From NCBI RefSeq assembly GCF_024346995.1, contig NZ_AP024887.1, positions 620,001 through 684,000 of the forward strand: a stretch of 64,000 nt of DNA, given 5' to 3'. Both the position numbers and the translations under genes were made by a program. Below the pieces are notes generated by a model that saw only the letters and a list, made by a program, of their open reading frames with translations, did no database searches and was not told where the DNA came from. Origin of the DNA: Vibrio palustris. GTDB lineage: Bacteria; Pseudomonadota; Gammaproteobacteria; Enterobacterales; Vibrionaceae. This document shows, in pieces, positions 1 through 64,000 of the stretch; positions within the stretch are counted from its first letter, which is position 1, and the number at the start of each line of letters is the position of its first letter.

Positions 1-2
1 TT

Positions 3-317
3 TTCTTCTTGCTTGCTTTATTCTTCTCTCCATTAGCAGGAATGATCCCAGCTTATGCAACTTCTGGTGCGTTGTTATACGTGTCTGTATTAATGCTATC
101 AGGTATTGCAAATATTGATTGGAATGATTTAACAGAAGCGGCTCCAGCAGCCATTACCTGTATCATGATGCCGTTGACTTATTCAATTGCAGAAGGGATT
201 TCTTTTGGTTTCATTGCATATGCAGTAATTAAATTGCTTAGTGGGAAAGGCCGCGATGTGTCGGCAAGTGTGTGGCTAATGGCTGCCATCTTCACCATTA
301 AGTTTATTGTTGGATAA
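3..317 (+). CDS. NCS2-family purine permease, C-terminal part
   Basis: This is the 3' end of a membrane transporter whose start lies before the window; the frame is open from base 3. The visible 104 residues hold three or four hydrophobic segments and the glycine-rich stretch YSIAEGISFGFIAYA, as in the last helices of AzgA/GhxP-like purine/H+ symporters (NCS2/NAT superfamily). Such proteins import adenine or hypoxanthine/guanine across the inner membrane. Its neighbour is gpt, a purine salvage phosphoribosyltransferase only 36 bases downstream, so uptake and salvage are probably co-transcribed. Exact substrate cannot be read from this fragment. Family confidence is good, specificity is inference. 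Confidence 0.8.
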   Translation, partial: FFLLALFFSPLAGMIPAYATSGALLYVSVLMLSGIANIDWNDLTEAAPAAITCIMMPLTYSIAEGISFGFIAYAVIKLLSGKGRDVSASVWLMAAIFTIKFIVG

Positions 318-353
318 GCAATACAATACATATACAATTTTAGGTTTAAACAA

Positions 354-818
354 ATGAGCAAAAAATTCGTTGTCACTTGGGACAATATGCAAGCATACTG
401 CCGCCAGTTATCTGAAAAGCAAATGCCAGCAGAACAGTGGAAAGGAATCCTAGGTGTTAGCCGCGGAGGTCTAGTACCGGCTGCTATTCTCGCTCGTGAA
501 TTAGGTATTCGCTATGTAGATACTATCTGTATTTCTAGCTATGACCATGATCACCAACGTGATATGAATGTTTTGAAAGCACCTGAGCATGATGGTGAAG
601 GTTTCCTTATCGTTGATGATCTTGTCGATAGTGGTGACACCGCACGTAAAATTCGTGAAATGTATCCGAAAGCGAAGTTTGTGACGGTATGTGCTAAACC
701 TGCGGGCAAAGACTTAGTTGATGAGTATGTTGTCGACATTCCACAAGATACTTGGATTGAGCAACCATGGGATCTATCGCTAGCATACGTTGAACCTATC
801 AATCGTAAGCAAAAGTAA
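354..818 (+). CDS. gpt: Xanthine-guanine phosphoribosyltransferase
   Basis: Gpt converts guanine, xanthine and hypoxanthine to their nucleotides with PRPP, at the cytoplasmic face of the inner membrane. The 154-residue length is typical of the family. The PRPP-binding motif [13 protein letters not shown] is at residues 84-96 and the PRPP loop SRGGL at 36-40. It follows the permease by 36 bases and is closed by a terminator at 842-870, so the pair forms the end of a purine salvage unit. The ATG at 354 opens the conserved MSKKF N-terminus. Confidence 0.96.
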
Positions 819-841
819 TCCAGTACTTGGTAATGTTGATT

Positions 842-870
842 AAATGGCCCTTAAATGGGCCATTTTTTTT
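842..870 (+). terminator. Rho-independent terminator after gpt
   Basis: AATGGCCC (843-850) and GGGCCATT (857-864) form an 8-bp stem with a 6-base loop, followed by a run of T. Confidence 0.9.
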
Positions 871-1018
871 ATTCTAATTTAGGTCGATGACTGTGATGTT
901 GTTTGATTTAGAACAGACTTGCTTCTATCTCGAGCTATGTACATAGACAGAGTCTTAACTAACGCGATACTCTAGGTACTCAGCCTTGCTATATCACGAT
1001 TAGAAAGAGACAACCGCT

Positions 1019-2266
1019 ATGTCGGAAGAGAAGAGTAAAAACCTGTCTGAAACCTTGTTTAAGAAACACCAACAAGCTAGAGAAACCTCAACACTGACCA
1101 GTTACCTGCCGAGCAGTATTGAATTTCTTGATAAAAAACGTCAGCAAGAAGGATTTGCTTGGTATCGAACGATCCCTCGTTTGCAGTGGTCATGGCAGGG
1201 AGTTCATGCACTGGATCAACAAGAAGTGTTATCGCGCATTGCCGCGTCACCTCATTCGCGTAGTGAAGACCAGTGGTTGGATACGGTTATGGGGTATCAC
1301 TCAGGTAATTGGGCATTTGAGTGGAACCGTATGGCCATGAGTCATCAGCAAACCGCGAAAGATCAAGAAGGTGAAGCCGCGGCTGAATCCTATTTTAACG
1401 CCGCGTTGTGTTACAGCATTGCCGGTTACCCGCACCTTAAGAATGATAACTTAGCTAAACAGTCTGAAAATCTCGCCAATACGGCCTACGAGATGGCCGC
1501 TAAGCATACTCAATATACGATCAAGCGTTTGGAATTTCCTTTTCAAAATAAAAAAATTGTTGGGCATTTACATCTGACGAATACTGAAACATCTAAACCT
1601 GTCGTGATCGTCAGTGCTGGCTTAGATAGCTTACAAACCGATATGTGGCGATTGTTTCGTGATTACCTTGCTAAGCGCGATATTGCAATGCTGACTGTTG
1701 ATATGCCAGGTATTGGCCATAGCGCGGCATGGAATGTGACAGAGAATACCTCGATGTTGCATCAAGAAGTCTTGAGTCAATTGGCTGCGCTACCTTGGGT
1801 TGATCATCGCCGTGTCGGTTTAGTCGGCTTTCGGTTTGGTGGGAATGCGATGGCGAGGTTAAGTTTCTTGGAGCCTGATAAAGTAAAAGCGTGTGTGACA
1901 TTAGGCGCGCCGATTCATGATGTGTTTGTTACTCGCGATAAGTTGACCAAAATGTCGAAAATGTATTTAGATGTTTTAGCGTCTCGTGTGGATAAAAAAG
2001 CTGTGGATATCAGTAGTATGTCTGGGCAGATGATGGCGTGGTCGTTAAAAATACAAGGCTTTTTATCCAGTCGCCGAACGAAAGTACCTATTTTGGCATT
2101 GGGTATGGAAGGTGATGTCATATCACCACATTCGGATAATCGACTTTTAGCGCTCTTTAGTCTAGAGGGCAGAGCTAAGCAAATAAAAAGTAAAACTATT
2201 TCTCAAGGCTATGAGCAATCCCTCGAAATGGCGATGAAATGGTTGGAAGAAGAACTTTATAGATGA
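1019..2266 (+). CDS. frsA: Esterase-like protein FrsA
   Basis: FrsA is an alpha/beta-hydrolase-fold protein first described as a partner of unphosphorylated EIIA-Glc that shifts cells between respiration and fermentation. The 415 residues match the family length. The hydrolase core occupies about residues 170-410, with DMPGIGHSAAW at 228-238 and the nucleophile-elbow region GFRFGG at 270-275. The elbow carries Arg where classic serine hydrolases have Ser, a feature I also recall for E. coli FrsA, so ordinary esterase chemistry is doubtful. A pyruvate decarboxylase activity was reported for Vibrio vulnificus FrsA and later disputed. It precedes crl, as in other vibrios. Confidence 0.93.
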   Translation: MSEEKSKNLSETLFKKHQQARETSTLTSYLPSSIEFLDKKRQQEGFAWYRTIPRLQWSWQGVHALDQQEVLSRIAASPHSRSEDQWLDTVMGYHSGNWAFEWNRMAMSHQQTAKDQEGEAAAESYFNAALCYSIAGYPHLKNDNLAKQSENLANTAYEMAAKHTQYTIKRLEFPFQNKKIVGHLHLTNTETSKPVVIVSAGLDSLQTDMWRLFRDYLAKRDIAMLTVDMPGIGHSAAWNVTENTSMLHQEVLSQLAALPWVDHRRVGLVGFRFGGNAMARLSFLEPDKVKACVTLGAPIHDVFVTRDKLTKMSKMYLDVLASRVDKKAVDISSMSGQMMAWSLKIQGFLSSRRTKVPILALGMEGDVISPHSDNRLLALFSLEGRAKQIKSKTISQGYEQSLEMAMKWLEEELYR

Positions 2267-2361
2267 CATTGCAAGACGAATTCTTTAAAAGAGAACGGTG
2301 AGCTTTTTAAGCAACTGATTGTTTAATCAATAGTAATCTTACTGTTGAAACGGAGATGTCT

Positions 2362-2733
2362 ATGTCTGAAGTAACCAAACGTCCTACCCATTATCGTCTA
2401 CTCGCCGCATTTAAGACTATAGGGCCTTATTTGCGCGAAGAGTGGTGTCGCGATAATTATTACTGGTTTGATTGTTTAGCCGTATGTGTCGACGATTCGA
2501 AAGCCCCCGAAAAACGCGAGTTTTGGGGCTGGTGGATGGAATTTAACCTGAGCGAAGCCGGGTTTACGGCTTCTTATCATGTGGGTAAATTTAATGTTGA
2601 TGGTGATTGGGTTGAAGAAGAGCCACCAGAAACCGCAATGAGTGATATTGTTCGTACGCAGGAAGACTTCAAAATAAAACTTGTGACCAAGTTAGAAGAG
2701 CGTTTTGGACAAACGATGTCCTACGTTGAGTAG
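2362..2733 (+). CDS. crl: Sigma factor-binding protein Crl
   Basis: Crl binds sigma-S (RpoS) and promotes its assembly with core RNA polymerase, raising expression of stationary-phase genes. The 123-residue product has the family signature of aromatic patches (EEWCRDNYYWFDCLAVCVDD and FWGWWMEFNLSEAGF). I chose the ATG at 2362 because GGAG at 2352-2355 is 6 bases away from it; an in-frame ATG at 2356 directly abuts the ribosome-binding site. The gene sits between frsA and proB, the usual crl-proBA neighbourhood, and is followed by a terminator. Confidence 0.93.
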   Translation: MSEVTKRPTHYRLLAAFKTIGPYLREEWCRDNYYWFDCLAVCVDDSKAPEKREFWGWWMEFNLSEAGFTASYHVGKFNVDGDWVEEEPPETAMSDIVRTQEDFKIKLVTKLEERFGQTMSYVE

Positions 2734-2775
2734 CGAGTTCTTCTTTTTATTACGCTCTTATCATTGTTAAATAAT

Positions 2776-2801
2776 AAAAAGGCGCTTAATGCGCCTTTTT
2801 T
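2776..2801 (+). terminator. Terminator after crl
   Basis: AAAAAGGCGC (2776-2785) pairs with GCGCCTTTTT (2791-2800) around the loop TTAAT, and the T-run continues. Confidence 0.92.
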
Positions 2802-2871
2802 GCTTGTTTATTCTTGCTTGGATTGCTAAAACATTCCATCTGAAATGTTCTAACTAATATCAATAAAAACC

Positions 2872-4008
2872 ATGACGACGAAGCAAACTAACAGCAAAAA
2901 AAGACGACATACGGTAGTAGTGAAGCTGGGAACCAGTGTTCTTACTGGCGGAACACTCGCGCTTGACCGAGCGCACATGGTGGAATTGGCAAGACAATGT
3001 GCCGAACTTAAGAAACAGGGGCATGCCGTTGTCATTGTTTCTTCTGGCGCGATAGCGGCTGGCCGTGAGCATTTAGCTTTTCCCACTTTACCTAACGCGA
3101 TGTCAAGTAAGCAATTACTGGCAGCTGTTGGTCAAAGTCAACTGATCGAAGCTTGGGAACGCTTGTTTGCAATTTACGGCATTAAAATTGGCCAAATGTT
3201 ATTAACTCGTGCCGATCTCGAGGATCGAGAGCGTTTTCTCAATGCTCGCGATATGATTCATGCTTTGGTCGATCATGATATTGTCCCGATTGTGAATGAA
3301 AATGACGCTGTTGCGACTAACGAAATCAAAGTGGGTGATAACGACAACTTATCAGCCCTAGTTGGTATTTTATGTGACGCGGATAAATTATTGCTTTTGA
3401 CCGATCAAAAAGGGTTATTTACCGCCGATCCACGCAAAGACCCAAGCGCTGAACTGATCAAAGAAGTAAAAACTATCGATGATACGTTACGTCGTATTGC
3501 TGGCGACAGTGGTACGACGCTAGGTACTGGTGGTATGGCGACTAAACTGCAGGCGGCCGATATCGCTCGTCGCTCTGGTATGGAGGTCATTATTGCCGCG
3601 GGCCGAGCGCCAAATGTGATCGTCGATTCATTGAGTGATTCCCCGCAAGGTACCCGTTTTTTACCCGTTGAAGAATCGTTAGAAAACCGCAAAACATGGA
3701 TATTAGCCGGGCCTGCGCCTTGTGGCTCTGTGGTGATTGATGCTGGAGCGGTTGATGCGGTAGAGCACAAAGGCAGTAGTTTACTTGCTAAGGGCGTTAC
3801 TAAGGTTGAAGGTGACTTCGCGCGTGGTGGTGTGGTACGCATTATGGATGAACATCACCTTGAAATTGCACGTGGCATTGTTGCTTATTCGAGTGCAGAT
3901 TTAGTGAAAATTGCCGGTGAGCACAGTAACAAAATATTTGAAACACTAGGCTATGACCATGGCTCAGTAGTTATTCACCGCGATAACATGGTTGTTATTC
4001 AGGAATAG
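2872..4008 (+). CDS. proB: Glutamate 5-kinase
   Basis: ProB phosphorylates L-glutamate to gamma-glutamyl phosphate, the first and proline-inhibited step of proline synthesis. The 378 residues contain an N-terminal amino-acid kinase domain ([13 protein letters not shown] near residue 15, [11 protein letters not shown], and [17 protein letters not shown] around 142-158) and a C-terminal PUA domain from about residue 285. It is tightly coupled to proA, whose start lies within 12 bases of the proB stop, so the two subunits of the channeling complex are made together. Confidence 0.96.
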
Positions 4009-4020
4009 TTGGAGATGAAT

Positions 4021-5271
4021 GTGGATTTAACCAACATGGGAAAAGCAGCCAAAGATGCTGCTTTTCAACTGGCAGTCACCCCGACTGAACAAAAAAATCG
4101 CGCTCTGGCGTTGATAGCTGACGAACTTGAAGCGAACGCAGCGACGATTTTAGCGGCTAACCAACAAGATATCAGTAAAGGAAAAGAAGCCGGACTGAGT
4201 GATGCGATGCTTGATCGCTTGCTACTGACTGAAGACCGGCTTAGCGCGATCGCGAATGATGTCCGTAATGTTATTATGCTGAATGATCCTGTTGGCAGTG
4301 AAGTGGATAGTAAGGTGCTTGGCAATGGTATGTCTCTTTCACGTCGCCGTGTGCCACTGGGTGTGATTGGTGTGATTTATGAAGCGCGTCCTAACGTGAC
4401 CATTGATATTGCTGCATTATGCTTAAAAACGGGTAACGCCAGTATCCTACGTGGCGGTAAAGAAACTTTCGCGTCCAATATGGAATTAGTCAAAGTGATT
4501 CAAAACGCTTTGCAAAAAGCTGAGTTACCTGCTGCTTCAGTACAGTATATCGAAAAGCCCGATCGTGAGTTAGTCTCGCAATTGCTGACGCTTGATGAGT
4601 ATGTGGATATGATCATTCCACGTGGCGGAGCTGGCTTGCATAAAATGTGTAAAGAAAATAGCTCAATCCCGGTGATTATTGGTGGCTTTGGCATTAGTCA
4701 TATGTACATTGATGATACTGCGGATCTCGCGCGTTCGGTTGCGGTTGTCGATAATGCGAAAACTCAGCGTCCTTCCGCGTGTAATTCTCTCGATACGTTA
4801 TTAATTCATGAATCTGTCGCCGAGCAATTTTGTGCACAGCTTATTGATGCAATGGGCGAACGTGTCACATTTGTTGCTGATGACTCTGCTGTATCGCTAC
4901 TGCAATCTGCTCCTCGGGTGCGTAGCGCGCAAGATGGAGATTTTGATACCGAATGGCTAGATTACGTATTAGGCGTCAAAGTCGTCACCGGTGTGCAAGC
5001 GGCTATTGAGCATATGCGTATTCATAATGCTAGCCACTCCGATGCTATCATGACCAATAGTTTAGATAATGCAGAAGCCTTTATTAATTCGGCAGGCTCT
5101 GCTGCGGTGTATGTTAACGCATCGACACGCTTTACCGATGGCGCGCAATTTGGTTTAGGCGCCGAAGTCGCCGTTTCGACTCAGAAGCTGCATGCTCGTG
5201 GTCCTATGGGCTTAGAAGAGCTGACGAGCTATAAATGGGTAGGGAAAGCGAATTATCTGGTACGTAGCTAG
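4021..5271 (+). CDS. proA: Gamma-glutamyl phosphate reductase
   Basis: ProA reduces gamma-glutamyl phosphate to glutamate semialdehyde with NADPH, the second step of proline synthesis. It is an aldehyde-dehydrogenase-fold enzyme; the substrate loop [13 protein letters not shown] carries the catalytic cysteine and [18 protein letters not shown] closes the C-terminal region. The start is uncertain: GTG at 4021 has GGAG (4011-4014) 6 bases upstream and gives the usual xDLTNMG N-terminus, ATG at 4015 abuts that GGAG but has AGGA ten bases upstream, and TTG at 4009 is unlikely. It is second in the proBA operon and followed by a terminator. Confidence 0.95.
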
Positions 5272-5293
5272 GTTTTTTGGATCGACTTATAGT

Positions 5294-5319
5294 AAAAAGG
5301 GGCGTTTACGCCCCTTTTT
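5294..5319 (+). terminator. Terminator after proBA
   Basis: AAAAAGGGGCG (5294-5304) pairs with CGCCCCTTTTT (5309-5319) around a TTTA loop: an 11-bp stem with T-run. Confidence 0.93.
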
Positions 5320-5374
5320 CTTTTCTTCCATTAACGAATTCCGTTAAACTAAAACTGTGTAATATGGAGGTGAT

Positions 5375-5824
5375 ATGCATTGTCCTTTTTGTGCTGCGAT
5401 TGATACAAAAGTTATCGATTCTCGTTTAGTGGCTGACGGTCATCAAGTGCGTCGTCGCCGTCAATGTTTAGCGTGTCATGAGCGGTTTACTACGTTTGAA
5501 ACAGCGGAATTGGTCATGCCAAGAGTGATCAAAACCAATGGTAACCGTGAACCTTTCAATGAAGAAAAAATGGTCGGTGGTTTCCAACGCGCCCTAGAAA
5601 AAAGACCGGTGAGCGCGGATGCGATTGAATTGGCGATCAGTACCATTAAATCGAAATTACGTGCAACAGGTGAACGTGAAGTGCCGAGTAAATTAATCGG
5701 TAATTTAGTAATGGAGCAACTCAAAGAGCTGGATAAAGTCGCGTATATACGTTTTGCGTCGGTTTATCGTAGTTTTGAGGATGTTCGTGAATTTGGCGAA
5801 GAAATTGCCAAATTAGAAGATTAA
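5375..5824 (+). CDS. nrdR: Transcriptional repressor NrdR
   Basis: NrdR represses ribonucleotide reductase operons in response to dATP/ATP. The 149 residues have the full architecture: a zinc ribbon with Cys3, Cys6, Cys31 and Cys34, then an ATP-cone from about residue 49 to 139 beginning [16 protein letters not shown]. The Shine-Dalgarno GGAGGTGAT immediately precedes ATG 5375. It stands first in the riboflavin cluster, 7 bases before ribD, a linkage widely conserved in gammaproteobacteria. Confidence 0.96.
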
Positions 5825-5831
5825 CTCGCTT

Positions 5832-6941
5832 ATGTCAGTATTTACCTCTTACGATTTTCAAATGATGTCGCGTGCGATTAGCCTCGCCAAGCGCGGCATA
5901 TACACCACTTCACCTAACCCCAATGTTGGGTGTGTCATCGCTCATGGTGACACGATCGTTGGGGAGGGTTACCATGCTAAGGCGGGTGAACCGCATGCCG
6001 AAGTCCATGCGTTACGTATGGCTGGTGAGCAGGCGAAAGGCGCGACGGCCTATGTCACGTTAGAACCTTGTTCTCATTATGGTCGAACCCCTCCTTGTGC
6101 TGAAGGACTGATTAAGGCCGGTATTCGTCGTGTTGTTTGTGCGATGAAAGATCCCAACCCGCAAGTGGCTGGTCGTGGTATCACGATGCTTTCACACGCG
6201 GGGGTTGAGGTAGCCGTTGGGCTATTAGAAGCCGAATCACGAGCGTTAAATCCCGCCTTTTTAAAACGTATGGAAACCGGCCGTCCGTTGGTTCAGCTAA
6301 AATTGGCTGCGAGTCTCGATGGGCAAACCGCGCTCGCCAATGGTGCCAGTCAGTGGATTACTTCTCAGCAAGCGCGTCAAGATGTACAGCATTATCGCGC
6401 CCAAGCTTGTGCGATTTTATCAACCAGCCAAACGGTGATTGCCGATAACGCTTCGTTGAACGTCCGTTGGCATGATTTACCAGAGAGTGTGCAAGCGCAA
6501 TACCCTCAAGACCAAGTGCGTCAACCGGCGCGTGTGATCCTCGATAGGCAGCATCATTTAACTGCACAGTTAAACTTGTATCAACAATCGGGGGCGGTGT
6601 TCACTGTGAGCGAGCACGATGCCGATATTTGCGTTGGATTAGATGAACATCACCAGTTGTCGTTAAAAGCGCTGTTTGATTCACTCGCCAATCAGCAACA
6701 ACTGAATCATATTTGGGTGGAAGCTGGCGCGACGCTAGCGCGTTCTCTATTACAACACCAACTGGTGGATGAGCTGATCGTGTATTTAGCTCCGAAAATT
6801 ATGGGATCCGATGGCCGTGGCCTATTGGGAGCGTTAGGTTTGATTGAAATGCATCAGGTTATGGAGTTTGATATCAAGGATATTCGCCAAGTTGGACCGG
6901 ATATACGAGTGATATTAATACCTAAGCCTATCAATGAATAA
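5832..6941 (+). CDS. ribD: Riboflavin biosynthesis deaminase/reductase RibD
   Basis: RibD deaminates and then reduces the pyrimidine intermediate made from GTP by GTP cyclohydrolase II. The N-terminal deaminase domain (about 1-145) shows zinc and catalytic residues HAE (55-57) and PCSHYGRTPPC (79-89); the C-terminal NADPH-dependent reductase domain starts near residue 150 (PLVQLKLAASLDGQTAL). At 369 residues it is of standard length. It lies between nrdR and ribE and is probably co-transcribed with both. No convincing Shine-Dalgarno is visible, consistent with translational coupling to nrdR. Confidence 0.95.
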   Translation: MSVFTSYDFQMMSRAISLAKRGIYTTSPNPNVGCVIAHGDTIVGEGYHAKAGEPHAEVHALRMAGEQAKGATAYVTLEPCSHYGRTPPCAEGLIKAGIRRVVCAMKDPNPQVAGRGITMLSHAGVEVAVGLLEAESRALNPAFLKRMETGRPLVQLKLAASLDGQTALANGASQWITSQQARQDVQHYRAQACAILSTSQTVIADNASLNVRWHDLPESVQAQYPQDQVRQPARVILDRQHHLTAQLNLYQQSGAVFTVSEHDADICVGLDEHHQLSLKALFDSLANQQQLNHIWVEAGATLARSLLQHQLVDELIVYLAPKIMGSDGRGLLGALGLIEMHQVMEFDIKDIRQVGPDIRVILIPKPINE

Positions 6942-6956
6942 TAAAGAGTACAGTCG

Positions 6957-7613
6957 ATGTTTACTGGAATTGTAGAAGCTGTCGGGCGTTTGCGCTCAAT
7001 TACCCCTAAAGGTGACGACGTGACTGTCAAGGTAGAGGTCGGGCATTTAGATATGTCAGATGTCAAATTAGGTGACAGTATTGCCACAAATGGCGTATGT
7101 TTGACAGTTGTTGAGTTTGATGAAAGCTCTTATAGTGCTGATTTATCGATAGAAACATTAAAAAAATCCAGTTTTTCCGAACGACAAGCGGGTGACCGTG
7201 TTAACTTAGAAAAAGCCATGTTGCCGACAACCCGTTTTGGCGGACATATTGTCTCAGGCCATGTCGATGGTGTCGGAGTGGTGATAGAGCGTCACTGGGT
7301 TGGGCGTGCCATTGAGTTGTGGGTGAAAACACCAGCTGATCTCATGAAATACATCGCCGAAAAAGGGTCGATAACGGTTGATGGCATCAGTTTGACTGTG
7401 AATGCACTACGCAAAGATGCATTCAAGCTGACGATTGTACCGCACACCAGCAGTGAAACTACCATTGATGAGTTTCATGTGGGCCATCAGGTCAACTTGG
7501 AAGTCGATGTATTGGCACGTTACATGGAGAGATTGATGACAGCATCCCATGAACCTGAAGAGCCGGAATCTCGACTTACTATGGAATTTTTGAAACAAAA
7601 CGGTTTTGCTTAA
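6957..7613 (+). CDS. ribE: Riboflavin synthase alpha subunit
   Basis: The enzyme dismutates two molecules of 6,7-dimethyl-8-ribityllumazine into riboflavin and a pyrimidine that RibH re-uses. The 218-residue sequence starts MFTGIVEAVG and is an internal duplication: each half has a lumazine-binding barrel with a motif of the form DGISLTV/NGVCLTV (near residues 44-50 and 140-146). It is called ribC in some E. coli nomenclature. Located 15 bases after ribD in the riboflavin cluster. Confidence 0.95.
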   Translation: MFTGIVEAVGRLRSITPKGDDVTVKVEVGHLDMSDVKLGDSIATNGVCLTVVEFDESSYSADLSIETLKKSSFSERQAGDRVNLEKAMLPTTRFGGHIVSGHVDGVGVVIERHWVGRAIELWVKTPADLMKYIAEKGSITVDGISLTVNALRKDAFKLTIVPHTSSETTIDEFHVGHQVNLEVDVLARYMERLMTASHEPEEPESRLTMEFLKQNGFA

Positions 7614-7680
7614 TACACATTGCCTAGCAAAACGCTCATGGCCTCTTGGTAATGAGGCTAAAAACGAATAGGAATACCGT

Positions 7681-8790
7681 ATGACAATCAGTACCCCGCA
7701 AGAAATTATTGATGACATTCGTCAAGGAAAGATGGTTATCCTAATGGATGATGAAGATCGCGAAAATGAGGGCGATATTATTATGGCTGCTCAGGATGTG
7801 ACTCCTGAAGCCATAAACTTCATGGCGACTTATGGACGCGGTCTTATCTGTTTGACTCTAACGAAAGAGCGTTGTAAGCGTTTAGGTCTCAACCCGATGG
7901 TTGAAGATAATAGTGCGCAATTTTCAACCGCATTTACTGTCTCGGTTGAGGCAGCTGAAGGGGTGACAACAGGTATCTCTGCCGCGGATCGTGCCACTAC
8001 GGTACTTGCTGCTGCCGCCGATAATGCCAAAGCATCGGATTTAGTTCAGCCTGGCCACGTATTTCCATTAGCTGCGCAAGATGGTGGTGTACTCGTCCGT
8101 GCCGGTCATACCGAAGCCGGATGTGATTTAGCACGTTTAGCTGGTAAAGAGCCAGCGTCGGTGATTGTTGAAATCTTAAATGATGATGGCACGATGGCCC
8201 GTCGTCCAGACTTGGAAGTGTTTGCGAAAACACACGGCGTGAAGCTGGGCACGATTGCTGATTTAATTGAATACCGTAACAATACTGAAACGACCATTGA
8301 ACGTGTGGCAACGTGCCAGTTACCGACCGAGTATGGTGAGTTTGAATTAGTGACCTTCCGTGATGTGATTGATAACCAAGTACATTATGCATTGTGTAAA
8401 GGTGACATCATTCAAGGGGCACCTTTAGTACGCGTACACTTACAAGATACGTTTACCGATTTATTGCACAGTAACCGCAATTCAGATCGTAGCTGGCGAT
8501 TAGATCAAGCCATGGAGCGTATTGGCCAAGAAGGGGGCGTATTGGTTATTTTGGGCAAAGAAGAGAGCAGCGATTTATTAATGAATCGTGTCAAAGCTTT
8601 TGAAGCTCAAGATAATGGTGAAGCGCCTGCTATGGCGAAGAAACCAGGGACGTCACGCCGTGTTGGTGTTGGCTCACAAATTTTAGCGGATTTAGGGGTG
8701 ACGGATATGCGCCTACTATCTTCAGAAAATAAAAAATATCATGCACTCGGCGGCTTTGGATTAAATGTTGTTGAGTATGTGTGCCAGTAA
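7681..8790 (+). CDS. ribBX: 3,4-dihydroxy-2-butanone-4-phosphate synthase with degenerate GTP cyclohydrolase II domain (RibBX type)
   Basis: The N-terminal domain (about 1-200) is RibB: it makes 3,4-dihydroxy-2-butanone 4-phosphate from ribulose 5-phosphate. The acidic motif [10 protein letters not shown] (23-32) and the [11 protein letters not shown] segment are intact. The C-terminal part (about 206-369) aligns in position with GTP cyclohydrolase II but the zinc site, normally three cysteines in a GDVFGSxRCDCG context, is replaced by [18 protein letters not shown] with no cysteine. This is the proteobacterial variant named RibBX, whose second domain does not replace RibA. A separate ribA elsewhere is therefore expected. 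It is often annotated ribBA or ribB. Confidence 0.9.
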
Positions 8791-8805
8791 TAAATAATAA
8801 GAAGC

Positions 8806-8827
8806 GCCGCTGATCAACGTCAGCGGC
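8806..8827 (+). repeat. Hairpin in the ribBX-ribH gap
   Basis: GCCGCTGA (8806-8813) and TCAGCGGC (8820-8827) are a perfect 8-bp inverted repeat with a 6-base loop. No T-run follows, so it is not a canonical terminator; it may stabilise or process the polycistronic mRNA. No FMN-riboswitch core sequences are present here. Confidence 0.6.
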
Positions 8828-8877
8828 ACGCCTGAAGGGATAGGTACAAATACTATTAGATATGGTTCACAGATTTG

Positions 8878-8886
8878 TGCTAGAAT
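8878..8886 (+). promoter_or_regulatory. Candidate extended -10 promoter for ribH-nusB
   Basis: TGCTAGAAT matches the extended -10 form TGnTAtaaT, about 43 bases before the ribH start. No good -35 is seen at 17 bases. It would let ribH-nusB-thiL-pgpA be expressed apart from the upstream rib genes. Confidence 0.4.
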
Positions 8887-8928
8887 CCGGCGATTCTCAC
8901 GTGATGATTAGAGTTTAAAGGACAGCTT

Positions 8929-9399
8929 ATGAAAGTGATCGAAGGTGGCTTCCCAGCACCAACTGCGAAAATTGCCATTGTAATTTCTCGTTTCAACAGT
9001 TTTATCAATGAAAGTTTACTTTCTGGTGCCATCGATACTTTGAAGCGCCATGGCCAAATCGCTGATGATAATATCACAGTGGTTCGTTGCCCAGGTGCTG
9101 TAGAGCTTCCTCTTGTTGCTCAACGCGTAGCAAAAACTGGCAAATTCGATGCGATTATCTCATTAGGGACCGTCATCCGTGGTGGTACACCACATTTCGA
9201 ATATGTTAGCAGTGAGATGAACAAAGGTTTAGCACAAGTTTCTATGGAATATAGTCTTCCAGTTGCTTTTGGTGTGCTAACTGTTGATACCATTGATCAA
9301 GCCATTGAACGCGCAGGAACCAAGGCTGGTAATAAAGGTGCAGAGGCAGCACTAAGCGCACTTGAAATGATTAATGTTCTTTCTGAAATCGATTCCTAA
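8929..9399 (+). CDS. ribH: 6,7-dimethyl-8-ribityllumazine synthase
   Basis: RibH condenses the RibD/phosphatase product with the C4 unit from RibB to give the lumazine substrate of riboflavin synthase. The 156 residues have the family landmarks: RFN at 21-23, the phosphate-binding [14 protein letters not shown] segment with catalytic His89, and the C-terminal [10 protein letters not shown]. The stop codon overlaps the nusB start (TAATG), the widespread ribH-nusB coupling. The protein normally forms pentamers or 60-mers. Confidence 0.96.
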
Positions 9400-9869
9400 T
9401 GGGGGCCCGTGTGAAACCAGCCGCACGTCATAATGCACGCCAATTTGCGTTGCAAGCAATATATTCTTGGCAGCTTTCTAACGAAAATGTTGCAACAATT
9501 GAAGAACAGTTTTTATCCGGCGGTAAGTACGATGAAGAAGATCTTCGTGCCTCTGAACCGGCTCTAAGCGCGCCAGAAACTGATGTGACTTACTTCCGTG
9601 AAGTCTTCACAGGTGTGGTGTTAAGCTATAAAGAGTTAGATAGCAAATTGCGTCCATTCGTGTCTCGTCCAATGCAAGATTTGGATCAAATGGAGCTAGC
9701 ACTATTACGTTTAGCTATGTTTGAAATGACACGTCGTGAAGATGTACCGTACAAAGTGGTTATTAATGAAGCGATTGAATTAGCAAAAACTTTTGCTGCT
9801 GAAGATAGCCATAAATTTGTGAATGGTGTGCTTGATAAAGCGGCTCCACACGTACGCATTAAATCGTAA
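9399..9869 (+). CDS. nusB: Transcription antitermination factor NusB
   Basis: NusB binds the boxA RNA of rRNA leaders together with S10 (NusE) and supports antitermination. The 156-residue all-helical protein has the basic N-terminal [16 protein letters not shown] and the conserved C-terminal [23 protein letters not shown]. It starts one base inside the ribH stop, so its translation is likely coupled to ribH. A terminator follows. Confidence 0.96.
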
Positions 9870-9885
9870 ATCACGATACAATGAT

Positions 9886-9912
9886 AAGGTCAGCATGATG
9901 CTGGCCTTTTTT
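9886..9912 (+). terminator. Terminator after nusB
   Basis: AAGGTCAGC (9886-9894) pairs with GCTGGCCTT (9900-9908, one G-U pair), followed by a run of T. Confidence 0.85.
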
Positions 9913-9994
9913 ATGGGTGCCATATAGGCATTGAGTATTATATACGCTTCATCGAGGGCGTATCCTTGTATACGGATGAGGAGCATTGCGGTTC

Positions 9995-10963
9995 ATGCCT
10001 GGAGAATTTGATTTTATTCGGACTTATTTGTCGGAACGTCAAACATCACGTCAAGATGTGAATTTAGCACTAGGGGATGATTGTGCGATTGTTTGTCCAC
10101 CTCCTAATGCCCGTATTGCATTGAGTACTGATACACTTGTTGGAGGTTCGCATTTCTTGCTCTCCGCGGCGCCTGAGTTGGTCGCACATAAAGCTTTGGC
10201 CTCTAATTTGAGTGATTTAGCCGCAATGGGCGCTCGTCCCGCATGGATGTCGTTAGCGTTAACCTTGCCAGAAATTGATGAAAATTGGTTACGTCCCTTC
10301 TTTGATGCATTTTTTGCATTAGCCGATGATTATGGTATTCAGTTAATTGGCGGTGATACGACGAAAGGTCCATTAAGCATCTCGTTAACTGTGCAAGGGT
10401 TTGTCCCGCAAGATAAAGCGTTATTACGGTCTGGTGCTAAAGCCGGGGATTGGTTATATGTCACCGGTAAATTAGGCGATAGCAAAGCGGGTCTAGACGT
10501 TATTTTAGATCCCACACTACGCGGTCAACCTTTCGCCAGCGAGCTAGAAAAACGCCACTTTTTGTCAACACCACGAGTAGAGTTTGCGCAAGGGTTATTA
10601 GGTATAGCTTCGTCTGCGATTGATATTTCAGATGGTCTTTTGGCAGATTTACAGCATATTTTAGAACGTTCATGCGTTGGCGCGAGCATCGATGTGAGTT
10701 TATTGCCTTATTCGGAGCAAATGGCGGCTTTTGTCGGTGAGCGTGATATTGCTTGTCAGTATGCATTAACTAGTGGCGAAGAATATGAGTTATGCTTTAC
10801 TGTTCCTGAACAATATAAAGCGTATGTTGATTCTCAATTAGCCCAAGAGACTGAGTTACATTGTATTGGTAAAATAGAGTCTCAAGGCCACCTCAAGTTA
10901 CATGACAGTGGTCAGCCTATTGATTGGCAACTGTCTGGCTATGATCATTTTAAGGCATCATAA
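9995..10963 (+). CDS. thiL: Thiamine-monophosphate kinase
   Basis: ThiL phosphorylates thiamine monophosphate to the cofactor thiamine diphosphate. It belongs to the PurM/SelD-like ATP-binding superfamily: LALGDDCAIV (about 25-34), STDTLVGGSHF, and IGGDTTKGPLSISLTVQG. I set the start at ATG 9995, which places M-P directly before the family GEF motif and has GAGGAG 11 bases upstream; a TTG at 9986 lies only two bases from that site. ThiL ends in a TAATG overlap with pgpA. Confidence 0.94.
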   Translation: MPGEFDFIRTYLSERQTSRQDVNLALGDDCAIVCPPPNARIALSTDTLVGGSHFLLSAAPELVAHKALASNLSDLAAMGARPAWMSLALTLPEIDENWLRPFFDAFFALADDYGIQLIGGDTTKGPLSISLTVQGFVPQDKALLRSGAKAGDWLYVTGKLGDSKAGLDVILDPTLRGQPFASELEKRHFLSTPRVEFAQGLLGIASSAIDISDGLLADLQHILERSCVGASIDVSLLPYSEQMAAFVGERDIACQYALTSGEEYELCFTVPEQYKAYVDSQLAQETELHCIGKIESQGHLKLHDSGQPIDWQLSGYDHFKAS

Positions 10964-11463
10964 TGAACGATCCAAGAACACGTATTTCCCTAGTAAACCC
11001 TTGGCACTTATTAGCGACTGGATTTGGGAGTGGATTATCGCCCATTATTCCCGGAACCATAGGAACCCTCGCTGCCATTCCTTTTTTCTTACTCTTGGCG
11101 CAGTTACCTCTGGTTGCTTATATTTTGCTGGTGGTTATTGCGAGCATCATTGGAATAAAGATCTGCCAGGTGACTGCCGATGATATGGGCGTACATGATC
11201 ATGGATCGATTGTTTGGGATGAGTTTGCCGGTTTTTGGCTGACGATGCTGGTGGTACCTCTATACAACATTTCTGTGTGGGATTGGCATTGGACGCTGGC
11301 TGGTTTTGTCTTGTTCCGCTTTTTCGATATGGTAAAACCATGGCCGATTAGTTGGTTAGATAAGCAAGTCCATGGTGGGTTCGGGATTATGATCGATGAC
11401 TTGTTAGCTGGTGTATTTTCAGCAATCTGTTTAGTTTTACTCGGCCATTGGGCGGGGTGGTAA
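10963..11463 (+). CDS. pgpA: Phosphatidylglycerophosphatase A
   Basis: PgpA removes phosphate from phosphatidylglycerophosphate in the inner membrane to give phosphatidylglycerol. The 166 residues include several membrane segments and the conserved acidic patch VWDEFAGFWLTM plus GIMIDDLLAG near the C-terminus, both typical of the metal-dependent PgpA family. Start and thiL stop overlap, so the pair is co-translated. A bidirectional terminator separates it from convergent glnD. Confidence 0.94.
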   Translation: MNDPRTRISLVNPWHLLATGFGSGLSPIIPGTIGTLAAIPFFLLLAQLPLVAYILLVVIASIIGIKICQVTADDMGVHDHGSIVWDEFAGFWLTMLVVPLYNISVWDWHWTLAGFVLFRFFDMVKPWPISWLDKQVHGGFGIMIDDLLAGVFSAICLVLLGHWAGW

Positions 11464-11474
11464 GCAACTGGTTA

Positions 11475-11504
11475 CAATAAAGGTGCATGCGCGCACCTTT
11501 ATTG
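11475..11504. terminator. Bidirectional terminator between pgpA and glnD
   Basis: CAATAAAGGTGC (11475-11486) and GCACCTTTATTG (11493-11504) form a perfect 12-bp stem with loop ATGCGC. The position between convergent genes suggests it serves both strands, although the T-runs are short. Confidence 0.75.
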
Positions 11505-11524
11505 TGGGTCATATGCCATGTCGT

Positions 11525-14149
11525 CTAGTTCGGTGAGAGCTCGACAATATTTTCAATAAGCGCCTCACGCAGTTCAATCGCTTCTTGTTCACTTAAGCGG
11601 CCACCACCATGACGAGTAAGGATAAATAAATCCTCCGCTCGCTCACCAATTGTCGTAATTTTTGCACCATGTAAATCCAAATTCAATTCAGAAAAAGTCG
11701 CACCGATTGTGGCTAATAGTCCGGGGGTATCTAATGCGACTAATTCTATTAACGTGCGCTTTTTGCTTTTCGTTGGCAAAAAGTCCACTTGTGTCTTTAC
11801 TTTAAAATGTTTCAATTGGCGCGGTAAACGGCGAGTTTTTTGATGTAACTGTTTACCTTTGGCGACGGCTTTATGAATGTGCCCAATCAAGGCTTCATGT
11901 TCTGATTCAACAATAGCATCCCCATTATTATCAAGTACCATAAATGTATCGAGTACGTAACCATCTTTACTCGTCATGACTTGCGCATCATGAACGTTTA
12001 AATTACGACGGTCGAGTTCAGCCACGACATTGGCAAATAATGCCGGCTGATCTTTGGTATACACAAAGATTTCGGTAATACCTCGAGTCGGGCGTTTATT
12101 GATCAGTACTAGTGGCGGAGAATTCTCGGTCAATTTGAGAATGTTGGAACAGTGCCACGCGATTTGTTTATCAGAATGGCGTAGAAAATAATCGGCTTTA
12201 AAACGCAACCATAAGCGATCGATATGTTGTGGCGTGTAACCTTCTTTGCGTAAATGCGCGGAGGCCATTTGTTGATTATGACGAACACGTTCGCGGACAT
12301 CGACAGGATTTTCTAAACCGCGCCTTAATGCACGTTGCGTTGAGTAATAAAGCTCAGCAAGTAAGGTGCGTTTCCAGCTGTTCCATAGCTCAGGGTTGGT
12401 GGCGCAAATATCAGCAACGGTCAAACAAACCAACGCATCAAGTGCCTCTTCTTCACGAACCGTTTTAGCAAAATCACTGATAACATCAGGGTCATAAATA
12501 TCACGTCTTTGGGCCGTAATCGACATTAATAAGTGGTTTTGTACTAGCCAAGAGACTAGGCGTGCCTCGGGTTTGGATAGCCCATGTTCGAGACAGAAGT
12601 CATAAGACTCTTTGGCACCAATTTCAGAGTGATCACCGTTACGGCCTTTACCAATATCGTGGAAAATAGCCGCTAAAATGATTAACTCGCGCTTTTGATA
12701 GCGCGGAAATATTTCACAACAAATTGGATGAGTATTGTAATTTTCGGGGACATGAAAGGTTTGTAGCTGCTTGAGTACACGTATTGTATGTTCATCAACG
12801 GTATACACATGGAATAAATCGAACTGCATTTGCCCAACAATGTGGCTCCATTGTGGTAAATAGGCGGCCATGACACCGAGCTCATGCATTTGTGGAAACG
12901 CATTTTGTAAGCTATTTGGATGCCGCACTAAGGTCATGAACTTATCCCGAGCGCTAGGAATGCTATGTAAAAAGGTATTGAGCCGCCGGCGTGCAGTACG
13001 TAATTGACGCATAGTCGTCGGTGATACACCCGTGATACTCGTATCATCCGCCATGTGAATAAACATATCGAGGATGCTTTCAGGACGAGCTTGGAATAAG
13101 GCTGGGTGGCGCGCTTGTATCCAAGGTCCGCATCGAGCAAAATCGTCGTCCAGTACGATACATTGTTCATCGGTTTCATGGTTTAAGATCGCTTGATCAA
13201 ACAGCATTAACAACATACGATTAAGTTCTACTACGCGTCGTAAAGTGCGATAGAACTCTTTCATCATTTTTTCGACCGCGCGGTTACCATCTCCAGTAAA
13301 ACCTAAATGCTCTGCGACATTCGCTTGGTGACCAAAAGTTAACCGGTTATCATAGCGGCGTAGTTCAAGATGTAACGCAAAACGGACTCGCCATAAAAAC
13401 TCTTGGCACTCAACAAGTTCACGATACTCTGCATCGGTTAAAAAATCATAGCGACTCATCTCATAGAGAGAAGTCGCCCCGAAATGACGGCGAGCGATCC
13501 AAGATAAAGTATGAATATCGCGTAACCCACCGGGGGTAGATTTTATATCCGGCTCAAGATTATAAGTCGTATCGTGGTAGCGGGCATGGCGAGCACGCTG
13601 CTCTTGCAGTTTGGCTTTGTAGAACACGTTGCTAGGCCAAAACGACTCAGAAACAATAACGTCTTTAAGCTGTTCGAATGTCTCATGTGAACCGCAAAGC
13701 AAGCGTGCTTCTTGTAAGTTGGTGGCAACGGTAAGATCAGCTCGACCAATATCCGCGCACTCCTGAACCGTGCGCACGGCATGACCAACTTCCAAACGTA
13801 AATCCCAAAGAAAAGTAATAAATTGACTGATTTTGACGCCGACATCTTCGCTTAAAGGATGCTGAGAAACGATCAACATATCGATGTCAGAAAGAGGATG
13901 CAACTCACCGCGGCCGTATCCGCCGACAGCAACCAGTGACAATTCTGTCAGGGTATCGAATTGATAAAAACGCCATAAACGAGCGAGCAACTCATCCATA
14001 TAATGAGAGCGTCCATGAACTAAATCACTAACAGAGTGATGCTGAAGAAATTGAGCTTTTTGCTCTTGAGCGAATTGATCAAGTTGGTCTTTAAGATCAG
14101 GAATTGAAAGCTCATCATTGTTGAGATGACTAGGGGCTTGAAAAGGCAT
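11525..14149 (-). CDS. glnD: Bifunctional uridylyltransferase/uridylyl-removing enzyme GlnD
   Basis: GlnD is the glutamine sensor that adds UMP to, or removes it from, PII protein, whose gene glnB is at 36667. The 874 residues carry a nucleotidyltransferase domain with GGYGRGELHPLSDID at 76-90 (Asp88, Asp90 as metal ligands), the HD hydrolase domain with FHDIGKG near residue 497, and two C-terminal ACT domains (TRGITEIFVYTKDQPALFA and LIELVALDTPGLLATIG) that bind glutamine. Length and domain order are standard. It follows map on the same strand, with map's terminator between them. Confidence 0.96.
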   Translation of the reverse strand: MPFQAPSHLNNDELSIPDLKDQLDQFAQEQKAQFLQHHSVSDLVHGRSHYMDELLARLWRFYQFDTLTELSLVAVGGYGRGELHPLSDIDMLIVSQHPLSEDVGVKISQFITFLWDLRLEVGHAVRTVQECADIGRADLTVATNLQEARLLCGSHETFEQLKDVIVSESFWPSNVFYKAKLQEQRARHARYHDTTYNLEPDIKSTPGGLRDIHTLSWIARRHFGATSLYEMSRYDFLTDAEYRELVECQEFLWRVRFALHLELRRYDNRLTFGHQANVAEHLGFTGDGNRAVEKMMKEFYRTLRRVVELNRMLLMLFDQAILNHETDEQCIVLDDDFARCGPWIQARHPALFQARPESILDMFIHMADDTSITGVSPTTMRQLRTARRRLNTFLHSIPSARDKFMTLVRHPNSLQNAFPQMHELGVMAAYLPQWSHIVGQMQFDLFHVYTVDEHTIRVLKQLQTFHVPENYNTHPICCEIFPRYQKRELIILAAIFHDIGKGRNGDHSEIGAKESYDFCLEHGLSKPEARLVSWLVQNHLLMSITAQRRDIYDPDVISDFAKTVREEEALDALVCLTVADICATNPELWNSWKRTLLAELYYSTQRALRRGLENPVDVRERVRHNQQMASAHLRKEGYTPQHIDRLWLRFKADYFLRHSDKQIAWHCSNILKLTENSPPLVLINKRPTRGITEIFVYTKDQPALFANVVAELDRRNLNVHDAQVMTSKDGYVLDTFMVLDNNGDAIVESEHEALIGHIHKAVAKGKQLHQKTRRLPRQLKHFKVKTQVDFLPTKSKKRTLIELVALDTPGLLATIGATFSELNLDLHGAKITTIGERAEDLFILTRHGGGRLSEQEAIELREALIENIVELSPN

Positions 14150-14205
14150 AACTGCAGTCCGTGCGAGATTTCCGAATGCAGTGAATGTAGCAGATTGGGA
14201 GCAAT

Positions 14206-14234
14206 AAAAAAATATCCCCGCAAGCGCGGGGATA
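14206..14234 (-). terminator. Terminator after map
   Basis: On the plus strand TATCCCCGC (14213-14221) pairs with GCGGGGATA (14226-14234) around AAGC. The flanking A-run (14206-14212) becomes a T-run in the direction of map transcription. Confidence 0.9.
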
Positions 14235-14258
14235 AGAAACTATTAATGAGTATCGTCG

Positions 14259-15101
14259 TTATGCGTTGTGAAAGTGACGAGGAATGGTTTCTTCATCGCG
14301 TAGCGTCAAGATCTCACAGCCATCTTTAGTCACTAGCAATGTATGCTCCCATTGCGCAGTGTTTTTGTTATCTGCCGTGTATACTGTCCAATCGTCATCT
14401 TCATCTAAGCGGCAACCAAATTTACCTGCGTTGATCATCGGCTCAATGGTGAAAATCATGCCTTCTTTTAAGACGGTGCGATCGTTGTTTTTATAGTGAA
14501 CGACTTGCGGCTCTTCGTGAAAGCCAGCACCAACACCATGACCACAGTAATCACGTACAATGGAGTACTTCATACGCGGGTTATTTTTATTGTTGGTTTT
14601 AATTAGTTTTTCAATGGTTGTGCCAATCTCACCAAGTTGAGCACCTGGCTTCACTTTTTTAAGCGACGCGTATAGACATTCCTGCGCGGTGACACATAAG
14701 CGTTTATCAGCAGGTGAGACTTCACCAACATAAAACATTTTTGATGTATCACCGTGGTAGCCATCTTTAATCACGGTGATATCGATGTTCATGATGTCCC
14801 CATCTTTTAATACAGCTGGGCGCGTGTAAGGGCCAAACTGGCTATCTTCCGATGCTGGAATGCCGTGGCATACTACATGGTTGATCGAGGTACAGATAGA
14901 TTTAGGGAAGCCATGGTAGTTAAGCGGTGCGGGAATAGCGCCTTGCACTTCAGTGATGTGCTTATGACAAATAGTATCCAGTTCTTCGGTTGTGACACCC
15001 GGTTTGATGAAGGGTTCGATCATTTCGAGAACTTCTTTGGCCAAACGACCAGCGACGCGCATCTTTTCTATTTCTTCAGCATTCTTGATAATTACAGACA
15101 T
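14259..15101 (-). CDS. map: Methionine aminopeptidase, type I
   Basis: Map removes the initiator methionine from nascent proteins. The pita-bread fold is recognisable by NHVVCHGIP, the metal ligands in NIDITVIKDGYHGDTS, GHGVGAGFHEEP, and the two glutamates in TIEPMIN and TAQWEHTLLVT. At 280 residues it is slightly longer than the 264-residue E. coli enzyme, with extra sequence around NNKNNPRMKYS. It is divergent from rpsB, the usual arrangement. Confidence 0.96.
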   Translation of the reverse strand: MSVIIKNAEEIEKMRVAGRLAKEVLEMIEPFIKPGVTTEELDTICHKHITEVQGAIPAPLNYHGFPKSICTSINHVVCHGIPASEDSQFGPYTRPAVLKDGDIMNIDITVIKDGYHGDTSKMFYVGEVSPADKRLCVTAQECLYASLKKVKPGAQLGEIGTTIEKLIKTNNKNNPRMKYSIVRDYCGHGVGAGFHEEPQVVHYKNNDRTVLKEGMIFTIEPMINAGKFGCRLDEDDDWTVYTADNKNTAQWEHTLLVTKDGCEILTLRDEETIPRHFHNA

Positions 15102-15253
15102 GGGCTTTCTCTATTTCGTTATTTTAGAGCACTAGCGTGCGATGTGGTTATTGTAACAGCGACGTGATGAAGCGCAATAATTGTGATTCGAGTATTAAGG
15201 AATATCTCTTAAAGAAAGGTGATATATCCGCAATGGTGGATGATTTTTTACTA

Positions 15254-15288
15254 GCCAAATAAGCGCAAAATATGATATAAAGCGCGCC
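15254..15288 (+). promoter_or_regulatory. rpsB-tsf promoter with extended -10 and GC-rich discriminator
   Basis: TGATATAAA (15273-15281) is an extended -10 element and is followed directly by the GC-only discriminator GCGCGCC (15282-15288), a hallmark of stringently controlled translation promoters. The -35 region is weak, as is usual with an extended -10. The expected start site is near 15288. Confidence 0.65.
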
Positions 15289-15369
15289 GAACTCTAAGTA
15301 TCTTGTCTTCACTATTGGCGACCGTTACTTATGATGTTTATAACTTACTTACATAAATCACACACATTC

Positions 15370-15452
15370 CGTCACGTGTTCCGGGGTGCCCTACTTAGAT
15401 AGGGTCGGAGACATGGGGGATGTGGAGGCCTAACCCCATATAGAGGATTATA
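15370..15452 (+). promoter_or_regulatory. Structured rpsB leader (S2 autoregulation element, putative)
   Basis: The 353-bp map-rpsB gap contains the promoter at 15254-15288 and this leader. Hairpin one: CCCTA (15389-15393) with TAGGG (15400-15404). Hairpin two: ATGGGG (15413-15418) with CCCCAT (15434-15439), ending just before the ribosome-binding site AGAGGA (15442-15447). The rpsB-tsf leader of E. coli is known to mediate S2 feedback, and the layout here fits, but homology was judged by eye. Confidence 0.6.
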
Positions 15453-15454
15453 TA

Positions 15455-16183
15455 ATGGCAACTGTATCAATGCGCGATATGCTTAAAGCTGGTGTTCACT
15501 TCGGTCACCAGACTCGTTACTGGAACCCAAAAATGAAACCGTTCATCTTTGGCGCTCGTAGCAAAGTTCATATCATCAACTTAGAAAAAACTGTACCTAT
15601 GTTCAACGAAGCACTTGCAGAGCTATCTAAGCTAGGCGAGAAAAAAGGTAAAGTTCTTTTCGTTGGTACTAAACGCGCTGCATCTGAAGCTGTTAAAGAA
15701 GCTGCAATTGCATGTGACCAATACTTCGTAAACAACCGTTGGTTAGGCGGCATGTTGACTAACTGGAAAACAGTTCGTCAGTCAATCAAACGTCTAAAAG
15801 AACTAGAAGCACAAGCTGCTGATGGCACTTTCGATAAGCTGACTAAAAAAGAAGCACTTATGTGTACTCGCGAAATGGAGAAACTTGAAAAATCTCTTGG
15901 CGGTATCAAAAACATGAATGGTCTTCCTGACGCTATCTTCCTAATCGATGCGGATCACGAGCACATTGCAGTTAAAGAAGCAAACAACCTAGGCATCCCA
16001 GTAATCGCTGTTGTTGATACTAACTCTAACCCAGATGGTATCGACCACATCATCCCTGGTAACGATGACGCAATCCGTTCAGTACAACTTTACCTAAACG
16101 CTGCTGCTGAAGCAGTGAACGAAGGTCGCAACCAAAACGTTGCAGAAGTTGCTGAAAAAGACGGCTTCGTAGAAGCTGAATAA
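15455..16183 (+). CDS. rpsB: 30S ribosomal protein S2
   Basis: S2 is a late-assembling protein of the small ribosomal subunit that also helps dock S1. The 242-residue sequence is highly conserved ([22 protein letters not shown] at the start, [15 protein letters not shown], and [18 protein letters not shown] near the end). Codon use is strongly biased, as expected for a highly expressed gene. It is the first gene of rpsB-tsf; the gap to tsf holds an attenuator-like hairpin. Confidence 0.98.
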
Positions 16184-16253
16184 TTACGGCTCTTAGTCTA
16201 CTTAGATTGATGTGTCATTCATTGACCATATAAACTAGGTTATAGTTAGCATT

Positions 16254-16283
16254 GGGGGCCCTTTAAATCGGCCCCTAATTTTT
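16254..16283 (+). terminator. Attenuator hairpin between rpsB and tsf
   Basis: GGGGCC (16255-16260) and GGCCCC (16270-16275) form a 6-bp stem, followed by TAATTTTT. It probably lets only part of the transcripts continue into tsf. Confidence 0.65.
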
Positions 16284-16315
16284 ACCACATCCAGAATTAA
16301 ACCGAGGAATAGAGA

Positions 16316-17158
16316 ATGGCTGTTACTGCTGCTCTAGTTAAAGAACTTCGCGACCGTACTGGCGCGGGTATGATGGAATGTAAAAAAGCGCTTGTTGAAA
16401 CTGATGGTGACATCGAGCAAGCGATTGAAAACATGCGTAAAAGCGGTGCTGCTAAAGCGGCTAAAAAAGCGGGTAACGTTGCTGCTGAAGGTACTATCAT
16501 CGTTAAAGATGGTGAAGGCTTTGCGGCACTAGTTGAAATCAACTGTCAGACTGACTTCGTAGCGAAAGATGGTAACTTCCAAGCCTTTGCAAACGAAGTT
16601 GCAGAAGCTGCTGCTGCTGAAAAAATGTCTATCGAAGAGCTACAAGCTAAATTCGAACAGACTCGTATCGAACTAGTTGCGAAAATCGGCGAAAACGTAA
16701 ACGTACGTCGTGTTTCTTACCTAGAAGGCGCGAAAACTGCTTCTTACCGTCACGGTGAGAAAATCGGTGTTGTTGTTGCCGGTGAAGGTGATGAAGAAAC
16801 GCTACGTCACGTTGCAATGCACGTTGCTGCTTCTCGTCCAGATTTCTTAAACCCATCAGACGTACCTGCTGATGTTGTTGAAAAAGAAAAAGCAGTTCAA
16901 GTTGAAATTGCAATGAACGAAGGCAAACCAGCGGAAATCGCAGAGAAAATGGTTGTTGGCCGTATGAAGAAATTCACTGGCGAAATCTCTCTGACTGGTC
17001 AAGCGTTCATCATGGAACCTAAGAAAACTGTTGGCGAAGTGCTTAAAGAAGCCGGCGTTACAGTAACTGGTTTCGTTCGCCTAGAAGTAGGTGAAGGCAT
17101 CGAGAAGAAAGAAGAAATGAGCTTTGCAGAAGAAGTTGCAGCAGCTCAACAAGGTTAA
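16316..17158 (+). CDS. tsf: Elongation factor Ts
   Basis: EF-Ts exchanges GDP for GTP on EF-Tu. The 280 residues include the N-terminal UBA-like domain ([19 protein letters not shown]), the [10 protein letters not shown] motif near residue 80 that inserts into EF-Tu, and the dimerisation region. Strong codon bias matches rpsB. A terminator follows before pyrH. Confidence 0.98.
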
Positions 17159-17180
17159 TCTTTAGCGATATAGCCTAGTT

Positions 17181-17209
17181 AAAGACCGTAGCCAAGGCTG
17201 CGGTCTTTT
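17181..17209 (+). terminator. Terminator after tsf
   Basis: AAAGACCGTAGCC (17181-17193) pairs with GGCTGCGGTCTTT, one T-G pair in the stem, and ends in T's. Confidence 0.88.
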
Positions 17210-17318
17210 CACGACTATCGTAAAGGGAATTTGCCGTCACGAATTGATTCTTAGGCTTATAAAATATGTAGAATCAATCCTTGACAGTTAATTAACCACT
17301 TTTTTGAAAGGTAAGACC

Positions 17319-18059
17319 ATGACAACGAACCCTAAACCAGCATATCAACGGATTTTGTTAAAACTTAGCGGTGAAGCGCTGCAAGGTGCAGAAGGTTTTG
17401 GTATAGATCCAGCCGTTCTTGATCGCATGGCTCAGGAAGTCAAAGAACTGGTGGAACTTGGCGTTCAGGTAGGGGTTGTTATCGGTGGCGGTAACTTGTT
17501 CCGTGGTGCAGGTCTTGCAGAAGCAGGCATGAATCGCGTAGTCGGTGATCACATGGGAATGCTCGCGACGGTAATGAACGGTTTGGCGATGCGTGATGCT
17601 CTGCATCGTGCGTATGTAAATGCTCGTGTTATGTCAGCAATTCCACTAAATGGAGTTTGTGATGACTACAACTGGGCGGAAGCAATCAGCCAATTACGTG
17701 ACGGCCGAGTGGTTATTTTCTCTGCAGGAACGGGCAACCCATTCTTCACTACAGATTCTGCTGCGTGTTTACGTGGTATTGAAATCGAAGCCGATGTTGT
17801 ACTTAAAGCAACGAAAGTTGACGGTGTATTCGATTCTGACCCTGTAGCCAACCCAGATGCTCAGCTTTATGGTAAGCTGGCTTATAATGATGTACTTGAA
17901 AAAGAGCTGAAGGTGATGGACTTAGCAGCATTTACGCTTGCTCGTGATCATCAAATGCCAATCCGTGTTTTCAACATGAACAAACCAGGTGCATTACGCC
18001 GTGTTGTTATGGGCGAAACTGAAGGTACGCTAATCAGCGCTGAAGTAAAATCACTCTAG
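17319..18059 (+). CDS. pyrH: Uridylate kinase
   Basis: PyrH phosphorylates UMP to UDP and is allosterically controlled by GTP and UTP. It is an amino-acid-kinase-fold enzyme: [12 protein letters not shown] near the N-terminus, [14 protein letters not shown], and [20 protein letters not shown] chose ATG 17319, which is preceded by GAAAGGTAAG and gives the [13 protein letters not shown]-terminus familiar from other vibrios; a TTG at 17304 would overlap the ribosome-binding site. pyrH and frr form a unit. Confidence 0.96.
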
Positions 18060-18084
18060 AGACGAACAAAATTAAGGTGATATC

Positions 18085-18642
18085 GTGATTAATGAGATCA
18101 AAAAAGACGCTCAAGAGCGTATGAACAAAAGCGTAGACGCGCTGAAAAATAACTTGAGCAAAGTACGTACAGGTCGTGCTCACCCAAGTATCTTGTCAGG
18201 CATTTCTGTTGAGTATTACGGTGCCCCAACGCCTTTGAACCAAGTGGCTAACGTTATCGCTGAAGATGCGCGTACACTGGCGATTACCGTGTTCGATAAA
18301 GAGCTGACTCCAAAAGTAGAAAAAGCGATTATGACAGCAGATCTAGGTTTAAACCCTATGTCTGCGGGTACTGTTATTCGTGTTCCTCTACCACCATTAA
18401 CAGAAGAACGTCGCCGTGATTTAGTGAAAATGGTGCGTGGTGAAGCAGAAGGCGGTCGTGTTGCTATTCGTAACATTCGTCGTGATGCTAACAGCGATCT
18501 TAAAGGTTTATTAAAAGAGAAAGAAATCTCTGAAGATGAAGATCGTAAAGCACAAGAAGAAATCCAAAAAATGACCGATGTTGCGGTTAAACACGTGGAT
18601 GAAATTCTAGCGAAGAAAGAAACAGAATTGATGGAAGTATAA
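18085..18642 (+). CDS. frr: Ribosome recycling factor
   Basis: RRF splits post-termination ribosomes together with EF-G. The 185-residue, tRNA-shaped protein shows [19 protein letters not shown] and the arginine-rich [20 protein letters not shown]. Translation starts with GTG (18085), preceded by AAGGTGAT. It is 25 bases behind pyrH and ends with a strong terminator. Confidence 0.97.
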
Positions 18643-18665
18643 ACACGACTTCTTTCAATAGAATG

Positions 18666-18696
18666 AGCGCTGTGCTTGCAGCACAGCGCTTTTTTA
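18666..18696 (+). terminator. Terminator after frr
   Basis: AGCGCTGTGCT (18666-18676) and AGCACAGCGCT (18680-18690) form a perfect 11-bp stem with loop TGC and a T-run. Confidence 0.93.
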
Positions 18697-18745
18697 TTCG
18701 TTACGTATAAACGTCTTTGGTTCGAAAATACTATAATAATTAATA

Positions 18746-19498
18746 ATGTTAGATTCTCAACTCTCATCTGAGGTGCTACCTCAACATATTGCCATCATTA
18801 TGGATGGTAACGGCCGATGGGCAAAAGAGCGGGGGAAACCACGTGTTTTTGGTCATAAGAAAGGCGTGGATGCGGTTCGCAATACCATCACTACAGCTTC
18901 CAAACTTGGGATCAATGCGATTACCTTGTTTGCGTTTAGTAGTGAAAATTGGCGTCGTCCTGAAGAGGAAGTCGGGGTATTGATGGAACTGTTTATCACG
19001 GTGTTATCATCGGAAGTTAAACGTATGCACAGAAACAACTTGCGATTGCAAATCGTGGGGGATGTTTCTCGTTTCAGTCAACGCCTGCAAAATAAAATTG
19101 AACAAGCCGAAGCCCTCACTAAGAATAATACTGGCATGGTATTAAACGTAGCGGCAAATTATGGCGGTAAGTGGGATATTACTCAGGCAACGAAGCATTT
19201 GGCCCATCAAGTAGCGAAAGGTCAACTTGCCCCTGAGGATATTACCGAAGAAATGCTTGGACAGCATGTCATGATGTCGGATTTACCCGACGTAGATTTG
19301 CTTATCCGCACCAGTGGCGAATGCCGAATTAGTAACTTTTTGCTGTGGCAAATGGCCTATGCAGAAATGTATTTTACTCCAATCTATTGGCCTGAATTTG
19401 GAGAAGATAGCTTAATTGAAGCTATTTCCTGGTTTGTGAATCGTGAACGCCGTTTTGGGTGTACGGGTGAACAGATTAAACAGCTAATGGAAAAATAA
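18746..19498 (+). CDS. uppS: Undecaprenyl diphosphate synthase
   Basis: UppS (IspU) adds isoprene units to farnesyl diphosphate to make the C55 carrier lipid for peptidoglycan and O-antigen. The cis-prenyltransferase signature [16 protein letters not shown] (about 16-31, catalytic Asp in MDGN) and the C-terminal [19 protein letters not shown] are complete. At 250 residues it has family length. It precedes cdsA in the conserved lipid cluster. Confidence 0.96.
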
Positions 19499-19513
19499 AA
19501 TAGGATCGAAAGT

Positions 19514-20359
19514 TTGAAGCAACGAATTATTACAGCGCTCATACTTGCCCCTCTTGTTCTTTTGGGCATTATCTACTTGCCCCTTGCTTGGTTTATGCCT
19601 GCTCTAGCAGCCATTACCTTGATCGGATTTTGGGAGTGGACGCAATTTGTTAACGCTCCTCAATCACGTATTTTGGCCTTGCTTCCTGCCTTGGTTGTCA
19701 GTGGTATCAGTTTTTGGTGGGTGCAGCCCACAATGGACACTTTGAATGCTTTAACCTCCCATCATTACTTAATTTTAGTGATAGGAAGTATATGGTGGAT
19801 AATCGCAAGTATCCTCGCGATTACTTACCCGCGTTCTCGCCCAGGATGGGAAAATGTCAATTGGTTACGCCATAGCTTTGGAATTTTGACATTATTGCCT
19901 TTTTACTGGAGTGTGGTTTTTCTACGTGCAGAATCGATGTCTGTGGACATGTGGCACGGCGCGCAACTGGTTATTTTCGTCTGTTTGATCGTATGGACTG
20001 CCGATAGTGGTGCTTACTTTTCGGGTAAGTATTTTGGCAAGCACAAAATGGCACCGGCTGTTAGTCCGAATAAAACGTTAGAAGGATTAGTCGGTGGCTT
20101 AATTTTAGCGGTCATTGTGGGGGCAACGCTGGCGAAAGCGTTTAACCTGCAATTTAGCTCAGACTTTACCATGTATATGATCATCCTCTGTACCGCGATC
20201 ATCTCAGTATTAGGTGATTTAGTTGAAAGTATGTTTAAGCGTGTCTCAAATATTAAAGACAGTAGCCATATTATTCCAGGTCATGGTGGTGTGTTAGATC
20301 GCATTGATAGTTTGACTGCGGCTTTTCCCGTTTTCGCCTTTCTCTATTTCGTCTTATAA
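19514..20359 (+). CDS. cdsA: Phosphatidate cytidylyltransferase
   Basis: CdsA makes CDP-diacylglycerol, precursor of all phospholipids, in the inner membrane. The 281 residues contain about eight hydrophobic helices and the family signature around DSGAYFSGKYFGKHK ... SPNKTLEG and, at the C-terminus, KDSSHIIPGHGGVLDRIDSL. The start codon is TTG (19514), with AGGA 8 bases upstream, giving MKQRIITALILAP. A hairpin follows the gene. Confidence 0.95.
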   Translation: MKQRIITALILAPLVLLGIIYLPLAWFMPALAAITLIGFWEWTQFVNAPQSRILALLPALVVSGISFWWVQPTMDTLNALTSHHYLILVIGSIWWIIASILAITYPRSRPGWENVNWLRHSFGILTLLPFYWSVVFLRAESMSVDMWHGAQLVIFVCLIVWTADSGAYFSGKYFGKHKMAPAVSPNKTLEGLVGGLILAVIVGATLAKAFNLQFSSDFTMYMIILCTAIISVLGDLVESMFKRVSNIKDSSHIIPGHGGVLDRIDSLTAAFPVFAFLYFVL

Positions 20360-20362
20360 ATC

Positions 20363-20389
20363 AAAAGGCAAGCCGTTGGCTTGTCTTTT
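20363..20389 (+). terminator. Terminator-like hairpin after cdsA
   Basis: AAAAGGCAAGCC (20363-20374) pairs with GGCTTGTCTTTT (20378-20389) around GTT. It lies inside the envelope gene cluster, so it may only attenuate. Confidence 0.75.
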
Positions 20390-20409
20390 GACTCAATAAT
20401 GGTTTCACT

Positions 20410-21618
20410 ATGCGTAAGTTAACGATTCTCGGAGCTACTGGCTCAATTGGTGATAGCACGTTAAACGTGGTTGCTGAAAATAAAGAACAGTTTTCCATTG
20501 TTGCTTTGGTTGCCGGCCAGAATGTAGAAAAAATGCAGCAACTTTGTGTTCAATGGCAACCTAAATATGCGGTGATGGCGACTGCTGATGCCGCGAAATC
20601 TTTAAAAGCGTTACTTGCACAAACGGGCATAAATACCGAAGTGATGTATGGTGAAGACGCGATGTGTCAAGTGGCGGCATTAGATGACGTTGATACTGTC
20701 ATGGCTGCGATTGTTGGGGCGGCAGGGTTAATGCCGACGATGGCTGCTGTAAAAGCGGGTAAACGTATTTTACTCGCGAATAAAGAAGCTCTCGTGATGT
20801 CAGGGCAACTCTTTATTAATGCGGTGGAAAAGTATGGTGCTGAACTGTTACCCGTTGATAGCGAACATAATGCGATTTTCCAATGTTTACCCGAAGAAAT
20901 ACAAACGCGTATGGGGCGCTGTGATTTAGATAACGCTGGCGTTTCCTCGATCTTATTGACCGGATCGGGTGGGCCGTTCCGGTATAGTGATATTGCAACC
21001 CTTGCGGATGTCACACCGCAACAAGCAATCGCTCATCCTAATTGGTCTATGGGACCAAAAATCTCGGTTGATTCCGCTACCATGATGAATAAAGGGCTCG
21101 AGTATATTGAAGCTCGTTGGTTGTTTAATACCCGCCGTGATCAACTTCAAGTGGTGATTCATCCTCAATCTGTTATCCACTCTATGGTGCAATATCGAGA
21201 TGGTTCGGTGTTAGCCCAGATGGGAGAGCCGGAAATGGCGACGCCGATTTCTGTCACCATGAATTACCCTCACCGTATTCAAGCTGGAGTGCAACCACTC
21301 GATTTTACTCGAATGAGCGAATTGACCTTTATGGATGTGGATTATGAGCGTTACCCATGTCTCAAATTGGCAATTGATGCTTGTTATGAAGGACAACATG
21401 CGACAACATCCTTGAACGCTGCGAATGAAGTAGCTGTTGACGCATTTTTGAAAGGTGCCATTCGATTTACTGACATTAGTACGCTTAATAACATGGTATT
21501 GTCGAACGTCTGCACTGCTAATAGTTCGTTACATTCCCATGACTTGGAAAGCTTACTAGAGGTCGATACAATGGCGCGGCAACTTGCTGGTCAGTTATTG
21601 AAAGAGCATTTATTATGA
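20410..21618 (+). CDS. dxr: 1-deoxy-D-xylulose 5-phosphate reductoisomerase
   Basis: Dxr (IspC) makes methylerythritol 4-phosphate, the committed step of the MEP isoprenoid pathway. The NADPH-binding loop [13 protein letters not shown] is at residues 7-19; [13 protein letters not shown] and [13 protein letters not shown] mark the catalytic metal site. 402 residues. The last four bases overlap the rseP start (ATGA), indicating coupling. Confidence 0.96.
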
Positions 21619-22973
21619 GTGGCATAATCTGGAATTTAGTCTCATTTGTTGTCGCGTTAGGCATTTTGGTGACCGTACATGAATTTGGTCACTTTTGGGT
21701 TGCGCGTCGCTGTGGAATAAAAGTCGAGACATTTTCTATAGGTTTTGGTAAAGCATTATGGAAGAAGGTCGGTAAAGACGGCACTGTTTATACCATCGCG
21801 ATGATCCCTCTTGGTGGTTATGTCAAAATGCTCGACAGTCGTGTCGATACGGTTTCGCAAGAACAACGACATCAAGCCTTTGATCATAAATCGCTTTGGC
21901 AGCGTGTTGCTGTCGTCAGTGCCGGACCGATGTTTAATTTCCTATTTGCAATTTTTGCTTATTGGTTGGTCTTTACTCTTGGTACTCCAACAGTAAAACC
22001 TGTCGTCGGTAGTGTTGAACAACACTCTATCGCTGCTCAAGGTGGGCTTAAATCAGGTATGCAGATTACTTCTGTCTCTGGTGTATCGACCCCCGATTGG
22101 CAATCCGTGAATATGCAGCTTGCTTCGCATATCGGTGATAAGCAATTGACTTTGACGGTGGCTTCTCCCAATGACATCGGTATGAAAGAAATCAAAACTT
22201 TCAACCTGTCTTCGTGGAACTTTAAACCAGATTCAGAGTCTGCTATGGGAGCGTTAGGTTTTAAACCTTATCGACCGAGCATTTCTCCGACGCTTGTTAA
22301 TATCTCAGCCAATGGAGCAGGTGCGCAAGCTGGCTTACAAGTAGGGGATACACTTGCATCGATTAATGGCGTCAAGGTGACAGATTGGCAGCAGGTGGTG
22401 AACAGTATTAAAAGCCATCCTAATAAGCCGCTGAAACTGACAGTAATCCGTAATGGCAGTCTGCTGCCATTAACACTGGTCCCTGAGCCTAAAAAGCTAA
22501 GTAAAGGACAAGTGATAGGGTTTGCTGGTATAGCACCTAAAGTCGCGCAATGGCCAGAAAATTATCGATTTGATTTGCAATATGGCGTGATTGAATCGGT
22601 AGGCAAAGCGATAGATAAAACAGGACAAGTCATACATCTGACGGGCAGTATGTTGAAAAAACTGGTCGTGGGTGATGTAGGATTGAACAACCTGAGTGGC
22701 CCAATCTCGATTGCAAAGGGGGCTGGGGCGACGGCTGATTACGGATTCGTTTACTTTTTAGGCTTTTTGGCTCTGATCAGTATTAATTTAGGCATTATTA
22801 ATTTAGTCCCATTACCAATGCTTGACGGAGGGCACTTGCTGTTCTTCGCGATTGAGGCGATTATTCGTCGCCCGGTTCCTGAAAAAGTTCAGGAAATGGG
22901 CTATCGCATTGGTGGAGCCATCATTTTCTCTTTAATGGCCGTGGCAATATTTAACGATTTTACTCGCCTGTGA
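21615..22973 (+). CDS. rseP: Site-2 protease RseP
   Basis: RseP is the inner-membrane zinc metalloprotease that cuts the anti-sigma factor RseA after DegS, releasing sigma-E. The HEFGH motif (residues 22-26) and the distant [12 protein letters not shown] supply the zinc ligands; two PDZ domains lie between (about 115-195 and 220-300). Total 452 residues, with four membrane segments. It is directly followed by bamA, a typical sigma-E target. Confidence 0.96.
22216..22243 (+). promoter_or_regulatory. Candidate sigma-E promoter inside rseP
   Basis: GGAACTT (22216-22222), a 16-base spacer and TCTGC (22239-22243) fit the sigma-E form GGAACTT-N16-TCTRA with one mismatch. In E. coli bamA is driven partly by sigma-E from inside rseP. 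A chance match in coding sequence cannot be excluded. Confidence 0.35.
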
Positions 22974-23020
22974 TTTTACGCATTGGGCAAGGGTTGTAGT
23001 AAGGAATAACTCAAAAAAAT

Positions 23021-25435
23021 ATGGCGATGAAAAAGATCCTCCTCGCGACACTGCTCGCAACAAGCATGTCCGCACATGGTGCAGAAAACTTTGTTGTTAA
23101 AGATATTCAGATTAAGGGACTACAACGTGTCGCTTTAGGTGCTGCATTACTCAAAATGCCAGTACGAGTAGGCGATAGCGTCGATTCTCAAGATATTTCC
23201 GATATCATTAAATCCCTCTATGCATCTGGTAACTTTGAAAATGTCAAAGTGTATCGGGATGACTCGACCTTAGTGGTTCAAGTTAAAGAGCGACCAACCA
23301 TTGCGAGTGTGTCTTTCTCCGGCAATAAAGCGGTTAAGAAAGAGCAGCTACAAAAGAACTTGGACGCGTCTGGTATTCAAGTCGGTGAGTCGTTGGACCG
23401 TACCAAACTGAGAAGCATTGAGAAGGCGTTAGAAGACTTCTATTACAGTGTCGGTAAATATAATGCGACGGTAAAAGCGGTGGTTACGCCTTTGCCGCGT
23501 AACCGTGCCGATTTGAAGTTTGTGTTTACTGAGGGGGTCTCTGCGAAAATTAAACAGATCAATATTCTTGGTAATCATGCTTTTTCTGATGATACGTTAC
23601 GCTCAAAGTTTGATCTCGATGCTAATGTTTCTTGGTGGAATTTTATCTCCAGTGACAAATATCAGAAGCAAGTATTAGCTGGTGACTTAGAAAAACTAAA
23701 AAGTTTCTATCTCAACCGCGGTTACTTGAAGTTCAAAGTCGAGTCAGCAGGGGTTTCTATCTCCCCAGACAAGAAAGGCGTCTATATTACGTTGAACTTG
23801 CATGAGGGTAAGCCTTATACGGTTAATAACGTTGAATTTAAAGGCGACTTGATTGGTAAAAAAGATGAATTTCAATCGCTTGTGAAGTTTAAAATGGGCA
23901 GTACCTACAATGGTGCGGCGGTCACGGCGTTAGAAGAAAATGTGAAAAAAATCTTAGGTGAAGCGGGTTACGCTTACCCTAAAGTACGAACTATTCCGAA
24001 GTTTGATGATGATAAGCAACAAGTTTCTTTAGTTGTTCAAGTTGATCCTGGTAAACGTATGTATGTGCGCGATATTCGTTTTGTCGGTAATAGTATTACT
24101 AAAGATGAAGTTTTGCGTCGTGAAATGCGTCAAATGGAAGGCAGTTGGTTAAACTCGAAATCTGTTGATACGGGTAAATCGCGTTTGAACCGCTTGGGTT
24201 TCTTTAAAACCGTTGATGTGAAAACTCAGCGCGTACCAGGTAGCGAAGATCAAGTTGATGTGGTGTATAACGTTGAAGAAGCGAACTCTGGTAGTGTTAA
24301 CTTCGGTGTCGGTTACGGTACTGAATCCGGCGTAAGCTTCCAAGTTGGTTTGACTCAGGATAACTTCTTGGGTACCGGTAACCGCGTGAGTGTCAGTGCA
24401 ACCACCAATGATTATCAAAAGAACATTACATTAGAATATCGAGACCCATACTGGACTCTTGATGGCGTTAGTCTTGGCGGCAAAGTGTTCTTAACTAAGT
24501 TTGAAGCTTCTGATGCAGGTATCGTCGATTATGATAACACCAGCTATGGCGGTAAATTAACATGGGGCTTTCCGTCCGATGAACTTAACCGTTTTGAATT
24601 TGGTGTAGGCTATACGCACAACAAAATTGGTAACTTAAGACCGTACGTGCAAGTTGAGCAATTTTTACAATCTCAACAAAGTAACCTAACGAATGATGGC
24701 AGTTTAGAAACTGATGACTTCGATGTGAGTCTGACCTGGACACGTAATAATCTCAATAAAGGGTATTTTCCGACCGAAGGTAACTACCAGAGAGCGTATT
24801 ACGATATGACGGTACCTGGTTCAGATGCCTTGTATTATAAAATGCAGTATGACGTGCGTCAGTACTTCCCGTTAACAGAAAAACAAGATTATACCCTACT
24901 GTTACGTGGACGTTTAGGTTACGGTAATGGTTACGGTAAAACGGATGGTCAAGATAACTTATATCCGTTCTATGAAAACTTTTATGCTGGCGGTTTCTCG
25001 ACGTTACGTGGCTTTAGTTCTAACTCTGCAGGCCCTAAAGCGGTATATCGTAGTTACTCTGATAGCAATAATGGCACAGAGATCGCAACGAAAGAATCAG
25101 TGGGCGGTAACGCAGTCGCGTTAGCCAGTGCGGAACTGATTGTTCCGACTCCATTTGTGTCTGAAGAGATGCAGAACCAAATCCGAACCAGTGTCTTTTT
25201 TGATATGGCAAGTGTTTGGGATACCGAGTTTAACTACAACGAGAGTGGCGCGTCGTACGGTAATAAATACTATTACGATTACTCGGATCCAACAAATTAT
25301 CGCTCATCATATGGTGCTGCATTACAGTGGATCTCACCGATGGGGCCTCTGGTCTTTTCTGTGGCGAAACCAATTAAAAAATACGAAGGTGATGACGAAG
25401 AATTCTTTACCTTCACCATCGGCAAAACCTTTTAA
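23021..25435 (+). CDS. bamA: Outer-membrane protein assembly factor BamA
   Basis: BamA is the Omp85-family barrel that folds and inserts outer-membrane proteins. A signal peptide (about residues 1-21, MKKILLATLLATSMSAHG) precedes five POTRA domains (about 22-425) and a 16-strand barrel ending in FTFTIGKTF with the C-terminal aromatic residue. The loop-6 VRGF-type motif appears as TLRGFSSNSAGP. 804 residues. ATG 23021 and ATG 23027 are both possible starts. Upstream neighbour rseP and downstream skp are the standard order. Confidence 0.97.
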   Translation: MAMKKILLATLLATSMSAHGAENFVVKDIQIKGLQRVALGAALLKMPVRVGDSVDSQDISDIIKSLYASGNFENVKVYRDDSTLVVQVKERPTIASVSFSGNKAVKKEQLQKNLDASGIQVGESLDRTKLRSIEKALEDFYYSVGKYNATVKAVVTPLPRNRADLKFVFTEGVSAKIKQINILGNHAFSDDTLRSKFDLDANVSWWNFISSDKYQKQVLAGDLEKLKSFYLNRGYLKFKVESAGVSISPDKKGVYITLNLHEGKPYTVNNVEFKGDLIGKKDEFQSLVKFKMGSTYNGAAVTALEENVKKILGEAGYAYPKVRTIPKFDDDKQQVSLVVQVDPGKRMYVRDIRFVGNSITKDEVLRREMRQMEGSWLNSKSVDTGKSRLNRLGFFKTVDVKTQRVPGSEDQVDVVYNVEEANSGSVNFGVGYGTESGVSFQVGLTQDNFLGTGNRVSVSATTNDYQKNITLEYRDPYWTLDGVSLGGKVFLTKFEASDAGIVDYDNTSYGGKLTWGFPSDELNRFEFGVGYTHNKIGNLRPYVQVEQFLQSQQSNLTNDGSLETDDFDVSLTWTRNNLNKGYFPTEGNYQRAYYDMTVPGSDALYYKMQYDVRQYFPLTEKQDYTLLLRGRLGYGNGYGKTDGQDNLYPFYENFYAGGFSTLRGFSSNSAGPKAVYRSYSDSNNGTEIATKESVGGNAVALASAELIVPTPFVSEEMQNQIRTSVFFDMASVWDTEFNYNESGASYGNKYYYDYSDPTNYRSSYGAALQWISPMGPLVFSVAKPIKKYEGDDEEFFTFTIGKTF

Positions 25436-25449
25436 TAGGGGATTTAATT

Positions 25450-25959
25450 TTGAAAAATATCTTCAAAGCAGCAGGTGTAAGCCTCGTTATTCTTAGCTCT
25501 TCATTTTTTGCTAATGCCGCTGAGGCAGCACAAAAAATTGGCTATATCAATACGGCTCAGGTTTTTCATGAACTTCCACAACGCAAAGTGGTTCTGCAAA
25601 AATTGCAGTCTGAGTTTAAAGACAAAGCGGCTGAACTGAAAAGTATTCAGTCTCAAGCGCAAAAAAAGATGGAAAAACTTAAGCGAGATTCATCGCTAAT
25701 GAGTGATGATGAACGTGATAAATTACGTGTTGAAATCAGCCAGTTACAAAGTAACTATAAGATTAAAGGCCAATCTTTAGAGAAAGCCAGTAAGCGTCGT
25801 GAAGCACAAGAAAAGCAGAAATTGTTTAAAGTTATTCAAAATGCAGTGCAAAAAGTCGCGAAAAAAGATGGCTATGATATGATCGTAGATATCAGTGCTA
25901 TGCAATATGGCAAACCTGAGTACGATATTTCTAAAGAAGTCATTAAGTCTATTAAGTAA
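25450..25959 (+). CDS. skp: Periplasmic chaperone Skp (OmpH)
   Basis: Skp is a trimeric jellyfish-shaped chaperone carrying unfolded outer-membrane proteins through the periplasm to BamA. A signal peptide (about 1-23, ending FFANAAEA) is followed by the small core and a long alpha-helical, lysine-rich stretch. The start is TTG 25450 with AGGGGA upstream. 169 residues. It sits 14 bases after bamA and 8 bases before lpxD. Confidence 0.95.
25569..25597 (+). promoter_or_regulatory. Weak candidate sigma-E promoter inside skp
   Basis: TGAACTT (25569-25575) and TCTGC (25593-25597) are separated by 17 bases. The match is imperfect and within coding sequence; it is listed because lpxD-fabZ-lpxA of E. 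coli is sigma-E responsive. Confidence 0.2.
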
Positions 25960-25967
25960 TCGAAATT

Positions 25968-26999
25968 ATGAGCACATTAACGTTAGCCGAGTTGGCAACT
26001 ATTACAGGCGGGGAAGTGTATGGCGACAGCACAGCTGTTGTTTCATCAGTGTCTCCGATGGAGCGAGCAGGAAAAGGCGATGTGTCTTTCTTGTCTAACT
26101 CAAAATACAGCCAATACCTTACAGACTGCAAAGCCACTGTAATTATGGTTAAAGAATCAGAACGCCATTTGTGTAAGTCTAACGTGCTTGTTGTGCCTGA
26201 TCCTTACGTGGCTTTTGCACGCGTTGCACAGGCGCTAGATAACACCCCACAGCCTGCGGTGGAAATTGCCGCAACGGCGGTCATTGCAGATGATGTAGTG
26301 TTTGGTGATAACGTCTCTGTCGGCGCTAACGCTATTATTGAATCTGGGGTTGTTCTGGGCGATGGTGCGGTTATCGGTGCCGGTTGTTTTATTGGCAAAA
26401 ATGCCAAAATAGGACAAAAGACGAAGCTGTGGGCTAATGTGTCAATTTATCATAATGTCGTGATTGGCGAGCATTGCTTGGTGCAAGCGAATACGGTGAT
26501 TGGCTCGGATGGTTTCGGTTACGCTAATGAAAAAGGCGAGTGGGTGAAAATCCCGCAACTTGGCTCTGTGCGAATTGGTAATCGAGTTGAAATTGGGGCG
26601 GGTACGACGATTGACCGTGGTGCACTTGATGACACGATCATTGAAGATAACGTTATCCTCGATAATCAATTGCAAATCGCTCACAACGTACACATTGGTT
26701 ACGGCACAGCGATTGCTGGTGGTACCATCATTGCCGGTAGTACTTGTGTTGGTAAATACTGTATTATTGGTGGCGCGGTCGTGATTAATGGACATATTAC
26801 CATTGCCGATGGTGTAACCATCACTGGTATGGGCATGGTGATGCGCAGTATTACAGAAAAAGGTATTTACTCGTCAGGTATCCCTTTACAGACCAATAAA
26901 GAATGGCGAAAAACGGCCACTCGAGTGCATCGCATTGATGAAATGAATAAGCGATTACGAGCGCTAGAAAAGCAGGTTGAACAAAAAAGAGACGTTTAA
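25968..26999 (+). CDS. lpxD: UDP-3-O-(3-hydroxyacyl)glucosamine N-acyltransferase
   Basis: LpxD adds the second 3-hydroxyacyl chain in lipid A synthesis. After an N-terminal uridine-binding domain (about 1-100) come many hexapeptide repeats of the left-handed beta-helix (such as [18 protein letters not shown]), with the catalytic histidine in QIAHNVHIG near residue 240, and a helical C-terminus. 343 residues. Third gene in skp-lpxD-fabZ-lpxA-lpxB. Confidence 0.96.
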
Positions 27000-27013
27000 T
27001 TCGCTTTTTTATT

Positions 27014-27042
27014 AAAAAGGCTCGCATATAGCGAGCCTTTTT
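27014..27042 (+). terminator. Terminator-like hairpin between lpxD and fabZ
   Basis: AAAAAGGCTCGC (27014-27025) pairs with GCGAGCCTTTTT (27031-27042): a perfect 12-bp stem around ATATA. A separate promoter for fabZ-lpxAB is therefore likely. Confidence 0.85.
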
Positions 27043-27093
27043 CGTCTATAATGCCCGCAGAATATTGTTGATATAATGAATAGGACTATGACT

Positions 27094-27546
27094 TTGACTA
27101 CTGAAAAGAAAACGATGAATATCACTGAAATTCAGGCGCTTCTTCCTCACCGCTACCCATTTTTGTTGATTGATCGTGTGACGGACTATGAAGAAGGCGA
27201 ATATTTGGTTGGCCTTAAAAATGTTTCTGTCAATGAACCTCAGTTTACCGGTCATTTTCCTCAGATGCCTGTATTCCCAGGCGTGTTAATTTTGGAAGCC
27301 ATGGCACAAGCGACAGGCTTATTAGCGTTCCAGACATTTGGCGCACCAAAAGAAAATGAATTGTATTATTTCGCAAGTATTGATAATGCGAAATTCCGTC
27401 GTCCAGTATCGCCTGGTGATCAATTGATCGTTAAGGTTGATTTCTTAAAAGAGCGTCGAGGTATCGCGCTATTCAATGGTACCGCAACCGTTGATGGTGA
27501 AGTGGTATGTTCGGCTGAATTGAAATGTGCGCGCCGAGAGTTTTAA
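27094..27546 (+). CDS. fabZ: 3-hydroxyacyl-ACP dehydratase FabZ
   Basis: FabZ dehydrates 3-hydroxyacyl-ACP in fatty acid elongation and competes with LpxA for substrate. It is a hot-dog fold protein with catalytic His in [14 protein letters not shown] and Glu in [13 protein letters not shown]. The TTG start at 27094 has AGGA 8 bases upstream and gives the MTTEK N-terminus of other vibrios; ATG at 27076, 27088 or 27115 are alternatives. It overlaps nothing but ends one base before lpxA. Confidence 0.94.
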
Positions 27547-27547
27547 T

Positions 27548-28336
27548 ATGATCCACGAATCAGCACAAATCCACCCATCCGCGGTGGTTGAAGAAGGGGC
27601 TATTATTGGCGAAAACGTCAAAATTGGTCCATTTTGCTATGTCGATAGCAAAGTTGAAATCGGCGACGATACTGAGCTCACCTCGCATGTCGTGGTAAAA
27701 GGTCCAACGCAAATTGGTAAAGGAAACCGTATTTTTCAGTTTGCGTCTATCGGTGAAGAGTGCCAAGACCTGAAATATAAAGGTGAAGACACCCGATTGA
27801 TCATCGGTGACAATAATATGATCCGCGAAAGTGTGACTATGCATCGCGGTACGATTCAAGATGCAGGACTGACGCAAGTAGGCAGCAATAACCTCTTCAT
27901 GATCAACGCGCATGTTGCCCATGATTGCGTCGTTGGCGATCACTGCATTTTTGCAAATAATGCAACATTAGCAGGGCATGTCACGGTTGAAAACAATGCG
28001 ATTGTTGGCGGAATGTGCGCGGTACACCAATTCTGTCGCATCGGCGCCCATGCTATGTTAGGTGGCGGCTCTATTGTTGTGCAAGATGTGCCACCCTTTG
28101 TGATGGCGCAAGGCAACCACTGTGCACCGTTTGGTGTTAACATTGAAGGTCTCAAGCGTCGTGGCTTTGAGAAACCGCAGATTCATGCTATTCGTCGAGC
28201 TTATAAAGCGATGTATCGCTCTGGCTTAACGTTAGCCGAAGCAAAAACTGAGATGGAGAAAGATGTTGAGGCATTCCCTGTCGTACAACACCTTCTCGAT
28301 TTCCTCTCTGATTCCACACGCGGTATTATTCGTTAA
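27548..28336 (+). CDS. lpxA: UDP-N-acetylglucosamine acyltransferase
   Basis: LpxA carries out the first step of lipid A synthesis, moving 3-hydroxyacyl from ACP to UDP-GlcNAc. From ATG 27548 the protein has 262 residues, the E. coli length, and the catalytic histidine falls at residue 125 (NAHVAHDCV), exactly as in E. coli. Hexapeptide repeats fill residues 1-190 and a helical domain follows. An upstream in-frame start inside fabZ is unlikely. Confidence 0.96.
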
Positions 28337-28357
28337 GCGAAGTGTGTAATGAGATTA

Positions 28358-28389
28358 AAAAGATCGCTGCTTTCGAGGAGCGATCTTTT
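28358..28389 (+). terminator. Hairpin between lpxA and lpxB
   Basis: AAAAGATCGCT (28358-28368) and AGCGATCTTTT (28379-28389) form an 11-bp stem with a 10-base loop. It lies within an operon and may partly terminate. Confidence 0.7.
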
Positions 28390-28455
28390 GTGTTTTATGA
28401 ATAAGGACTTGTGAGTCTTTATCCATAAAAATTCCCTTATTAGCGTTATCAAAGG

Positions 28456-29613
28456 ATGAGCACATTGGAAAAACCATTGCGGATTGGCATTGTTGCCGGA
28501 GAAATGTCTGGTGACACTTTAGGTGAAGGTTTTATAAAAGCCATCAAAACTCAATACCCGAACGCTGAGTTTGTTGGTATTGGTGGCCCCAAGATGAAAG
28601 CGCTTGGGTGTGAATCACTGTTTGATATGGAAGAGCTATCAGTGATGGGCTTGGTAGAAGTCCTCGGCTGTTTACCACGTTTATTGAAGGTTAAAGCGGA
28701 GCTTGTCCGATACTTTACCGAGAATCCACCGGATGTCTTTGTGGGGATTGATGCGCCCGATTTTAATTTACGCTTAGAACGTAACTTAAAAGATGCGGGG
28801 ATCAAAACGGTTCATTACGTTAGTCCATCGGTCTGGGCTTGGCGCCAAAAACGTATCCATAAAATTGCCGCTGCGACTCACTTAGTGTTAGCCTTTTTAC
28901 CTTTTGAAAAAGCGTTTTATGATCGTTTCAATGTGCCATGTGAGTTTATCGGACACACCTTGGCGGATGCTATTCCCATGCGCACTGATCAGCAGGCCGC
29001 CCAGCAGCTATTAGGGTTAGATCCTGAACGTCAATGGTTAGCCGTATTACCTGGCAGTCGCGGCGCGGAAATGAAATTATTGGCAGAGCCTTTTATCGAA
29101 ACCTGTCGCGTACTTAAACAGTCTCGTCCTCAGTTAGAGTTTGTTGTAGCGTTAGTGAATGACAAACGCCGTGCTGAGTTTGAAGAAGTGTGGCAACGCG
29201 TTGCTCCGGAGCTCCAGTTTGTTTTAGTCAATGATACTGCAACCAATGTGATTACGGCCGCTGATGCGGTAATGTTAGCATCTGGGACCGTGGCATTAGA
29301 GTGTATGCTACTCAAGCGCCCGATGGTGGTTGGGTATAAAGTGAATGCCATTACCGCTTATTTAGCACGTAAATTATTGAAAACTGATTATGTTTCCTTA
29401 CCGAATATTTTAGCGAAACAAGAATTGGTCAAAGAGCTATTACAAGAAGATTGCACGGTAGATAACCTGACTTATCATGTGGCTCAGTTGCTCGATACCG
29501 ATAACCAAGCCATGTTGGATAAATTTGATGAAATGCATGAGTGGATTCGCAAAGATGCCGATACGCAAGCCGCTCATGCGGTATTAACATTGATAGGAAA
29601 AACGCATGCCTAA
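28456..29613 (+). CDS. lpxB: Lipid-A-disaccharide synthase
   Basis: LpxB is a GT19 glycosyltransferase that joins lipid X to UDP-2,3-diacylglucosamine. Landmarks are [16 protein letters not shown] at the N-terminus, [13 protein letters not shown], and LPGSRGAEM in the second Rossmann half, with the UDP-binding LASGTVALE. 385 residues. The last 8 bases overlap rnhB. Confidence 0.96.
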
Positions 29614-30226
29614 AGCTACTGTGAAAGCGCTTCCCCCATTTGATTATCCACCTGAGTTTACAGTGTTTGCCGGTGTTGATGAAGTGGGTCGTGGCCCACT
29701 AGTGGGCGATGTTGTTACCGCTGCTGTCATTCTTGATCCGCAGCGTCCTATCGCCGGATTGACCGACTCAAAAAAATTATCGGATAAAAAACGCCAAGCC
29801 TTATTCATTGAAATTAAAGCCAACGCGCTTGCCTGGTCGGTGGGGCGATGCTCTCCAGAAGAAATTGATCAATTGAATATTTTGCAAGCTACCATGGTAG
29901 CAATGCAAAGGGCGGTGGCTGGGCTTACTATTTCACCGCAAATGGTGCTTATTGACGGTAACCGAACCCCACAATTACCGATGCCGGCCGCGGCCGTGGT
30001 AAAAGGGGATTTGCGCGTTGCAGAAATCAGTGCTGCTTCAATCATTGCTAAAGTCGTACGAGATCAAGAAATGGCTGATCTTGATGCAGAGCATCCACAA
30101 TTTGGTTTTGCCCAGCATAAAGGTTATCCAACCAAAGCCCATTTTGCCGCTATCGAACAGTATGGCGTGATTGATGAACACCGTAAAAGCTTTGGTCCAG
30201 TTAAGCGGGCGTTAGGCCTTGCATAA
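29606..30226 (+). CDS. rnhB: Ribonuclease HII
   Basis: RNase HII cuts RNA in RNA-DNA hybrids and removes single ribonucleotides from DNA. The metal-site motif [14 protein letters not shown] (about 23-36) and [12 protein letters not shown] are diagnostic. 206 residues. It overlaps lpxB and precedes dnaE, the widely conserved lpxB-rnhB-dnaE order. A second, unrelated RNase H gene (rnhA) is at 41197. Confidence 0.96.
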
Positions 30227-30303
30227 CGGCTGTTTTATGACGCCAGTTTCTCGTAAAATATCTCTCAACCAATAACAACGCTAAGTAGCCAGGATTAAAT
30301 TGA

Positions 30304-33300
30304 ATGTCAGATCCAAAGTTTATCCATTTACGCATTCACAGTGACTACTCAATGGTCGATGGCTTAGGCAAGGTGCCGCCATTAGTTAAGAAAGTGGCCG
30401 ATATGGGGATGCCCGCGATGGCATTAACCGACTTTACTAACTTATGTGGGTTAGTTAAGTATTATGGTAATGCGCATAAAAATGGCGTTAAACCTATCAT
30501 TGGTGCCGATTTCTTGATGCGTTCTGAGGCGTTTGGGGATGAGCTGACCAAAATCACGGTATTAGCTAAAAATAATCAGGGTTATAAAAATCTCACGTTA
30601 CTGATTTCTGATGCCTATTTGCGCGGACACATTCAACATCAGCCGGTTATTGATAGAGACTGGTTGGCGAAATATGCTGATGGATTAATTATTCTCTCCG
30701 GCGGGAAGTGGGGAGAGATTGGCCAAGCGTTACTCAAAGGTAATATGGAAACGGTGCAGGAATCTATTGAGTTTTATCAAACTCATTTTGCCGACCATTT
30801 TTATTTAGAGCTGACCCGCACTGGCCGCCAAGATGAAGAAAATTATCTGCATTTTGTGTTAGATGTTGCCCATGAACATCAATTACCCGTTGTAGCAACG
30901 AATGATGTGGTATTTCTATCGGAAGATCTCTTTGATGCCCATGAGATACGTGTTGCTATCCATGATGGCTACACGCTTGTGGATCCTCGCCGACCTAAAA
31001 ATTATAGCCCGCAGCAATATTTACGCAGCGAAGCTGAAATGTGTGAGTTGTTTGCCGATATCCCAGAAGCGCTGCAAAACACGGTTGAAATCGCCAAACG
31101 CTGTAATGTGACAGTGCGTCTTGATGAATATTTCTTACCTAACTTTCCAACTGGCGGGCTAGAAATTGATGAGTTCTTGGTTAAAAAATCGTGGGAAGGT
31201 CTTGAAGAACGCTTAGCGTTTTTATACCCAGATGAACAAGAGCGCGTTAACAAACGCCCTGACTATGATGCGCGTTTAGAGCGTGAGCTTGGCGTGATTA
31301 ACCAGATGGGGTTCCCTGGGTACTTTTTGATCGTGATGGAGTTTATCCAGTGGTCGAAAGACAATGATATACCGGTAGGGCCTGGACGAGGCTCCGGTGC
31401 TGGCTCGCTGGTAGCCTATGCCCTTAAAATCACCGATTTAGACCCATTACGCTACGATCTACTGTTTGAGCGTTTCTTGAACCCTGAACGAGTCTCCATG
31501 CCCGATTTCGATGTCGATTTCTGTATGGATAAACGGGATTTGGTCATTGATCACGTTGCGGATATGTATGGCCGTGACGCCGTATCGCAGATCATTACCT
31601 TTGGTACCATGGCGGCCAAAGCTGTGATTCGCGATGTAGGTCGAGTCCTTGGGCACCCCTATGGGTTCGTTGACCGTATTTCGAAAATGGTGCCCCCCGA
31701 TCCAGGCATGACGCTAGAAAAAGCGTTTATCGCTGAACCGGCGCTCGTTGAGGCTTATGAAGGCGATGAGGAAATCAAAGAACTCATCGATATGTGTCGA
31801 ATTTTGGAAGGTTCGACGCGAAATGCGGGGAAACATGCCGGTGGCGTGGTGATTTCGCCAACAACCATTACCGATTTCGCCCCCTTATACTGCGATGCCG
31901 AAGGTAACCACCCGGTAACACAATTTGATAAAAATGATGTCGAAACCGCTGGTTTGGTTAAGTTCGATTTCCTTGGGCTACGTACGTTAACCATTATCGA
32001 CTGGGCGCTGGGTATGATTAACCCTCGCCAGAAAAAGAAAGGTCTAGAGCCAATCACCATCGATGCGATTAATCTTGAAGATCCGGCATCGTTTACCATT
32101 TTAAAAAATTCTGAAACCACCGCGGTCTTCCAGTTGGAATCACGTGGTATGAAAGAGTTGATTAAACGCCTTCAGCCAGATTGTTTCGAGGATATTATCG
32201 CATTGGTGGCGTTATTTCGCCCTGGTCCATTGCAATCGGGCATGGTAGATAACTTTATCGACCGTAAGCACGGTAATGAAGAAATTTCGTATCCAGACGT
32301 TAAATGGCAGCATGAATCCTTAAAAGAAATTCTAGACCCGACTTACGGCATTATCTTGTATCAAGAGCAGGTCATGCAGATTGCGCAGGTTCTAGCCGGA
32401 TATACCTTAGGCGGCGCGGATATGCTGCGCCGTGCAATGGGTAAGAAAAAGCCGGAAGAAATGGCCAAGCAACGGACTATTTTTCAACAAGGTGCTGAAG
32501 AGAATGGGATTGATGGCGAACTCGCCATGAAGATATTCGACTTGGTAGAAAAGTTCGCGGGTTACGGTTTTAACAAATCGCACTCTGCTGCTTATGCGTT
32601 GGTTTCTTATCAGACCTTATGGTTGAAAACGCACTTTCCTGCCGAGTTTATGGCAGCGGTAATGACCGCGGACATGGACAACACGGAAAAAGTCGTTGGC
32701 TTGGTTGATGAATGTGCCCGCATGAAACTTTCGGTATTGCCGCCTGATGTTAACGTAGGTCAGTATCGTTTTACCGTCGACGATGACGGGGCAATCGTGT
32801 ATGGTATTGGCGCGGTAAAAGGTGTCGGTGAAAGTCCTATCGATGCTATTTTAGAAGCTCGCCAGCAAGGGGGCTATTTTAAAGATTTATTTGATTTTTG
32901 TGCTCGAGTCGATTTAAAACGTGTCAACAAGCGTGTGATCGAAAAACTGATTTTAGCCGGCGCGTTAGATCGCCTTGGCCCACACCGTGCAGCGATGCAG
33001 GCGTCTCTAGAAGAAGCGGTAAAATCAGCTCATCAGTTTCATCAGGCAGAATCGTTTGGGCAAACGGATATGTTTGGTGTCTTAATGGATGCACCAGAAC
33101 AAGTTGAGCAAAAATATACTCAAGTGCCTAAATGGCCTGAAAAAGTTTGGTTAGAAGGGGAAAGAGATACCCTTGGGCTATACTTAACCGGACACCCGGT
33201 AAATGAATATGTACGTGAGCTGAAAAATTACACGGATTGCCGCTTAAATGAGGCGGTGCCGACACGACGTGACCAATCGGTCACTGTGGCAGGCTTAGTG

Positions 33301-33783
33301 ATTGCAGCTCGCGTAATGACCACAAAACGTGGTTCGCGTATTGGATTAATGACCATCGATGACCGTTCGGGAAGAATGGAGGTGATGTTATTCTCTGATG
33401 CGTTAGATCGCTATGCGGAATTACTGGAAAAAGATAAAATACTGGTCATTTCCGGACAGGTCAGCTTTGATGACTTCAATGGTGGTCTTAAAATGTCAGC
33501 GCGTGAAGTCATGGATTTGGGTAGCGCGCGTGAAAAATATGCCCGGGGCCTATCATTATCACTAGAACAATCGCAAGTGAATGGGTCGTTTTTTGAGCGT
33601 TTTAATGAGATATTAGAACCTCACCGAGCAGGAACAGTTCCTGTCAATGTATATTACCAGCGCGCGAATGCACGTGCACGGATAGCTCTTGGTACCGAGT
33701 GGCGTGTCACGCCCAACGATACATTGTTAGATGAATTAAAACAGTTACTTGGTAATGACCAGGTAGAACTTGAATTTAACTAG
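30304..33783 (+). CDS. dnaE: DNA polymerase III alpha subunit
   Basis: DnaE is the replicative polymerase. Domains in order: PHP ([13 protein letters not shown] at the start), palm with the catalytic aspartates in [14 protein letters not shown] (near residue 400), thumb and fingers, helix-hairpin-helix, an OB fold ([13 protein letters not shown] around 990) and the tau-binding C-terminus. 1159 residues, full length. The editing partner dnaQ lies at 41720 in this window. Confidence 0.98.
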
Positions 33784-33825
33784 ACTCAACGTTAGATAAC
33801 CTGTTGAGTAAGAAAGGATCGTTAG

Positions 33826-34785
33826 ATGAGCCTCAATTTCCTAGATTTTGAAAAACCGATAGTAGAACTGGAAGCCAAAATTCAGGCACTACGTGATGTG
33901 TCTCTTCACGGTGGTGACACTGCGGTTGATCTCGACAAAGAGATCGAACAGTTAGAGAAGAAATGCTTAGAGCTTAAAAAGAAAACCTTTGGTGATTTAG
34001 GTGCTTGGCAAGTTGCTCAGCTAGCACGTCATCCACAGCGTCCTCATACATTGGACTACGTGGAAAATATGTTGACGGAGTTCGATGAACTTGCAGGTGA
34101 CCGTGCATATGCTGATGATAAAGCGATTGTTGGTGGTATGGCTCGTCTAGATGGTCGTCCTGTTATGATCATTGGTCATCAAAAAGGCCGTGAGACACGT
34201 GAAAAAGTGAAACGTAACTTTGGCATGCCAAGACCAGAAGGCTACCGTAAAGCCAAGCGTTTGATGGAAATGGCGGAACGTTTCAATATGCCAATCATTA
34301 CTTTTATTGATACCGCCGGGGCTTACCCTGGGGTGGGCGCAGAAGAGCGCGGTCAGTCAGAAGCGATCGCGACTAACCTAAAAGTGATGTCAGGCTTAAC
34401 GGTTCCAGTGATTTGTAACGTTGTTGGTGAAGGCGGCTCTGGTGGCGCGTTAGCCATTGGTGTCGGTGACTATGTGAATATGTTGCAATACTCAACATAC
34501 TCGGTCATTTCTCCTGAAGGTTGTGCCTCTATTTTATGGCGTGATTCGGATAAAGCGCCACAAGCTGCTGATGCAATGGGCTTGGTTGCTCCTCGCTTGA
34601 AAGAATTAGAGCTCATTGATGAAATCATTGAAGAGCCACTTGGTGGAGCTCATCGTGATTACAAATTGATGGCTGCGAATATTAAAGCCACGCTATTACG
34701 CCAACTTGCGGAACTTGATAACTTAGAGTCTGATGATTTGCTTGATCGTCGATACAACCGTCTAATGCAATACGGTTACTGCTAA
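33826..34785 (+). CDS. accA: Acetyl-CoA carboxylase carboxyltransferase subunit alpha
   Basis: AccA with AccD transfers carboxyl from biotin to acetyl-CoA, forming malonyl-CoA. The crotonase-like fold is seen in [23 protein letters not shown] and [15 protein letters not shown]. 319 residues, standard. It comes 42 bases after dnaE and ends the long cluster with a terminator. Confidence 0.97.
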
Positions 34786-34812
34786 GTATTTATCCGCGGT
34801 AAGTATGATAAG

Positions 34813-34840
34813 AAAGGGTTGGCTATGGCCAACCCTTTTT
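34813..34840 (+). terminator. Terminator after accA
   Basis: AAAGGGTTGGC (34813-34823) pairs with GCCAACCCTTT (34828-34838), followed by more T. Confidence 0.92.
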
Positions 34841-34894
34841 GTTTTCTTAAATAACGCGGTAAACTGATTATTCAAGTAACCTTAGAAGATAATT

Positions 34895-36211
34895 ATGGGC
34901 TCACTTTATACAACGTTTAAACAGCAGCTAGACGCGAGCGACTATACGCGTTTTATTCTTGCTTTTAGTGGCGGGGTTGATTCACGTGTATTGCTAGACT
35001 TGTTAGCTCGTTATCAACAAGAGCGAACCGTTGAGTGTTTGGCGGTACATGTTCACCATGGTTTAAGCGCGAATGCCGATGACTGGGCCGAACGGTGTCA
35101 ACAGTGGGGCCTTGCCTCAGATATTCCTGTTATTGTCGAGTATGCACACATTGCCCATGTGACAGGAGCCAGTTTAGAACACGTCGCGCGCGATGCTCGT
35201 TATGCGCTGCTTGCAAAGCATGTGACCGAGAAGAGTTGTTTGTTGCTTGGTCAACATGCTGATGACCAAGTAGAAACTTTTTTATTAGCATTAAAGCGTG
35301 GCAGCGGCCCTAAAGGGCTTGCGAGTATGGCACAACATGACACCTTTGCTAAAGGTGGTCGACTGCGACCGATCTTGACTCATACTCGTCGTGATATTGA
35401 AGAGTACGCGGCGCGCCATCAATTACACTGGGTGACGGATGAGAGTAATCAAGATGAGCGCTTTGACCGCAATTTTTTACGCCATCAAATTACGCCGAGT
35501 TTAACCGCACGTTGGCCAAATATTTACACCTCTATTCAGCGCTCTGCTGAACTGTGTGCGCAACAAGAAGAGGTGATGAATTATTTACTGGAAGATAAGC
35601 TCAATGCTGTACGACATCATGACAACAGCCTATCGATTACTTGTCTACAACCGCAACCTGAGGCGCTTCGAGCTATGATCTTTCGGCGTTGGCTACATAA
35701 ACTCGGCGTTACTATGCCAAGCCGACGTCATACACAGATGATGTGGCATGAAGTGGCATTAGCCGCCAGTGATGCCAACCCTATGCTTAACTTAGGTGTG
35801 TATCATATTCGCCGTTTTCAGCAGCGTTTATATTGTGTGCGACCGGTTGACGATGTTAGCCAATGGCAGCAGGTATTGCGTTTAGACGAACCACTCGTAT
35901 TACCGAGTGATTTAGGTACGCTATACTTACACACTGGAGAAAGTAATGGATTAAGTCTGAGTTTGCCGCCAGATTATGATTCTAGTGCATTGAGCGTATC
36001 GTTTGATCCAGCAGGGCGAGAAGCGAGGCCACAAGGTCGAGCCGGCCGCCGTAAATTAAAAAAGCTTTATCAAGAAATGGGGATCCCGAGCTGGCATAGA
36101 CGGCAATATCCGATTATTTTATATCGCGAGCAGGTGGTGGCTGTCGCAGGGCTATTTGTGACTCAAGATTTTTATGGACAAGATTATACGCTTAGTTGGC
36201 AGCAAGATTAG
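34895..36211 (+). CDS. tilS: tRNA(Ile)-lysidine synthase
   Basis: TilS converts C34 of tRNA-Ile(CAU) to lysidine, so the tRNA reads AUA. The ATP-pyrophosphatase signature FSGGVDSRVLLDL lies near residues 25-37, with LLGQHADDQVETFLL later; a C-terminal substrate domain ends around GRAGRRKLKKLYQEMGIP, the TilS-C basic motif. 438 residues. It follows accA, the usual neighbour, as a separate unit. Confidence 0.95.
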   Translation: MGSLYTTFKQQLDASDYTRFILAFSGGVDSRVLLDLLARYQQERTVECLAVHVHHGLSANADDWAERCQQWGLASDIPVIVEYAHIAHVTGASLEHVARDARYALLAKHVTEKSCLLLGQHADDQVETFLLALKRGSGPKGLASMAQHDTFAKGGRLRPILTHTRRDIEEYAARHQLHWVTDESNQDERFDRNFLRHQITPSLTARWPNIYTSIQRSAELCAQQEEVMNYLLEDKLNAVRHHDNSLSITCLQPQPEALRAMIFRRWLHKLGVTMPSRRHTQMMWHEVALAASDANPMLNLGVYHIRRFQQRLYCVRPVDDVSQWQQVLRLDEPLVLPSDLGTLYLHTGESNGLSLSLPPDYDSSALSVSFDPAGREARPQGRAGRRKLKKLYQEMGIPSWHRRQYPIILYREQVVAVAGLFVTQDFYGQDYTLSWQQD

Positions 36212-36255
36212 CGGTTTTCTCAATAGTAAACGGATCATCACAGTGAGGTACATCA

Positions 36256-36570
36256 ATGAAAAAATGGTCATCATTAGGCTTAGTTGTCATCGGAATATTA
36301 ATGAGTGCACATGTTTGTGCTGCCGGTGATGTGGCTGCGGGAGAGAAGAAGGCCGCAGGGTGCGTAGGTTGTCACGGTAAGAATGGCGTTGCGGTCATTC
36401 CTGGGTATCCGAGTTTAAAAGGGCAAAACGAACAGTATTTAGTGAATTCGATGCACGCGTATAAAAAAGGTCACCGTACCGGTGGTTTGGCTGGGATGAT
36501 GAAATCGCAAGTCTCTGGTTTAAGTGATCAAGATATTGATGATATTGCTGCATATTTTGCTCAACTGTAA
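36256..36570 (+). CDS. Periplasmic class I cytochrome c (c553-like)
   Basis: The 104-residue product has a signal peptide (about 1-22, ending HVCAA) and a single haem motif CVGCH near residue 36, with a downstream methionine pair in LAGMMKSQ as possible sixth ligand. It is a small electron carrier of the c5/c553 type acting in the periplasm. Partner and pathway cannot be told from sequence; its neighbours tilS and glnB give no functional hint. Start ATG 36256 has GAGG upstream. Confidence 0.88.
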   Translation: MKKWSSLGLVVIGILMSAHVCAAGDVAAGEKKAAGCVGCHGKNGVAVIPGYPSLKGQNEQYLVNSMHAYKKGHRTGGLAGMMKSQVSGLSDQDIDDIAAYFAQL

Positions 36571-36657
36571 ATAGATAAGCCGAGCCTAGCAGTATGCGGA
36601 TTTTTGTTTGATTGTTTTTTCTAGCTGAATAATAATGCCGTTAACAGATAAGTTTAA

Positions 36658-37005
<348 letters not shown>

Positions 37006-37050
37006 CCCAGCTGAAGCGTTTTACGCTAGCTACATCGTGATAAACAAAGT

Positions 37051-37077
37051 AATAAGGAGCAATTGCTCCTTATTTTA
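37051..37077 (+). terminator. Terminator after glnB
   Basis: AATAAGGAGC (37051-37060) pairs with GCTCCTTATT (37065-37074) around AATT. Confidence 0.85.
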
Positions 37078-37091
37078 TATGGGTAGAAACG

Positions 37092-37937
37092 ATGAAAAAA
37101 CGATATTTTTTTTATTCGGGGTTATTAGTGATTGGATCTGGGGTGACGAGTTTTTTGTCCGTGTTTTCTGTACCAAGACACCCACAGTTACTCACTGTTA
37201 ATCGCGATAAGCAAGAAAACCCTAGTGTGTGTTATCAAAGTCCATCGTCGACACACGTGGATAATAATGGACATTTGAATATACTTGTATGGAATATTTA
37301 TAAGCAAAAACGCGAGCAGTGGCCACAAGCATTAAGCGATTTGAGTCAGCATTCAGATCTGGTCTTTTTACAAGAAGCGAGTATGACCAACCGTTTAAAA
37401 GATTGGATCAATCAGCATAGCTGGGATGGGACTCAAGCCAATGCTTTTCGCATTCTCGGTGACTCGACAGGTGTACTTAATTTAGCGAAGACCATGCCGA
37501 GTTTAGCGTGTGCTTATACAGAAGTTGAGCCATGGATTCGTTTGCCAAAGTCGGGGATCTATGCAGAATATCCATTAAGTAATGGTCAAACACTGGCAAG
37601 TGTCAATGTGCATGCGGTCAACTTTACTTATGGTACGGTAGAGTATAAAGAACAAATTCAACGTTTGATTGACCGTTTATCACGACATAAAGGCCCTATC
37701 ATTATTGCTGGTGACTTCAATAGTTGGAGCGATAAGCGCATGCGCGTATTGCACAAGGCGTTGACAGAGATGGGACTTAAAGAAGTAAGCTTTAAGCCTG
37801 ATAATCGTATTCGATTTATGACAGGGCTAGTCCTAGACCATGTGTTTTATCGAGGAATGACGGTGAAAAAGGCGCAAGTACCGACATCGGCGGCCTCTGA
37901 TCATAATCCAATGCAAGTCTCGTTTGAATTAGAATAA
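37092..37937 (+). CDS. yafD: Endonuclease/exonuclease/phosphatase-family protein, YafD/UPF0294-like
   Basis: The 281-residue protein has an N-terminal hydrophobic anchor or signal (about 1-25) and the EEP metal-dependent phosphoesterase fold: LNILVWNIYKQ, LVFLQEAS, IIIAGDFNSWSDKR and the final SDHNPMQV, which together supply the Asn, Glu, Asp and His of the active site. It corresponds in position and size to E. coli yafD beside mltD-gloB. Substrate is unknown; nuclease, sphingomyelinase-like or phosphatase activity are all possible. A bidirectional terminator separates it from mltD. Confidence 0.85.
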   Translation: MKKRYFFYSGLLVIGSGVTSFLSVFSVPRHPQLLTVNRDKQENPSVCYQSPSSTHVDNNGHLNILVWNIYKQKREQWPQALSDLSQHSDLVFLQEASMTNRLKDWINQHSWDGTQANAFRILGDSTGVLNLAKTMPSLACAYTEVEPWIRLPKSGIYAEYPLSNGQTLASVNVHAVNFTYGTVEYKEQIQRLIDRLSRHKGPIIIAGDFNSWSDKRMRVLHKALTEMGLKEVSFKPDNRIRFMTGLVLDHVFYRGMTVKKAQVPTSAASDHNPMQVSFELE

Positions 37938-37966
37938 AAAAGAGTCCCAATAGGGACTCTTTTTTT
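37936..37966. terminator. Bidirectional terminator between yafD and mltD
   Basis: AAAAAAGAGTCCC (37936-37948) and GGGACTCTTTTTT (37953-37965) form a 13-bp perfect stem with loop AATA and T-runs on both strands. Confidence 0.93.
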
Positions 37967-37986
37967 CGCTGCTGTTTATGCTTACG

Positions 37987-39561
37987 CTATATGCTGACTT
38001 TGGTGACATCGACATAGAGTTTAAGTTTTTGATGCGGCTGCAAGTATTTCTGGTTGGCCAAATTATTCCACTGAATAATATCTTTGGTTTTGACTTTAAA
38101 TTTGGCGGCAATAGTGCTGATACTATCGCCACTACGGACTTGATAGTTCACAGTACGGATAATGGCACCATCGGAACTGTCTTTCCAAATAACCAGCTTT
38201 TGGCCGACGCTGAGCGTATCTATCGGGCTCATGCCATTCCATTTCGCTAACGAACGATAAGAGACATTATTCTTACGAGCTATGGTCCATAAGCTTTCTC
38301 CTGAAGCAACCGTGTGGAGGATCTTATACTGACCACGCGCCATAGATTGTAAGCGGCGTAAACGGTTCTGAGCCGTCAAAGCATACGCTTTGGCATCTTT
38401 AACCGAGTTAGGAATCATCAAGTATTGGCCAATACGAATGGTGTTTCCGGATAAATTATTGGCTTTTTCAATAACTTTCGTCGTTGTTCGATGTTTTTTA
38501 GCGATGACACTTAAACTATCGCCTGCTTTGACCTTATAACGAACCAGTTTTAGGCCTTGACCTTCATGCTCGGCAATGCTGTTTTCGAACTCGTCGACGT
38601 GCTCAATAGGAATTAATAACTGGTGAGGGCCATTAGGAGCGGTGGCCCAGCGATTATACGCCGGATTATAACTTTGTAATTCTTTGACTGACATACCGGC
38701 ATATTTAGCCGCAATAGCAAGGTCTAGTTGCTCATCAGGATCGACTAATTGTAATACCGGTTTATTAGGGATCGGCGGTAAATCAATACCGTATTTTTTC
38801 TGATGGGCAATAATGTCAGCCAGTGCTAAGAGTTTAGGGACATAGCCGCTGGTTTCTTTAGGTAGATTCAGCGAAAAAAAGTCGGTCGGTTTATTTAAGC
38901 GTCGATTTTGGCGGATAGCGCGTGACACTCGACCCCCACCGCTATTGTAAGCAGCAATGGCCTGATACCAATTACCATCAAAACGCTTACCGAGTACCTC
39001 TAAATAAGACAGCGCCGCATCAGTAGCCGCATCTACGTCTCGGCGACCGTCATACCAAAAATTCTGTTGTAAGCCATACATTTTGCCAGTGGCAGGGACA
39101 AACTGCCATAAACCAGCCGCACTGCCGTGAGAGTAAGCAAAGGCGTCAAAGGCACTTTCGACGACTGGTAATAAAGCGAGTTCTAGAGGTAAGCCGCGAT
39201 CTTCAATTTTTTTCGTAATTAAATACAAAAATGGTTTAGCGCGCTGTGCGACAATTTCTAAATGCTTAGGATGCGTTAAATACCAAGTGCGATAATATTG
39301 TACGGACTTTTTATCAGGCACCGGCAGTTTCATTTGCATGCCAATACGTTTCCACAAGTCAGTTTGCTCTTGTGGCGTCTGTTTACGCGGCTTCTTTACC
39401 GGTTTCACCTGTGTTTGTGGTGTGCTGGATTTGGCAGTATGCGTCTCAGTCTGAGACGTTGTCGGATCCCCATTCGTCTCCGAAGAAGATTGATTCTCAG
39501 GTGACATTGTTTGGCAGCCCGAAAGCAGCAAAGCAACGACCCAAGTAAAATGTACTCGCAT
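37987..39561 (-). CDS. mltD: Membrane-bound lytic murein transglycosylase D
   Basis: MltD cleaves the glycan strands of peptidoglycan with formation of 1,6-anhydro ends. It is a lipoprotein (lipobox LLSG-Cys near residue 15). The SLT domain (about 100-220) has the catalytic Glu in LLPVVESAF and the HGSAAGLWQF motif. Three C-terminal LysM domains follow (about 340-385, 405-450, 470-515), anchoring it to peptidoglycan; E. coli MltD has fewer. 524 residues. gloB follows on the same strand upstream. Confidence 0.94.
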   Translation of the reverse strand: MRVHFTWVVALLLSGCQTMSPENQSSSETNGDPTTSQTETHTAKSSTPQTQVKPVKKPRKQTPQEQTDLWKRIGMQMKLPVPDKKSVQYYRTWYLTHPKHLEIVAQRAKPFLYLITKKIEDRGLPLELALLPVVESAFDAFAYSHGSAAGLWQFVPATGKMYGLQQNFWYDGRRDVDAATDAALSYLEVLGKRFDGNWYQAIAAYNSGGGRVSRAIRQNRRLNKPTDFFSLNLPKETSGYVPKLLALADIIAHQKKYGIDLPPIPNKPVLQLVDPDEQLDLAIAAKYAGMSVKELQSYNPAYNRWATAPNGPHQLLIPIEHVDEFENSIAEHEGQGLKLVRYKVKAGDSLSVIAKKHRTTTKVIEKANNLSGNTIRIGQYLMIPNSVKDAKAYALTAQNRLRRLQSMARGQYKILHTVASGESLWTIARKNNVSYRSLAKWNGMSPIDTLSVGQKLVIWKDSSDGAIIRTVNYQVRSGDSISTIAAKFKVKTKDIIQWNNLANQKYLQPHQKLKLYVDVTKVSI

Positions 39562-39596
39562 GTAAGACAGCCTTATTTCTGAATGGCAGCTGATAA

Positions 39597-39625
39597 TACT
39601 TGCCAGCTCAGTGTGCTGACAAGTA
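39597..39625 (-). terminator. Terminator-like hairpin after gloB
   Basis: TACTTGCCAGC (39597-39607) pairs with GCTGACAAGTA (39615-39625), one wobble pair. It lies between gloB and mltD on the minus strand and lacks a long T-run. Confidence 0.5.
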
Positions 39626-39633
39626 CGAAAACG

Positions 39634-40392
39634 TTAAAATTCGTTTTTCCACTCGCGTAATGCAGTGAAAATAGAGAGCGGCTCAGTATCAATAGTTCGA
39701 TTAGTGACTGATTTAATAACTGTTTTTTCATCAGTTCTTAAAAAAGGATTGATCGCTTTTTGTACTTTTAATGTTGTTGGCAGTGTTGATTTATCTTGAG
39801 CTCGTAGGCGTATAACATCATCACGGTAGTGTTTGAGTTCTTGGTTATCTGGTTCTACAGCCATGGCAAAGGCAACATTGCTCGTTGTGTACTCATGAGC
39901 GCAATATACTTCGGTTTCTTCTGGTAATGTCATCAATTTGTTCAAAGATTGATACATTTGCTCCATCGTCCCTTCGAACACACGGCCACATCCCGCAGAG
40001 AAAAGCACATCACCGCAGAACACTTTATTGTCGCCGACATAGGCGACGTGTCCCAGCGTGTGACCTGGTAGCTCCATAACACTAAAACGATGATCAAACA
40101 GTTCAATTTGATCGCCGTCTATGACAGCATGGGTCTGAGTGGGAATAGGCTCGTTTTTAGGCGTGACGACATTCACTTTAGGGTAATGATGAACAATATC
40201 AGGAACGCCCCCAATATGGTCCGCATGATGGTGGGTGATTAAAATAACATCTGGAATTAATTGGTGTTCTTGTAGATACTGAAGAACTGGTGCGGCTTCC
40301 CCTGGGTCGACGATCGCACAACGTTTTTCATCATTGTGAATCAGCCAGATGTAATTATCGTTAAATGCGGATATGCTTTTGATATGTAACAT
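39634..40392 (-). CDS. gloB: Hydroxyacylglutathione hydrolase (glyoxalase II)
   Basis: GloB hydrolyses S-lactoylglutathione to lactate and glutathione in methylglyoxal detoxification. The metallo-beta-lactamase motif [11 protein letters not shown] (about 52-62) binds two metals, and [21 protein letters not shown] and CAHEYT supply further ligands. 252 residues. It is divergent from the methyltransferase gene, in the E. coli gloB/yafS arrangement. Confidence 0.96.
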
Positions 40393-40429
40393 GAGTTATC
40401 TCCAGTCGCTCAGGTGAAGTGAGTTAGCA

Positions 40430-41209
40430 ATGAAACCAGCACGTAGTAAAAGAAAATTGGAACAGCCTCATACTTGGTCACAACTTAAAAATGGCCAATG
40501 GGTGAGTGAGTCGATTCAAATGCGCCTTGATGAATGGAGCCCTAAACTTTTTGGGTATCATATGCTCAAGCTTGGCGGTTTAAGCTGTGAGCTTGCCAGT
40601 AGTCAGTGCAATATTCAACACCAAGTTCACCTCGATATGCATAATCCAGCGCATACAGTGATTGCCGATTACTATGATTTGCCATTTCTAGAAAAAAGTA
40701 TTGATGCGGTTATTTTATCTCATCAACTGGATTTTTGTCATGACCCACATCGATTGCTGCGTGAAGTTGATCGCGTACTCATTGATGATGGGTCATTGAT
40801 TATTACGGGATTTAATCCAGTAAGCTGGATGGGCGCTGAGCGATTACTGCCATGGAAGAAAAACAGCTTGCCGTGGAGTGGCCGCATGTTTACCCCGACC
40901 CGTGTGAAAGATTGGTTAGGGTTACTCAACTATCAAGTGGTGTCTTGTGATCAATACGCAACGTTTCCCATTCACCGCTATCGAACTTTATGGACGTGGC
41001 TCGAGAACTCGTTAGGTAGCGTAGGGGCTCGCTTCGGTTGTTTGTATTTCATTGTGGCTCGCAAGCGAACCTATCCATTACAACCGATTAAACCACATTG
41101 GCGTTTTAAGCGGCGTTTTTATCCAGTTGGCGTAAACTTTAAGGTGCAAGACCGTGTTAACTATCACGCGCAAGAAGAGCACCTTATGGCTAAGTCTTAT
41201 GAGGCTTGA
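40430..41209 (+). CDS. yafS: SAM-dependent methyltransferase, YafS-like
   Basis: This 259-residue protein has a class I methyltransferase core: after an unusual long N-terminus come [19 protein letters not shown], the post-[27 protein letters not shown] and a basic C-terminus. Its position between gloB and rnhA is that of E. coli yafS. Substrate is unknown. The 3' end overlaps the convergent rnhA gene by 13 bases, with no terminator between them. Confidence 0.82.
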
Positions 41210-41661
41210 TAACCTAAGTCATCATTATTTGGTGCTTCGGCGGCAGCGCGAGCCAGATCGTCACATATTTCATTTTCACGATGGCCCGCATGGCCTTTAA
41301 CCCAGTTCCAAGTAAGTTCATGGCGTTGGGCTTCACGGTCTAGTGCTTGCCATAGATCGGCATTTTTAACCGGTTGTTTGGCGGACGTTTGCCACTGGCG
41401 CTTTTTCCAATTATGGATCCATTGGGTAATACCTTGGCGGACGTATTGGCTATCTGTAGTGAGGGTTACATGGCAGGGTTCTTTGAGTGACTGCAAGGCG
41501 ACGATAGCGGCTAACATTTCCATACGATTATTCGTGGTAAGATAGTACCCGTTATTTAGCGTCTTTTCGGTACTTTTATAGCGCAGGACAATCCCATAGC
41601 CACCGGGACCTGGGTTACCGAGGCACGAACCATCAGTGAAAATTTCGACGTGTTTCTTCAT
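41197..41661 (-). CDS. rnhA: Ribonuclease HI
   Basis: RNase HI degrades RNA of RNA-DNA hybrids such as Okazaki primers and R-loops. Active-site residues lie in [15 protein letters not shown] (first Asp), [10 protein letters not shown] (Glu) and LTTDSQYV (Asp), with the C-terminal [18 protein letters not shown]. 154 residues. It diverges from dnaQ across 58 bases, the classic rnhA/dnaQ pair with overlapping promoters. Confidence 0.97.
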
Positions 41662-41719
41662 GATTTGATATTATTAATAAACGCATATAATTCGCATAGT
41701 TTGACACAGATAGATCATA

Positions 41720-42454
41720 ATGAATACTAGCAGCAATTCAGAGTACAACCGCATCATCGTTCTTGATACGGAAACCACCGGTATGAACCGCGAAGGTGGC
41801 CCACATTACGAAGGGCATCGCATTGTTGAAATCGGTGCGGTGGAAATTGTTAATCGTAAATTAACGGGGCGCCATTTTCATGTTTATCTGAAACCTGACC
41901 GGGAAATACAAGAAGAAGCGATCGCGATACACGGTATTACCGATGAATTTTTGATTGATAAACCACTATATCGCGATGTTCACAGCGAGTTCCTAGAATT
42001 CATTAAAGGGGCTGAGCTGGTGGCGCATAATGCGCCCTTTGATACCGGCTTTATGGATTATGAGTTTGCCAAACTTGATAAGAAGATTGGTAAAACAGAA
42101 GATTACTGCAAAATCACCGATACGCTGGCAATGGCGAAGAAAATCTTCCCAGGTAAGCGCAATAACTTGGATGTATTGTGTGATCGTTACGGTATCGATA
42201 ACTCTCATCGTACGCTGCATGGCGCATTACTCGATGCGGAAATTCTAGCTGACGTATATTTGTTCATGACCGGCGGTCAAACGTCTCTACAATTCGCGTC
42301 AGGAAATAATGGTAATGGTGAAATGGGAAGTGCTTCGATAAAAAGAGTGACTGAAGATCGAAAACCATTAAAGGTATTAGCTGCAACGGCCGATGAATTA
42401 CAAGCACACCAAGAAAGATTGGAGTTAGTCACCGATAGCCTTTGGGCAAAGTAG
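41720..42454 (+). CDS. dnaQ: DNA polymerase III epsilon subunit (proofreading exonuclease)
   Basis: DnaQ is the 3'-5' editing exonuclease of the replicative polymerase. The DEDDh family motifs are VLDTETTGMN (Exo I), HNAPFDTGFMDYE (Exo II) and HGALLDAEILADVY (Exo III). Beyond about residue 190 is the segment that binds DnaE. 244 residues. It partners the DnaE encoded at 30304 and is followed by a conserved unknown gene 8 bases away. Confidence 0.96.
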   Translation: MNTSSNSEYNRIIVLDTETTGMNREGGPHYEGHRIVEIGAVEIVNRKLTGRHFHVYLKPDREIQEEAIAIHGITDEFLIDKPLYRDVHSEFLEFIKGAELVAHNAPFDTGFMDYEFAKLDKKIGKTEDYCKITDTLAMAKKIFPGKRNNLDVLCDRYGIDNSHRTLHGALLDAEILADVYLFMTGGQTSLQFASGNNGNGEMGSASIKRVTEDRKPLKVLAATADELQAHQERLELVTDSLWAK

Positions 42455-42462
42455 GAGCTTGT

Positions 42463-43713
42463 ATGCACAAGGTGGTAATAGGGGTATTGATTTGGCTAAT
42501 GGCAAGTAGCGTTTGGGCTGCGAGTGAGTCAACAATGTCTCTGCTGGATAACCGTTTTCGCGTCGATCCGAGCATTCAGCAGATCACATTTGTGATATAC
42601 CGTAAGAAACCTTCTCGTCCGGTTGTGTTGGTAAGGCCTGATGGTCAAAAATATTACGCATGGAAAGCCCCTGATAATGTAAAGTGGTATGAAGAAACAT
42701 CAATGGATATTATCTCCATTGATAACCCTATGCCAGGCCCTTGGCAGGCGGTAGGTAAAGTGACGCCTGAAAATCATATTAAGCTCATTTCTAATTTACA
42801 ACTGACGTCCGATCACTTCCCTGAACGGCTTTATCAAAGTGAGGTACTGAAATTTACCGCACGATTAACATCGGATGATCAGCCTATTTCTCTGCGTGAT
42901 TTTTTAGAGCGGGTTAAACTCAAAGTCACATTTACTCCATTTGTTGAAAACGAGGAGTCTCTGCCTAAAGAGGCTCGCCCGATCCCTGATGTATTAGGAG
43001 ATTTTTCTGATGATGGCCGAGACTTAGACGAAAAGGCGGGAGATGGTATTTTTACGGTTGCGTTGCCTGTGAATGTTGAGCCCGGAAAGTATCGTGCGCG
43101 AATTACCTCAGGTAATGGTGTGTTTTTACGCGCACAAGAACAGACGGTGCTTGTCTATCCTAAACCATACTCCGACACATTGATTCAATCGCGTGATAAA
43201 ACTCAACCGCATCAAGTTGTTGTCAGTGGTGAAAAAGGATCGCTTGAGCCCGGTTCTTTGGCAATGCAAATTACGCATAAAGATGAGCAAGGCCATGTGG
43301 ATCATTTCGATGCGCAGTCACCGAAAGACTCTCTTTCGTTATCCGTGGATATTCCTAATACTCAAGAGTTTGGCCAATATACGTGGTCAGGAACGCTTTA
43401 TGCCAACGAGCTCGCCACTAAAAGGCCGTTAATTTTCCCGATTAGTCAGCAGTCTTATAGTCTTGTGCATGAGATTGATCTAGAGCAGGCGCGGCTGATG
43501 CAGGAAAAACAAGCGGCAGAGCGTCGTAAGAAAGAACTGGAGCAAGCCATTCTTGAAAGGCGTGCAGAGAAACGCAAAATGGCGATAATTTATATTATTG
43601 TTGGCAATATCGTCGCGATGTTGCTTGCCGTTTTAGCGTGGTTTATTTGGCGTAAAGTGAAAGCACGTAAAGCCATGCAGCCAGAAATGCAGCTCGAAGT
43701 CCCTAAAAAATAA
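42463..43713 (+). CDS. TIGR03503-family putative envelope protein, unknown function
   Basis: This 416-residue protein has a signal peptide (about 1-20, ending SSVWAA), a long extracytoplasmic part rich in beta-type sequence, and near the C-terminus a charged coiled-coil-like stretch (LEQARLMQEKQAAERRKKELE region) followed by one membrane helix (IIYIIVGNIVAMLLAVLAWFIW) and a short basic cytoplasmic tail. I recall this as the TIGR03503 family found next to dnaQ in vibrios; function is not known. GTAGGAG precedes ATG 42463; an upstream TTG at 42442 overlaps dnaQ and is unlikely. Confidence 0.75.
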   Translation: MHKVVIGVLIWLMASSVWAASESTMSLLDNRFRVDPSIQQITFVIYRKKPSRPVVLVRPDGQKYYAWKAPDNVKWYEETSMDIISIDNPMPGPWQAVGKVTPENHIKLISNLQLTSDHFPERLYQSEVLKFTARLTSDDQPISLRDFLERVKLKVTFTPFVENEESLPKEARPIPDVLGDFSDDGRDLDEKAGDGIFTVALPVNVEPGKYRARITSGNGVFLRAQEQTVLVYPKPYSDTLIQSRDKTQPHQVVVSGEKGSLEPGSLAMQITHKDEQGHVDHFDAQSPKDSLSLSVDIPNTQEFGQYTWSGTLYANELATKRPLIFPISQQSYSLVHEIDLEQARLMQEKQAAERRKKELEQAILERRAEKRKMAIIYIIVGNIVAMLLAVLAWFIWRKVKARKAMQPEMQLEVPKK

Positions 43714-43883
43714 GGCGAGTGAATAGGTCCGTGGTAGCGTTTGTACTTTAATTGGTCAGAGTGTTGTCCAGCGCTCAATTCTTTTCTATTTTCTATCGAC
43801 ACACTAGACGGATTCGGTACACTTTGTTTAATGCGATGTTCATGATGGCATCGCCAAGCGATTAACTAAAGAGACAATATTCT

Positions 43884-44459
43884 ATGTACCAAGATTTGAT
43901 CAAACAAGAACTAAGTGAAGCCGCAGAAGTGTTAAACACTTTTCTGAGTGATGAACATAATATTCAGCAAATCCAAGCTGCTGCTAAGTTGATCGCGGAT
44001 TCATTCAAACAAGGCGGTAAAGTGTTGTCTTGTGGTAATGGTGGCTCTCACTGTGATGCGATGCATTTTGCTGAAGAGCTAACGGGCCGTTATCGTGAGA
44101 ATCGCCCAGGTTATCCTGGTATTGCGATTTCGGATCCAAGTCATTTATCTTGTGTAAGTAATGATTTTGGTTATGACTATGTGTTCTCACGCTATGTCGA
44201 AGCTGTTGGTATGAGCGGTGATGTATTATTTGGTTTATCAACTTCTGGCAATTCTGGGAACATTTTAAATGCGATTGCTGCTGCTAAAGCCAAAGGCATG
44301 AAAACCGTAGCTCTAACGGGTAAAGATGGCGGTAAAATGGCGGGGGAGGCGGATATTGAAATTCGTGTTCCTCATTTTGGATATGCCGATCGTATCCAAG
44401 AAATCCATATTAAAATTATTCATATCGTTATCCAGCTAATTGAAAAAGAAATGGAATAA
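43884..44459 (+). CDS. gmhA: Sedoheptulose-7-phosphate isomerase
   Basis: GmhA (LpcA) turns sedoheptulose 7-phosphate into D-glycero-D-manno-heptose 7-phosphate, the first step in making the LPS inner-core heptose. The SIS-domain motifs [22 protein letters not shown] and [15 protein letters not shown] are clear. 191 residues. In E. coli and V. cholerae fadE lies divergently next to it; here only 170 bases separate it from the TIGR03503 gene and fadE is absent. Confidence 0.96.
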
Positions 44460-44530
44460 TCGCCTATTGATTGAGAAGTTCGCCTCTTGAGTAGCTGCGA
44501 GAGGCGTAGCCAATAAGGAGTGCTTTAACC

Positions 44531-45373
44531 GTGTGTGAATTGCTGGGCATGAGCGCCAATGTGCCAACAGATATTTGTTTTAGTTTTACAGGGTTAGTGC
44601 AACGAGGTGGTCGAACAGGCCCACATAGTGATGGTTGGGGAATCGTTTTTTACGAAGGGCGTGGTTTTCGTACCTTTAAAGATCCTGATCCTAGTTGTGA
44701 ATCTCCTATTGCACGATTAGTGCAAGAATACCCTATTAAAAGCCAAGCGGTTATTAGTCATATTCGTCAAGCTAATCGTGGCAATATCAGTTTGGAAAAT
44801 ACTCACCCATTTACCCGCGAATTATGGGGTAAATATTGGACTTTTGCTCATAATGGCCAACTTACGGATTACACGACATTGCCAGTAGGCTCACGTCGTC
44901 CTGTTGGAGAAACGGACAGTGAGTATGCTTTTTGCTGGTTACTCAATGCGATGGAAACACGCTTTCCTACGCCACCAGATAATAAGCTCGAAGTGTTTCG
45001 TTACATTGCGACTTTGTGTGATGAGCTGAAACACAAGGGCGTATTTAATATGCTGTTATCCGATGGTGAGTATGTAATGGCATATTGTACCAATCATCTA
45101 TATCGTATTACGCGTAAGGCGCCATTTGGCCATGCGACGTTAATCGATGAAGAAGTGGAAGTGAATTTTCAAGAAGAGACCACGCCAACGGATGTGGTGT
45201 CAGTGATTGCGACGCAGCCACTGACGCTCAATGAGCGCTGGTTAAGAATGAAGCCGGGCGAATACGGAATTTTCTATTTGGGTGAACAAGTCGAAACTAA
45301 TTCACAAGAATTAATCCACGTCCCATTTGCTGAAAAAAAGCCGGGTAACCAAGCACCGAGTGAGCCCTTGTAA
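44531..45373 (+). CDS. yafJ: Class II glutamine amidotransferase, YafJ-like
   Basis: The protein starts with GTG (44531), and Met removal exposes Cys2 (M-CELLGMS) as the N-terminal nucleophile typical of class II amidotransferases. ISHIRQANRGN and TFAHNGQLTDY are the substrate-binding motifs. At 280 residues it is only the glutaminase domain, so the ammonia acceptor is unknown. It follows gmhA, as in E. coli. A terminator shared with convergent purN follows. Confidence 0.88.
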   Translation: MCELLGMSANVPTDICFSFTGLVQRGGRTGPHSDGWGIVFYEGRGFRTFKDPDPSCESPIARLVQEYPIKSQAVISHIRQANRGNISLENTHPFTRELWGKYWTFAHNGQLTDYTTLPVGSRRPVGETDSEYAFCWLLNAMETRFPTPPDNKLEVFRYIATLCDELKHKGVFNMLLSDGEYVMAYCTNHLYRITRKAPFGHATLIDEEVEVNFQEETTPTDVVSVIATQPLTLNERWLRMKPGEYGIFYLGEQVETNSQELIHVPFAEKKPGNQAPSEPL

Positions 45374-45393
45374 TCCATTGGGTTGCGATAAAA

Positions 45394-45420
45394 AAAGGTT
45401 GATGCATTGCATCAACCTTT
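45394..45420. terminator. Terminator between yafJ and purN
   Basis: AAAGGTTGATGC (45394-45405) and GCATCAACCTTT (45409-45420) form a 12-bp perfect stem. The A-run at 45390-45396 gives the purN strand a proper T-run; on the plus strand only three T follow. Confidence 0.85.
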
Positions 45421-45443
45421 CTAATGTTTATGAGCTTAGCCGA

Positions 45444-46082
45444 TTACTCGTCAGCGTAGCCATGCATACCAAGAGGTTCGCCATCAAGGAATGCTTTACC
45501 ATTTTCCATAGTTAAACGATCTTCAACAAACCATTGCACGACCAGTGGATATATACGGTGCTCTTGGGTTTGTACTCGCTCTGTCAATGCATCGACAGTA
45601 TCTTCATCGAAGATAGGCACTTTAGCCTGTAAGATGACCGGACCGCCGTCTAATTGCTCGGTTACGAAATGAACACTAGTTCCGTGTTCTTCATCTCCAG
45701 CTAAAATAGCACGTTGATAAGTATTTAATCCTGGATACTTTGGCAACAATGAAGGGTGAATATTGATCATTCTCCCTTTAAAGTGGCGGACGAAATCATC
45801 ACTGAGGATGCGCATAAAGCCTGCTAATACGACTAAATCAGGGTTAAATGTGTCCATTTGACGCATCAATTCCAAGTCATAAGCGGTGCGACTTGCGAAC
45901 GCTGCCGGATCGATAAAGACTGGCTCTGCATCGGCTTTTTTAGCGCGCTCTAAGCCATAAGCTGTTGCTTTATTTGAAAAAACAGCCGTGACTTTACCGC
46001 CTTTAATGCTGGAGTTACAAGCATCAATAATCGCTTGTAAATTCGAACCATTTCCTGAAATTAAAACAACTACACTTTTCAT
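45444..46082 (-). CDS. purN: Phosphoribosylglycinamide formyltransferase
   Basis: PurN transfers formyl from 10-formyltetrahydrofolate to GAR in purine synthesis. VVLISGNGSNLQAI at the N-terminus and INIHPSLLPKYPGLNTY with the active-site His, plus HGTSVHFV near residue 120, are diagnostic. 212 residues. It starts 3 bases after the purM stop, forming purMN. Confidence 0.96.
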   Translation of the reverse strand: MKSVVVLISGNGSNLQAIIDACNSSIKGGKVTAVFSNKATAYGLERAKKADAEPVFIDPAAFASRTAYDLELMRQMDTFNPDLVVLAGFMRILSDDFVRHFKGRMINIHPSLLPKYPGLNTYQRAILAGDEEHGTSVHFVTEQLDGGPVILQAKVPIFDEDTVDALTERVQTQEHRIYPLVVQWFVEDRLTMENGKAFLDGEPLGMHGYADE

Positions 46083-46085
46083 AAA

Positions 46086-47126
46086 TTATTGTATCTCGAC
46101 TTGAGCTTCATTCGCATTTGAGTCGGCAATTGTACCGATAACCCAAGCAGTTTCACCCTCTTTTTGTAAAAGATTGACGGCGTCTTCCGCTTGGTCTGCT
46201 GGAAGGGCAATGATAAGACCAACCCCACAGTTAAAAGTACGGTACATTTCATGCTGTGTAACGTTACCTTTTTCTTGTAGCCAATCGAAAATAGCAGGCC
46301 ACTGCCAACTGTTACCGTCAATTACTGCTTTTGTGCCTTCTGGTAGCACGCGAGGAATGTTTTCCCAGAAACCACCACCAGTAATATGCGAGATCGCATG
46401 AATATCATGAGCTTCAATCAAATTTAGCGCAGATTTGATATAAATTTTGGTTGGCTCAAGTAAATGTTCGCCAATGGTTTTGCCATTAAGCAATTCGTTT
46501 TTATCAGCGTGAGATACCTCTAAAATCTTACGAATTAGCGAGTAACCATTCGAATGAGGGCCACTTGAACCGACTGCGATTAGAGAGTCACCAGCAGCGA
46601 CTTTCGTGCCGTCAATGATGTTTTCTTTTTCAACAACACCGACACAAAAACCTGCGACATCGTAGTCTTCGCCTTCGTACATACCAGGCATTTCTGCTGT
46701 TTCACCGCCAATCAGGGAGCAACCAGCTTGCATACAGCCTTCTGCGATACCAGTTACAACATCAGCTGCGGTATCCACATCTAATTTTCCAGTTGCGTAG
46801 TAGTCGAGGAAAAAGAGTGGCTCACCACCTTGAACAATGAGATCGTTCACACACATCGCAACAAGATCGATACCAATGGTATCGTGTTTTTTCAGATCCA
46901 ATGCGAGACGTAGTTTGGTGCCTACACCATCAGTACCTGACACTAGGACGGGATGCTTGTATTTGGTCGGGAGTTCACATAGCGCACCAAATCCGCCAAT
47001 GCCACCCATTACTTCAGGGCGACGAGTACGTTTTACTGCACCTTTAATACGATCAACAAGCGCATTACCAGCGTCAATATCGACACCAGCATCTTTGTAG
47101 CTAAGAGAAGTGTTGTTACCGCTCAC
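46086..47126 (-). CDS. purM: Phosphoribosylformylglycinamidine cyclo-ligase
   Basis: PurM closes the imidazole ring to AIR with ATP. The sequence shows [17 protein letters not shown] at the start, [21 protein letters not shown] and [13 protein letters not shown], all standard. 346 residues. First gene of purMN, divergent from upp, with a PurR operator between them at 47189-47204. Confidence 0.97.
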
Positions 47127-47188
47127 GGGACATCCTCAGTTCTAGTTTAATTGGAAAACGGCGATATTCTACAAGTGTTAAAACAAAA

Positions 47189-47204
47189 AGGAAAACGTTT
47201 GCGT
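47189..47204 (-). promoter_or_regulatory. PurR operator upstream of purMN
   Basis: AGGAAAACGTTTGCGT matches the PurR box ACGCAAACGTTTGCGT at 13 of 16 positions, including the central ACGTTTGCGT. It is 63 bases from the purM start, in agreement with purine repression of purMN. Confidence 0.8.
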
Positions 47205-47312
47205 CAGTTTTTTTCGTCATTTTTTACGAAAATAGTCTCGTATTCGTTCTCGAAGGCTGGCGCAGCCTTATTGCTCATGCTCTATAGCGAAAAGTAATGG
47301 TTTACATAGCGA

Positions 47313-47341
47313 TGTAAAATTAATAGTAATCGGTGTATAAT
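47313..47341 (+). promoter_or_regulatory. Candidate upp promoter
   Basis: A perfect -10 TATAAT (47336-47341) lies 35 bases before the upp start. The -35 at 17 bases (TGTAAA, 47313-47318) is weak. Confidence 0.45.
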
Positions 47342-47375
47342 CCGCAGGTTTATTCAAATTGCACCGGAGATGGAA

Positions 47376-48002
47376 ATGAAAGTTGTTGAAGTGAAACACC
47401 CGCTGGTAAAACATAAATTGGGTTTGATGCGTGAAGGTCAAATCAGCACGAAACGTTTTCGTGAGTTAGCGACAGAAGTGGGTAGCCTTTTAACTTATGA
47501 AGCAACCTCTGACTTTGAAACAGAAAAAGTCACCATTGAAGGTTGGATGGGTCCGGTAGAAATCGATCAGATCAAAGGTAAAAAGGTGACGGTTGTGCCT
47601 ATTTTACGTGCTGGTCTTGGGATGATGGACGGTGTTTTAGAACACATTCCGAGTGCACGTATTAGTGTTGTGGGTGTGTACCGTGATGAAACGACATTAG
47701 AGCCGATTCCTTACTTTAACAAGTTAGCCTCTAATATCGATGAGCGTATGGCATTAGTTGTTGACCCTATGCTAGCAACGGGTGGCTCAATGATCGCGAC
47801 GATTGATTTACTCAAAGAGCAGGGCTGTGACCAGATTAAGGTCTTGGTCTTGGTGGCGGCTCCTGAAGGTATTGCCGCACTTGAAAAAGTCCATCCGGAT
47901 ATCGAGCTTTATACTGCAGCGATTGATGAAAAATTAGATGAGAAAGGCTACATCGTCCCTGGTCTCGGTGATGCTGGTGATAAGATCTTTGGCACAATGT
48001 AA
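47376..48002 (+). CDS. upp: Uracil phosphoribosyltransferase
   Basis: Upp salvages uracil to UMP with PRPP. The PRPP-binding segment [18 protein letters not shown] and the uracil-binding [16 protein letters not shown] near the C-terminus are conserved. ATG 47376 has CGGAG 7 bases upstream and gives the usual [12 protein letters not shown]-terminus (208 residues); ATG 47370 is too near the ribosome-binding site. It is divergent from purMN, as in E. coli, but no uraA follows. Confidence 0.96.
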
Positions 48003-48034
48003 TGTGCTGAGTCACTAAGTTTTAGCATGAATTA

Positions 48035-48063
48035 AAAAAGGGAGCTCGTTTAGCTCCCTTTTT
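48035..48063. terminator. Bidirectional terminator between upp and rluF
   Basis: AAAAAGGGAGCT (48035-48046) and AGCTCCCTTTTT (48052-48063) form a perfect stem with loop CGTTT and T-runs on both strands. Confidence 0.93.
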
Positions 48064-48090
48064 AATAGTGGTTACACGCCAATGCGGTGC

Positions 48091-49074
48091 TTATTTTTTT
48101 AAGCTTAGCGTGCCGCCGGATTTTTGGTGCTGACGATGATTGTCCGACTTTTTCACTGATGATGAATTAGGACGCCCACCGCGTTTTGAATTCGGTGCGT
48201 GGCGCAAGTTATCTGCATTATTGCCACGGAACGTACGCGGGTTTTGGTTGCGGCGTGCTTTCGATGGTTGATTTTCTTCGCGGCTATCGTAGAGCTTAGC
48301 GTCGGTCGCGCGGCGAATATGTCGGCCGTGCTCAGTCTGTCGAGAGGCTTCCTCGGTACTGACGGAGCCTTCACACATCGCTAAAATGGTATTAATTTCT
48401 TCATCAGTCAAGTAACGCCATTCGCCATTCGGTATGCCATCCAATGAGATATTCATAATGCGCACGCGGCGCAGTTTGAATACTTCATAACCGAGTGCTT
48501 CACACATGCGGCGAATTTGGCGATTTAATCCTTGTGTCAGTACAATGCGGAAACTAAATTTAGTTTCTTTGGTGACTTTACACGGTAAGGTGACGGTATC
48601 AAGAATATTGACACCTGACGCCATTTGCTTCAAAAACGATTCTGTGATCGGTTTATCGACACGAACCACATATTCTTTCTCGTGGTGGTTACCCGCACGG
48701 AGAATTTTATTAACGATGTCACCATCATTGGTCAAAAAAATCAGACCATCTGATGGTTTATCTAAACGCCCGATAGGAAAAATACGTTTGGAATGACCAA
48801 TAAAATCGACAATGTTTCCTGGAATATCACGTTCAGTGGTGCAGGTGATCCCTGTCGGTTTATTGAGAGCGATATATATGGATTTCTCTTTACTGCCAAT
48901 AGGCTTACCATCGACATAAACGCTATCAGACGTCGTCACTTTTACGCCCATTTGAGGTTGCTCTCCATTTACGGTAACTCGGCCTTCTTCGATCAGTTTA
49001 TCGGCGGCTCGACGCGAGCAAAAGCCAGTTTCACTGATGTACTTATTGAGACGCTTCTCGGCGAGTGTTGACAT
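48091..49074 (-). CDS. rluF: 23S rRNA pseudouridine synthase RluF
   Basis: RluF makes pseudouridine at position 2604 of 23S rRNA. An N-terminal S4 domain (about 6-50) precedes the catalytic domain, with the catalytic Asp105 in [10 protein letters not shown], and [15 protein letters not shown]. From about residue 240 a low-complexity tail follows, rich in Arg, Asn, Ser, Gln and Lys, of about 85 residues; this may contact RNA. 327 residues. Specificity within the RluB/E/F group is by resemblance. Confidence 0.88.
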
Positions 49075-49167
49075 GGGATCTCCTCAAAATTTCATCGGGA
49101 TAATACGTGACACCTCACATGGACGTGTACGTTTTAAAAGAGCGCGCATTCTAACAGGTCTCGGTAT

Positions 49168-49746
49168 TTAGCCAAGACGTTTTTGATGGTGCTCTTTGTT
49201 TTCTAATTTTTGCTGTGGCGTCTTTTTTAATAAAACGTAAACTGCGCCAGTGCCGCCATGGTATTGTTGTGTGCTATGCATACATTGCACATCGTTGATC
49301 TGTGGTAACCAATAGGCGACGTAGCTTTTGATAAGCGCAGGAGGGTTTGAACGCTCTCCTTTGCCATGCACGATCATGACGGTGCGTAACTCTAAACGCA
49401 GACATTGCTTAAAGAAGGCTAATATTTCCTCGCGCGCTTGCTTTAATGTGCGGCGGTGGAGGTCAAGGCGAGCTTGAATCGGGTACTTACCCAAGCGTAA
49501 TTTACGAAAGACCCCTTCCTGTATACCGTTGCGTTTAAACGAGATTATTTCATCTGGCTTGAGCATGGGGGCACTATCTAAGGATAAGTATTCAGGGTCG
49601 CGTTCAAGAAAGTGAGTGGCAGCCGTTCGGCGAGCTCGGTGAGCTTCTGTCACGGTAACATTGGGCTGGCATTCTGCGGTGTCATGAGTGAGCGGTTTGA
49701 CATCCTGCATCATTTGTTGGAATAGTTCAAAATCGTCGTCGGACAT
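49168..49746 (-). CDS. smrB: Endonuclease SmrB (Smr-domain ribosome rescue factor)
   Basis: The C-terminal Smr domain shows LDLHRRTLKQAREEI and MIVHGKGERSN. In E. coli the homologue (YfcN) cleaves mRNA between collided ribosomes, giving access to tmRNA. 192 residues. In most vibrios smrB diverges from prmB-aroC; here the divergent neighbour is a tRNA-Pro gene instead, and a sRNA-like unit with its own terminator lies between. Confidence 0.9.
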   Translation of the reverse strand: MSDDDFELFQQMMQDVKPLTHDTAECQPNVTVTEAHRARRTAATHFLERDPEYLSLDSAPMLKPDEIISFKRNGIQEGVFRKLRLGKYPIQARLDLHRRTLKQAREEILAFFKQCLRLELRTVMIVHGKGERSNPPALIKSYVAYWLPQINDVQCMHSTQQYHGGTGAVYVLLKKTPQQKLENKEHHQKRLG

Positions 49747-49817
49747 AGCGGCTCTTTCTTACTTAGTAAACAGAGTGATTATATCAAGCCTAAGTGAAAG
49801 ATATCTATAAAAGAGAT

Positions 49818-49849
49818 AAAAAACCGGAGCAGAATCGAGCCACTCCGGT
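49818..49849 (-). terminator. Terminator of the candidate sRNA, minus strand
   Basis: Read on the minus strand, ACCGGAG and CTCCGGT (plus 49843-49849 and 49823-49829) form a 7-bp stem with a 13-base loop, followed by six T. No annotated gene ends here, so an unlisted transcript must come from the right. Confidence 0.8.
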
Positions 49850-49955
49850 GGACAACAAGTATACGTTGTTAGAGACTTAGTGAGGAGATGTGTCGTCAGT
49901 ATACTAATGAACGTTGCAAATCAGCAGGTAGACACTCACTATTATGCCTGACGAC
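49818..49955 (-). ncRNA. Candidate FNR-activated small RNA
   Basis: A predicted transcript of about 138 nt. Its start (near 49955) is set by a -10 element TATGGT (49967-49962) and an FNR box centred about 41 bases upstream. The 5' end GUCGUCAG pairs perfectly with CUGACGAC (plus 49892-49899), closing a 5' domain. Then comes an unpaired, pyrimidine-rich AUCUCCUCAC, complementary to Shine-Dalgarno sequences, a small ACAAC/GUUGU hairpin (plus 49851-49870), and the terminator. No ORF of note. The gene is in the 430-bp smrB to tRNA-Pro gap and would read toward smrB. It resembles FnrS of E. coli in control logic, but not in recalled sequence; it may be a known Vibrio sRNA I cannot name. Confidence 0.6.
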
Positions 49956-49961
49956 GAATCT

Positions 49962-50002
49962 ACCATAGCACTTTAGTTAGGCAGATTAATGATCCAAATC
50001 AA
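49962..50002 (-). promoter_or_regulatory. FNR-type class II promoter of the candidate sRNA
   Basis: On the minus strand TTGATTTGGATCAT (plus 49989-50002) matches the FNR consensus TTGAT-N4-ATCAA at 9 of 10 informative positions. The -10-like TATGGT lies at plus 49962-49967. The spacing of the box centre to the expected start, 40.5-41.5 bases, is that of class II FNR activation. Confidence 0.6.
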
Positions 50003-50109
50003 ATCTGATGGTGGAAGTGAAGGGGACGCTGAAAACGTGAGGATTTGCTCACATTACTTGCAACTTGCTGGCTATTTGAGCGAGTGAAACTTGTTTTTCG
50101 ATAAAGTGC

Positions 50110-50137
50110 TTGCACGTTTCCATAGAATCCGTATTAT
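50110..50137 (+). promoter_or_regulatory. tRNA-Pro promoter
   Basis: TTGCAC (50110-50115), a 16-base spacer and TATTAT (50132-50137), ending 39 bases before the tRNA. Confidence 0.75.
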
Positions 50138-50176
50138 ACCGCTCGTTGTCAGCGATAAAGCGTCGTTACAACTTAT

Positions 50177-50253
<77 letters not shown>

Positions 50254-50259
50254 CATTTT

Positions 50260-50290
50260 AAAGCCTCGACAGCAATGTCGGGGCTTTTTT
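50260..50290 (+). terminator. Terminator after tRNA-Pro
   Basis: AAGCCTCGACA pairs with TGTCGGGGCTT (one T-G pair) around GCAA, followed by T. Confidence 0.9.
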
Positions 50291-50415
50291 GTTTCTAATG
50301 CCAAAACGTTTCCGATGATATCGGCTGAGTCTCGCTCAGTGAGCGATGAAACATGAAGGCTGAATACACATGATTTGATTAAGCCTTCATGTTAGCAGGT
50401 GTTAGCGCAAAACTT

Positions 50416-51291
50416 TTAAAATTTGCATCCTACGCTTTTCGTTTTATTGAGTTTTTCAACGTTAAATCCGCGTTGCTCTAATTGACTGAGTACGTTATTT
50501 GGCCCTATCAGGTGCAGTACGCCCACCACCATGACATACGTCCCTTTTGTATTGGGATAAAAATCTGAGCTGGTTAACTCATTGACCCAACGAGTATTAC
50601 GAGCATCAACCAGCTCGGTCTGCATTCCATCGGATAGTTGATCGGTTTGCGCGAACTTCCATAAATGTTTTTCATCACCAGATGTCCAACTTTTAATCAA
50701 ACACTGCATTACTTGGCGGTTCTTTTTCCAATCTTTGATAGCAGAAAGCAGCAGAGACTTACCTTGATCGGATTGTTGAGTTAGTAAATTTATTTGTGAT
50801 TGTAGTGATTCTAGCCCTAGAACGGGCGTATGTTGACGAGTAGCTTGCGCTAATAGGTAGCTGTCAACGCCTTGGGTTGCATCGTAGCCGAGCTGCTTCA
50901 TTGTCAGGGTTTGAATAGAGAGTGCGGCGGCCCATGGCGACATAGTGCGATATTGCTGGCTATTGACCCCGAGCTGCTGAGTGACGCTATCTAGGGTTGA
51001 GAGTTGCTGCTCATTAAGAACATCTTCTGTTTTGACCGTTTGCTTTGGATAGCTGATATTTGACGCGTGACGAATATCGGTCTCGACAATGAGTCCATCA
51101 CTATGTGTGAGAGCTTGGGTGATTGTGTCTGGTAATGGATACATGGATTGGGTGCCGACATGGACAGAACCAATCACATAGATATTTCGCTCACCTTTCG
51201 TTAAGTGCCAATATAAAGGCTCGGCTTTAGAAGAAAACGAAAAAGCGGTTAATATACTGGCGATGAGGCCAATCGAAGAGGTTAAACGCAT
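50416..51291 (-). CDS. TraB/GumN-family protein (YbaP-like)
   Basis: The 291-residue product has a signal peptide (about 1-23) and the family hallmark WHLTKGERNIYVIGSVHVGTQSMYPL-type region with GSVH, plus a second motif near the C-terminus around VMVVGVLHLIGPNNV. TraB/GumN/PrgY proteins are thought to be metal-dependent, Tiki-like proteases. Two cysteines (QCLIKSW and final VGCKF) may form a disulfide in the periplasm. Its neighbour copA is a copper ATPase, but no functional link is proven. Confidence 0.83.
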   Translation of the reverse strand: MRLTSSIGLIASILTAFSFSSKAEPLYWHLTKGERNIYVIGSVHVGTQSMYPLPDTITQALTHSDGLIVETDIRHASNISYPKQTVKTEDVLNEQQLSTLDSVTQQLGVNSQQYRTMSPWAAALSIQTLTMKQLGYDATQGVDSYLLAQATRQHTPVLGLESLQSQINLLTQQSDQGKSLLLSAIKDWKKNRQVMQCLIKSWTSGDEKHLWKFAQTDQLSDGMQTELVDARNTRWVNELTSSDFYPNTKGTYVMVVGVLHLIGPNNVLSQLEQRGFNVEKLNKTKSVGCKF

Positions 51292-51388
51292 AACAATATC
51301 AGTTCTTAATAACAGGTGAGGATACTGTACGGTCTTTATCGCTTAATGAGAAGCGGGAAATGTTGTTGATAATACATGATGTGAGATA

Positions 51389-51422
51389 GTCACGTTAAGT
51401 GCGTTCTGGCACTTAACGTGAC
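51389..51422. repeat. 14-bp perfect inverted repeat after copA
   Basis: GTCACGTTAAGTGC (51389-51402) and GCACTTAACGTGAC (51409-51422) around GTTCTG lie 7 bases beyond the copA stop. There is no T-run, so it may terminate weakly or protect the mRNA 3' end. Confidence 0.65.
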
Positions 51423-51429
51423 GACGAGG

Positions 51430-54144
51430 CTATTGGTTTTTTTGCGATGGCGTAAACCAGCGCAAGCGATTCGCGTTGGTCACCACCGTAATCGAGGAGA
51501 GTGCCATTGCGGTTCCTGCGACCACGGGGCTTAACATAAATCCGAATGCAGGGTAGAGGGCTCCTGCTGCAATTGGGATGCCGAGTGTGTTGTAGAAAAA
51601 GGCACCCAATAAGTTTTGTTTGATATTACGCATCGTCGCTTTTGATAAGTCGATGCTGTGCACTATGGTCATCGGTGATGAATGTAATAATGTGATTGAG
51701 GCCGTATCAATGGCGATGTCACTGCCTGATGCCATGGCCATACTCACATTAGCTTGAGCAAGGGCGGGCGCATCATTCATGCCATCACCGACCATGGCGA
51801 CCATGCCATACTGTTTTTGGATGGCTTCAATATGCTGCGCTTTTTCATCGGGCAATACGCCCGCGATAACTTGCTGCAGGCCTAGTGTTGATGCCATCGC
51901 ATCGGCGACGTGTTGATTATCTCCGGTCAACATCACCGTATGAATTCCTCGAGCTTTTAACGCTTGTATGGTCTCGAGCGATTCATCTCGTAACGGATCC
52001 GAAATAGCGAAGCATCCTAGAATGTTGTTCTCTCGGGCAATAAGAACAGGGGTCCATGCATTGCTTTGATAGTGCTCTAATGTCGATTCTATCTCAGAGA
52101 GATCGATGTCGAGTTCTTGCATATAGCGAATAGATCCCACAGAGACTGTCCCGTTTTGATGAGTTGCTGAGATCCCTTTTCCCCTTTGACTACTAAAGTC
52201 GCTGACTTGCGCGGGAGTCACCGATTGATTGAGGGCATATTGGCTAATGGCTTGAGCGAGCGGATGTTCGGAGTGTTGCTCTAAGCCATAAGCTAAACTG
52301 ACGACCTCTTTTTCTGGAGCCACAAAGGTTGCCTCTTGTACGCCAGGTTGTCCTTGCGTCAGCGTGCCCGTTTTATCAAAGACGACAGCTGAAACTTGGC
52401 TTGCGGTTTGTAGCGCGTCGGCATCTTTAATCAACATACCTAGTTCTGCCGCTTTACCTACGCCAACCGTAATTGAGAGTGGGGTGGCAAGGCCGAGTGC
52501 ACAAGGACAAGCAATAATCAGCACACTCGTTGCCGCGACTAACATATAACTTAACGTTGGTTGTGGACCTATTATGTACCATACCAATGCGGTAAGAATG
52601 GCGATGGAGATAACAATAGGAACAAACACCGCAGAAATTTGATCTGCGAGAGTCGCAATTTTAGGTTTGCTGCTCTGGGCTTGGCGCACCATCTGAATGA
52701 TGCGCGATAACAGGGTATGGGCACCAATATTTGTCGCTGTAATCACTAACGTCCCATCTTGGTTGAGTGTTCCTGCTGAGACAGTATCGGATTGAGCTTT
52801 GTGCACGGGCATCGGTTCGCCGGTCAGCATGGCTTCGTCTACGTACGAATCACCGCTCACGACTTCGCCATCAACGGGAAATTTTTCTCCCGGTTTGATG
52901 CGCAATTGCATTCCTTGTTCAATGTTGTCCACCAAAATGGATTCTTCTTTGCCCTCTCGAATCACGGTGGCCTGATCTGGCTGCAGTTTTATCAAGGCTT
53001 GTAATGAGTGAGTGGTCCGCGCTTTCGCTTTGGTTTCAATATAATGGCCTAAAGAGATAAGCCCAATGATCATTGCACTGGCTTCAAAGTAGACATGTCG
53101 TGAGGCAAGTGGAAACCAGTTGGGGATGAGAATCACCGCTATGGAATACATCCAAGCGACCGCGGTGCCTAATGCGACTAAGGTATCCATGGTGGCACGT
53201 TTGTGCACAAGAGAGCGCCATGCATTGATAAAGAAATGACGACCAGCCGTCGCTAATACTGCCAAACAAACCATACCAATGATGCCCCATACAAGCCGTT
53301 GCATGTGGGTTGTCACTGACATATCACCGCCTAATATCCCCCACAGCATGAGCGGCAATCCTGTGGCCAGTCCTAAGATCGCATTACGCAAATGGTTTTT
53401 TTTCGTTTGGTTGAGCTGCTCTTGTTGTTGGCGCTGCTGATCAGCAGCATCCTCCACGGGATGAGCGTGATAACCGGCTTGCTCAATTGCCTTGACTAAG
53501 GCATCAACATTTGCCACATGGCCTATTGCTAATGCACTTTGCTCTGCTAAGTTAACTTGCGCACGTTGTACTCCGCTAACCGATAATATGGCTTTTTCTA
53601 CCGAGGATACGCAACTCGCACAGCTCATACCTTCGACCATGAGAGATATACTGTCATTGCTTGGCGTCGCCGATGTATGCTCAATACCTTGCTCTGTCGG
53701 CGTTACGCTGGAAGTCTGGGGGGGAGTGTCGCTGGGTGTCGCATTCTCTTGCTGAATTTCTTCATCTATCGCTTGGTAGCCTGCATTGGCTACTTTGTGT
53801 TGAATCTCTGCTTTAGAGAGTGGCGTGGTTAAAGACAGCCTCTCTTGGGTCACCGAAAGATTGGCTATGTCTTCATCGGGTTCAAGGTATTGAGTGAGCG
53901 TTTTGACACACCCACTGCAATGTAACCCGTCGAGAGCAAAGGTATAGTCATATCCTGCGCTGTAACCTAGCACGTTTATGCTTTTCAGTATCTCACTAAA
54001 GCTTGCTTCCGCATCTAACTCTATGAAGGTTGGAGATATTTTATCAATAATACACCCTTGAATATCTTGATGTAATTGACGCTCCAGTTTTCGTGCACAT
54101 CCCATGCAATGAAGTCCGCTGAGTGGCAGTGAATAATGTCGCAT
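51430..54144 (-). CDS. copA: Copper-exporting P1B-type ATPase CopA
   Basis: CopA pumps Cu(I) from the cytosol to the periplasm. Three N-terminal metal-binding domains carry CMGC (13-16), CSGC (76-79) and CASC (175-178); eight membrane helices include the ion-path CPC near residue 546. The phosphorylation motif DKTGTLTQG lies near 589, with SEHPLA and GDGMNDAPAL in the ATP domain. 904 residues, longer than the 834-residue E. coli enzyme because of the third metal-binding domain. A CueR-type promoter precedes it. Confidence 0.96.
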   Translation of the reverse strand: MRHYSLPLSGLHCMGCARKLERQLHQDIQGCIIDKISPTFIELDAEASFSEILKSINVLGYSAGYDYTFALDGLHCSGCVKTLTQYLEPDEDIANLSVTQERLSLTTPLSKAEIQHKVANAGYQAIDEEIQQENATPSDTPPQTSSVTPTEQGIEHTSATPSNDSISLMVEGMSCASCVSSVEKAILSVSGVQRAQVNLAEQSALAIGHVANVDALVKAIEQAGYHAHPVEDAADQQRQQQEQLNQTKKNHLRNAILGLATGLPLMLWGILGGDMSVTTHMQRLVWGIIGMVCLAVLATAGRHFFINAWRSLVHKRATMDTLVALGTAVAWMYSIAVILIPNWFPLASRHVYFEASAMIIGLISLGHYIETKAKARTTHSLQALIKLQPDQATVIREGKEESILVDNIEQGMQLRIKPGEKFPVDGEVVSGDSYVDEAMLTGEPMPVHKAQSDTVSAGTLNQDGTLVITATNIGAHTLLSRIIQMVRQAQSSKPKIATLADQISAVFVPIVISIAILTALVWYIIGPQPTLSYMLVAATSVLIIACPCALGLATPLSITVGVGKAAELGMLIKDADALQTASQVSAVVFDKTGTLTQGQPGVQEATFVAPEKEVVSLAYGLEQHSEHPLAQAISQYALNQSVTPAQVSDFSSQRGKGISATHQNGTVSVGSIRYMQELDIDLSEIESTLEHYQSNAWTPVLIARENNILGCFAISDPLRDESLETIQALKARGIHTVMLTGDNQHVADAMASTLGLQQVIAGVLPDEKAQHIEAIQKQYGMVAMVGDGMNDAPALAQANVSMAMASGSDIAIDTASITLLHSSPMTIVHSIDLSKATMRNIKQNLLGAFFYNTLGIPIAAGALYPAFGFMLSPVVAGTAMALSSITVVTNANRLRWFTPSQKNQ

Positions 54145-54183
54145 GTGTGCTCCTTAGTGAGTAAAGAATAACAATAAGAATTA

Positions 54184-54214
54184 AGCATAAACCTTACCCT
54201 TACGTTAAGGTCAA
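54184..54214 (-). promoter_or_regulatory. CueR-type copA promoter
   Basis: Minus strand: -35 TTGACC (plus 54209-54214) and -10 TATGCT (plus 54184-54189), separated by 19 bases. The long spacer holds a dyad, half-sites ACCTTA(A/C) and GTAAGGT (plus 54191-54211), as in MerR-family activation by CueR with copper. Confidence 0.85.
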
Positions 54215-54280
54215 TAGCCGAGAGTCATTAAGTTCATCGATTACTGGTCAACTAATCAAGGCCAATGCTGTAAACGATAA

Positions 54281-54310
54281 TTGTCGTTAATATCCTCGCA
54301 ATGGTAGACT
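54281..54310 (+). promoter_or_regulatory. Candidate gltX promoter
   Basis: TTGTCG (54281-54286), an 18-base spacer and TAGACT (54305-54310). A 7-bp hairpin CTTACGC/GCGTAAG then lies in the short leader before gltX. Confidence 0.4.
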
Positions 54311-54369
54311 ATGACTAAATTTCACTTACGCTGTCGATTTGGCGTAAGGTCCATAGAAAGGTATTCATA

Positions 54370-55803
54370 ATGACGGTTAAAACTCGTTTTGCTCCTAGCC
54401 CAACCGGCTATCTTCACGTTGGCGGTGCTCGTACCGCATTGTATTCTTGGTTATATGCGAAAAACCAAGGTGGTGAATTTGTATTACGTATTGAAGACAC
54501 TGATGTCGAACGTTCAACGCAAGAAGCGGTAGATGCCATTCTCGAAGGCATGACCTGGATGGGGTTAGATTGGGATGAAGGACCTTATTATCAAACGCAC
54601 CGTTATGAGCGATATAACGAAGCGGTAGAGCAATTATTAGCCGATGGTAAAGCCTACAAATGTTATGCGTCAAAAGAGCTGTTGGATGAAATCCGCGCTG
54701 AGCAAGAAGCAAACAAAGAAATGGCCCGTTACGATGCTAATCACCCAAAAATTAAAGCGGTGAATGATGCAGCGAAAGACGGCGACCCATGTGTTGTGCG
54801 TTTTCGTAACCCGAAAGAAGGTAGTGTGATCTTTGACGACCAAATTCGTGGTCGTATCGAGATAAGCAATAGCCAGTTGGATGATTTAATCATTCGTCGT
54901 ACAGATGGCTCACCAACTTACAACTTCTGTGTGGTGGTTGATGACTGGGACATGGGGATTACTCATGTGATCCGTGGTGAAGACCATATCAACAATACAC
55001 CGCGTCAAATTAATATTTATGAAGCGTTAGGCGCGTCAGTACCGACGTTTGCACACTGTGCCATGATCCTTGGTGATGATGGTGCCAAACTGTCAAAGCG
55101 CCATGGTGCTGTGTCGGTGATGCAATATCGCGATCAAGGTTACCTGCCAGAAGCTCTGATGAACTATTTGGTTCGTTTAGGTTGGGGGCATGGTGATCAA
55201 GAGATTTTCACGCCAGAAGAAATGGTTAAGTTCTTCGATTTGCATGATATTTCTAAATCGGCATCTGCTTTCAATACGGAAAAACTGCAGTGGTTGAACA
55301 ACCACTACATCAAAACATTGGATGCAGACTATGTTGCTAAACATCTTGAATGGCATTTCAGCGACCAAGGTATTAATAAAGAAACAGGGCCTGCGTTGGC
55401 GGATGTTGTTCGTTTGGTGGGTGAGCGTACCAATACATTGGTAGAGTTAGCGCAACAATCACGTTATTTTTACGAAGATTTTTCTGAGTTTGATGAAAAA
55501 GCAGCGAAAAAACATCTCCGTGGTGTTGCTAAAGCGCCGCTTGAGTTGGCGCTTAGCAAGATTGAAGCGTTAAGCAGTAGCGATTGGACGACGGAAAACT
55601 TGCATCAGGTTATTGAAGCCGTATGTACTGAGCTTGAAGTCGGCATGGGTAAAGTCGGTATGCCATTACGTGTTGCTGCGACAGGTGCTGGTCAATCACC
55701 ATCTGTTGATGCTGTCATGCAACTGATTGGTAAAGAGCGCATGATTCAACGTATCAAGTTGGCATTGGATTACATCGCTAAGCGTGAAGCGAACGCACAG
55801 TAA
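54370..55803 (+). CDS. gltX: Glutamyl-tRNA synthetase
   Basis: GltX charges tRNA-Glu. The class I HIGH equivalent lies in [15 protein letters not shown] (about 6-20) and the KMSKS equivalent in AKLSKRHG (near 240). The C-terminal helical anticodon-binding part follows. 477 residues. It ends with a strong terminator and is divergent from copA. Confidence 0.97.
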
Positions 55804-55825
55804 CACCGTTTCGCCATCATGTATA

Positions 55826-55855
55826 AAAAAGCCGCAACGGATGTTGCGGCTTTTT
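55826..55855 (+). terminator. Terminator after gltX
   Basis: AAAAAGCCGCAAC (55826-55838) pairs with GTTGCGGCTTTTT (55843-55855), loop GGAT. Confidence 0.94.
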
Positions 55856-55942
55856 CGTTATTAACGCTGTTTATCCACAGAATGAGTTGGGGCACCTACT
55901 AGAGAGTAGCTAACACGCAAAGCCACCATAAGGATCATGTCC

Positions 55943-56449
55943 TTATTTCAAATCGATGCTATTTAAACGCCCCATGTAGACAAGAATATCTAAATATTCT
56001 TTATGGGCATCCAATAAGGCCTTCTTTGTTTTGCTATACGCGGCTAACTTGCCATGTTTATTAATCGAACATACGACACTTTTGAACGTGCATTTACCTT
56101 GTTCATCATAATGTCGCCACGCTGCAATGTAACAGGCATCACGACAATCAGGGTTATCAATTGTGGGTCTAGGCTTGTAAATGATTTTGGGTTCTAAACT
56201 ATGAGGAAGGCGGGTCATGAGATAGGGATCTTTTAAAATCCTTCGCCAATGCTTCCCCCACATTTCTGAACCGAGTTCATTACGTAGTCTTATTGCCTTT
56301 TGTAAACCACGTTTTTCACCAATTCGTACAAAGCCAACCGAGCGATGTAATACATTATCATCCGGAGTATGAATATGAATTTTATATGCGGTTTTTGCTT
56401 TCGAGATGAATCGATGACCGGTATTGGTCTCCAAATTACTTTTTTTCAT
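55943..56449 (-). CDS. Hypothetical protein with two possible AP2-like repeats
   Basis: I do not recognise this 168-residue gene with certainty. It is basic, and two similar segments, about residues 12-70 and 105-165, each look like strands followed by a helix (AIRLRNELGSEMWG and KKALLDAHKEYLDIL), as in AP2/ERF-like DNA-binding domains found in phage and mobile proteins. It is not part of the conserved gene order here, and it lies beside a tRNA gene and a coding remnant, which suggests transfer. Function is unknown; DNA binding is inference. Confidence 0.5.
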   Translation of the reverse strand: MKKSNLETNTGHRFISKAKTAYKIHIHTPDDNVLHRSVGFVRIGEKRGLQKAIRLRNELGSEMWGKHWRRILKDPYLMTRLPHSLEPKIIYKPRPTIDNPDCRDACYIAAWRHYDEQGKCTFKSVVCSINKHGKLAAYSKTKKALLDAHKEYLDILVYMGRLNSIDLK

Positions 56450-56518
56450 TTTCTTATCTATCGGTCTGTATTAATCAAATAATATGATTAGTAGCAAAAT
56501 GTCGGAATCATCGACTGA

Positions 56519-56647
56519 TCAAAACCAGACCTTAACTTAGCTATTTCAGATTTTGGTCAAGAATATGCGATATTACGTCAGTACTTGTCGCTCGATAAGG
56601 CTTCTGTGAACTTGGTTCAGATTTTAGAGAGCTATAAGGGGGAATGA
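56519..56647 (+). pseudogene. Possible 3' remnant of a protein gene
   Basis: An open frame of 42 codons without any start codon ends in TGA at 56645-56647. Its product would include AISDFGQEYAILRQYLSLD and NLVQILESYKGE, which reads like a natural amphipathic C-terminus. A stop (56516-56518) precedes it in frame. It may be the decayed end of a lost gene, or chance. Confidence 0.25.
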
Positions 56648-56684
56648 TGCCATCACCTGGCAGAACTTCATTAGAAGCAGAATA

Positions 56685-56760
56685 TGGTATCCCCTGCGAG
56701 ATTCGAACTCACGTCTAAGACTTAGGAGGTCCTTGTTCTATCCAGCTGAACTAAGGGGAC
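56685..56760 (-). tRNA. tRNA-Arg (anticodon CCT)
   Basis: Minus strand: acceptor GTCCCCT with AGGGGAT, anticodon stem AGGAC/GTCTT with loop CTCCTAA (CCT at 34-36), T-loop GTTCGAATC, and an encoded CCA (plus 56685-56687). It reads the AGG codon. Confidence 0.95.
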
Positions 56761-56775
56761 ACGTTAAGAATGTGT

Positions 56776-56804
56776 ATTATATAGTATTTTTGATGGGGAT
56801 TGAA
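56776..56804 (-). promoter_or_regulatory. tRNA-Arg promoter
   Basis: Minus strand: perfect -10 TATAAT (plus 56776-56781) and a weak -35 TTCAAT (plus 56799-56804), spacer 17 bases. Confidence 0.6.
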
Positions 56805-56835
56805 TATGAGGATGAAAAGTTTATCTCGCCGTTGA

Positions 56836-56871
56836 TGATACAACGCCACGCTAAAGTCGTCGCGTTGTATC
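56836..56871 (-). repeat. Inverted repeat after flgT
   Basis: ATACAACGC and GCGTTGTAT form a 9-bp stem with a loop of roughly 14 bases, 10 or more bases beyond the flgT stop on the minus strand. No T-run; possible weak terminator. Confidence 0.5.
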
Positions 56872-56878
56872 GATGGCG

Positions 56879-58030
56879 TTATCTATATCTATCATCAAGC
56901 GGTTTATTCATGACATCGCCAATGCGGACACTGGCGGCAAGATCTGGCTGGTTGATCGTTGCCTCTGCATCATGTTCATAGACTCTTGATACCGTGAGTG
57001 ACACATCACTACGTGTGACTTTAGTTCGTGGCAGGCCGCGTTGATCAATAAACGAGCCCGTGTGCCAAAGCTGCAGTTTATCACCTTGTTTCACGCCGTG
57101 AATACGTCCAAGATTAAGCGTAATCGTGTTGCCAAAGCGAGCCACGACTTCAGGCAAAGTGATTTTACAGGCCAGTTCATTTTCAAGATCCAACATCACA
57201 TCACGACTGACCTGACGTAGCATATGTCCATAGCTTGATTCCCAGAACCGCGCTGTTGACGTATCCACTTGGCTGGTGCGAGCAAAGGGCCACACGGCTT
57301 CATCGCGGTAATTTTTATCGACAACACGTGCGCCAGTTTTGCCATCGAAGACTTTCATGTTCATGGCAAACTCACGACTAATACTCATATCCGATTGTCC
57401 ATTTTGGAGGTAGGTTGAGCTTAGGTCTGTGATATCGCCTGTCACAATATATTGCGCACCGGTATCCTCAGCGATCATTTTAACGCGCTCAGGGCTTTTC
57501 TCATTGACGTCGTATTTAGTTTCTCCGAGTGAGACAAAACTGCGAGAATCTAAGGCTACTTGACGGCTGAGAACCTTAGTGAAGCTTTGGCCTACATCAT
57601 AAATATTACCCATGACAGCTTGTTGAGGAGAATCGACTTTGACATGGGTAAAAAGCACCGTCTTTTTATATTGCTGGGTATGGCAAGCGGTTGCCTCAGG
57701 GTATATATCGATACGGATATTGACGCGAATATTGCCGCGGTGTGCATCTATTTTATCTACACTCATATAACGTATTTCATTATTGGCAAACTGATACTGA
57801 TCGCGATCGTCAGTGATTAACTGACCGATATTGCTGATATTACCCAAATCCCCACCGGCAAAGTTGACGGCTCGGTATAAAGCATCTTTTATTGCGTTAG
57901 TGCGTGCATCTTCAATTGAAGATACCACAGGGGCTGTACCGGTCACTTCATACCACGCGGCCGCGGCAGGAGGGGTTACGGTCATTGCACAGGCAACGCT
58001 TAGGAACAAAGAAAATCGTTTTTTCATCAT
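56879..58030 (-). CDS. flgT: Flagellar H-ring protein FlgT
   Basis: FlgT builds the H ring, an outer ring of the polar-flagellar basal body in Vibrio, and helps place the T ring and stator. A signal peptide (about 1-24, ending PPAAAA) is followed by the FlgT N, middle and C domains; the N part opens with WYEVTGTAPV. 383 residues. It is divergent from flgO-flgP, as in V. cholerae. Confidence 0.92.
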   Translation of the reverse strand: MMKKRFSLFLSVACAMTVTPPAAAAWYEVTGTAPVVSSIEDARTNAIKDALYRAVNFAGGDLGNISNIGQLITDDRDQYQFANNEIRYMSVDKIDAHRGNIRVNIRIDIYPEATACHTQQYKKTVLFTHVKVDSPQQAVMGNIYDVGQSFTKVLSRQVALDSRSFVSLGETKYDVNEKSPERVKMIAEDTGAQYIVTGDITDLSSTYLQNGQSDMSISREFAMNMKVFDGKTGARVVDKNYRDEAVWPFARTSQVDTSTARFWESSYGHMLRQVSRDVMLDLENELACKITLPEVVARFGNTITLNLGRIHGVKQGDKLQLWHTGSFIDQRGLPRTKVTRSDVSLTVSRVYEHDAEATINQPDLAASVRIGDVMNKPLDDRYR

Positions 58031-58193
58031 TATTTACCAGTTAGGTACAAATCTTGCTTTGGTTATCATAGCTGATGGAGATATGGCTATTCTGAATGTA
58101 TTGTGACATATAGAAAAGCAAAGAGCGTTCCAGTTTTGACGATTGACTGAAAATGAACGCCTATATCGTAATCCTTGATTGGAGATGAAGAGA

Positions 58194-58829
58194 ATGAAAA
58201 AGTGGCTGACTCTCGTGCCGGTGTTATTTCTCACCGCGTGCGCATATTCACCCATCTATACCGGTAAAGAGCAGTATAGTGGCTCCCGCTTCATGTTAAT
58301 GACAAGCCCACAACATACTTTGAGTTATTTTGTGGGAAGTATGACAGAAGATTTGATTGAATCGAATACGAGTGTTACCGCTCAAACACCGATTGCTGTG
58401 ACATCGTTTGTGGATTTACAAAACTTAGACGCGACTAATTGGTTAGGGAACTCGGTATCAGAAGGGTTTATTAATCAATTCCAGCAGCGTGGTTTTAAAG
58501 TGGTCGACTTTAAAACCACAGGCTCTATCCAAGTCACCCAAGAAGGTGACTTCGCGTTAAGTCGCGATTGGAAAGAACTTTCGAAAGAGCAACAAGTTCA
58601 GTATGTAGTGACTGGTACTATGGTTCGTCAAAATGATGGCGTATTGGTCAATGCACGGGTTATTGGTTTGCAATCTCGGATCGTTGTCGCGACGGCAGAA
58701 GGCTTTTTACCCGCCGATCGTATAGGGCGAGATCTAGATACGTTGGATTCAATGAGAACCAAAGATGGTGTGCTCATTCGCTCTAATCCGAATATTATTC
58801 GTCGTGATACGATTATCTTGCGACATTAA
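58194..58829 (+). CDS. flgO: Flagellar outer-membrane lipoprotein FlgO
   Basis: FlgO is needed for outer-membrane stability and motility of the sheathed polar flagellum. The lipobox LTAC at about residues 14-17 follows a short signal. I chose ATG 58194, which gives MKKWLTLV and a normal lipoprotein signal; GGAG lies 9 bases upstream, and an ATG at 58185 abuts it. 211 residues. It is 11 bases from flgP, and the two are co-transcribed. Confidence 0.9.
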   Translation: MKKWLTLVPVLFLTACAYSPIYTGKEQYSGSRFMLMTSPQHTLSYFVGSMTEDLIESNTSVTAQTPIAVTSFVDLQNLDATNWLGNSVSEGFINQFQQRGFKVVDFKTTGSIQVTQEGDFALSRDWKELSKEQQVQYVVTGTMVRQNDGVLVNARVIGLQSRIVVATAEGFLPADRIGRDLDTLDSMRTKDGVLIRSNPNIIRRDTIILRH

Positions 58830-58840
58830 GGAGAGGTGGC

Positions 58841-59281
58841 ATGAAATTAGTGAGTAAAGTAATAATGATAATCGCCGTCTTTATACTGGCGGGCTGTCAA
58901 CCTCTCAGGGCTATAAATAAACCTGTTTACCTTAATGCTGTCGGGTATGCGACCATTAGCGAACAAAAAGGTCGTGATGAGCATGAGAAACAAGTACGAG
59001 CTATGCGAGCATCAAAAATGGATGCTTATAAAGAGCTGGCAGAGCAAGTGTATGGTGTGAGAGTCAGTGGACGTGCCAATGTCCGTGATCAACGTTTAGG
59101 CGCCGAGGAAACGAAAAATTCGGTTGATGGTATTATTCGTGGTGCAGAAGTCGTTCGCAGTTATAAAGTTGACGACAGTTATGTGACGGAAATGCGTTTA
59201 AATATTGAAATCATGTCCAAGCTACGAGGGTTTGGTGAAGTGCAACGCGTACCAGATCGCCGCCAAAGAACTTTATTTTAA
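58841..59281 (+). CDS. flgP: Flagellar lipoprotein FlgP
   Basis: FlgP is an LPP20-type outer-membrane lipoprotein that forms an extra ring around the flagellar L ring. The lipobox LAGC lies near residue 19 and the LPP20 helix-strand region (VRAMRASKMDAYKELAEQVYG) follows. 146 residues. An AGGAG-type site precedes ATG 58841. It ends at a long terminator shared with convergent flgN. Confidence 0.92.
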   Translation: MKLVSKVIMIIAVFILAGCQPLRAINKPVYLNAVGYATISEQKGRDEHEKQVRAMRASKMDAYKELAEQVYGVRVSGRANVRDQRLGAEETKNSVDGIIRGAEVVRSYKVDDSYVTEMRLNIEIMSKLRGFGEVQRVPDRRQRTLF

Positions 59282-59313
59282 GCTGTCATCGTCATATTTC
59301 TCTTCATGGCATT

Positions 59314-59365
59314 CAGTATCAACAAAAAAAAGCGTCCTATTTAGGACGCTTTTTTGTTGATACTG
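59314..59365. terminator. Long bidirectional terminator between flgP and flgN
   Basis: Arms 59314-59338 and 59343-59365 pair over 23 bp, with a 2-base A bulge and loop ATTT. The core AGCGTCCT/AGGACGCT has T-runs on both strands and is extended by CAGTATCAAC/GTTGATACTG. Confidence 0.93.
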
Positions 59366-59373
59366 CTGCTCGA

Positions 59374-59799
59374 TTAGGCTTTCAAATTCGTACCTAGCGT
59401 TGAGACACCGCGCGTTTTACCGGTTTCTGTATAGGTCATACCTGTTTTTCCTAAGCTCTGCTGCATAAGGTTATTGAGTTTATTAAAACTCATTTGGGCA
59501 CGCGTGAGAGCTTCGCCATTGACAGCGTTAGCTTCTTGGCAGCGTGAGACTAAAGTCCGAATATCTGCCACCATATTACTTAAGTCATCATCTTCGACGA
59601 GCGTCGCAAGATCAGGATGAGTGGCAATACGTTGGTCAGTATTATTTAATTGCGAGACAAGCGTAATCTTCTGCTTAGCGTAGGCTTCAATATCTGCAGA
59701 TACTCGTGCCGTGATCGCAATTTTTTCGTTTTCTAACAGCTCAGTTAATGCTTGCGCATTTTGATACTGGAATTCGACTAAGTCTTTAAGTGCTGCCAT
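59374..59799 (-). CDS. flgN: Flagellar chaperone FlgN
   Basis: FlgN is the export chaperone for the hook-filament junction proteins FlgK and FlgL. The 141-residue protein is mostly helical, with heptad-like leucines in its first two thirds, as in the family. It lies 30 bases after flgM in the flgA-flgM-flgN order on the minus strand. Sequence conservation is low in this family, so context carries much of the call. Confidence 0.87.
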   Translation of the reverse strand: MAALKDLVEFQYQNAQALTELLENEKIAITARVSADIEAYAKQKITLVSQLNNTDQRIATHPDLATLVEDDDLSNMVADIRTLVSRCQEANAVNGEALTRAQMSFNKLNNLMQQSLGKTGMTYTETGKTRGVSTLGTNLKA

Positions 59800-59829
59800 A
59801 CCTTAATATCGCCATCTGGTTTGTAATGA

Positions 59830-60153
59830 TTAAGCGTGACCACCTAATTCATTTTCAAATTTTATCATGCTATCAGCGAGTTTCTCTGGGTCAACCACAT
59901 AAGAGCCATTGGCAATGGCGTCTTTAATTGCGGCAACTTTTGCGCTATCGAAGCTCGGGCTATTTGCCATACTGCTTTTCATTTCTTCCATCGCTTTACT
60001 TTGCGAACTTAAAGACACAGCATCACTACGTTGCTGTGGTGTCTGTTTCGTTTCGCCAGCTTGATGTGAAGAAACATTGTTTTCTGAACGTGCAGAGCTA
60101 CGGTTCGTTGTCGTCAACGACTGCCCTGAGCGTATATTATCAATGCCTGCCAT
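59830..60153 (-). CDS. flgM: Anti-sigma-28 factor FlgM
   Basis: FlgM holds sigma-28 (FliA) inactive until the hook is complete, when it is exported. The N-terminal half is low complexity (Ser, Gln, Asn) and likely disordered; the conserved C-terminal part has VAAIKDAIANGSYVVDPEKLADSMIKFE-type helices. 107 residues. It is preceded by a sigma-28-like promoter, giving the expected autogenous loop. Confidence 0.92.
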   Translation of the reverse strand: MAGIDNIRSGQSLTTTNRSSARSENNVSSHQAGETKQTPQQRSDAVSLSSQSKAMEEMKSSMANSPSFDSAKVAAIKDAIANGSYVVDPEKLADSMIKFENELGGHA

Positions 60154-60194
60154 AAGCGGAGCCTTTAATCAAAGTAGTTGTGTTGTCTTTTCTG

Positions 60195-60221
60195 GTATCG
60201 ACTCTACACATATTTTCTTTA
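60195..60221 (-). promoter_or_regulatory. Sigma-28-like flgM promoter
   Basis: Minus strand: TAAAGAAA (plus 60214-60221), an 11-base spacer and GTCGATAC (plus 60195-60202), compared with TAAAGTTT-N11-GCCGATAA. Spacing is exact; 11 of 16 bases agree. It is 42 bases before flgM. Confidence 0.55.
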
Positions 60222-60262
60222 GTAATTTTTACCAGAAATAAAAGTGAATGAATATTGATCTA

Positions 60263-61006
60263 TTAGAATTGTACCAAAACTTTACCCACTCCGCTCACTT
60301 TTGCATCAATAATGCGGTTGGATTTGTTATTTTTCACTTTTATTTGTTCTCCCAAAATGCCATCGGACAATGCCGTGCCTTTTGTTGTGATAGACATGCC
60401 TCCGCTACCTGCATGAATAATAACGGTATCGTTACGACAAATAATGCAGACATCATTTTGTGTAATAACATCGCCCACTTGCAAGCTCCGCTTTAGTTTG
60501 GCACCTAATAGCATATCGGGATTACTAAATCCTTGCCGACGAAAACGCAGCATATCTTCCATACTTATACTAGTATTTTGGGACGTAATAATTTGTCCAC
60601 GGCCTAATTGTGTTGCGGCTGTGACCATCGGAATCGTGAGTGTAAGTTTGACAGGCACGTAGAGTTTCCAATTATCAGCCTGACATTTTACGAGCACAGT
60701 AATGTGGCTTGCCGAGCCATTATGAGATGAAGATGATGTTTCTAAAGGATTGGGGCATTGGGTGGCATACACACGACGGTCAATGTCGGCCGCCACGGCA
60801 TTGATTTTGCCGCCAGCAGGTGCTTGGATAGTGTGTAAAATATGTTGCTCTGCAGCATGTTGAATTAATTTTATTTGTTGTACTGTTGCAGACAGCACAT
60901 TTGTACTAAAGAAAAGTAATAAAAAGCCGATAGTGGTATTAAAAGTTCTATAGGAAGTTCTACACTTAAGAGATGCATGCAAGGCAAAACGAGTTTTTGT
61001 TTTCAT
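60263..61006 (-). CDS. flgA: Flagellar P-ring assembly chaperone FlgA
   Basis: FlgA is the periplasmic chaperone for FlgI P-ring assembly. After a long N-terminal signal (about residues 1-40, hydrophobic GFLLLFFSTNV, ending LSA) come a FlgA N domain and a SAF-like domain (TQLGRGQIITSQNTSISMEDM onwards) ending in the beta-rich VSGVGKVLVQF. The ATG at 61006 was chosen; the frame opens earlier but overlaps cheV. 247 residues. It is divergent from cheV. Confidence 0.88.
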   Translation of the reverse strand: MKTKTRFALHASLKCRTSYRTFNTTIGFLLLFFSTNVLSATVQQIKLIQHAAEQHILHTIQAPAGGKINAVAADIDRRVYATQCPNPLETSSSSHNGSASHITVLVKCQADNWKLYVPVKLTLTIPMVTAATQLGRGQIITSQNTSISMEDMLRFRRQGFSNPDMLLGAKLKRSLQVGDVITQNDVCIICRNDTVIIHAGSGGMSITTKGTALSDGILGEQIKVKNNKSNRIIDAKVSGVGKVLVQF

Positions 61007-61084
61007 GGTTAATTCTCTAGTTTCTTTAATAGCCACTAGTAGACTATCACTTTTAGAAGAAAAGTTTGAGATGGAGATAAGCTT

Positions 61085-62011
61085 ATGACGGGTATTCTCG
61101 ATTCTGTGAATCAGCGTACGCAACTCGTCGGCCAGAACCGATTAGAATTACTCACGTTCCGTTTAAACGGACGACAACGCTATGGAATCAACGTCTTTAA
61201 GGTTAAAGAGGTCCTGCAGTGCCCGAGGCTGACTGCCATGCCAAACTTACACCGTCTTGTTCGTGGTGTCGCTCATATTCGTGGTCAAACCGTTTCGGTA
61301 ATCGATATGAGTTTAGCTACAGGGGGACGCCCAACCGCAGATATTGAAAAAGCCTTTGTCGTGATTGCTGAGTTTAACCGCACTATCCAAGCCTTTTTGG
61401 TCAGCTCGGTAGAACGTATCATTAATATGCACTGGGAAGCAATTTTGCCACCACCAAGTGGCGCTGGTCGTTCGAACTATTTGACAGCGGTGACAAATAT
61501 CGATAATGAGCTCGTTGAAATTATCGATGTTGAAAAAATTCTCGCAGAAATTGCGCCTGTGAATGAAACGATGGATGAATCGATCAGCCAATCTTTTGCT
61601 GAAGCAGAGCAAGATACCGATATTGTTCGCCGAATTTTAATTGCGGATGATTCTACGGTAGCAAGAAAACAGGTACAGCGAGCTATTGAATCTATCGGTT
61701 TCGAGTGTATCCTTACTAAAGATGGTAAAGATGCCTATGAAAAGCTAGAAGAAATGGCGAAAGAAGGCAGTATTTATGATCAAATCTCTTTGGTGATCTC
61801 GGATATTGAGATGCCAGAGATGGATGGTTATACCTTGACTGCAGAGATTCGACGTAACAGTGAATTGAAAGATCTGTATGTGATTCTACACTCATCATTG
61901 AGTGGGGTGTTTAACCAAGCCATGGTTGAACGAGTAGGGGCTAATTCCTTTATTGCTAAATTCAATCCAGACGAACTTGGTAATGCAGTGAAAACGGCAC
62001 TTATAAAATAA
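61085..62011 (+). CDS. cheV: Chemotaxis coupling protein CheV
   Basis: CheV joins a CheW-like domain (about 20-165), which couples receptors to CheA, to a response-regulator receiver domain (about 180-305). In the receiver, IADDSTVARKQV supplies the acidic pair and VISDIEMPEMDG the phospho-acceptor Asp, with Lys in FIAKFNPDELG. 308 residues. cheR follows 12 bases later, and both precede flgBC in the Vibrio polar flagellar region I. Confidence 0.95.
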   Translation: MTGILDSVNQRTQLVGQNRLELLTFRLNGRQRYGINVFKVKEVLQCPRLTAMPNLHRLVRGVAHIRGQTVSVIDMSLATGGRPTADIEKAFVVIAEFNRTIQAFLVSSVERIINMHWEAILPPPSGAGRSNYLTAVTNIDNELVEIIDVEKILAEIAPVNETMDESISQSFAEAEQDTDIVRRILIADDSTVARKQVQRAIESIGFECILTKDGKDAYEKLEEMAKEGSIYDQISLVISDIEMPEMDGYTLTAEIRRNSELKDLYVILHSSLSGVFNQAMVERVGANSFIAKFNPDELGNAVKTALIK

Positions 62012-62022
62012 AAGAGAATTGA

Positions 62023-62853
62023 ATGACTGCTATAACAATAAGCGATCAAGAATATCGTGATTTTTGTCGGTTCTTAGAATCTCAATGTGGCATCGTATTA
62101 GGAGATAGCAAACAGTATCTCGTACGTAGCCGTTTGAGTCCTTTGATTACGAAATTCAAATGTGATTCATTATCCAGCCTGTTGCGAGATGTTGTGACGG
62201 GACGTAACCGAGAGTTACGTGTTGCCGCTGTCGATGCGATGACGACGAATGAAACGTTGTGGTTCCGTGATACTTATCCATTTCAAGTTCTTTCTGAACG
62301 TCTATTGCCAGAAATGGCGGCCAATAAGCGTCCGATTAAGATTTGGTCTGCGGCAAGCTCGTCCGGTCAAGAACCTTACTCTATGGGAATGACCATCTTA
62401 GAAATGCAGCAGAAGCGCCCCGGGTCTCTGCCTAATGTGTCGATTACCGCAACGGACATTTCATCAAGCATGTTAGATATGTGCCGTTTAGGGGTGTATG
62501 ACAATTTAGCTCTTGGTCGAGGTTTGTCCCCAGAGCGACGTCGCGCGTTTTTTGAAGATGCGGGTGATGGTCGTATGAAAATCAAAGATAACGTTAAGCG
62601 GTTGGTGACTTTCAAGCCACAAAACCTGATGGAGAGCTATGCAGGATTAGGTAAGTTTGACATTATTTTTTGTCGTAATGTTTTGATCTATTTCTCGGCT
62701 GATATGAAATCAAAGGTTCTCAATCAAATGGCGGGGAGTTTGAACCCCGGAGGTTACCTCTTACTAGGGGCATCGGAGTCGTTAACCGGATTGACAGACC
62801 GTTTTGAAATGGTGCGCTGTAACCCAGGTATCATTTATAAGCTTAAAGCGTAA
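62023..62853 (+). CDS. cheR: Chemotaxis protein methyltransferase CheR
   Basis: CheR methylates glutamates of chemoreceptors with SAM. The N-terminal helical domain is followed by the class I core: TTNETLWFRD, IKIWSAASSSGQEPYSM (SAM binding) and FDIIFCRNVLIYF, all signature motifs. No C-terminal pentapeptide-binding insert is obvious. 276 residues. Terminator after it. Confidence 0.95.
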   Translation: MTAITISDQEYRDFCRFLESQCGIVLGDSKQYLVRSRLSPLITKFKCDSLSSLLRDVVTGRNRELRVAAVDAMTTNETLWFRDTYPFQVLSERLLPEMAANKRPIKIWSAASSSGQEPYSMGMTILEMQQKRPGSLPNVSITATDISSSMLDMCRLGVYDNLALGRGLSPERRRAFFEDAGDGRMKIKDNVKRLVTFKPQNLMESYAGLGKFDIIFCRNVLIYFSADMKSKVLNQMAGSLNPGGYLLLGASESLTGLTDRFEMVRCNPGIIYKLKA

Positions 62854-62872
62854 ATTATCAAAATATTCAATG

Positions 62873-62905
62873 AAAGCCTAAGCCATCGTGCTTGGGCTTT
62901 TTTAT
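62873..62905 (+). terminator. Terminator after cheR
   Basis: AAAGCCTAAGC (62873-62883) pairs with GCTTGGGCTTT (62890-62900), one T-G pair, then T-run. Confidence 0.9.
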
Positions 62906-62987
62906 TAGGATAAAACCTGACGCCCTTTTCAGTGTCCATATCATTAAAGACAAATTTATTATATAAATAACCCTGACATTTCAAATT

Positions 62988-63003
62988 TGGCTTGCCAATT
63001 GCA
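62988..63003 (+). promoter_or_regulatory. Sigma-54 promoter of the flgB operon
   Basis: TGGCTTGCCAATTGCA has the sigma-54 form TGGCACG-N4-TTGCA: invariant GG and GC, correct 16-base length, two mismatches only. It is 122 bases before flgB, so transcription should start near 63014. In V. cholerae this operon is FlrC/sigma-54-dependent, which fits. Confidence 0.8.
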
Positions 63004-63124
63004 ACCTTTTTTCATGACCGATATACGTTAGAGAAAAGAAAAGTTGGTACGCAAATTGCTAATATTATTTATAACAAAGGTTACTAACGGTTAACAGTGG
63101 TCATTTCCATTTAAAGAGGCAACT

Positions 63125-63523
63125 ATGGCTATTTCTTTTGACAAAGCTCTTGGGGTACACCAATACACAGTGGGGCTTCGTGAGCGCAATGCAGAGTTGA
63201 TTGCAACTAATATTGCTCAAGCGGACACGCCAGGATTTAAAGCAAAAGGGATGGACTTTCAACAGGCATTGCAGGCGGCAACATCTGGTACCAGTATGGG
63301 ATTAGATATCACCGACGGTCGGCATATACCTGCCTCTTCAAGTATGGGTTCAGGTGATGTGCTATTTCGCACACCGACACAACCTGATACCGGAGATGGT
63401 AATACGGTTGACGTAAACTTAGAACGTAACTTATTTATGCAAAACCAACTACGTCACCAAGCCTCTTTAGATTTTCTCGGTGGAAAATTTAAAGGTTTAA
63501 CCAAGGCACTGAAAGGGGAGTAA
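63125..63523 (+). CDS. flgB: Flagellar basal-body rod protein FlgB
   Basis: FlgB forms the most proximal part of the flagellar rod. The N-terminal rod/hook motif NIAQADTPGFKAKGMDFQQAL is present and the C-terminus is helical (LFMQNQLRHQASLDFLGGKF). 132 residues. First gene of the flgBCD... operon; flgC starts 4 bases later. Confidence 0.95.
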   Translation: MAISFDKALGVHQYTVGLRERNAELIATNIAQADTPGFKAKGMDFQQALQAATSGTSMGLDITDGRHIPASSSMGSGDVLFRTPTQPDTGDGNTVDVNLERNLFMQNQLRHQASLDFLGGKFKGLTKALKGE

Positions 63524-63527
63524 CAAG

Positions 63528-63941
63528 ATGGGCTTATTTAATGTATTTAATGTGACTGGTTCAGCAATGAGTGCAGAATCTGTTCGTCTCAATACCACCT
63601 CTAGTAACTTGGCTAATGCTGATAGTGTCAGTAGCTCGGCTAAAGATACGTATAAAGCGCGACATGCAATATTTGGTGCTGAGCTTAATAAGGCGAACCG
63701 TGATGATCCGAATGTTCCCGTAAAGGTTTTAGGTATTGTAGAAAGTAACAAGCCGCTACGTGCTGAATATAATCCAGAGCATCCATTGGCCAATGAAGAC
63801 GGTTTTATTTATAAACCTAACGTGAATGTGATGGAAGAAATGGCCAATATGATTTCGGCTTCTCGCTCGTACCAAACGAATGTACAGGTCGCGGATGCGA
63901 GTAAACAAATGCTGCTGCGTACGCTGCAGATGGGTCAATAA
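63528..63941 (+). CDS. flgC: Flagellar basal-body rod protein FlgC
   Basis: FlgC is a proximal rod protein. The rod motif appears as NTTSSNLANADSVSSS and the C-terminal family segment as NVMEEMANMISASRSYQTNVQV, which ends near AKQMLLRTLQMGQ-type helix. 137 residues. It is between flgB and flgD. Confidence 0.96.
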   Translation: MGLFNVFNVTGSAMSAESVRLNTTSSNLANADSVSSSAKDTYKARHAIFGAELNKANRDDPNVPVKVLGIVESNKPLRAEYNPEHPLANEDGFIYKPNVNVMEEMANMISASRSYQTNVQVADASKQMLLRTLQMGQ

Positions 63942-63952
63942 GGGGATAACGT

Positions 63953-64000
63953 ATGGCTGGTGGAGTAAATAACGTTGGTCAAAGCGGTTTGTCCTATGTT
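63953..64000 (+). CDS. flgD: Flagellar hook-cap assembly protein FlgD, N-terminal start
   Basis: Only the first 16 codons are inside the window (MAGGVNNVGQSGLSYV). The position after flgC, the AGGGGATAAC ribosome-binding region and the recalled NNVGQSGLSY start of Vibrio FlgD support the call. FlgD caps and directs hook assembly. Confidence 0.8.
   Translation, partial: MAGGVNNVGQSGLSYV

Follow-up and report, generated by a model that had tools for sequence, protein, structure and literature searches.

A candidate FNR-controlled dual-function RNA beside smrA in Vibrio, apparently reduced to a noncoding small RNA in Vibrio palustris

The 64-kb stretch of Vibrio palustris DNA analysed here (the window) carries, on the minus strand of segment 49818–50002, what we interpret, with a probability of roughly 0.68, as an FNR-induced dual-function RNA of Vibrio, reduced in this copy to a stand-alone noncoding small RNA with an open anti-Shine-Dalgarno seed. 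The figure is not set higher because two rival readings, in which the RNA acts in cis or as a sponge, still stand and because no target was found. In most of the species examined, one and the same RNA would be both the messenger of a 46-residue DUF3149 protein and a regulatory RNA, the pairing element consisting of the gene's own last codons and its stop codon; in the species of the window the gene is gone and the RNA function alone would be left. As comparison of relatives shows at the sequence level, FNR box, element and closing helix are maintained where the gene is not, and this loss of the protein from an RNA that otherwise persists behind its switch suggests a small regulatory RNA.

The segment is flanked on one side by a tRNA-Pro gene (50177–50253) and on the other by a gene at 49168–49746, followed by rluF, upp and purM. 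This neighbour, taken for smrB in a first-pass annotation, is smrA, scoring 258.9 bits with NCBIfam NF033154 (cut-off 180) and 91.6 bits, under the cut-off of 128, with the SmrB model. On the minus strand, the FNR box TTGATTTGGATCAT (50002–49989) matches 9 of 10 informative bases and is followed by a putative -10-like hexamer, TATGGT (49967–49962), which is weak. The predicted small RNA of about 138 nt (49818–49955, minus strand, with a putative 5′ end at 49955) folds at -43.2 kcal/mol (z -4.1), a value equalled by none of 200 shuffles. The fold is closed by an exact 8-bp inverted repeat, GTCGTCAG/CTGACGAC, whose 5′ arm (49955–49948) and 3′ arm (49899–49892) are both supported by the predicted fold and by co-variation in relatives. 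The conserved element ACACATCTCCTCACTAA (49877–49893, minus strand), our candidate seed, shares its first two bases with the 3′ arm and corresponds to the last codons and stop of the relatives' DUF3149 gene; the CTCCTC at minus 49887–49882 is unpaired in the predicted fold. A small stem-loop is predicted in the interval between element and terminator (49852–49869, minus strand), and an intrinsic terminator lies at 49818–49849 on the same strand, with a stem at 49849–49823 followed by a T run; terminator-like sites in the surrounding 2 kb numbered 5 against 2.4 expected. All five signals that had first drawn attention to the segment, namely the box, the -10-like element, the perfect repeat at the predicted 5′ end, the unpaired CUCCUC run and the rho-independent terminator, were thus recovered. 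It had also been suggested that the RNA might be FnrS-like or an already named Vibrio small RNA; no Rfam family matches the minus-strand segment, and among the loci of 20 relatives Rfam matched nothing except tRNA. Elsewhere in the window, Rfam matches above the gathering score were found for t44 RNA (15341–15434, plus strand) and for the Vibrio antisense RNA V_AS9 (7778–7881, minus strand).

By itself the FNR box is within chance, 2 sites with at most one mismatch having been seen in the 64-kb window against 4.8 expected, and the case therefore rests on comparison with relatives. Of the 227 genomes available for the genus, DNA similarity alone reached only 8, counting the window's own, so the position of smrA was used as an anchor. 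A match to smrA was found in 225 of the 227 genomes, some of the matches being weak or only to a weaker Smr relative, and 150 smrA loci of the genus were examined; two very small genomes of the genus (G012 and G025, 1.0–1.1 Mb) had no match. Species names, assigned by smrA identity for 69 of the 150 loci, are Vibrio with few exceptions.

At the spot adjacent to smrA, 122 of the 150 loci carry a gene for a small protein of the DUF3149 family (PF11346), with a complete 46-codon frame in 121 of them. Two of the products scored 55.5 and 51.5 bits with the Pfam model (cut-off 23.2), and the two lowest-scoring genes (L048 and L127) may be damaged. The 46-residue protein probably resides in the membrane, since it is hydrophobic. 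CUCCUC is the end of this gene, whose common form is GAC AAA TCT CCT CAC TAG. Among the remaining 28 loci, the gene is broken or gone and the element kept in 22, four are without the element (L020, L128, L141 and L157), one at a contig edge is ambiguous (L096) and one runs into a contig end (L103). The view of the RNA as noncoding fits the window copy, where the small-protein gene is absent, but not for most relatives, in which the same predicted transcript would encode the DUF3149 protein and CUCCUC would be its last codons.

Class II FNR promoters are expected to start transcription 41–42 nt from the centre of the box. A box with at most one mismatch occurs at the same place in 143 of the 144 loci that keep the element (122/122 ahead of the DUF3149 gene, 21/22 in the gene-broken loci). 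By a simple scan, the predicted 5′ end is GUC in 115 loci, AUC in 20 and GUU in 9, and 104 of the 144 have a predicted GUC placed 41–42 nt from the centre of the box; a conserved box about 41.5 nt before the predicted start is consistent with a class II promoter. Box and element are separated by about 190–206 nt in intact loci, by 91–246 nt in broken ones and by 109 nt in the window. Past the element, a run of at least five T within 160 nt was found in 140 of the 144 loci, which suggests an intrinsic terminator with a U run, as in Hfq-dependent trans-acting small RNAs.

In the order as a whole, 64 of 148 genomes have a DUF3149 match, 57 of them over the cut-off, and all 18 non-Vibrio loci of the order that were examined have an FNR box with at most one mismatch before the gene. 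Such a box was present at 24 of 26 loci from other genera of the family, the other two having two mismatches. The core CTCCTCACTAG was found in 8 of these 26 loci, and the exact AATCTCCTCACTA in 37 of 51 genomes of the same genus. Elsewhere in the family 4 of 99 genomes have it, one of the four at this locus. With boxes widespread in the order and the element rare outside the genus, the FNR link of the DUF3149 gene looks older than the element, which looks like a mark of Vibrio and some close kin. DUF3149 is accompanied by FNR-like boxes in many genera, often ahead of smrA (loci L239–L258 and L307–L335). The term "DUF3149" is absent from the main texts of the open-access literature searched; the family is an unstudied small protein, probably induced at low oxygen.

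Codon usage was analysed in 96 distinct 46-codon DUF3149 genes. Codons 43–45 are without synonymous variation (AAA for 94/94 Lys, TCT in 96/96 and CCT in 96/96), codon 46 is CAC in 93 of the 96 genes and the stop is TAG in 94. At 20 other positions the main residue has four or six possible codons; the effective number of codons is 2.0–5.0 at 16 of these and 1.4–2.0 at the remaining four (7, 10, 26 and 33). Phe is nearly always encoded by TTC at codons 34 and 35 (72/76 and 78/80) and by TTT at codons 3 and 9 (84/90 and 90/96), with mixed usage at codons 22 and 30; the UUCUUC of codons 34–35 is able to pair with the GGAGGAA of the ribosome-binding site. Codons 6–11 (GAT CTC CTA TTT GGT AAT in L024, for example) form a second stretch with little synonymous variation, containing another UCUCCU, which is not retained in all broken loci.

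The predicted 5′ end of the RNA pairs with the stretch that immediately precedes the element. In a set of 102 distinct arm pairs taken from the 144 loci, cognate arms reached -15.96 kcal/mol against -12.26 kcal/mol for swapped arms, a result equalled by none of 5000 permutations; the corresponding values were -16.80 and -11.96 in 13 chosen broken loci and -16.91 and -12.88 in 22 chosen intact ones (0/20,000 permutations each). If there were no constraint to pair, arms would be expected to bind their own partners no better than swapped ones, although shared base composition could contribute slightly. Compensating arm pairs include ACUUUG/CAAAGU, AUCUUG/CAAGAU and GAUGAUUUU/AAAAUCAUC, with GUC/GAC also replaced by AUC/GAU. 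UCUCCUCACUA is mostly unpaired (mean 0.69–0.97 in 116 intact loci, 0.57–0.93 in the 22 broken). In 40 intact genes, pairing of the ribosome-binding site with the 3′ arm was 0.62, against 0.22 in controls obtained by random synonymous recoding of codons 31–42, and the native RNA was more stable than the mean of its own recodings in 39 of the 40. Total pairing of the ribosome-binding site was 0.78 in native and recoded RNAs alike (0.61 without codons 31–46), so that hiding of the site as such was rejected and only its partner is special. FNR box, stem and CUCCUC-containing element are conserved across relatives, then, and the stem co-varies. The plan of an FNR-controlled small RNA proposed in the first-pass annotation is supported across the genus as regards box, terminator, open anti-Shine-Dalgarno element and helix; it had missed the coding past of the locus.

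The exact 17-base element ACAAATCTCCTCACTAG is kept in 19 of the 22 gene-broken loci, and that of the window differs from the common form by two mismatches. Among 13 hand-picked representatives of the broken loci, four of them from one clade, identity was 0.95 for the element, 0.87 for the next 10 nt and 0.85 for the FNR box, only 0.40 and 0.50 for the helix arms, and 0.29, in an ungapped comparison, for the spacer ahead of smrA; the former coding middle reached 0.53 against 0.52 when shuffled (gapped alignment, 55 pairs with enough sequence). A tree of 150 smrA sequences, built with FastTree on 576 columns and rooted at the midpoint, implies 11 losses of the gene, or 10 without the ambiguous L096, suggesting about ten independent losses, an approximate count because nearby supports run from 0.14 to 1.0. 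Losses are seen, among others, in V. ruber, V. albus, V. xiamenensis, V. intestinalis, V. fujianensis, V. metschnikovii, V. injensis and V. cincinnatiensis DSM 19608, and at L018 the gene is still recognisable but interrupted by one in-frame stop. The two V. cincinnatiensis genomes differ, 19-VB00020 retaining most of the DUF3149 gene that DSM 19608 has lost (loci L127/L224 and L156/L233). A DUF3149 search of the 22 gene-broken genomes retrieved no complete small gene elsewhere: G018 showed its own broken copy, and G133, G153, G201 and G130 gave borderline matches (22.5–23.7 bits) inside frames of 222–229 aa. Three of the four element-less genomes, included in the same search, were without a match, and none was found in the window's own genome. 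On the smrA tree the window groups with the element-less L128 (genome G199); upstream of smrA, L128 has tRNA-like fragments repeated beside a tRNA gene.

On these observations we propose that, at low oxygen, FNR would switch on the transcript of about 138 nt, whose 5′ end would fold onto the stretch before the element, leaving UCUCCUCAC open; this would pair in trans with GUGAGGAG-like ribosome-binding sites, Hfq probably taking part. In gene-bearing species, a ribosome reaching the stop codon would open the helix and cover the element, and a single molecule could serve as messenger or as small RNA, never as both at once, an exclusion suggested by geometry alone. Because the seed lies in the last codons and stop, and because the helix would make translation and riboregulation exclusive, we tentatively advance, at a little short of even odds, the joint proposal that an oxygen-controlled mRNA became a stand-alone regulatory RNA about ten separate times in one genus, with its seed in the last codons and stop and with exclusion by the helix; if so, the window would hold one of the most reduced end states.

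Target searches gave nothing convincing. With up to three mismatches, the complement of the element has 18 sites in the window's own genome, including its own locus, whereas the reversed control has 13; 3 of the 18 lie directly ahead of an open frame of at least 60 codons. In 12 hand-picked genomes, AGTGAGGAG followed by ATG was found at 37 sites (4 self) against 20 for the control, and no gene recurred among the 26 of 33 non-self sites inspected. Leaders of sdhC from 16 Vibrio genomes gave -12.8 to -16.7 kcal/mol, equalled by 1–19.5% of shuffled seeds. The earlier idea of pairing with mRNAs of aerobic metabolism was not shown by these searches, in which the sdhC leaders were weak and no target gene recurred. 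Also counting against our reading are the loss of the element in 4 of 150 loci, the tree neighbour of the window among them, the two mismatches of the window element and the total pairing of the ribosome-binding site, which is no higher than in recoded controls.

That the RNA is already listed, unnamed, among the V. cholerae small RNAs (Vcr001–107 or Vcr200–230 tables), leaving only its anatomy and history as new, is quite possible, if on balance doubtful; it concerns novelty, not function, and is compatible with the dual-function reading. Such tables exist, as passages of PMC9732341 and PMC7398697 indicate, but no such RNA appeared in titles on smrA, Vibrio and small RNA or in literature on VC2220–VC2223 or VC2225. 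Vcr043, which has electron-transport targets, was rejected as the same RNA, since it is placed between VC1045 and VC1046 in the text seen of PMC8545128, whereas rluF, which lies beside smrA in the window, is given as VC_2223 in that of PMC12588516. On the side of function, the element might act in cis only, stabilising the transcript, binding a protein or tuning translation or termination of DUF3149, with no targets in trans; the fruitless target searches and the inclusion of the ribosome-binding site of the DUF3149 gene in the closing helix would suit this, but we consider it unlikely, as the 22 loci with no intact gene to tune still keep box, element and helix. It is very improbable that the RNA is a sponge pairing with another small RNA and not with mRNAs: Vibrio does have sponges such as QrrX (described in part of PMC9732341), and one short fixed seed with no conserved mRNA site found would agree with such a role, but the seed appears to resemble an anti-Shine-Dalgarno sequence. 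Least probable of all is a decaying pseudogene remnant, which would fit the missing DUF3149 gene of the window's genome but in which leftover similarity would not be confined to box, element and pairing, with 19 of 22 elements exact beside a middle at shuffle level and arms that still pair at identities of 0.40 and 0.50.

The preferred reading, an FNR-induced dual-function RNA that lost its protein, would propose an oxygen-responsive small RNA for Vibrio and connect the unstudied DUF3149 family with FNR across several families of the order. It would also offer a genus-wide natural experiment in the passage from messenger to noncoding regulator, in which about ten lineages keep switch and seed but lack the protein that their relatives still encode, and a candidate seed overlapping the stop codon, where ribosome and regulator would compete.

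FnrS (RF01796) resembles the window RNA in being a small RNA with its own terminator and an FNR-linked promoter. Its expression is FNR-dependent, and it is not known to have a protein stage. The E. coli fnrS gene is 2.6 kb away from smrA, but its sequence is unlike that of the window RNA and E. coli is without a DUF3149 match. Even with E values up to 10 allowed, RF01796 did not match the minus-strand segment, and it had no match in the listed genomes of the species and genus. Two FnrS-like copies of another family (L403 and L404) have no smrA within the 3.1 and 1.7 kb examined. The 8 genomes matched by RF01796 do not overlap with the 64 that have DUF3149, although these 8 span two families and so carry little weight. 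Neither descent of FnrS from the DUF3149 locus nor homology with it is supported.

OppZ, a small RNA from an mRNA 3′ end with its regulatory stretch near the stop codon (in the text seen of PMC7398697), and NarS, from the 3′ end of an FNR- or NarL-activated mRNA (likewise PMC9438474), share a regulatory stretch at the mRNA 3′ end by the stop codon, but their source mRNAs remain coding, whereas in the window RNA its own 5′ end pairs before the element and the coding part was repeatedly lost. The nearest known kind is that of SgrS/SgrT and VcdRP, which, as described in parts of PMC8672173, carry a small protein and a pairing part on one transcript: in SgrS the pairing part is conserved but some species lack the ORF, so that there is in principle a precedent for a dual-function RNA losing its ORF, while VcdRP encodes a 29-residue protein under CRP control whose ORF is kept in all species tested. 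The family of the window differs from both in its DUF3149 gene, its FNR box and its seed in the last codons and stop. As far as the main texts of open-access papers show, what is new is the locus, the link to FNR, a seed composed of the final codons with the stop, and how many times the gene was lost.
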